The notes beneath the pieces were generated by a model. The model was not told the DNA's origin and made no database searches. It worked only from the letters and a program-made list of their open reading frames with translations. 23,932 bases of DNA from a virus, in the IMG/VR virus record IMGVR_UViG_3300046459_000097, positions 1 through 23,932 of that record, one strand, 5' to 3'. Made by a program: the position numbers and the translations under genes. This document shows positions 1-23,932 of the stretch, piece by piece; within the stretch, counting starts at the first letter, position 1; the number at the start of each line of letters is the position of its first letter.

Positions 1-123
1 GCGCGCATCGAAGATGGTGATGCCCCAGTTGGTGGCGCCGCCAGGATCACGGGGATCGTTGGTGTAGCCGCCTTCGTAGGTCAGCGTCTTGCTGATGCTC
101 GCCTCGCGGTTTAATGCTGTCAT
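1..123 (-). CDS. Endolysin, glycoside hydrolase family 108 (partial, C-terminus outside window)
   Basis: Only the first 41 codons are present; the gene runs off the left edge of the window. It starts with ATG at 123, four bases after the adaptor stop. Residues 16-35 (YEGGYTNDPRDPGGATNWGI) match the N-terminal signature of GH108 N-acetylmuramidases, in which the glutamate of the EGGY motif (E17 here) is the catalytic acid. Known members cleave the glycan backbone of peptidoglycan and serve phages as lysis enzymes. No signal peptide is visible, so export would need a holin, which would probably be encoded just outside the window. The family call rests on a short but very characteristic motif. 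Confidence 0.85.
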   Translation of the reverse strand, partial: MTALNREASISKTLTYEGGYTNDPRDPGGATNWGITIFDAR

Positions 124-127
124 TGGT

Positions 128-775
128 CTACCACCCGCCATCCGTGTCCAGTTGTAGCGCGGGGGCGATAACAGCGTCTGACGCCAGAGCGTCCGCGTCG
201 GCCATCTTCTGGAGGCTCGTGCCGATCTGCGTATAGGAGGCTTCCGCCTCTGCGCGGTTCTCGACGTCCTTCAGGTAGCTATAGGCCGCGGCGAGCGCGC
301 CATAGAGCACGAGGTCCCATGCGTCCGTGAGGGCCGCGTTGGTGTCACCATCGGCGTCCATGGTGTCGAACTTTGCGTAGTAGTAGATCAGGACCGTGGA
401 GCCAACGGCAGGCGTCGGGCCGAGGATCCAGTCGGGCCCCTGGCGCGTATAGACCCTCGGGGGCATTGCGGGCACCTGGGATGCCGTCACGACCTGAGTA
501 AGGGACGTCTTGCGCAACTGATATTCGAGGACGCCGTCAGCGTCGGTGTCGACCATGAGGGCGATAAGCTCTAGGAGATCCGGGGGGACCGCGAGCTTCG
601 TGAAGCCGTCAGGGATCGTGTAGAGGATCTGCTTCTCCATGAAGGGAACGCGAAGCTCCCTCTGGATCCGCATGATCGACTGGTTCAGGAAGAGGCCCAC
701 CAACGTGTCGGATTTGTTCACGACATTGTTGTTTAGCATCAGCTTGAACTGAGCCTTTAGTTCTCCGAGTGTCAC
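128..775 (-). CDS. Head-tail adaptor protein (SU10 adaptor-like)
   Basis: This 215-residue protein fits the small mostly helical adaptors that bind below the portal ring of short-tailed phages. It has an N-terminal helix (MTLGELKAQF), a region rich in proline and hydrophobic residues around 50-65, a YYYAKFDTM strand near 126-134, and a helical segment near 145-168 (DAWDLVLYGALAAAYSYLKD) typical of the SU10-type adaptor, where an LxYGAL-like motif precedes an aromatic helix. It lies downstream of portal, scaffold and capsid genes and directly before the endolysin, which agrees with a head-completion role. The call is by family resemblance and position; a generic head-completion protein is the main alternative. 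Confidence 0.72.
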   Translation of the reverse strand: MTLGELKAQFKLMLNNNVVNKSDTLVGLFLNQSIMRIQRELRVPFMEKQILYTIPDGFTKLAVPPDLLELIALMVDTDADGVLEYQLRKTSLTQVVTASQVPAMPPRVYTRQGPDWILGPTPAVGSTVLIYYYAKFDTMDADGDTNAALTDAWDLVLYGALAAAYSYLKDVENRAEAEASYTQIGTSLQKMADADALASDAVIAPALQLDTDGGW

Positions 776-788
776 GTTGGTGTACCTG

Positions 789-1115
789 TTAGATGGTCTT
801 GTTGGTCAGGATGAAGTCGTCGAGGGCGTACCGCTGGAGCATCTTCAGCGTCTCCCGAACGGGTGCTGTCATAACGTCGAAGCCGTAGCGCCTAAGAAGC
901 TCGTCGACCACCTCAACCGGAATGGATGCGACGTGGTAGAAGTCACCAGCCTTTTGGTTCGCGCTGTCGACCTTCTGCTTGCGGATCTCGGACAACCAAT
1001 CGTCGTCGATTTCCTGCTCGCGCTTGATGATCAGATCACCGGTCGTGCGGTCCTCGTCGAATGAGACGAGCGTGTCGAGGACTTGCGGTTCCTCGTGGAA
1101 AGTTTCTGCAGACAT
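789..1115 (-). CDS. Conserved small structural-module protein, function unknown
   Basis: This 108-residue acidic protein lies between the capsid gene's terminator and the adaptor. The C-terminal half (DFYHVASIPVEVVDELLRRYGFDV around residues 58-81) resembles a short conserved motif seen in phage proteins encoded just after the major capsid gene, where a 'VASIP..VV..LL..G.D' pattern recurs. I do not recognise a named domain. It starts at ATG 1115 with only a weak GAGAA upstream. Position suggests a head or neck component, or an assembly factor made in lower amounts than the capsid because a terminator lies just upstream. Confidence 0.6.
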   Translation of the reverse strand: MSAETFHEEPQVLDTLVSFDEDRTTGDLIIKREQEIDDDWLSEIRKQKVDSANQKAGDFYHVASIPVEVVDELLRRYGFDVMTAPVRETLKMLQRYALDDFILTNKTI

Positions 1116-1127
1116 AAATTCTCAATG

Positions 1128-1171
1128 AAAAAAAGGGGCTCCAAATCCCCATACGGAAGAGATGGAGCCCC
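1128..1171 (-). terminator. Rho-independent terminator after the capsid gene
   Basis: Read on the minus strand, a perfect 9-base stem GGGGCTCCA/TGGAGCCCC (arms 1163-1171 and 1135-1143) is followed at once by seven T (1128-1134). It begins eight bases past the capsid stop codon. This is a textbook intrinsic terminator and should end, or strongly attenuate, late transcription after the major capsid gene, so the three genes beyond it need read-through or their own promoter. Confidence 0.93.
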
Positions 1172-1178
1172 AATTCAA

Positions 1179-2081
1179 TTAGAAGCCCGAAGCGGCTTCG
1201 ATGACCGCGGCCGACGCGAAGAAGTTCTTATGCTTGAGCGAGAACTCGCCCAGAAGCATCGCCTTCGTGCTGTCGCCGGTCTTCGCCAACTCCTTGCGCT
1301 CCCAGGGGCGCAGGGTGACGTTCGTCCACATATCCGGGTCGTAGATGAGCGTGTTCTTGGCCTTGAGCCAGCGGTTGATCTCGACCTTCTGCTCACCGAA
1401 CGGCGAGACATACAGGTTGACGACGTTCACGATCTTCTTCGCGTCCGAACCAGTGATGGTGCGGTAACGACCAGCCGCCGCAGCGAAGGCCGAGAGCACA
1501 ACCGAGTTCGACGGGGTGACCATGATGCGGGTCGGCTCAGCGCCGGCCACGAACGCGCTCTGCAGCGCGGTGACGAGGAACGCCTCGCTCAGCGGGGTCG
1601 CGGCGCCGCCCGTGTAGGTCACGGTCGTGCTGTCGAGCTGCTGCTGGAACGACGCCATGGTGGAGGCAACCGAGCTGGAGCCCGCGGCCTTGACCTGGGC
1701 GTTGCCGATCAGCGCAATCTCACGGTCACGCTTGATCGCAGCCGAGGACTTGGCCATCTGGTAGGCCATCTCGCGCTTGCGACCGTAGGTCGACACGATG
1801 TCCGCACGGTCGGAGACCTGCACGGCTTCGGTGAAGATCTGCGTGTAGTTGTTGCGCATGACGGTCGGCACAACGGTGATGAAGGACGCGTCCGCGCCTT
1901 CGACCGCGGCGTTGGTCGCCGGGGCGCGCAGGCTGTCTTCCTGCCACTGGAACAGCGGCTGGGTAACCTTCTCGTTGCCGATACCATTTTGGAACGGGGT
2001 CTTGCGCGGGGAGAGGTTGGTGATGACATCGGAGACCTGCTCCTTGATGCCAACCATCTGGTAGGTCTGGTAGTTCGCCAT
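1179..2081 (-). CDS. Major capsid protein (SU10-type)
   Basis: At 300 residues this fits the SU10 major capsid family (HK97-fold). The N-terminus MANYQTYQMVGIKEQVSDVI, then SPRKTPFQ near 24-31, FQWQEDSL near 44-51, and NAAVEGADA near 57-65 are the signature of this family. A later NYTQIF motif and the EIALIG segment follow in the expected order. It forms the icosahedral shell around the scaffold. It follows the scaffold gene by 31 bases and is closed by a strong terminator, which would favour high expression from the upstream late transcript. Family and role are secure; I see no truncation or frameshift. Confidence 0.93.
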   Translation of the reverse strand: MANYQTYQMVGIKEQVSDVITNLSPRKTPFQNGIGNEKVTQPLFQWQEDSLRAPATNAAVEGADASFITVVPTVMRNNYTQIFTEAVQVSDRADIVSTYGRKREMAYQMAKSSAAIKRDREIALIGNAQVKAAGSSSVASTMASFQQQLDSTTVTYTGGAATPLSEAFLVTALQSAFVAGAEPTRIMVTPSNSVVLSAFAAAAGRYRTITGSDAKKIVNVVNLYVSPFGEQKVEINRWLKAKNTLIYDPDMWTNVTLRPWERKELAKTGDSTKAMLLGEFSLKHKNFFASAAVIEAASGF

Positions 2082-2112
2082 TTAGAAAATGTCTTCTTTG
2101 AAAAGGGTGGTC

Positions 2113-3171
2113 TTAGTCGTCGCCACTGAACATGGCTTCGAATGCGTTGATCGCGTCGTCCTGCGAGCCGGACTTCATGGCCTTGGTGGTGGCCTGCTTG
2201 ACAGTCACGGTCTTCGCGCTGGAGCGCGCGGCGGGTGCAGACGCAGAGTTCTTCACAATCTTCGTCGGGGTCTTGTTGACCTTGGTGGTCACGACCTTCT
2301 TCGAACCACGCGCAAACTGCATGGCCATGTGGAGAACCTTAAAGGCGCCGGGGTCGGTAAGGTTGTTCACCAGCTCCTTGTCGAGACCGATCTCATCGGC
2401 CGCGAAGGTGCGGATGTCGTTGTACAGAGCCTCGGTCCAGCCCTTGATGTGGTGCTTGCTCTCGGGCGTGTTGATCGCCTTGAGGCACTCACGCGCGGAT
2501 TCGGCGCGGGCCTTCAGCTGATCAGCCGAGACCTTCTGCATAAACCCGTCGAGTTCGTTCTTCAGGAACGTCTCGTCTTCCAGCGCCTTCTGAGCTTCGG
2601 CCTGGAGGGCCTGGAGCTGGTCGGCGGGGACAGACGCGTCTTTCATCAACTGCGTCCACGGCAGCTCGCGATACTGGTTCGCGCGCTCGGTCGCTCGCTT
2701 CAGCATGACGTCGTAGGCAGCGATGTTCTTCGCTTGATCTGCCTCGACTGCCTTGCGGACTTCGGCGACTTCCTGGGACTTGCGTGTAAGAGAAGCCTCT
2801 TGGCCGTAGAGACGCTTCAGGTCGGAGACTTTAACCTCGTGCTCGTCGTCGCCGATCTTGACCTTGACGTACGTTTCGTCACTGTCGTCGGCGTACTTCT
2901 TAGCCTTGGTGTCGTCGTCCTTCTTGTCGTCGTCTTGGCCTTCCTCCTCGTCGCCTTCCTCCGCGTCGTCGTCTGGAGTTTCCTCGGACGCCTCTTCGTC
3001 GTCAGCTTCGGGCTGGTTGGTCTCTTCGTCTTCGACCTTTTCAGATGGCTCGTTCTGAGCGTCCTCATCCTCTTCAGGATCGGTCATAAATGCGTTGAGG
3101 ATGTCCTCATTGGAGTTGAGGCCATCGGGGTATTCGTTAGTCAGAGCATCGCCCGAAAGGGTGGATGGCAT
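2113..3171 (-). CDS. Capsid scaffolding protein
   Basis: This 352-residue protein begins with a very acidic, low-complexity stretch (about residues 31-98, mostly D and E), followed by a short beta-like module (YVKVKIGDDEHEVKVSDL, 101-118) and then long charged helices with no aromatic core, which would form coiled coils. The C-terminus is lysine-rich and basic (about 275-330) and ends in an FEAMFSGDD tail. Scaffolds of HK97-fold phages use a basic helical C-terminus to contact capsid subunits and an acidic helical body for multimerisation. It sits immediately upstream of the capsid gene, the usual place. The start lies two bases past the preceding stop. Confidence 0.85.
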   Translation of the reverse strand: MPSTLSGDALTNEYPDGLNSNEDILNAFMTDPEEDEDAQNEPSEKVEDEETNQPEADDEEASEETPDDDAEEGDEEEGQDDDKKDDDTKAKKYADDSDETYVKVKIGDDEHEVKVSDLKRLYGQEASLTRKSQEVAEVRKAVEADQAKNIAAYDVMLKRATERANQYRELPWTQLMKDASVPADQLQALQAEAQKALEDETFLKNELDGFMQKVSADQLKARAESARECLKAINTPESKHHIKGWTEALYNDIRTFAADEIGLDKELVNNLTDPGAFKVLHMAMQFARGSKKVVTTKVNKTPTKIVKNSASAPAARSSAKTVTVKQATTKAMKSGSQDDAINAFEAMFSGDD

Positions 3172-3173
3172 GG

Positions 3174-3488
3174 TCAGTTCTGTCCGTCATAAATGTCGTG
3201 CACACTCGGATCATCAAACGGATCTGGAGCGGCGACTGCGGGTGTGTTGTCTTGGTGTTGGGGGAGTGCGTCGAAGGCTTCGGCAAATTTCTCTGCCAGC
3301 ACCCTGAACTCCTGAAAGCCCTGGTACGCCGCGTAGAGGTACTCTCGACGCTTCGTCTCGTGGGGCTGCGTGCGCATCAGATCGGATGCACACTGCTGCT
3401 CGTGCAGATGCACCAGCGCGTGGAAGGCCTCGGCCCCGAGGAGTTCTTTGCAGAACCCCCCGAGAGCGAGGATCGTGTCGTCGTTCAT
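3174..3488 (-). CDS. Small helical protein between portal and scaffold, unknown function
   Basis: This 104-residue protein is predicted mostly helical and has a conserved-looking segment RTQPHETKRREYLYAAYQGF (39-58) with a PHE..RR.YLY..Y pattern, seen in small phage proteins encoded between portal and scaffold in SU10-like genomes. The C-terminal 25 residues are proline- and aspartate-rich and probably flexible. Its ATG overlaps the stop of the 56-residue gene upstream (ATGA), so translation is probably coupled. I infer a head-assembly accessory role from position only. Confidence 0.6.
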   Translation of the reverse strand: MNDDTILALGGFCKELLGAEAFHALVHLHEQQCASDLMRTQPHETKRREYLYAAYQGFQEFRVLAEKFAEAFDALPQHQDNTPAVAAPDPFDDPSVHDIYDGQN

Positions 3489-3655
3489 TGCCGACTACGG
3501 CGCCAGCCGTTGTAGGCATCCCACACGCTGCCATCGTCAAACTTGATGGCGTGTACGCGGATACCCTCAGGGCCATTGTGTTCGTGGCAAGGGAATGTGA
3601 GCCACACACCGCCCTCAGAGAGGGTCACGTGAGTTGCTTTCGGTTTGTCTGTCAT
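3485..3655 (-). CDS. 56-residue hypothetical protein, linked by overlaps on both sides
   Basis: A short gene whose ATG overlaps the stop of the upstream 211-residue gene (ATGA at 3655) and whose TGA overlaps the start of the next gene (3488). It encodes MTDKPKATHVTLSEGGVWLT and ends with NGWRRSRQ; alternating hydrophobic residues (GVWLTFPC, RVHAIKFDDGSVW) suggest a tiny beta-sheet protein. No known domain. Perfect ATGA coupling on both sides is the main evidence that it is translated. Confidence 0.6.
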   Translation of the reverse strand: MTDKPKATHVTLSEGGVWLTFPCHEHNGPEGIRVHAIKFDDGSVWDAYNGWRRSRQ

Positions 3656-4287
3656 GCCTTGTTGTGCAGATACGCCATCATCTTGGAGATGAGGTCGGGC
3701 CCGCGGACACTTGAGGCGCCGCTAGGGTCGATCAGTTCTCCGGTGGAAGGATCGCGCATCGACATCGCGTTGCGCATGAAGAACGAGGTGTCAGGAGCGC
3801 CAGCTCCGCTGCCCGGCTGGGCCTGCGGGGCCTCCGCGGGGCGAGCCTGCGGCATGGGCACTGGGGCGGCTTGTGGAGCCGCGGGTGCCGGAGCAGGTGT
3901 CTGCGGAGGAGCCGCCTGGGCACCGGGGAACATCTTGGTCATGTCACCGGTGGCCCACCAGGGTAGCTGCGGGTTCGGCACGGCGGGCTTTAGCTCGGCC
4001 TGCTTGTCCGCTTGCTCCTTGAACTTCTGCCACTCGGGTTCGAGCGCAGAGGGAGCCTGTGCAGCGGTAGGCATCATCATGGCGGCCGGCGAGGCACCAG
4101 CGTTGCTCATGAGAGACGTTGCGGTCCTGCCCAGCGTCGGCAGGGCGCGAATGGCCCCGCTGGCTGCGAGCCCTGGCGCCCCCATGACCAGCGTACTGGC
4201 CGTGAGGGGGCCTGGTGTGTGCTCGTGGACGGTCTCACGGATGCGCCGAAGCGTATCCGCGACCTTGTTGTAGTCGAACGTGGGCAT
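3652..4287 (-). CDS. Proline/alanine-rich structural-module protein, unknown function
   Basis: This 211-residue protein starts immediately after the portal stop (TAAATG). It has a basic helix at 5-20, a small hydrophobic alanine/glycine-rich region (about 30-60), a proline-alanine-glutamine-rich linker (about 123-164), and a C-terminal short module around 168-190 with SFFMRNAMSMRDPSTGELID, which reads as a conserved docking or membrane-contact motif. The layout resembles minor virion proteins. It has no enzymatic motif. Placement between portal and scaffold suggests a head-internal or portal-associated component. Confidence 0.55.
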   Translation of the reverse strand: MPTFDYNKVADTLRRIRETVHEHTPGPLTASTLVMGAPGLAASGAIRALPTLGRTATSLMSNAGASPAAMMMPTAAQAPSALEPEWQKFKEQADKQAELKPAVPNPQLPWWATGDMTKMFPGAQAAPPQTPAPAPAAPQAAPVPMPQARPAEAPQAQPGSGAGAPDTSFFMRNAMSMRDPSTGELIDPSGASSVRGPDLISKMMAYLHNKA

Positions 4288-6351
4288 TTACGCTCCTGGC
4301 GAGGCTTTAGGCTGTGCAGCCTTAGCCGCGGCATTGAGTTCAGCCGTGCGCTCCTGCGCCGCAATCTTCTCCCGCTCGACGTCGAGCTGCTCCTCACCCA
4401 GTTGGATGCGGGCGGCAGTATCGGCGTCCTGGCGGTCGTTGGTGCGGTCGGTGTTGAGAGCGTCGAGGTGCAGTTTGGCGCCCGACTGCTCCATCTTGGA
4501 CTGGGTGGCAGCGAAGAGGCGATTGTCTGCAGCCTGCTTGACGTTGACGGAGGCCATGGCCGCGTCTGCCGTCTTCTCCTTGATGTCCAGCTCGCGAACC
4601 TTGAGAGGATCGGGCTGCGGAGCAGGCGCGTTGGGATCGAGGTAAGCCGCGAACCGGTTGAAGCCCTTGAGCTTGCCGATGTCGTGCAGCATCTCGTAGC
4701 GCTGCTTCTGGCCGAACATGTTGCCCAGGCCGGGATCTTGCGCCATCTCTTTGTAGCCCATGGCCAGCTCGTTGGCCGCAACGTCCTTGTCGCCGTAGCC
4801 CAGGTGCTGGGAGACGGTGCAGGTCGTGCGTTCGGTCCAGGCTTCTGCGTCGACCTGCAGAGGAGCACCCGCGACTTCGATGACGCGCTTGTCCTTGTAG
4901 ATGATGCCGAGACGGACCACCTCAAGCATGAGGGGCACGAGGAAGTTGTAGGCGAAGTTGCGCGCCATGATCTTCGCGCGCTGGCCCGAAGCCTTCATCA
5001 TGTTGTCCACAAGACCCTTGGAGTTCTGGGTCGAGATGGCGTCCTTGTTGAGGCCCTGGCTGAGCGCAGAGATACCCGTGGACTTCTCGTTGTTCGCGGT
5101 GAGTTCACCGAGGACTTGGAAGACGTACGGGTTCAGCGGGTTCTGTACGAACGGCGCGACGCTATCCGGCCGGCGAACGTTCACGATGCCGCCGAGGCGG
5201 TTGTCGAGAAGCTCGCGCGGGTTCATCAGTCCACCATTGACCACAGCGTAACGCGGGTTGGTGGTGATGGCCGTGTGGTCGAGCACACCGCGGTAGAGCA
5301 CGGTGCGGGCGTTCTGCGTGTGGATCACGCGGGCCGCGAAGTTGTGGCCGTAGAAGACGTGGGGCAAAGGAAGCGGCACGTAGGCCAAGAAGGGGGCCTT
5401 GTCGACCTCCTGGGGATCCTCAAGGATCTTCCCGCCTGCGTGCAGGATCTTGTAGAGACGAGCGCCCTTGGAGCTGTCGATCTCCATACGCACGTAGCTC
5501 TCGTACAGGACGATGAACTCTTGCGACTTGTCGATGGCTTCGTTGTCGGCGTCGTTGCTGTGCGTCGGGTTGTTACGCGCGAGAACCTCGGGGCTGAACT
5601 GCAGCTCCCTGGCTTCGTCGGCCGGCAGGCTGTCGACCAGGGACTTCTTGATGCCCATCTCGATCAGCTCGGCGCGCGTCTTCGGCGTGCGGTGGCCGCA
5701 GTATTTGGCGTCGAGGATGCAAGTGGCCAGCGGTTCGATCAGGAACTCTTCGGGAGCAATCGGATCGATGCAGGTCTTGCTGACGTCCTTCTTGCGCGAG
5801 AGGGTGCCTGAGAAGGTTCCGGTAGCCGGGTCGAGGTCGGCGTCGAAGGTGTCAACGTCGTCCTGGGACGCGAGGGCGTGGGCGTCCTCATACGAGATGG
5901 GCCCGAAGGTCTCCTCGCTGAATGTGTGCTTCTTTTCCCAGTACACCTTCGCGACGCCGGCGCGGGCCGTAAGGCCGTCGTACAGGACGCTGCTGAAGAT
6001 ATTGTAGCCAGGGTTGGCGCGGAAGATGACGTAGGACGCGTACTCGGTTGCGACCCGACACAGCTCTGCGTTCATGTCCTGATCAGGATCGAACTGCGCG
6101 ATGTGGTCGCCGCCTGCGAACACCTCCAGCAACTGTGATCGCTGCATCTCCACGCTGTCGTAGACGTCGGAGGAGACGTAGGAGCTTGAGCCCTCGCTGG
6201 TGCGCTTGGGTAGATCGCCGTTGATGTAGCGGGTGACGCGTTCGCGTTCTTTGGCGAGGCGACTGTCGAACCAGCTAACGCTGTTGGTCGCTTTAGGCTC
6301 GACCTTCGCGAGGATTTCCTCGTGGGTAAGTATAGCTGGCTTCTTCGCCAT
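4288..6351 (-). CDS. Portal protein (P22/SU10-type)
   Basis: At 687 residues this has the length of P22-like portals. The N-terminal part has the family pattern: SSYVSSDVYDSVEMQRSQLL (56-75) followed by EVFAGGDHIAQFDPDQDMNA, then the ATEYASYVIFRANPGYNIF helix-loop (101-119), and YDGLTARAGVAKVYW (124-138). The C-terminal 80 or so residues form a long charged helix rich in A, Q, E and K, which would be the barrel that reaches into the capsid. The dodecamer would sit at the unique vertex and be the docking site for terminase, scaffold and adaptor. The start is six bases after the terminase stop, with TAAGGA as ribosome site. Identification is secure. Confidence 0.92.
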   Translation of the reverse strand: MAKKPAILTHEEILAKVEPKATNSVSWFDSRLAKERERVTRYINGDLPKRTSEGSSSYVSSDVYDSVEMQRSQLLEVFAGGDHIAQFDPDQDMNAELCRVATEYASYVIFRANPGYNIFSSVLYDGLTARAGVAKVYWEKKHTFSEETFGPISYEDAHALASQDDVDTFDADLDPATGTFSGTLSRKKDVSKTCIDPIAPEEFLIEPLATCILDAKYCGHRTPKTRAELIEMGIKKSLVDSLPADEARELQFSPEVLARNNPTHSNDADNEAIDKSQEFIVLYESYVRMEIDSSKGARLYKILHAGGKILEDPQEVDKAPFLAYVPLPLPHVFYGHNFAARVIHTQNARTVLYRGVLDHTAITTNPRYAVVNGGLMNPRELLDNRLGGIVNVRRPDSVAPFVQNPLNPYVFQVLGELTANNEKSTGISALSQGLNKDAISTQNSKGLVDNMMKASGQRAKIMARNFAYNFLVPLMLEVVRLGIIYKDKRVIEVAGAPLQVDAEAWTERTTCTVSQHLGYGDKDVAANELAMGYKEMAQDPGLGNMFGQKQRYEMLHDIGKLKGFNRFAAYLDPNAPAPQPDPLKVRELDIKEKTADAAMASVNVKQAADNRLFAATQSKMEQSGAKLHLDALNTDRTNDRQDADTAARIQLGEEQLDVEREKIAAQERTAELNAAAKAAQPKASPGA

Positions 6352-6357
6352 GGGTCC

Positions 6358-8019
6358 TTAGATTGCTTCGGTGTAAAAGTCGTCTGTGACGGAGACGGGC
6401 GTCCACACGCCTTCATGGGCGTAGTTCGCAATGGCCAGCGACATCACGCAGTCGTCGTGCATGTTGCCATCGGCTTCCATCTTGCCGGCCTCGGTGACGA
6501 CGAAGGTCATCATTTCCTTCAACGTGGTCTCGTCGTTGATCTCGATTTCGCGTGTGCGATCCGAGGCGCGGAGACCGTCGATGATGAGGGGCTTGGTGGC
6601 TTCGCTCGTGAAGAACCCGAGCTTGATCGTGTCCTTGCCGGCCTCAAGCGTACCTTCGGCGACGTCCGTGTAGAGATACGGGTAGTCGGCATCGCGGAGA
6701 GCGACGCAGGTCACAAGGCCGTGGTTGTTGCGCTCGGGCGCGACAAGCGCGCTATTGTAGTGATAGCCGAGGGCGATGAGTATCTTCGCGAACACGTCGG
6801 GGTGACAGATGCCACGCCACACTGCGACCTGCCGTTTCTGGCTGTCGAGTATCTGCGCGACCGAGGGGTCACCGTCTTTGCGACCGCCGCCCTTCTGCTG
6901 TCCCTTCACACCCATGCCAACGTCGGCGCCGATCACATAGGTCTCGGCGGGGTCGACTGGATAGAACACCTTAAGCTCGCCCCTCGGGTCTTCTCTGAGG
7001 ATGCGCAGCGGGAGTTCACGTCCGGTCTTCTCGTCGTAGACGGCCTCGACAGCCATCAAGGTGACGGGCTGCTTGCGGTCGGGACTGCGGAGACGTTCGT
7101 GGATGTAGTCGAGATTGAACACGGGTCGGCCCGTCGAGAGGAAGGCCTCCTCGGGACACGCGGGGTATTCCTGCTTGAACAGGTCGAGGCCGTTCGTCGC
7201 GATCTCCTGGCGGCGCCAGAAGAGCTGGTCGTTGTCGACGAGGCCCTTGTCGAAGTAGAGCTTGATCAGCTCCTCTTCCTCGGGGGTTCGCTGGAAATTA
7301 GCTGGAGCGGGAGTGCGATACTCTTGGCTCTCAAACCACGCGGAGAAGAACGGCCAATAGCCGCTGGATCCGTCTTCGGCAGCGATCCACATCTCGTGGA
7401 AGATGCCGGTCATGCCGTTCGCGGTGCTCTCCAGGAACACTGCGGTGCCTTTGGTCTTCGGCACGGCCTTCACGAGACCGTTGAAGTTGGCGTTAGCGAA
7501 TGCTGTGGGCCAGAACGCGACCTCGGAGAGGTGGGCCACGGTGAGCGTCTCGCCACGCGCAACACCACGACCACCTGCGGTCGCGACGCGGAGCGCGCTA
7601 TCGATCTTGTCGAACACCAGCTCGGTACGTGAGCTGTACTTGGTGTGCGGCTTAACGATTTCGGGGACGTTCTCGTGGATACGGCTGTACATGTCGAACA
7701 GCGTCTGCGTGCTCAGGCCCTCATGGGCCATGACGAGGCCCTTGGAGGCCTTGCGCTGCGATAGTCGGAAGTATTGCCAAGCGGAGATGACCGTTGATAG
7801 GCCCTGCTGCCGCGCCTTGAGGACTACAAAGCGCACATACCCGACGACCTCTTCCATGCGGATGATGTCTTGGGCGAAGCGTTTCTGCACGGGGTTCAGG
7901 ACGAGGGGGACAATCTCTTGATCCTTCGTCCTGATCTTTACGCAGTGCTTGCAGTAGAATTCAAAGTCTTCGTAGAGCCGCTTCCGCGCCGCCTTTTGGG
8001 ATGCGGTTAGTTCATTCAT
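6358..8019 (-). CDS. terL: Terminase large subunit (packaging ATPase and nuclease)
   Basis: This 553-residue protein has both expected domains. The ATPase half shows a Walker A-like KARQQGLST (68-76), a Walker B region VAHLSEVAF (161-169) with E166 as likely catalytic base, and the coupling motif STANG (198-202). The nuclease half shows the RNase H-fold acidic residues: D366 in GADVGMG, E429 in APERNN, and D522/D523 in MHDD near the C-terminus. It cuts concatemeric DNA and pumps it through the portal encoded next. The start at 8019 lies inside the end of the HNH gene (8-base overlap), so its translation is probably coupled. No defect is visible. Confidence 0.93.
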   Translation of the reverse strand: MNELTASQKAARKRLYEDFEFYCKHCVKIRTKDQEIVPLVLNPVQKRFAQDIIRMEEVVGYVRFVVLKARQQGLSTVISAWQYFRLSQRKASKGLVMAHEGLSTQTLFDMYSRIHENVPEIVKPHTKYSSRTELVFDKIDSALRVATAGGRGVARGETLTVAHLSEVAFWPTAFANANFNGLVKAVPKTKGTAVFLESTANGMTGIFHEMWIAAEDGSSGYWPFFSAWFESQEYRTPAPANFQRTPEEEELIKLYFDKGLVDNDQLFWRRQEIATNGLDLFKQEYPACPEEAFLSTGRPVFNLDYIHERLRSPDRKQPVTLMAVEAVYDEKTGRELPLRILREDPRGELKVFYPVDPAETYVIGADVGMGVKGQQKGGGRKDGDPSVAQILDSQKRQVAVWRGICHPDVFAKILIALGYHYNSALVAPERNNHGLVTCVALRDADYPYLYTDVAEGTLEAGKDTIKLGFFTSEATKPLIIDGLRASDRTREIEINDETTLKEMMTFVVTEAGKMEADGNMHDDCVMSLAIANYAHEGVWTPVSVTDDFYTEAI

Positions 8020-8347
8020 TCAAATACTCGATGGCGCTTCTAAGGAATTGAGTGTTGTCCTTGAAGCGCCCAAGGCCTGTGTTGCAGTTGCTGCACAGAA
8101 GCCCGCGCACCCTGCCGGTGGCGTGGCAGTGGTCTACAGCGAAGCGTCCGCCACGCGGAGCGGCTGGATTATCAGAGTGGCAAATCGCACACTTGAAGTC
8201 CTGCTTGGCAAGCATGGCGTCGTACTGAGCACTGGTGATCCCAAACTTACGCTGCAGCGTTTTGTTACGCTGAGCTTCTTTGTTGGCAGGATCGGCAAAG
8301 TACGCTTTGTTGTAGGCGCGCTGGTGCTCTGGGCTCTTATGACCCAT
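8012..8347 (-). CDS. HNH nuclease of the recombination endonuclease VII family
   Basis: The 111-residue protein has the endonuclease VII fold signature: CAIC (C53, C56), VDHCHATGRVRGLLC (71-85) with the likely catalytic D72-H73, and CSNCN (C85, C88), so four cysteines for one zinc, followed by the usual GLGRFKDN and a terminal helix ending in AIEYL. T4 endonuclease VII resolves branched DNA before packaging; smaller relatives occur as free-standing HNH genes. It overlaps the putative small terminase gene by 11 bases and the large terminase gene by 8. The N-terminal 50 residues are basic and probably bind DNA. A packaging-linked or a homing role are both possible. Confidence 0.88.
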   Translation of the reverse strand: MGHKSPEHQRAYNKAYFADPANKEAQRNKTLQRKFGITSAQYDAMLAKQDFKCAICHSDNPAAPRGGRFAVDHCHATGRVRGLLCSNCNTGLGRFKDNTQFLRSAIEYLNE

Positions 8348-8900
8348 CGCCCTTTAGGATTTCGTCGAGGAAGTCCTCGGCCCTATTCAGCGTCAGCTTA
8401 GACTTGCTCTCAGGCTTGGCCCGCGTAAAATTAAGCACAGTGTTGATGGCCTGAATTTTAATTTTCTGGTCGCTGGGGCCTACCGCGAGCACGAAGCATT
8501 CCTTCAGCGCGGCCTCGGCCTTGCCGTTGTCGCTGGTCGGGACCTTGACGTTATGCACATCACCGTCCACATCGACATCGACAAACTCGTATTCAGGCAG
8601 TTCGCCTTTGTCTTTCATGATCTGGATAAACCTGTCTGCTAGTTCGCGTGCGCGCTCCCATAGGGGCGCCACGGATTCGCGCGTATGCCCAGTGGGGACA
8701 CCAGCACGAGAGTGTTTGGTAGGATCGGCTTTGTGCGAGGCCTTGAGTGCCTCGGAGTGACGTGCCCTGAACTCGGGGTCGGCCCACTGCGCCTTCTTGA
8801 GCGCAGCGATGTCGGGCCGCGGTTGCCGGCGTTTGTCTACTCGGCCGAAGAGGGGGATCTTCTTGTACTTCTTGATCCCCCTCGCGGGCGTCTTTGTCAT
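8337..8900 (-). CDS. Putative terminase small subunit
   Basis: This 187-residue protein starts immediately after the upstream stop (TAAATG at 8900) and lies just ahead of the HNH and large terminase genes. The N-terminus is basic and carries WADPEFRARHSEALKASHKA (39-58), a repeat-like pattern reminiscent of NUMOD-type DNA-binding motifs found in small terminases and homing nucleases. The middle is acidic, and the C-terminal part (KIKIQAINTVLNF, then LTLNRAEDFLDEIL) looks like an oligomerising helix plus a tail that could contact the large subunit. No sequence motif proves the assignment; it rests on position and layout. Confidence 0.55.
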   Translation of the reverse strand: MTKTPARGIKKYKKIPLFGRVDKRRQPRPDIAALKKAQWADPEFRARHSEALKASHKADPTKHSRAGVPTGHTRESVAPLWERARELADRFIQIMKDKGELPEYEFVDVDVDGDVHNVKVPTSDNGKAEAALKECFVLAVGPSDQKIKIQAINTVLNFTRAKPESKSKLTLNRAEDFLDEILKGDGS

Positions 8901-11006
8901 TTACTTCCAGAGCTTCAGTAGTGGAGCCGTGGCGCGCAGAACAGCGGCCCGCGTCTGCGGGTCCAGTTTGGACGTCCAGTGGCTAAGGTGGCGCTGCGCT
9001 TCTGTGCGGCTGTGGCTGTGGTCCATCTGATGGTACAGATGTCCGAGAGCTGAGCTATCGACGTTGCTTGTCGCTTCGTCTGTCGCGATGCGTTCCAACA
9101 CATCACGCAGATTAGAGCGCCTGAACACCACGTTATTCTTGTACTTCTCGCGGACGCCCGGCGCGTAGTCCTGCGCCTCTTGCTCGGCGACTTGCGTGTC
9201 GGTCAAGTGCTTCCGGGTCAGAAGCTCGTTGGGGATCGGCTCGTACTCAGCGGCTTTGGCCTGCGCTGCCGCGGCTTTGACCTTCGGCTCCTCGCCGGGG
9301 GCCTTGGTGATCTTCTCGACCGGGGCGTCCTGCGCTTGCGCCTTCTGCATCAGAGCGATGTGGGCCATCGTCTGTGCGACCAGGGGGTCAGGTCCGGCTG
9401 CAGGCGCCGGAGCAGCAGCAGGGGCCTGCATCTGTGCCTGGGGCGCCAGCGGGGGCGCTTGTGCGGGCGGCGCGGGCTGCGGCTGGGCCTGAGGCACTGA
9501 CTGCTGCGGGAGTGGCTTCGGGCCCCACGGTCCTTGAGCTTGCCCGCTGGGAGGCGGGGGAGCAGGAGGCGCAGGGGTCTGCTGCGTGGGGACCCGAAGC
9601 TGAGCGTTGCGGTCGGCGAAGTGTTCGGCGAACGTCTTCGCGGGCGAGCGCATGCCCGTGAGGTTGTCTACCATCCGCGCGGCGCCATAGGTGCCTGCGA
9701 GGGCCCCGCCGAACAGCGGGTTGCTGGTGCCGAGCAAGTGCATGCCCAGGGCGGTCGCTGCAGCACCACCGGCTAGACGCGCGGGGTTCAGCAGGAAGCC
9801 TAGGTTCTTGTCCATGACGCCTGAGAGACCACCGGCCCAGCCACGATTGCTGTGACCGCCGCGCTCCGCTGCCATGTCGGCAACGTGCAACGTGCGCGCC
9901 AGCAGAGCCGTATTTGCGCCATCTGGGGCGCCGGCTGTCTCGCTGTCGATCCTGGCGATCTCGGCCGGGGTCACCTTCTCGCCGCGCTGGAGCGCGCTGA
10001 GAGTGTTCTGCGCTTCTTGCGAAAGGCTGACCTGATTGCCTACGTTGGAGGCGGCAGTGCCGAGTTCGTTCTTGAGGTCGGCCACAACACGCTGGTGGGC
10101 GCTCTCGTCGACCTTCGCGTTACCGAGGTCGCCGTTGCCGGCTGTTTCGAGCCGGGTTGCGTAGTTCTTGGACGCGGCTTCGTTCTCTCCGATATACTTG
10201 CGGAGGGTGCCAGCGCGGACGAGGTCGCCGCCGAGCGCCGGAGTGGCGAGGGCGCCAGACGTGACACCACCAGTGATGGCTGCGCCGCCAACCCGCGATG
10301 GGTCGACGGTGAGGCCATGGTCGGTGCCGGCCGTGGTGCCAACCTGCGTGGCGAGGTCTGACGCAGCGCCGCCCGCGACGCCCGAACCAACGGTGGTCAG
10401 GGCCTTCGTGAGTGCGCTCGCCGCCGCTTGACCGCCTGCACCCGCGACCTTGTTGAGGCCGGGGACGAGGCGAGCCGCGGGGACTGCGCTGGCTGCGGCG
10501 CCGGCGCCTGCGGTGAGGTTACCGATGACCTTGTCTGAGGTGCTCGGCGCCTCGTGGCCGTTGTTGGCCGCGCGTTCCTTGATGGTGTCGCCGGAGGACA
10601 TGAGCCAGCCCAAGCCCGTCGCGCCCAGGAGGGCCGCGGGTATCTTGAACTTGCCAGGGGCCATGGCCGCTGCGGCTTTACCGCCTGCGATGGCTGCGCC
10701 CATGCTGGGGACGTTCTCAGCAACGAGCTGGCCCCACTGGCTCGGCTTGTACGGATCTGCCGGGACGTAGTTCGGGTCGCGCTTGTCGAAGCCGTCACCG
10801 AGACCGAAGTTCTGCTTGGCGGTCTCAGCGATGCCGTGCGCGACCTGGGCCACGCCGTGCTTCGCGCCGGCTAGGATGCCTGACGGCTCCTGCGCGGGGA
10901 GGGATTTTGCAATCTCGTCGACCGTGGCGTCCTGTTCCTCACGAGGGAGGCTTAGGAAGCTGTCATCGACAGAAACTTGCCTCCCATTAATCGTGAGGGT
11001 GGGCAT
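8901..11006 (-). CDS. Internal virion / DNA-ejection protein
   Basis: This 701-residue protein starts with MPTLTINGRQVSVDDSFLSL and then a TVDEIAKSL stretch, a short N-terminal module shared by many phage internal and lytic virion proteins. Alanine/glycine-rich hydrophobic segments at about 101-136 and 403-445 could insert in membrane. A proline-rich linker spans about 476-540, followed by a charged helical C-terminus. This is the make-up of ejection proteins that leave the head with the DNA and build a channel across the envelope. It lies between the virion lysozyme and the terminase genes, the zone where such proteins are found. No enzymatic motif is visible. Confidence 0.65.
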   Translation of the reverse strand: MPTLTINGRQVSVDDSFLSLPREEQDATVDEIAKSLPAQEPSGILAGAKHGVAQVAHGIAETAKQNFGLGDGFDKRDPNYVPADPYKPSQWGQLVAENVPSMGAAIAGGKAAAAMAPGKFKIPAALLGATGLGWLMSSGDTIKERAANNGHEAPSTSDKVIGNLTAGAGAAASAVPAARLVPGLNKVAGAGGQAAASALTKALTTVGSGVAGGAASDLATQVGTTAGTDHGLTVDPSRVGGAAITGGVTSGALATPALGGDLVRAGTLRKYIGENEAASKNYATRLETAGNGDLGNAKVDESAHQRVVADLKNELGTAASNVGNQVSLSQEAQNTLSALQRGEKVTPAEIARIDSETAGAPDGANTALLARTLHVADMAAERGGHSNRGWAGGLSGVMDKNLGFLLNPARLAGGAAATALGMHLLGTSNPLFGGALAGTYGAARMVDNLTGMRSPAKTFAEHFADRNAQLRVPTQQTPAPPAPPPPSGQAQGPWGPKPLPQQSVPQAQPQPAPPAQAPPLAPQAQMQAPAAAPAPAAGPDPLVAQTMAHIALMQKAQAQDAPVEKITKAPGEEPKVKAAAAQAKAAEYEPIPNELLTRKHLTDTQVAEQEAQDYAPGVREKYKNNVVFRRSNLRDVLERIATDEATSNVDSSALGHLYHQMDHSHSRTEAQRHLSHWTSKLDPQTRAAVLRATAPLLKLWK

Positions 11007-12461
11007 TTAGTGGACGCTCCAGGTGACGCCTGATTTGGTTTTGAATGAGTTGGCTGCGGGCTTCGCCACGGCGGCCGGAGCTTTCGCCTCGGTCTCGGTG
11101 CGCGCCTTGTCTTCGTCAGCCCACTTCTTCCCCAACGCATTAATCTCACTGCGGATGGATGGGCGATAGATGGTGCCGCCATTGGCTTCCAGATGGGCCG
11201 CGCGCGCGGCGTCTGCCTGCTGCGAGCGCTCGATGGTGCGCTGGTAGATGTCGAGGAGCCGCTGGTTGGCCTCGGGGTTGTTCTCAAGCGACGTCGACAT
11301 CTGCGTGACGAACTTACGGTCGCTGTCGGAGAACGAGCCGGGGAGCAGCTTGCCGTTGCCGGTGTCCTGCACCAGCTTGAGCGCGAGCTTGTTGCTTAGC
11401 GCGCGAGCGATGTCGCCGTCAGCGATGTTCTTTGCGCCTTCGGTGTCGCCAGTGACGCCTGCGTACAGCTTGCGGGCGCTCTGCACCCACTCGCCGCCCG
11501 TGCCTTGGTAGACAGCGGGGTTCGAGAACACCTGACGCAGCGTGGCGACGTCTCCGGCCATTCCGTTGGCGTTCGACGCGGCCGAGGCGATGCTGTCACC
11601 GTAGTCCTGATAGGACTTCGCGGCGGCGGTCTCTGCCGCATCCTTGTACTTGTCGGGCTCGGGCTTCGCGTAGTTCCGGCCGGTGTTGACGACACGACCT
11701 TGCTTGTTGACCAGCACCAAATCGCCATTCGGGGCGAACGCGTGGGACCATGCGTTGTCCGCGGCGACCTTCTTGTTGGACGCCTGCTGCGCGATGAGCG
11801 CCTTGGCCTGATCGGGATTGCTGATGCCGGCGAGCGAGGACGCGATGCCCATCAGGCCATCGTAGGTGTTGTCGCCGACGTTGAGGCCGAAGAGACCCTG
11901 CTTGGCTTCCGGGGCCAGCGCACCGGGGCCGAGCGTGCTGTCAGCACTGAGTGCGGGCATTGATGCTGTTTTCTCTGTTGGAGCGAATGCGGTCGTGAGG
12001 GCGCCAGAGGCTTCAGATGAACCACCTGCGCCGCCGAACTGCGCCATAAGCTGGCGCGCCGAGGCCATGCGCTGCGAGCGCGTCGCGCCGTCAGAGCGCT
12101 CGTAGAGAGCGTCCCAGGCGTGCGCGGCCTCTTCAGGCGTCTTCGCGGACTGCAGGGCGCGGTAGGCCTTGTTCTCGGAGCCGTCCAGCTCTTCACGCAT
12201 GAAGGCCTGCTGGCCCTCGACGGTCTGATAGTCTGGGCGGGCCTTTAGGCGCGCGAGGCGATCACCGCGCCACTGCGCAGTGCCCCAGGCGGTGCCGTTG
12301 TCGCCGGTCGGACCCCATGGACTGAGATCCTGACCGCTTTCGTGGACAAGGTTGCCGACGATGCCAGCGGCCTGATGCGGGGCGAGCCCGAGGCCGCCTG
12401 CTTCACGGGGCTGTTGGGCCCAGGTGAGCCACTGAGTGGCGCGGTTCGGGCTTCCGATCAT
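11007..12461 (-). CDS. Virion protein with N-terminal phage tail lysozyme domain
   Basis: The first 145 or so residues match the phage tail-associated lysozyme family: GIVGNLVHESGQDLSPWGPT (33-52) followed by GTAWGTAQWRGDRLARL (56-72). E41 in the HES motif is the probable catalytic acid, and the GTAQW motif lines the cleft. From about 150 to 484 the protein is alanine-rich and helical with no known domain, and probably forms part of the ejection machinery. The expected role is local peptidoglycan degradation during DNA entry, distinct from the GH108 endolysin used for release. Its ATG overlaps the upstream stop (ATGA). Confidence 0.82.
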   Translation of the reverse strand: MIGSPNRATQWLTWAQQPREAGGLGLAPHQAAGIVGNLVHESGQDLSPWGPTGDNGTAWGTAQWRGDRLARLKARPDYQTVEGQQAFMREELDGSENKAYRALQSAKTPEEAAHAWDALYERSDGATRSQRMASARQLMAQFGGAGGSSEASGALTTAFAPTEKTASMPALSADSTLGPGALAPEAKQGLFGLNVGDNTYDGLMGIASSLAGISNPDQAKALIAQQASNKKVAADNAWSHAFAPNGDLVLVNKQGRVVNTGRNYAKPEPDKYKDAAETAAAKSYQDYGDSIASAASNANGMAGDVATLRQVFSNPAVYQGTGGEWVQSARKLYAGVTGDTEGAKNIADGDIARALSNKLALKLVQDTGNGKLLPGSFSDSDRKFVTQMSTSLENNPEANQRLLDIYQRTIERSQQADAARAAHLEANGGTIYRPSIRSEINALGKKWADEDKARTETEAKAPAAVAKPAANSFKTKSGVTWSVH

Positions 12462-13621
12462 GCTGCTGTTGCTTTCTCGTAGTCGACGATCATGTAGGAG
12501 CCGAAGTCTTCAACGGCGTCGGGCTTAACGCGCTCGACGTCCTGGGCCATAACGCCCATCTGGATCTTCGACGTGCCCCGGTAGCGGAAGGTGTACACGG
12601 GGAGCCCGTTGTCGAGCGTGCCCACGCGCTTGATGTCTGTCTTCAGCCGCTCGTCGGAGAACAGCTTCGCAGCACTTGCGCCGGCGCCGAGGAGGCCGCC
12701 GATGGTCTCGAACGCCGAAGGGGTCTTCGTGGTCGTCGAGGAGCCGGTGCTGTTGGAGCCCCAGTTGTTGGCGCCAATGATGCCCATGAGGCCCTGGAGG
12801 GCCGCGTAGGGCGACTGGGTGCCACTCTGGAACTGGGCGTTCTGGTTGTCGAGGTTCGCCTGCTGTGCCTGCTGCTGGCCGGATGCACCGCCCGTGGCGA
12901 GATCGAACAGACCCTTCTGGTCGTTGATCGCGGAGGAGGAGGCGTTGACACCGGAGTTCGCGGCGTTCGTTCCGGCACCCGCCGCGCCCGTGAGGGCACC
13001 GAGGGAGTTGGTGTTGTTGGCGTTGGCGTTGTTCGAAGCGAGCTGGAGGCCCTGCTGATACGCCTGGGACCTAAGCGAAGCTCCGAGGTCGGCCGACTGC
13101 TGCGCGAGACCACGCTCCACGAGGCCCTGGGCGATGCCAGCGCGGGAGCTGTTGGCGTTGCCTGTGATGGCGGCGTTCTGATCGATGCCAGGAAGCGTGA
13201 CGTCGCGTGCCGTCTGGCGCGCGTTGAGCATCGCGTTGTTGACTTGCGCGTCGATGTTCTGTCCGGAGACGTACTGGTTCGCGGCGTCGCTGATCGACTG
13301 CGTGTTGTTCAGCTTGGTCGGATCGTAATTCGTGAGGCCGGAGAGGGCCCCTTGGGTCGCGTTGGTGCCTGCGGTCTGCAGCGCGTTGCCCGTAGCGGAC
13401 GTGCCGGCAGTCGAGGTGCCCGTGCCGTAGCCGAGCATCGACTTGAACACACCCAACTGGTCGGGCGTGAACTGCGCGACGAAATCTGTGGGCGCCTGCG
13501 CCTGCGAGGCCTGACCATACGCGGTCTGGGCCTTGCCGAATGCGTCAGTGAGCGCGGCGGCCTGCGGAGCCCACGGGGTCGTGTTCTCGTTCTTTGAGGT
13601 CTCTTGAGTAGACGAGCCCAT
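12458..13621 (-). CDS. Virion protein with C-terminal S74 intramolecular chaperone domain
   Basis: I place the start at ATG 13621 (387 residues) because it follows AGGA and the stop of the preceding gene at 13630; an in-frame start further upstream would overlap that gene by almost 200 bases. The body is rich in A, N, Q, S and G and looks helical, like fibrous or internal virion proteins. Residues 322-387 form a peptidase S74-type domain: SDERLKTDIKRVG, then YTFRYRG, GVMAQDVERV, P.AV and VDY. In endosialidases and fibres this domain trimerises the chain and then cuts itself off before the serine of SDxRLK. The serine and the lysine are both present, so cleavage near residue 321 is plausible. 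Confidence 0.78.
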   Translation of the reverse strand: MGSSTQETSKNENTTPWAPQAAALTDAFGKAQTAYGQASQAQAPTDFVAQFTPDQLGVFKSMLGYGTGTSTAGTSATGNALQTAGTNATQGALSGLTNYDPTKLNNTQSISDAANQYVSGQNIDAQVNNAMLNARQTARDVTLPGIDQNAAITGNANSSRAGIAQGLVERGLAQQSADLGASLRSQAYQQGLQLASNNANANNTNSLGALTGAAGAGTNAANSGVNASSSAINDQKGLFDLATGGASGQQQAQQANLDNQNAQFQSGTQSPYAALQGLMGIIGANNWGSNSTGSSTTTKTPSAFETIGGLLGAGASAAKLFSDERLKTDIKRVGTLDNGLPVYTFRYRGTSKIQMGVMAQDVERVKPDAVEDFGSYMIVDYEKATAA

Positions 13622-13629
13622 GTGGGATC

Positions 13630-13944
13630 CTAAATTGTGTGAATGTAGAGAGGGCGCTCGATGCCGTCTTGGCAGAGCACCGTCGAATAGGGCCGCCAGC
13701 CCATGCTGGTCACGAAGCGATGCCACTTGGGCTCGTCGGTCATGGGGCTGGCGAAAAGCGTTCCAGTTACAATACTGCGGAAGACCGCCCAGTCGTTCTG
13801 GATGCGCTTGAGATACGTGGCCGACCACTTGTGTACGCGGAGATGGGCGAGGAGCATTTGCGCTCCCGCCGCGTCTCTGTACTCATCGAGTTCGAACGTG
13901 CAGTAGTCCGTGTCGTGCGCGAGGTGGCGCGCTACGAACTCCAT
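13630..13944 (-). CDS. Small GNAT-like protein of the structural module
   Basis: This 104-residue protein is too short for a full acetyltransferase but its C-terminal half, PKWHRFVTSMGWRPYSTVLC then DG.ERPLYIH, resembles the last strands of GNAT-like proteins encoded among podovirus virion genes (compare the internal virion protein A group of T7-like phages). It starts with ATG 13944, preceded by AAGG. An acetyl-CoA loop (Q/RxxGxG/A) is not visible, so an enzyme function is doubtful; it may be a structural or assembly relative. It sits just upstream of the S74 virion protein. Confidence 0.5.
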   Translation of the reverse strand: MEFVARHLAHDTDYCTFELDEYRDAAGAQMLLAHLRVHKWSATYLKRIQNDWAVFRSIVTGTLFASPMTDEPKWHRFVTSMGWRPYSTVLCQDGIERPLYIHTI

Positions 13945-13956
13945 CGGGCCTTGTGC

Positions 13957-14343
13957 TCAAAGTGCTGCGGCAGTTGTGAAGAGGTCATCAATCTGCTCGT
14001 CGGTGAGGCCGAGCACCGCCCCGATGCTGGCGATCAGTGGGTCCGTGCGGAGAAACTCCGTGGCGTACTCCCAGGTGATCTTGGTGGCGCTGTCTGGAGC
14101 TGCGTCCACTGCGGCCTGCACGGTGTCTAGGAGCCCTGCCTGAGACAGAGCGAGCCTAGCTTGCCGTGGGGTGACCGAGGTGACCGGAGGGGCCGCTGGG
14201 GGAACGTAGGGGTCGGGCGTGTTGCCGGCAGCGAGCCACTTGAGGTACTCGGCGTAGTCTCGGTTCGCGGGATCGGGGGGGATACAAGCGCCATCGAGAT
14301 TGCGGATGATCGTGGGGTACGCAGTGAGTTGGTACTCTGCCAT
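13957..14343 (-). CDS. Probable tail-fibre assembly / XkdW-like protein
   Basis: I use the ATG at 14343 (128 residues), which overlaps the fibre stop as TGATG; a GTG one codon earlier is possible. The N-terminal half has IIRNLDGACIPPDPANRDYA followed by EYLKWLAAGNTPDPY, a pattern found in phage proteins next to tail fibres. After a proline-rich linker, residues from about 57 on (TPRQARLALSQAGLL, then a helical stretch ending DEQIDDLF) match the common C-terminal helical module of such proteins. The gene directly follows the receptor-binding-like fibre, so a chaperone or small base component is likely. Confidence 0.6.
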   Translation of the reverse strand: MAEYQLTAYPTIIRNLDGACIPPDPANRDYAEYLKWLAAGNTPDPYVPPAAPPVTSVTPRQARLALSQAGLLDTVQAAVDAAPDSATKITWEYATEFLRTDPLIASIGAVLGLTDEQIDDLFTTAAAL

Positions 14344-15224
14344 CACAGCCTCGCGCCGCTTAGGACGATAGTTTGGTAGTTGGCTGTGGTTTGCCAGAAG
14401 GTGGCGGATGACACGGTTACGCCGTTAGCTACAAACCCCGCCGCCCCGCCGGTTAGTGTCGGCGCCACTCGCATGGGCGGAAATGTAATCGAATAAGCGT
14501 TAGCCACGACTTGCGTGTACAACGTATATTTTTGGTAATACCGCAGGCACTCTGCCAACTCACTCGCATAATCCGGCACCTGAAACGCGGGAGCGGCACT
14601 GCCCGCGTACAAGCCAACATTGACAAGCGTTCCGGAATTAAATTCGACGGACATCACCGTGCCGTCTGTCTGCCCTGTTATAAGTAGCGGGCTGGCCGCA
14701 TAGCTGCCAGTAGGCGTCAATGTGTTCACGCCCACGCGGGCCTTCGCCGAGCCTGTCCATGCCAGCACATAGCTCCCGCCGCCTGTTACCCTTACGTCTT
14801 CGATGGGCTGTATGAGGGACTTGCCCGCTGCAATCGTGATCGTGGTGCTGCCTGCCGATTGCGTGAAGGAGTAATCACCGCCACTTGCGCCAGCTTTCCA
14901 CTGGTCGTGCCCATACGCGGCAGCCGCAAGCACGGCTGCGGAACCATAGCCGCCTTGATTGATTTGAAACGCGCCGTTGATGATGTAGTTCTTCGTCACC
15001 TTGGCGAGAATGTTCGCCGTGTTGGTGGCGATGTCAGCCGTGTTGGTAGCGATGGCCGCCGTGTTGGCGTTGAGCTCAGCATCGCTGGCTTTGACATCGG
15101 TGATGATGGACTTGATGCTCGACGAGATGCTCGCAAGCTCACCCTGCAGATACTTGGTGCTCACCCCGCCGTCGATGGTGCCCATGGGCCGCGGGACGTA
15201 CGTGGGGGCCTTGATGATGGCCAT
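14343..15224 (-). CDS. Tail fibre / receptor-binding protein
   Basis: This 293-residue protein has an N-terminal region that probably attaches to the tail, then heptad repeats of the type NTAxIAT (about 53-72), typical of a trimeric coiled-coil shaft, and a C-terminal beta domain beginning with NYIINGAFQINQGG (79-92). The later ELAECLRYYQKYT motif is a signature of fibre head domains in many phages. DNA for the C-terminal two thirds (about 14350-14950) is less GC-rich and uses more A/T-ending codons than its neighbours, as expected if the receptor-binding head was exchanged by recombination. Start ATG overlaps the nozzle stop as TAATG. Confidence 0.8.
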   Translation of the reverse strand: MAIIKAPTYVPRPMGTIDGGVSTKYLQGELASISSSIKSIITDVKASDAELNANTAAIATNTADIATNTANILAKVTKNYIINGAFQINQGGYGSAAVLAAAAYGHDQWKAGASGGDYSFTQSAGSTTITIAAGKSLIQPIEDVRVTGGGSYVLAWTGSAKARVGVNTLTPTGSYAASPLLITGQTDGTVMSVEFNSGTLVNVGLYAGSAAPAFQVPDYASELAECLRYYQKYTLYTQVVANAYSITFPPMRVAPTLTGGAAGFVANGVTVSSATFWQTTANYQTIVLSGARL

Positions 15225-16873
15225 TAGCGCCCTCCTGTAGTTCGGATATCCAAGTCGAAGCCGGTGAGCGTGAAGCTGCGGTAGTCAGTCCACAGGAGCT
15301 TCAGTGCTAGCCAGCGGCCCTCCGTGTTCACGTCGACCTTGTAGTTCTCGCGGCCATCGTAGAGCTGATAGTCGCCGTAGACGGGCTCGTCGCTGTTCGG
15401 GTCATCCGAGGAGCCCGCGGCGATCTGGAGCGAGTGCCCACCACCGGCGTCGACGCGGGCTTGGGGATAGATGGAGCGGAGCAGTTTGTACTGCCGCAGC
15501 TCGGCACCAATCTCGTCGAGGTCGAGGCCTGTGCGCTCAAGGAAGACCGGACCGGTGGCGTTAGGGTCCACGGGGTACGGGGCGACAGATCCAGGGCCAT
15601 ACACGTCGAATGCGTAGAGTGTGGGCTGAATGCCGTATGTGGCGCTGCCATCACCCAAGCATACGGTGACCCTCTTGCCGCCGTCCTCCTGATCCTGATA
15701 CGAGCCGCCGACCTCTTCGTAGCTGGCGGTTGCGGTCGCATAGGTGAGCAGATTGGACACCGGGCCGTCGTCGAACGAGAAGACGGACGGCATGTCGTCG
15801 AAGGTCCAAGACTTGGTCGTCAGATTGTAGACCGCGGCGCGATTGCAGCCGTTGACGTCTCTGAACTTCACCAGCTGGTCGCCAGAGACGTAGCCGAACA
15901 TGATCTCGTTGAGCCGCGGGTTGAACTGCACGAAGCACTTGTCGGCCTGTGCGATGTTCAGCGAGCCGTAGATGAAGTCGCGCGTCTTCTCGTCACACAG
16001 GCTCTCCTCGGAGATGCCGTCGTGAACCCACATGTCGTCGATGCCGAAGCAGTAGTTCTTGCCGTCCAGCTCAATCGAGCAGTTCGTGTTCAGCACGCCC
16101 TTCGCGGAGGACAGCTTGGTGTAGTTGTAGACGAACGTGGAGCCATCGGCGTGCATGCGCCATGCTTCGCGCTGGCCGTAGATGATCAGGTCGCTGCCTA
16201 ATTGGCACGCATCCATGATCTCGCCGTCCATCGACTGGAGGATGTTCTCGGTCGCGAGGGTCGCCGGTGACGTGATGTCCCACGAGGCGGGCACTTGTCC
16301 GGTCTGCACGATGGACGAGGTCTTCACCATCGTCGGGTAGGTCGTGGCACCCTTGGTCACGTTGAGAGCAACGACGGCGCCGCCGCACTGCGCGATGATG
16401 CGCGCGGACCACGTTGGGTCCCACTTGTCAGCAGGCGTGGCGTAGGAGGCCGCGCTGAGATCCCTGAACTTGTTCGTGTCGGGGAGCAGGTACCACGGAG
16501 GATGATCCTCGCGGTTCACGTAGACCAAGTTACCGATGGTGTACGAGGTCCAGTGGGCGTCGACGGGGCTTGGGGTGTAGCCAACGGGCGTGTAGTCAGT
16601 CTCGACGCCGTTTGCGTAGTAGTACACCCGCCCAGACTGGTAGCCCAGGAATAGGTCGTTGTTGCTGCTACCGATGCCTGCGGTGAAGGCGTAGCGCGGA
16701 TTGGTTTCCGCTAACGGCTGCTTCACTGCTCTAAACACAGGTGCTGGGGTGATCTTGTTGTTGCGGAATCTTACGTTCACACCAGTCGAGAATGCACCGA
16801 CAGGGAGGCTGTAAGGATCTTGATCGGTAACGACGCCATGCGTGGCGAGGTCACGTAGTCTAACGAGAGGCAC
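15224..16873 (-). CDS. Tail nozzle / tail tubular B-like protein
   Basis: This 549-residue protein has a GTG start at 16873 preceded by AAGGAG five bases away, a near ideal site. It is beta-rich throughout, with an N-terminal signature MPLVRLRDL then GVVTDQDPYSLPVGAFSTGV and NVRFRNNKI, which I associate with nozzle or stabilisation proteins that close the tail of short-tailed phages. Later parts resemble a propeller-like beta fold (repeated W-x-(6-8)-Y patterns and a DDMWVHDG loop near 280). It would be the tube end through which DNA leaves and to which fibres attach. The assignment is by family resemblance and place next to the fibre gene. Confidence 0.68.
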   Translation of the reverse strand: MPLVRLRDLATHGVVTDQDPYSLPVGAFSTGVNVRFRNNKITPAPVFRAVKQPLAETNPRYAFTAGIGSSNNDLFLGYQSGRVYYYANGVETDYTPVGYTPSPVDAHWTSYTIGNLVYVNREDHPPWYLLPDTNKFRDLSAASYATPADKWDPTWSARIIAQCGGAVVALNVTKGATTYPTMVKTSSIVQTGQVPASWDITSPATLATENILQSMDGEIMDACQLGSDLIIYGQREAWRMHADGSTFVYNYTKLSSAKGVLNTNCSIELDGKNYCFGIDDMWVHDGISEESLCDEKTRDFIYGSLNIAQADKCFVQFNPRLNEIMFGYVSGDQLVKFRDVNGCNRAAVYNLTTKSWTFDDMPSVFSFDDGPVSNLLTYATATASYEEVGGSYQDQEDGGKRVTVCLGDGSATYGIQPTLYAFDVYGPGSVAPYPVDPNATGPVFLERTGLDLDEIGAELRQYKLLRSIYPQARVDAGGGHSLQIAAGSSDDPNSDEPVYGDYQLYDGRENYKVDVNTEGRWLALKLLWTDYRSFTLTGFDLDIRTTGGR

Positions 16874-17023
16874 GAGGGCTCCTTACAGGGAACACCAAAG
16901 ACCTAAGGGATACCTTAGGATAATCCTTAGTAGTGTTATTTTATGAACTATAATAATTCAGCTTAGGGAGTACGTAAGGAGACGAGAGGAAACACTAGGT
17001 ATCACTAGGGCTCCTCTTACTCC
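16874..17023 (-). promoter_or_regulatory. AT-rich intergenic region with CCTTAGG inverted repeats
   Basis: The largest gap inside the minus-strand block (150 bases). It contains a perfect stem CCTAAGG-GATA-CCTTAGG (16902-16919), an overlapping dyad AGGAT-A-ATCCT (16917-16927) and a further CCTTAG at 16925, so related half-sites lie 11-12 bases apart, on one face of the helix. An AT-rich core (about 16930-16960) lies on the upstream side for minus-strand transcription. This could be an internal late promoter with its operator. No clear -35 element is visible, so the promoter part is inference. Confidence 0.4.
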
Positions 17024-17227
17024 TCATGCCAAAGCATCAGCCACAGCGGACTTAATGGCGACCTTCCGGCTGTCGATATCAGCCTCGGTCATCGAGACCA
17101 CCTGTGCTGGCGAAAGGCCTAACGCTCTCGGGTTGATCCCAATCTGACGCAGGCTTACACCGAGATCCCGCTGGTTCTTCCGCAAGGCTCTCGGGTTTGT
17201 GCCCAGGGCTCTACTCGATCTTTTCAT
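17024..17227 (-). CDS. 67-residue heptapeptide-repeat protein
   Basis: A short basic protein with an unusual tandem repeat: RALGTNP, RALRKNQ, RDLGVSL, RQIGINP, RALGLSP, that is five seven-residue units of the form R-x-(L/I)-G-x-(N/S)-P near residues 6-40. After these comes a non-repetitive helical tail (TEADIDSRKVAIKSAVADAL). I chose ATG 17227; a TTG two codons earlier lies closer to GAGG and is a possible start. No known family is obvious to me. It sits between tail genes and could be a small tail or DNA-linked structural piece. Confidence 0.55.
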   Translation of the reverse strand: MKRSSRALGTNPRALRKNQRDLGVSLRQIGINPRALGLSPAQVVSMTEADIDSRKVAIKSAVADALA

Positions 17228-17261
17228 TTGCAATGGTCCTCATTGGTCCGCGGCGACCGAT

Positions 17262-17420
17262 CTACGGCAGGCGCCACCAGAATGCAGCGGCGCAGATGGT
17301 GTGATAGACCGCCCGCGCTGCCTCCTGCGGGGTCGTGATGACGATCATGATCCTACGGACCCAGCGGCGCTTGTAGGTGCCCACATGGGGCAGCTCGATG
17401 TACGATAGCAGTTTGAGCAT
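17262..17420 (-). CDS. 52-residue hypothetical protein with amphipathic/hydrophobic helix
   Basis: Encodes MLKLLSYIELPHVGTYKRRW and then VRRIMIVITT, EAARAVYH and a C-terminal CAAAFWWRLP. The start is six bases after the stop of the collar fibre, where TAAGG serves as both stop and ribosome site. The cluster of Arg and Lys followed by hydrophobic residues may let it bind membrane. No known domain. Translation is supported by the ribosome site and tight packing, not by homology. Confidence 0.5.
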   Translation of the reverse strand: MLKLLSYIELPHVGTYKRRWVRRIMIVITTPQEAARAVYHTICAAAFWWRLP

Positions 17421-17426
17421 GGGGCC

Positions 17427-18257
17427 TTAGGTCTTGATGCAGGCCAGGACAGTCGCGGAATAGGGCCGCGCCTCGTTACCATCGGCACTGCCTGCGGAAG
17501 TCGTGAAGCCGTAGGTGTGCGTGTGGTTCGCGCTGATTCCTGAAGTGGTGCCACTGAAGGCGTGCTCGTGGTTGATGTCCACAGCGCTAGTGTTCATCGC
17601 GATACCAAACGCACCGCTGAAGCCTGCGCCACCGCTTGTGGGGGCCGCTGTAACAGCACTAGCGCCCACGTAAGGATGCGAGTGCGGGTTGCTGCGGTTC
17701 ATCGATCCCGTAGTGCCGCTGTACGTGTGCGTGTGGTCGTTGGACACAGCACTCGTGGTCCCGCCACCCGTGTGGGTGTGCGTGAGATTCTGCGGGTTCT
17801 GCACGGTGCCGACAGGGCCAGAGAAGCTGGCGCCCTTGTGTCTGCGGAAGCGGTCCCTGAGGTCCGGCACGTTGAACGTGGTGCTGCCGTCGCCAGCGCC
17901 CCAGGTTGTCGAAATGGCCGCGAAGAGATCCGCGTAGGTCGTGCGGGACACCGCTTGGCCGTCGCATGCCAACCAGCCCGTGGGGGCCGTGGGCATGCCG
18001 AAGTCCTGAATGGCGCCCGCAGGCACCGCGCCGTTCGCCCGGAGCACACCGCCGACCAAGAGCGCCGCTACGGCGTCAATCTGGGCCTGGGTGCTGTTGA
18101 GAGCAGCATCGGTGAAGTTCGGGAACGTGGCCTTGATGGTCGACTTGATCAGTCGGAGGTGGTCGTCGGTGCCGGAAAGAGGGTCCGAGGCGGCCGGATT
18201 AGACGGGACGAGGCCCGAGATGTGGGTGGCGGTCTCTAAGGGCACCGTGGGTTCCAT
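17427..18257 (-). CDS. Tail fibre protein with phage tail collar domain and HxH iron-site motifs
   Basis: First gene of the minus-strand block, 276 residues. The N-terminus has the THISGLVPSNPAASDPLSGT module with DDHLRLIKSTI (31-41), common ahead of collar fibres. Residues 81-137 are a tail collar domain: IQDFGMPTAPTGWLACDG, then SRTTYADLF and TTFNVPDLRDRF. The C-terminal part carries five H-x-H motifs (H160/162, H175/177, H192/194, H230/232, H245/247). In the tip of T4 long tail fibre gp37 such motifs from three chains coordinate iron along the axis, so a metal-stabilised needle-like tip is plausible. No good ribosome site is seen before ATG 18257. Confidence 0.88.
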   Translation of the reverse strand: MEPTVPLETATHISGLVPSNPAASDPLSGTDDHLRLIKSTIKATFPNFTDAALNSTQAQIDAVAALLVGGVLRANGAVPAGAIQDFGMPTAPTGWLACDGQAVSRTTYADLFAAISTTWGAGDGSTTFNVPDLRDRFRRHKGASFSGPVGTVQNPQNLTHTHTGGGTTSAVSNDHTHTYSGTTGSMNRSNPHSHPYVGASAVTAAPTSGGAGFSGAFGIAMNTSAVDINHEHAFSGTTSGISANHTHTYGFTTSAGSADGNEARPYSATVLACIKT

Positions 18258-18394
18258 AAATTGTGGTCAGAATGAGAGACATCAATCGGCCTCTCTGGTA
18301 TAGGTGGGGGCGCTTGGGTGGTAACCCATTGATATTGCTGCACATGAGCTAAAGGTAGGCTTATTTGCGGCAAAATGGCCCCAATGTTGCCCTT

Positions 18395-18447
18395 ATGGGA
18401 CCCGTGGATGGGACCCAAAGACCGCGGCGCGAGATCCGATGGGACCC
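18395..18447. repeat. Three direct copies of ATGGGACCC
   Basis: ATGGGACCC occurs at 18395-18403, 18408-18416 and 18439-18447, spaced 13 and 31 bases apart. Copies are perfect. Upstream of the minus-strand block, they could be binding sites for a late-gene activator or early repressor. Confidence 0.65.
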
Positions 18448-18478
18448 ACTGGGCTCCCAAAGGAGACACCGCAGCCGT

Positions 18479-18534
18479 AAGCCCCGCCGCCGCCGCCCTT
18501 CAAGCCAAGGAAGCTTGAAGTCGCGTCGGGGCTT
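18479..18534. repeat. Compound hairpin 1
   Basis: Outer arms AAGCCCCG (18479-18486) and CGGGGCTT (18527-18534) enclose inner arms CTTCAAGC (18498-18505) and GCTTGAAG (18513-18520) around a 7-base loop. Both stems are perfect 8-base pairs. No T run follows on either strand, so this is not an ordinary intrinsic terminator. Confidence 0.75.
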
Positions 18535-18581
18535 GACGCCAAATTAGGATCCCTTTCGTCGGGAGAGGCTCATTTTTTCCC

Positions 18582-18606
18582 CTAGTCCCCCGCGCTAGTC
18601 CCCCGC
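18582..18606. repeat. Tandem repeat of CTAGTCCCCCGC
   Basis: Two perfect copies of a 12-base unit at 18582-18593 and 18595-18606, period 13. It lies just after a T6 run (18573-18578) in the control region. Function unknown. Confidence 0.65.
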
Positions 18607-18641
18607 ATGACCCACAAGCCCTTGGTATCGTGGGGTTTCCT

Positions 18642-18658
18642 CCGGTTATCATAACCGG
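18642..18658. promoter_or_regulatory. Perfect 17-base palindrome, candidate repressor operator
   Basis: CCGGTTATCATAACCGG: 8-base arms around a single central C. Length, perfect symmetry and odd centre are those of operators for dimeric helix-turn-helix repressors of temperate phages. It lies in the divergent control region. No second identical copy was noticed in the window. Confidence 0.55.
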
Positions 18659-18666
18659 CTATGGGC

Positions 18667-18710
18667 ATACGCGTGGGCGTATAGACCCTCGGTATACGGG
18701 GGCGCGTATA
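18667..18710. repeat. Pair of ATACG/CGTAT dyads
   Basis: ATACGC-GTGG-GCGTAT (18667-18682) and TATACG-N6-CGTATA (18693-18710), with centres 27 bases apart. Related dyads at short spacing suggest two adjacent sites for one regulator, different from the palindrome at 18642. Confidence 0.55.
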
Positions 18711-18723
18711 GGCGCGTAACGAC

Positions 18724-18798
18724 ATTGCGCATTGAGCGGTGTTCGAGCAATATTGTTGCGCGATAGATTGTTGCGCCACCAGGCCTAAGCCGCGCAAT
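18724..18798. repeat. ATTGCGC / ATTGTTGCGC repeat cluster
   Basis: ATTGTTGCGC is present twice at 18752-18761 and 18767-18776 (period 15); ATTGCGC at 18724-18730 is matched by the inverse GCGCAAT at 18792-18798. An A/T-rich stretch AATAAAATTA follows. Could be an origin-like iteron patch or regulator sites; I see no DnaA box. Confidence 0.5.
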
Positions 18799-18818
18799 AA
18801 AATTACGTAGGGGGTGGG

Positions 18819-18843
18819 GTGTCCGGCCTTATATAGGCGACAC
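18819..18843. repeat. Imperfect inverted repeat GTGTC...GACAC with GCCT/AGGC core
   Basis: GTGTC (18819-18823) and GACAC (18839-18843) enclose GCCT-TATAT-AGGC. The central TATATA is the most promoter-like short run in this part, but has no matching -35 on either side. Confidence 0.45.
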
Positions 18844-18852
18844 CGGCTGAAT

Positions 18853-18933
18853 AGGCCCTAGGAGCCCCAGCGAGCCCCGTGGATTCGTTCGTTTCCCAAG
18901 GGGCTAGTGGGATAGCCCGCGCTCCTAAGGCCT
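18853..18933. repeat. Compound hairpin 2
   Basis: Outer arms of 13 bases (18853-18865 and 18921-18933) pair at 12 of 13 positions (AGGCCCTAGGAGC with GCTCCTAAGGCCT). Inside lies AGCCCC (18873-18878) with GGGGCT (18900-18905). This 81-base structure repeats the architecture of compound hairpin 1 and lies about 140 bases ahead of the first early gene. Confidence 0.7.
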
Positions 18934-19000
18934 CCCCACGGCCCTCCTAGCTCCCTCACGAATGCATAGCTGCCATGCGCATCCACTCGCATCATTTCGG

Positions 19001-19030
19001 TTGACGCGGGGGACCGAACGGCCCTTAGAT
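19001..19030 (+). promoter_or_regulatory. Weak candidate early promoter
   Basis: TTGACG (19001-19006) is five of six bases of the sigma-70 -35 consensus; TTAGAT 18 bases downstream is a poor -10. It lies properly ahead of the first plus-strand gene. The -10 weakness makes this tentative. Confidence 0.25.
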
Positions 19031-19070
19031 GCATGAACACATCGCAACCCATTTGACACGAAAGACCGCA

Positions 19071-19274
19071 ATGTCACGTAACAACCGAATGACCCCTAAG
19101 GAAGCCGCCGCCCTTGTCGTCCCCTTGCTCGCAGCTCGGACAGACGAGCGTGACGACGTCGCGGAGGTGCTCACCCTTGAGTACGAGGCCACCGCGACCC
19201 CCGACGAATATGCGGAGTATCTCGACATCGTTGGCGACATGCTCGGCACCCTCCCAAGCCCTTACCACAAGTAG
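19071..19274 (+). CDS. First early gene, 67-residue acidic hypothetical protein
   Basis: Start at ATG 19071 is preferred because the bases before it (GACCGCAATGTC) echo those of the next gene; an in-frame ATG at 19029 would add 14 residues but lacks a ribosome site. The protein MSRNNRMTPKEAAALVVPLL is followed by acidic helices (DDVAEVLTLEYEA, PDEYAEYLDIVGDML). It has no known domain. Its place at the head of the early block suggests early expression and a host-directed or regulatory job, but this is inference. Confidence 0.55.
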   Translation: MSRNNRMTPKEAAALVVPLLAARTDERDDVAEVLTLEYEATATPDEYAEYLDIVGDMLGTLPSPYHK

Positions 19275-19289
19275 ACCGCAGGAAACCCA

Positions 19290-19388
19290 ATGTCTCACCA
19301 ACAGAAGCAAATCATCGCAGCGATCCGCAAGGCCGAATTGGCCGCATACCGCACAGGTAGCGCAGCTACCGCTGCTAACGGCAAGTAA
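19290..19388 (+). CDS. 32-residue hypothetical peptide
   Basis: ATG 19290 is preceded by AGGAA at good spacing. It encodes MSHQQKQIIAAIRKAELAAY and ends TAANGK: a single basic amphipathic helix with an alanine/threonine tail. It fills the gap between two other early genes and ends 14 bases before the next start. The ribosome site is the main support. Confidence 0.5.
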   Translation: MSHQQKQIIAAIRKAELAAYRTGSAATAANGK

Positions 19389-19402
19389 TCGAGGGGACGC
19401 AC

Positions 19403-19666
19403 ATGGCCTATCAACTCACCATCTCGGAAATGCTTGAAGCTCTCCGCGTCGCGGGTGCTCCGAAGGAAGCTCGCCGCTTCGAAAAGGCCATAGAGGCCAT
19501 CAGCACCGCTATGGCGGAAACCCTCGCTGATAAGGTCGGCATTGACTGCGGGGACGTGACGGATGGCTGCGGCATGTTCGCAGCACCGTTCTATCCCGCG
19601 CATGAAGGTCAGCCGCTCCCCGACGCTCTGGAGGGTTTCGACAACAGCGAGGAGTGGTCCGAATGA
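19403..19666 (+). CDS. 87-residue hypothetical early protein
   Basis: ATG 19403 follows GAGGGG six bases away. The N-terminal half is helical (SEMLEALRVAG, EARRFEKAIEAISTAMAE), and the C-terminal half has two cysteines (DCGDVTDGCGMF, about 48-59) and an acidic tail. I do not recognise a family. The stop overlaps the start of a micro membrane protein (ATGA), suggesting that the two are made together. Confidence 0.65.
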   Translation: MAYQLTISEMLEALRVAGAPKEARRFEKAIEAISTAMAETLADKVGIDCGDVTDGCGMFAAPFYPAHEGQPLPDALEGFDNSEEWSE

Positions 19667-19761
19667 TTGAGTTTATTTGTGCCGTGATCGGCGCCGTGGG
19701 GCTGTATCTGCTGATCATGCGTATCCTGTGGGACGGCTTTTGCAACACGCGGCCCGATTAG
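19663..19761 (+). CDS. 32-residue single-pass membrane peptide
   Basis: Starts inside the stop of the preceding gene (ATGA). The sequence MIEFICAVIGAVGLYLLIMR followed by ILWDGFCNTRPD is one clear transmembrane helix with a positively charged end after it (R20). Too short for usual gene finders. Coupled translation and the strongly hydrophobic frame argue for a real gene. Function unknown. Confidence 0.55.
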   Translation: MIEFICAVIGAVGLYLLIMRILWDGFCNTRPD

Positions 19762-19789
19762 GCCCCTAGGCTCCCCAACGTCCCCGAAC

Positions 19790-19867
19790 GGCCCGCGGCG
19801 CATATGTGCCTCCGGGCCTTAGGGCATTAGAGGGGCGAGTTGCGCCCTGATAGCTGCCAGATGATGA
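19790..19867 (+). repeat. Intergenic leader cassette, copy 1
   Basis: A compound hairpin (GGCCCG 19790-19795 with CGGGCC 19813-19818, inner dyad GGCGCATATGTGCC) is followed by CCTTAGGGCATTAGAGGGGC (19817-19836) and CGCCCTGATAGCTGCCA (19843-19859). The last two blocks are identical in copy 2 at 20195-20264. It lies directly upstream of the gene at 19880. Confidence 0.7.
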
Positions 19868-19879
19868 GAGGATGCCACG

Positions 19880-20173
19880 ATGCACCGCTATGACGTTGAG
19901 TTTACCGATACGTTCGCAGGCGAAGCTAACTACTCATGGGTGAAGCGTGCGGTCGTCACCGTGCCCGAACTCACACACTACGGATACACGGGCTCCACGG
20001 ATGGCAGCTACGCGCGTGCCAATCGCTCGCAGCGCCGCGAGGTCATGAAGCAGGCCAAAGCCGCCCTAGGTCTCACAGGGGTTCGTGGGGTCACTAGCGA
20101 GCACGGCGACATGATCGAATTCCGCCCGTACCGGTGGTGCGCCGTCATGTTCATCACGTGGAAAGACGACTAG
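19880..20173 (+). CDS. 97-residue conserved phage hypothetical protein
   Basis: ATG 19880 follows GAGAGG eight bases upstream. The first half is beta-like with aromatic residues (YDVEFTDTFAGEANYSWVKR), then a helix rich in R, K and A (SQRREVMKQAKAALGL, about 49-64), and a C-terminal strand pair with GDMIEFRPYRWCAVMFITW. The GD-IE-RP--CAV-FI pattern is one I associate with small early proteins of unknown function found in many phages. Preceded by the intergenic cassette copy 1. Confidence 0.65.
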   Translation: MHRYDVEFTDTFAGEANYSWVKRAVVTVPELTHYGYTGSTDGSYARANRSQRREVMKQAKAALGLTGVRGVTSEHGDMIEFRPYRWCAVMFITWKDD

Positions 20174-20194
20174 GCCGCGATCCATAGGCTTTAC

Positions 20195-20264
20195 GGCGGG
20201 CTCCTTAGGGATACCCGCCTTAGGGCATTAGAGGGGCATTCCGCCCTGATAGCTGCCACATGAT
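20195..20264 (+). repeat. Intergenic leader cassette, copy 2
   Basis: Hairpin GGCGGG (20195-20200) with CCCGCC (20214-20219), inner TCC-TTAG-GGA, followed by CCTTAGGGCATTAGAGGGGC (20218-20237) and CGCCCTGATAGCTGCCA (20242-20258). The stem sequence differs from copy 1, but its position relative to the conserved blocks is the same; the short linker between blocks is 4 bases here and 6 in copy 1. Confidence 0.7.
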
Positions 20265-20277
20265 AGGAGATGACCAC

Positions 20278-20715
20278 ATGCGCACCATCGACCAAATGAT
20301 CCAATCGGAAGTCCTCGTTTGCCTCTCGTCACTCGTTTCGACGCTTGCCGAGGGCTACGGAACGATTGCTGGGGCTCGCAATCCGCTTGCCGAGTTGTCG
20401 GAGCAGGCAATGGAGATTGCTTCGCCCGTGCCTGACTATGAGGAGGCAGCGCTTCAATACCGCGCAAAGGGATTGCCCATCCTGCAAGGCCGCGACGCAG
20501 AGAAATACTGCGCGCTGTTCGATATCGAACCCTATGACCGCGAGGTCTTCGAGCACTGGGCTGTTACCGATTGGCTCGCTGACAAGCTGATCGCCGCTGG
20601 CGAGAAGGTCGATAAAGACTTCGCAGGCATGTGCGTGTGGGCGCGGACCACCACGGGCCAAGGGATCGCACAGGACTACGTGATCCAGTGCATCCACAAG
20701 TCTCTCCAAACCTAA
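20278..20715 (+). CDS. 145-residue conserved early hypothetical protein
   Basis: I use ATG 20278, eight bases after TAGGAG; an ATG at 20260 lies within the leader repeat and has no ribosome site. The C-terminal half has a recognisable pattern: EVFEHWAVTDWLADKLIAAG, EKVDKDFAGMCVWARTTTGQ, then GIAQDYVIQ (about residues 84-138). This block recurs in phage and plasmid proteins of unknown function. The rest is helical, with an L-x-E-L-S-E-Q-A segment. Possibly a host-interaction protein; nothing shows the activity. Confidence 0.7.
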   Translation: MRTIDQMIQSEVLVCLSSLVSTLAEGYGTIAGARNPLAELSEQAMEIASPVPDYEEAALQYRAKGLPILQGRDAEKYCALFDIEPYDREVFEHWAVTDWLADKLIAAGEKVDKDFAGMCVWARTTTGQGIAQDYVIQCIHKSLQT

Positions 20716-20731
20716 CAGAGCCCGAAACCTA

Positions 20732-20775
20732 GGGGAGCCCCACGCTCCCCAATGGTCGACGCGTATCCGCGCGTC
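20732..20775 (+). repeat. Two adjacent perfect hairpins
   Basis: GGGGAGC-CCCAC-GCTCCCC (20732-20750) and GACGCG-TATCCG-CGCGTC (20758-20775), both perfect, in the 117-base gap after the 145-residue gene. No T run follows. The site has the same place (after a gene, before the next leader) as the two leader cassettes but a different sequence. Confidence 0.65.
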
Positions 20776-20832
20776 CTGATGATGGGCAATGCAAATCGTC
20801 GGAAACCCCTTGTTTCATAGGAGCAAACGGCA

Positions 20833-21111
20833 ATGACCAAAGTATACATCGTGCAAGGCGAACACTTCCACTGCCCAGGCTCACCGCTAACGGTTCACGC
20901 AACGCGCGAAAGCGCCAACCGTGCGGCTGCGGCCATCGTCAATGATCTGCTGGATTGGATCGAACTGCCCCAGGACGCAAACCCGGAGACGTGGGAAGCC
21001 GCCTTGCTGCGGGCCCGCACCGAGCGCGCCGACCAATGGGGCTGCTCCCTTGACGAGTTGGGCGAGGACGGCGGTGACGTGTGGATCACCGAGCACGATG
21101 TGGAGGCCTGA
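20833..21111 (+). CDS. 92-residue conserved hypothetical protein
   Basis: ATG 20833 has TAGGAG ten bases upstream. MTKVYIVQGEHFHCPGSPLT begins with a strand and a His/Cys pair, then a helix (RESANRAAAAIVNDLLDWI), and a C-terminal acidic tail with a GGDVWITEHDVEA end. Such 'VYIV...' plus alanine-rich helix plus 'VWI.E..V' proteins are common small early genes in phages of Proteobacteria. Function unknown. It is followed three bases later by the next start. Confidence 0.65.
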   Translation: MTKVYIVQGEHFHCPGSPLTVHATRESANRAAAAIVNDLLDWIELPQDANPETWEAALLRARTERADQWGCSLDELGEDGGDVWITEHDVEA

Positions 21112-21114
21112 GCC

Positions 21115-21297
21115 ATGTCACCAAATGCAACGTGCGCCCACTGCGGACGCCCCATCAACGTGTTCACGCAGGATAGCACGCTCGAATTGATCCCGATGCG
21201 CCGCTACCACACCGCCTGTTACCACGAGGCCCTCGATGACCTCGCGGCCCAACGTTCCCTTGCCGACCTAGAGCAGGCCCGCCGCGATGCCCGCTGA
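21115..21297 (+). CDS. 60-residue zinc-ribbon-like protein
   Basis: Starts three bases past the preceding stop with GGAGG ten bases upstream. CAHCGRPI (7-14) and YHTACYHEAL (31-40) supply C7, C10, H32 and C35, a spacing suited to binding one zinc. The remainder is a charged helix (QRSLADLEQARRDAR). Such small ribbons in phages often act by binding host proteins or DNA; I have no direct support for one or the other. Its end overlaps the next gene by 11 bases. Confidence 0.6.
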   Translation: MSPNATCAHCGRPINVFTQDSTLELIPMRRYHTACYHEALDDLAAQRSLADLEQARRDAR

Positions 21298-21391
21298 TAG
21301 CAACGTGGACACCTGGGCGTTTTCATTCGCTCTCGCGCTGTGGCTCGGTGCCATGGCGTGGGGCATTGGTTTCATTGTGAGGTACATCTGA
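21287..21391 (+). CDS. 34-residue single-pass membrane peptide
   Basis: Encodes MPADSNVDTWAFSFALALWL then GAMAWGIGFIVRYI: a polar start, one long hydrophobic helix and a basic end. It overlaps the stop of the preceding gene by 11 bases and its TGA overlaps the next ATG (TGATG). The last 27 bases (21365-21391) recur at 22064-22090. The ribosome site is weak, so coupled translation is likely. Confidence 0.5.
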   Translation: MPADSNVDTWAFSFALALWLGAMAWGIGFIVRYI

Positions 21392-21930
21392 TGACTAAAC
21401 CTGATCACCACTTATCTGCCGACAGCGATTTGGCTGACAGACTGGATGCGATCTTCGACCGCATCGAGGTGTCGTGCGATTGGCGCTTGTCCTCCGAGGA
21501 GCGACAGCAAATTGCCCGCGCTGCGAATGCGCTGCGTCCTCAACCTCGGCCGGAAGCCGGTCCCTCGAATTGGAGGGAACTGGAAGGCGCGCAGCTTCCG
21601 GACATGAAGTCGGGCGTCAAAGCCCCGTTCCACTTTCGCCGCTACGTCAACGGCGTTGAGATGGCAGAAGACGTCGAGATCAGTAACGCATCGACGGTTC
21701 AAGAGGCTTTTGCGAAAGCCAGAGCGCTCTACGGCACCCCGCGCGGCATGGATTTGGTGCTCACCATCAATGAACCGCAGACAGTAGTGCCCCCTCGCGA
21801 GGAAATTCAGCAGGCGATCACGAACCTAGTGAACGACGGAAAGATCGGATTTCTATCGGTTAGGCACGCCTACACCGTGGCTGATGACATCCTCGCGCTC
21901 TCGCGCCCTCAGTCGGGGAGTGGCCAATGA
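21391..21930 (+). CDS. 179-residue hypothetical protein
   Basis: The ATG at 21391 overlaps the previous stop; GAGG lies eight bases upstream. An upstream in-frame ATG (21340) would lie fully inside the membrane peptide gene and is rejected. The N-terminal part is helical and acidic (DSDLADRLDAIFDRIE), the middle beta-like (PFHFRRYVNGVEMAEDVEIS), and the C-terminal part helical (REEIQQAITNLVNDGKIGFL). The 'FHFRRYVNGVEMAEDVEI...ASTVQEAFAKA' segment (about 78-110) is the most conserved-looking. I do not recognise a family. Confidence 0.6.
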   Translation: MTKPDHHLSADSDLADRLDAIFDRIEVSCDWRLSSEERQQIARAANALRPQPRPEAGPSNWRELEGAQLPDMKSGVKAPFHFRRYVNGVEMAEDVEISNASTVQEAFAKARALYGTPRGMDLVLTINEPQTVVPPREEIQQAITNLVNDGKIGFLSVRHAYTVADDILALSRPQSGSGQ

Positions 21931-22064
21931 AGTGCGCAGTCTTAATCTTCGCCGCAGGGTTCCTGGCGTGCCTGCTGGTCCTCGCGGCCCCAGGTCTCAC
22001 CGAGATGGCCTATGTTGCCTCTTGGATGGCGTGCCGAGCCGTGACGTCTGGCACGTGTCTGTGA
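21927..22064 (+). CDS. 45-residue membrane or secreted peptide
   Basis: Begins inside the stop of the preceding gene (ATGA). MKCAVLIFAAGFLACLLVLA is a hydrophobic N-terminus like a signal anchor or signal peptide, followed by APGLTEMAYVASWMACRAVT and SGTCL. Four cysteines, two of them in the last third, may pair if exported. No ribosome site beyond coupling. Function unknown. Confidence 0.5.
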   Translation: MKCAVLIFAAGFLACLLVLAAPGLTEMAYVASWMACRAVTSGTCL

Positions 22065-22090
22065 TTGGTTTCATTGTAAGGTTCATCTGA
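22064..22090 (+). repeat. 27-base direct repeat of 21365-21391
   Basis: Matches the end of the 34-residue membrane peptide gene with two substitutions (T for A, A for G). Read in the proper frame it still encodes GFIVRFI and a stop, against GFIVRYI in the intact gene, so it looks like a remnant of a duplicated gene end. The genes following both copies start MTK. Confidence 0.7.
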
Positions 22091-22111
22091 GCCCATTGAG
22101 GAGGACAGCAT

Positions 22112-22294
22112 ATGACTAAGTACACCCCGGCCCAACTCGACACCATCGCGCGCTATTGGAATTGCTTTGTTCGGCAGGATGAGGACGGAAACGTGGTGGG
22201 AAATTCGACGCCAGATGCGGAAACAGGCTGGCGCCCTATCTTCGCGGATCGCTGTCAACAGGCGCTCGCGGCCCCGCCACATACTACCCCGTAG
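22112..22294 (+). CDS. 60-residue hypothetical protein
   Basis: ATG 22112 follows GAGGAGG seven bases upstream, the strongest ribosome site of the early block. The protein begins MTKYTPAQLDTIARYWNCFV, ends with a proline-rich tail (AAPPHTTP), and has one aspartate- and glutamate-rich turn (RQDEDGNVVGN). No known domain. Its first codons match those of the gene at 21391 (ATGACTAA). Confidence 0.6.
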   Translation: MTKYTPAQLDTIARYWNCFVRQDEDGNVVGNSTPDAETGWRPIFADRCQQALAAPPHTTP

Positions 22295-22351
22295 TCATCC
22301 GGGGAATCGTATGGATCAAATCCATGCAATGCGTGTCAGGCGGGACACAGT

Positions 22352-22404
22352 GTAAGGTTTGCGTAAGGTTTATTAACCGGTTCCTCTGGTCACCTATTGA
22401 CCAG
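22352..22404 (+). promoter_or_regulatory. Candidate operator region upstream of the 125-residue gene
   Basis: Two GTAAGGTTT copies (22352-22360 and 22363-22371, period 11) lead into TTAACCGG and then CTGGTCA-CCTAT-TGACCAG (22386-22404), a perfect 7-base dyad. The phased repeats and the dyad suggest regulated transcription of the following gene. A TTGCAA (22406-22411) with TATTGT 19 bases on is a poor promoter match. Confidence 0.45.
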
Positions 22405-22500
22405 TTTGCAACCATGGAATGCACTAGGGATATTGTGGCAACGGCACGGACTGAGGGTGCGGCAGTCAATCCGCACGGGCAAATAGCGGTAAGAACAACC

Positions 22501-22878
22501 ATGCGAACAACATTTACTTTGGATGCTGAAAACCATGCGCAATCCGACGTCCACTCAAAGCAGACACCGCACTCAATCACAGTGGGGACACCTGTAGTCA
22601 CGACGGCACCATATGCCACCGAGTGCGGCATATTGCCGAAGGGCGCTAAAGGTTTCGTGATCTATATCCGTGAAACCACGGGTGAGGTAGGGATACTAAT
22701 GGAAGGGTTGGAACCCGCGCTACTTCACTGGGAAAACTGGCTAACCATCATGCCCTACGACACTGAGGATCTGCTCGCGGTCCTTGAGTTCAAGCGTAAA
22801 CCTGGGGCTGTCGAGCGGCGCCTATTGACCTACACGGGGATCGCGGCGGCGATGCTGCTCGCTCTTTTTCAGTCCTGA
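22501..22878 (+). CDS. 125-residue hypothetical protein with beta core and C-terminal membrane helix
   Basis: ATG 22501 is the most likely start; in-frame ATGs at 22414 and 22324 would extend it through bases that look non-coding and contain the dyad at 22386. The core reads ITVGTPVVTTA, LPKGAKGFVIYI, TGEVGILMEGLEPALLHWEN and LTIMPYDTEDLLAVLEF, with a G-V-x(6)-KG-x-GFV pattern that fits a small SH3-like barrel. The last 17 residues (YTGIAAAMLLALFQS) form a membrane segment. DNA is less GC-rich than neighbours. Function unknown. Confidence 0.6.
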   Translation: MRTTFTLDAENHAQSDVHSKQTPHSITVGTPVVTTAPYATECGILPKGAKGFVIYIRETTGEVGILMEGLEPALLHWENWLTIMPYDTEDLLAVLEFKRKPGAVERRLLTYTGIAAAMLLALFQS

Positions 22879-22903
22879 ATGGCTGCCAGTTGACGATTGT
22901 AGT

Positions 22904-22917
22904 GCACGGTGCCGTGC
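22904..22917. repeat. Inverted repeat GCACGG-TG-CCGTGC
   Basis: A perfect 6-base dyad in the 78-base gap between the 125-residue gene and the next micro protein, 8 bases after TTGACG (22890-22895). Could be an operator or weak hairpin; no proper -10 or T run accompanies it. Confidence 0.45.
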
Positions 22918-22956
22918 TTTAGGTTCCGTGGGGATACGAGGGAAGGTAGGGACGAG

Positions 22957-23076
22957 ATGTCAACACTGGGTTTCATTTTGGTGTTCCTGGGGGCGGTGCT
23001 CTCAGGCCTACCTAGTCGGGGATTATTCAACGCAGGCCTATTCATTCTTGGACTCTTTTTCATCTATCGCGGGTAA
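22957..23076 (+). CDS. 39-residue membrane peptide with two hydrophobic segments
   Basis: ATG 22957 has a purine-rich leader (GGAAGGTAGGGACGAG). MSTLGFILVFLGAVLSGLPS is the first hydrophobic segment; after an SRG turn comes RGLFNAGLFILGLFFIYRG. Two short helices with a tight basic turn give a hairpin topology, as in tiny holins and regulatory membrane peptides. Nothing further identifies it. Confidence 0.55.
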   Translation: MSTLGFILVFLGAVLSGLPSRGLFNAGLFILGLFFIYRG

Positions 23077-23095
23077 ATAACAGGGAGTTGCAGTT

Positions 23096-23494
23096 ATGGA
23101 GACTTTGTTGATGGCCGACCCCGTGCGCCCTTCGATAAGCGATGAGGAGATCGAAAGCCTGGAGGCGCTGTTCAACGCCCTCAAGCCGTTCTTCGACCTA
23201 GAGCACGCTGTGCTGCCCGCAGCCTACATCCGGGCATTCATATTGGTCGGCAAGAAGGAAGGCCTGGGCGTCACTGAGTACGCGGATCAAGTCGGCATCA
23301 GCCCGACCGTGATGACGCGCAACCTGCTCGACATCGGCGACCGCAACAGGCAGCGCGAGAAGGGCCTGGAGCTAATCACCCAGGATCGCGACCCGTTCGA
23401 CCTGCGCAAGCACAGGGCGCGCCTGACGCCCAAGGGGCGCAAGATGGCCCACGACATCAACGTGGCCCTGAGGCGCCTGCGGAGGGCCAAGTGA
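23096..23494 (+). CDS. MarR-like winged-helix DNA-binding regulator
   Basis: Starts at ATG 23096, nine bases after GGGAG (a start at 23111 is possible). Of 132 residues, about 39-80 form the helices LPAAYIRAFILVG, GVTEYADQVGISPTVMTRNL, the second being a clear helix-turn-helix, and 90-112 form a wing (LELITQDRDP then KHRARLTPKG) ending in the TPKG motif found in MarR-type regulators. A basic tail (RRLRRAK) follows. It is a good candidate for the lysis-lysogeny or integration regulator, as it lies two genes before the integrase. The target could be one of the dyads in the control region, but that is inference. Confidence 0.75.
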   Translation: METLLMADPVRPSISDEEIESLEALFNALKPFFDLEHAVLPAAYIRAFILVGKKEGLGVTEYADQVGISPTVMTRNLLDIGDRNRQREKGLELITQDRDPFDLRKHRARLTPKGRKMAHDINVALRRLRRAK

Positions 23495-23577
23495 ACTCGT
23501 TCCTCTACCTCTTCTCTGGCCTGTGCATCGGCATGGGCGCTGCCGCAACCTACCGCTACCTACGGGGAGACCTGTGA
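23491..23577 (+). CDS. 28-residue membrane peptide
   Basis: A GTG start at 23491 overlaps the regulator stop (GTGA) and has GGAGG six bases upstream, an excellent site. It encodes MNSFLYLFSGLCIGMGAAAT then YRYLRGDL: one hydrophobic helix followed by a basic end. Probably co-translated with the MarR-like regulator. Function unknown. Confidence 0.55.
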   Translation: MNSFLYLFSGLCIGMGAAATYRYLRGDL

Positions 23578-23600
23578 CACATGGCATACGCTGAGAAACG
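23576..23600 (+). repeat. 25-base direct repeat, copy 1 (copy 2 at 23778-23802)
   Basis: GACACATGG followed by C(A/C)TACGCTGAGAAACG occurs at 23576-23600 and 23778-23802 with one mismatch. Each copy covers the ATG and the first six or seven codons (MAYAEKR) of the gene that follows it, the 71-residue protein and the integrase. Confidence 0.85.
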
Positions 23601-23796
23601 TGGCGTCGTAAAGGTTGACCCGAGCGCAAGCCCTGACGGCGCCTGCTGGTCTGTCGTCTACCGGGATGGGCGGTCGGAAGTGAAGCGGGAGCGGTTCGCA
23701 GACGAGGCGAGCGCTAGACGGCGCGCCCACGGCGCCCTCCTAGAGCACACCCCGTACATCATCCACCTTGAGGGTCCGACACATGGCCTACGCTGA
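23581..23796 (+). CDS. 71-residue protein, possible stand-alone integrase-arm-type domain
   Basis: ATG 23581 begins MAYAEKRGVVKVDPSASPDG, sharing MAYAEKR with the integrase two hundred bases later. The next part, WSVVYRDGRSEVKRERFADE then ASARRRAHGALLEH, has the same layout as the integrase start (W-x-V-Y-R, then R-F, then a helix), a three-stranded sheet plus helix fold used by integrases to bind arm-type DNA sites. It has no catalytic domain and ends at 23796, 14 bases inside the integrase gene. It may be a split-off duplicate of the arm-binding domain that modulates integration. Confidence 0.55.
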   Translation: MAYAEKRGVVKVDPSASPDGACWSVVYRDGRSEVKRERFADEASARRRAHGALLEHTPYIIHLEGPTHGLR

Positions 23797-23932
23797 GAAA
23801 CGGGAAGGCAAGCTGACGGGCGTCTGGATCGGCGAAGTCTACCGCAAGCCCAAGACCTTCCGGCGCCGCTTCAAGACCAAGAAGGACGCCGAAGGCTACG
23901 AGCTGTACGTCAAGCTCACCGGTGAGGAGCCG
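23783..23932 (+). CDS. Tyrosine integrase, N-terminal arm-binding region (partial)
   Basis: Only 50 codons are present before the window ends. The start ATG 23783 overlaps the previous gene by 14 bases and has GAGGG eight bases upstream. The sequence MAYAEKREGKLTGVWIGEVY then RKPKTFRRRFKTKKDAEGYE fits the N-terminal DNA-binding domain of phage tyrosine recombinases (W, then a positively charged strand, RF-TKK-DAE helix). The catalytic R, H, R and Y lie outside the window, so the identification is from the N-terminal pattern only. Confidence 0.65.
   Translation, partial: MAYAEKREGKLTGVWIGEVYRKPKTFRRRFKTKKDAEGYELYVKLTGEEP

Follow-up and report, generated by a model that had tools for sequence, protein, structure and literature searches.

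RNase III sites of the T7 type are intercistronic hairpins with internal loops that lie between small early genes. The attC sites of integrons are likewise structured and placed between small, mostly unknown genes; each starts at a stop codon, and its structure is kept over its sequence. The put RNA of phage HK022 is a cis-acting, two-stem element of about 70 nt that occurs in the early transcripts of the phage as putL and putR (PMC9378689). In cluster K mycobacteriophages, the short repeats termed SAS/ESAS are found at the translation starts of some small non-structural genes; the authors who described ESAS favored a DNA site, having found that the departures in its two arms give no support to pairing in RNA (PMC3203893).

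Here we describe an element of this general kind from a 23,932-nt stretch of viral DNA (the window), where it is present as two cassettes. It belongs to a new structured RNA family that is borne by uncultured phages and has no entry in Rfam 15, and SAS/ESAS is its nearest published analogue. Like SAS/ESAS, the cassettes are tied to the starts of many unrelated genes and often have an inverted repeat on the upstream side; unlike them, they show two-sided changes that keep the pairing and also hug the upstream stop codon. Whereas the 17-bp inverted repeats of ESAS lack support for RNA pairing, such pairing is strongly supported here, and the 13-bp SAS/ESAS core GGGATAGGAGCCC was not found at the start codon, the sequences between cassette core and ATG being of the AAGGGGA or AGGAG types. 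HK022 put resembles the cassettes in size and two-stem form but not in number or place: an early operon has a single put, with no tie to start codons, and a cassette array has several copies between its genes. The T7-type RNase III sites have a longer paired region than the cassettes, which in turn have conserved unpaired letters and a second hairpin. With attC the cassettes share the gene-gap setting, and a recombinase is linked to them in one phage group, but it is the sense strand and not the bottom strand that pairs, the AAC/GTT cores are not conserved, and the linked recombinase is a serine enzyme rather than IntI and is absent from some cassette-bearing records. A search for an IntI-type integrase retrieved a tyrosine recombinase in only 7 of 35 records, which are fragments, and the one in locus L045 fell far below the IntI cut-off. 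Among open-licence papers on T7 intercistronic hairpins and phage structured RNAs, we found no description of the cassette element.

Two intercistronic cassettes in the window

The earlier note had reported that two gaps carry the same 20- and 17-base blocks at the same place behind hairpins with differing stems. Both observations stand: the 20-base block occurs exactly twice in the window (19817-19836 and 20218-20237), as does the 17-base block (19843-19859 and 20242-20258), with no further copy of either within 3 mismatches and with shuffle means of 0.00 and 0.09 matches, respectively. The hairpin preceding the blocks (P1) is fully paired in both copies despite its changed arms, reading GGCCCG-c-GGCGC-AUAU-GUGCC-uc-CGGGCC in copy 1 and GGCGGG-c-UCC-UUAG-GGA-ua-CCCGCC in copy 2. 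The description as a compound hairpin was also right, in that both copies adopt the same two-hairpin fold (z = -3.9 for copy 1 and -2.8 for copy 2; Table 1). The second hairpin (P2) is formed by the two blocks pairing with each other, GGCAUUA with UAG-c-UGCC around GGGGC...GCCC, and in copy 1 this outer pairing is lineage specific.

Table 1. Features of the two cassettes and their flanking genes in the window
Feature	Position	Strand	Basis or remark
Cassette copy 1	19790-19859	+	window
Copy 1 hairpin P1	19790-19818	+	fold; pairs covary in 27- and 53-sequence alignments
Copy 1 linker block UUAGGGCAUUAGA	19819-19831	+	conserved; UAG nearly invariant across family
Copy 1 hairpin P2	19823-19858	+	fold; inner stem kept in L006, L045
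Copy 1 Shine-Dalgarno-like GAGAGGA, for 97-aa gene	19866-19872	+	sequence
97-aa gene (phrog_22729), 3' of copy 1	19880-20173	+	
Cassette copy 2	20195-20258	+	window
Copy 2 outer stem P0, enclosing P1	20188-20226	+	covaries in family
Copy 2 hairpin P1	20195-20219	+	fold; covariance model match
Copy 2 hairpin P2, CAUUCCG tip	20224-20257	+	fold; same tip in L074, L080, L084
Copy 2 Shine-Dalgarno-like AGGAGA, for 145-aa gene	20265-20270	+	sequence
145-aa gene, 3' of copy 2	20278-20715	+	no confident family assignment; might start farther upstream, at 20260

In the lineage of the window, the linker block can pair either upstream, as part of the outer stem P0, or downstream, as the outer part of P2. 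In copy 2, GCUUUA (20188-20193) pairs with UAGGGC (20221-20226) to form P0 in competition with outer P2, and the alternative folds have predicted energies of -35.2 kcal/mol (with P0) and -36.8 kcal/mol, a gap of 1.6 kcal/mol; copy 1 has no good P0. The predicted competition in copy 2 may represent a switch or may be an accident of this lineage.

Each cassette has a stop codon close upstream, that of a 32-codon open reading frame for copy 1 and that of the 97-aa gene for copy 2, and ends 19-21 nt before the next start codon (19880 and 20278). The term leader in the earlier note is thus half right: the element does precede a start codon, but it begins close behind an upstream stop codon and is better called intercistronic. 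Its placement ahead of each early gene was too strong a statement, as some genes carry the element and others do not, and "early" was inferred from position.

Two other regions of the window have features of their own. The stretch at 20716-20832, ahead of the next gene, contains another conserved leader with the hairpins GGGGAGCCCCACGCTCCCC and GACGCGTATCCGCGCGTC; it is also present in L006 and L045 and has only short pieces in common with the cassettes. At 18966-19035, an inverted repeat TTCGGT...ACCGAA surrounds TTGACG and is followed by CTTAGAT; in front of the whole stands CATAGCTGCCATGC, which nearly matches the 17-base block. This region is likely to be the start of the rightward operon and could be a promoter with operators; units of the same type occur twice on the minus strand of L045 (about 5340-5440 and 5860-5935).

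Anatomy, membership and covariation of the RNA family

Across the family the element measures about 65-75 nt and occupies the gap that separates a small gene's stop codon from the next ribosome-binding site, its parts being the outer stem P0, the stem P1, a UAGA linker and the optional hairpin P2, followed by the Shine-Dalgarno sequence and the start codon. In the consensus, the stop codon is followed after 5-9 nt by a few unpaired bases, P0 (approximately GCYUUA/UGAGGC), a mismatch and the six pairs of P1. In the upper part of P1, a C faces UA, and beyond this internal loop 3-5 pairs form an inner stem with a cap that is mostly of the GNRA or UNCG type. The 3' side continues with NNUAGA, P2 (GAAGC...GCUUC and variants), AAGGGGAA or AGGAG, and the ATG. 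The internal-loop C is invariant in 53 of 53 sequences, the UA is present in most and the UAG in nearly all. Tips of P1 interchange among GCAA, GAAA, UUCG and UACG, a sign that what counts at the cap may be its stability. Two adjacent stems of about 70 nt, the build of HK022 put, are present in most copies, but P2 is missing in several (L007, L081, L123 and L137).

A search for homologues of the 97-aa protein led to L006, which has the same two copies, and to L007, where a related cassette stands at three successive genes. Most upstream regions of these homologues, folded singly, have no cassette, and the element is therefore not tied to this gene. The 97-aa protein itself (phrog_22729) has a wide distribution among unrelated phages, with examples in Pseudomonas phage 20Sep420 and in giant Caulobacter phages (terminal repeats). 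In scans of viral contigs, the exact full pair of blocks gave no matches and a looser form retrieved L006 and L045, while a general pattern derived from L006 and L007, in which nothing but the TAGAAGC block and the 3' arm of P1 was fixed, gave 17 stretches, 14 of which, but not the other three, also had a complementary 5' arm and the same C/UA loop. With two more patterns and a covariance model, the element was found in 34 of 39 IMG/VR records, with a total of 62 copies; most of those records had been chosen by sequence pattern. Of 80 loci sampled independently through a neighboring recombinase, 42 carry the element, with 75 copies among them, a set that overlaps the 62 copies. The further copies in relatives to which the earlier note had looked thus proved to be many.

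A pattern scan of genome contigs returned 31 matches, none with the cassette architecture on inspection. With covariance model R2, one weak match, a plain hairpin, was obtained in 397 genomes of one order and no match in 385 genomes of the class, a weak test with 13-14 candidates scored per genome in either case. Comparison of the cassettes with named phages by blastn gave nothing convincing, and an Rfam 15 covariance-model search with E-value ceilings of 5 and 1, run on the window and on 8 related loci, gave no match at the cassettes. The family seems to be confined to phages.

The proposal in the earlier note that the structure is under selection at the RNA level is strongly supported by covariation and by wobble counts. 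Our main alignment for this test, A5, was made with MAFFT without fitting to structure and contains 27 sequences (26 distinct). In it, 92.3% of cells are paired and two-sided changes occur in 10 of 14 pairs (57 cells), counts that are inflated by shared ancestry, since the cells are not independent. The covariation score of 0.51 compares with 0.19 in shuffles, 0 of 500 of which reach it, and drops to 0.06-0.15 when the registers are slid by 1-3 columns. The same covariation is seen in sets of 53 and 63 distinct sequences, whose alignments were fitted to the model; models R1 and R2 reward pairing, so that their numbers overstate the evidence, a bias that the pattern-only matches escape. P2 covaries as well, with its pairs 3, 4 and 5 switching between A-U and G-C or flipping C-G. 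The wobble counts are strongly asymmetric, G-U being found in 55 cells and A-C in 3, and in 30 further sequences in 28 and 2, respectively. Strand-neutral mutation would yield both equally, and the excess of G-U therefore indicates selection on the mRNA-sense strand, which argues against both a DNA operator and a bottom-strand, attC-like fold. We regard the structure itself as close to certain.

We examined the surroundings of the element in 90 distinct contexts. The core starts 5-9 nt past the upstream stop codon in 40 of the 46 copies whose upstream gene has at least 45 aa, the next start codon follows 16-44 nt past the core, and a Shine-Dalgarno-like sequence is present downstream in 79 of 88 contexts. 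The 81 downstream proteins fall into 52 families and the 83 upstream proteins into 55; the diversity of the former indicates a generic element rather than the autoregulatory leader of one gene. Searches of whole records showed that the copies within a record are mostly close together on the same strand, with up to four in succession, each with its own stop and start codon, and in the set chosen through the recombinase all 75 copies are on the coding strand.

Gene exchange and the linked serine recombinase

Comparisons between related loci show that gain, loss or exchange of whole genes takes place with the cassettes as boundaries, which is a secondary role of the element. In L045, one cassette ahead of a different gene has a 5' part that corresponds to copy 1 and a 3' part that corresponds to copy 2, and L080 is without a gene-plus-hairpin unit that is found in L074, the join lying behind P2. 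The hairpins of cassette 2 differ in 26% of columns between the window (20195-20258) and L006 (4316-4380), compared with 0-0.7% in the flanking genes, which indicates that the hairpin was replaced as a unit with its pairing kept; on this comparison, the replacement appears to be unusually fast as well as unit-wise. Hairpin similarity is 0.718 where the upstream genes are homologous, 0.680 where the downstream genes are and 0.639 where neither are, the corresponding values for the leader being 0.586, 0.629 and 0.468; the linkage of hairpin to neighboring gene is weak in a small subset and a little clearer in the larger set. Two further short direct repeats at gene ends and starts in the same operon (21365-21391/22064-22090, 93%; 23576-23600/23778-23802, 96%) may have been left by gene exchange.

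Of 36 cassette loci, 20, which belong to one phage group, encode a serine recombinase of about 215 aa (PF00239; e.g., L137:7810-8457) downstream of the cassettes and in the same direction, and in the 80 loci picked through the recombinase, 75 of 75 cassettes are upstream of it on the same strand. Its relatives, at 44-55% identity, are found on alphaproteobacterial plasmids. PF00239 was not found in the window lineage or in several long cassette-bearing records (41, 50, 50 and 60 kb), which may be fragments, and on account of the latter we rejected this enzyme as an obligate partner. A separate recombinase, a tyrosine integrase, is encoded in L045 (470-1754) beside a tRNA-like sequence (GGCCACGTGGTCGAGTGGTTAGG), an arrangement that suggests a temperate phage in the window, with a tRNA gene as its integration site.

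Candidate functions of the element

Of the classes offered in the earlier note, a cis-acting regulatory RNA or processing site is still the best and is likely. Within it we lean, at slightly less than even odds, toward an intercistronic mRNA element acting in cis that insulates or stabilizes the leader of each early gene. Such an element would fold between the terminating and the initiating ribosome on a polycistronic early transcript, give each gene an insulated leader of its own and block run-on and coupling from the upstream gene; it might also shield message ends from decay or mark a cut, while the Shine-Dalgarno region would be kept clear of neighboring structure. Action at the level of the message is favored by the place of the element between stop and start, by its mRNA sense and hyperstable tips, and by the diversity of the genes that it accompanies. 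Against insulation or stabilization stand the absence of P2 from several copies and the length of P0 and P1 together, which is less than that of a classical two-turn RNase III substrate. The unpaired C, UA and UAGA are also kept more strictly than either insulation or stability would demand, which hints at recognition by a specific partner. These same letters, together with the recurrence of one element ahead of unrelated genes and the two exclusive folds of copy 2, would fit an RNA operator whose C/UA loop and UAGA linker are read by a phage or host protein or by a small RNA, forming a posttranscriptional regulon. A regulon under one factor is nearly as likely as insulation or stabilization, and we regard the operator as a possible reading, but no RNA-binding protein common to all contigs was found, the protein families detected being shared by subsets only, and the competition between folds is limited to the window lineage. 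By analogy with HK022 put, the two stems could instead act in the nascent RNA, as an antitermination element that helps polymerase to pass through early operons with no pause or termination. Size, two-stem build and the presence of a cis-acting RNA in a phage transcript all recall putL and putR (PMC9378689), yet a put site near the promoter contrasts with successive copies at stop and start codons, and the frequent lack of the second stem makes this reading unlikely.

The remaining readings place the function in DNA. That the cassettes are recombination sites, at which the linked serine recombinase would move gene cassettes by acting on the folded or duplex element in the manner of attC, accords with the constant position of that enzyme, with the chimeric cassettes and losses of units, and with the slight tendency of hairpin similarity to track the upstream gene and of leader similarity to track the downstream gene. 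The wobble bias toward sense-strand RNA and the long records devoid of PF00239 make it improbable, and the two unit-level events differ in their crossover points, which general homologous recombination fits better than a site-specific cut. An integron attC proper was seriously considered and rejected, as the RYYYAAC and GTTRRRY cores occur together in 0 of 88 contexts and the 3' core, GTTRRRY, in none. A repeated promoter or operator in double-stranded DNA, the third class in the earlier note, would account for repetition ahead of genes and for the superficial likeness to the cluster K repeats. It is very hard to reconcile with arms that change together without keeping their sequence and with the asymmetry of G-U and A-C, and neither a sigma-70-like -35/-10 pair nor a terminator was found at the cassettes; we consider it highly improbable. 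A broader and rather doubtful scheme would see a dedicated system that ties regulation to evolution. In it, every gene of a variable early array would be controlled through this one RNA element by one factor of phage or host origin, perhaps RNA polymerase itself, the repeats letting genes plug in and out as units with the aid, in some phages, of the serine recombinase.

These results add to the known structured RNAs a well-supported family that is missing from Rfam. Counterdefense genes are often found among small genes that change fast and have no known function; the cassette marks arrays of such genes and so allows them to be located by sequence. It also raises the question of how one intercistronic RNA serves dozens of unrelated genes, each of which it probably controls or insulates on a shared message.
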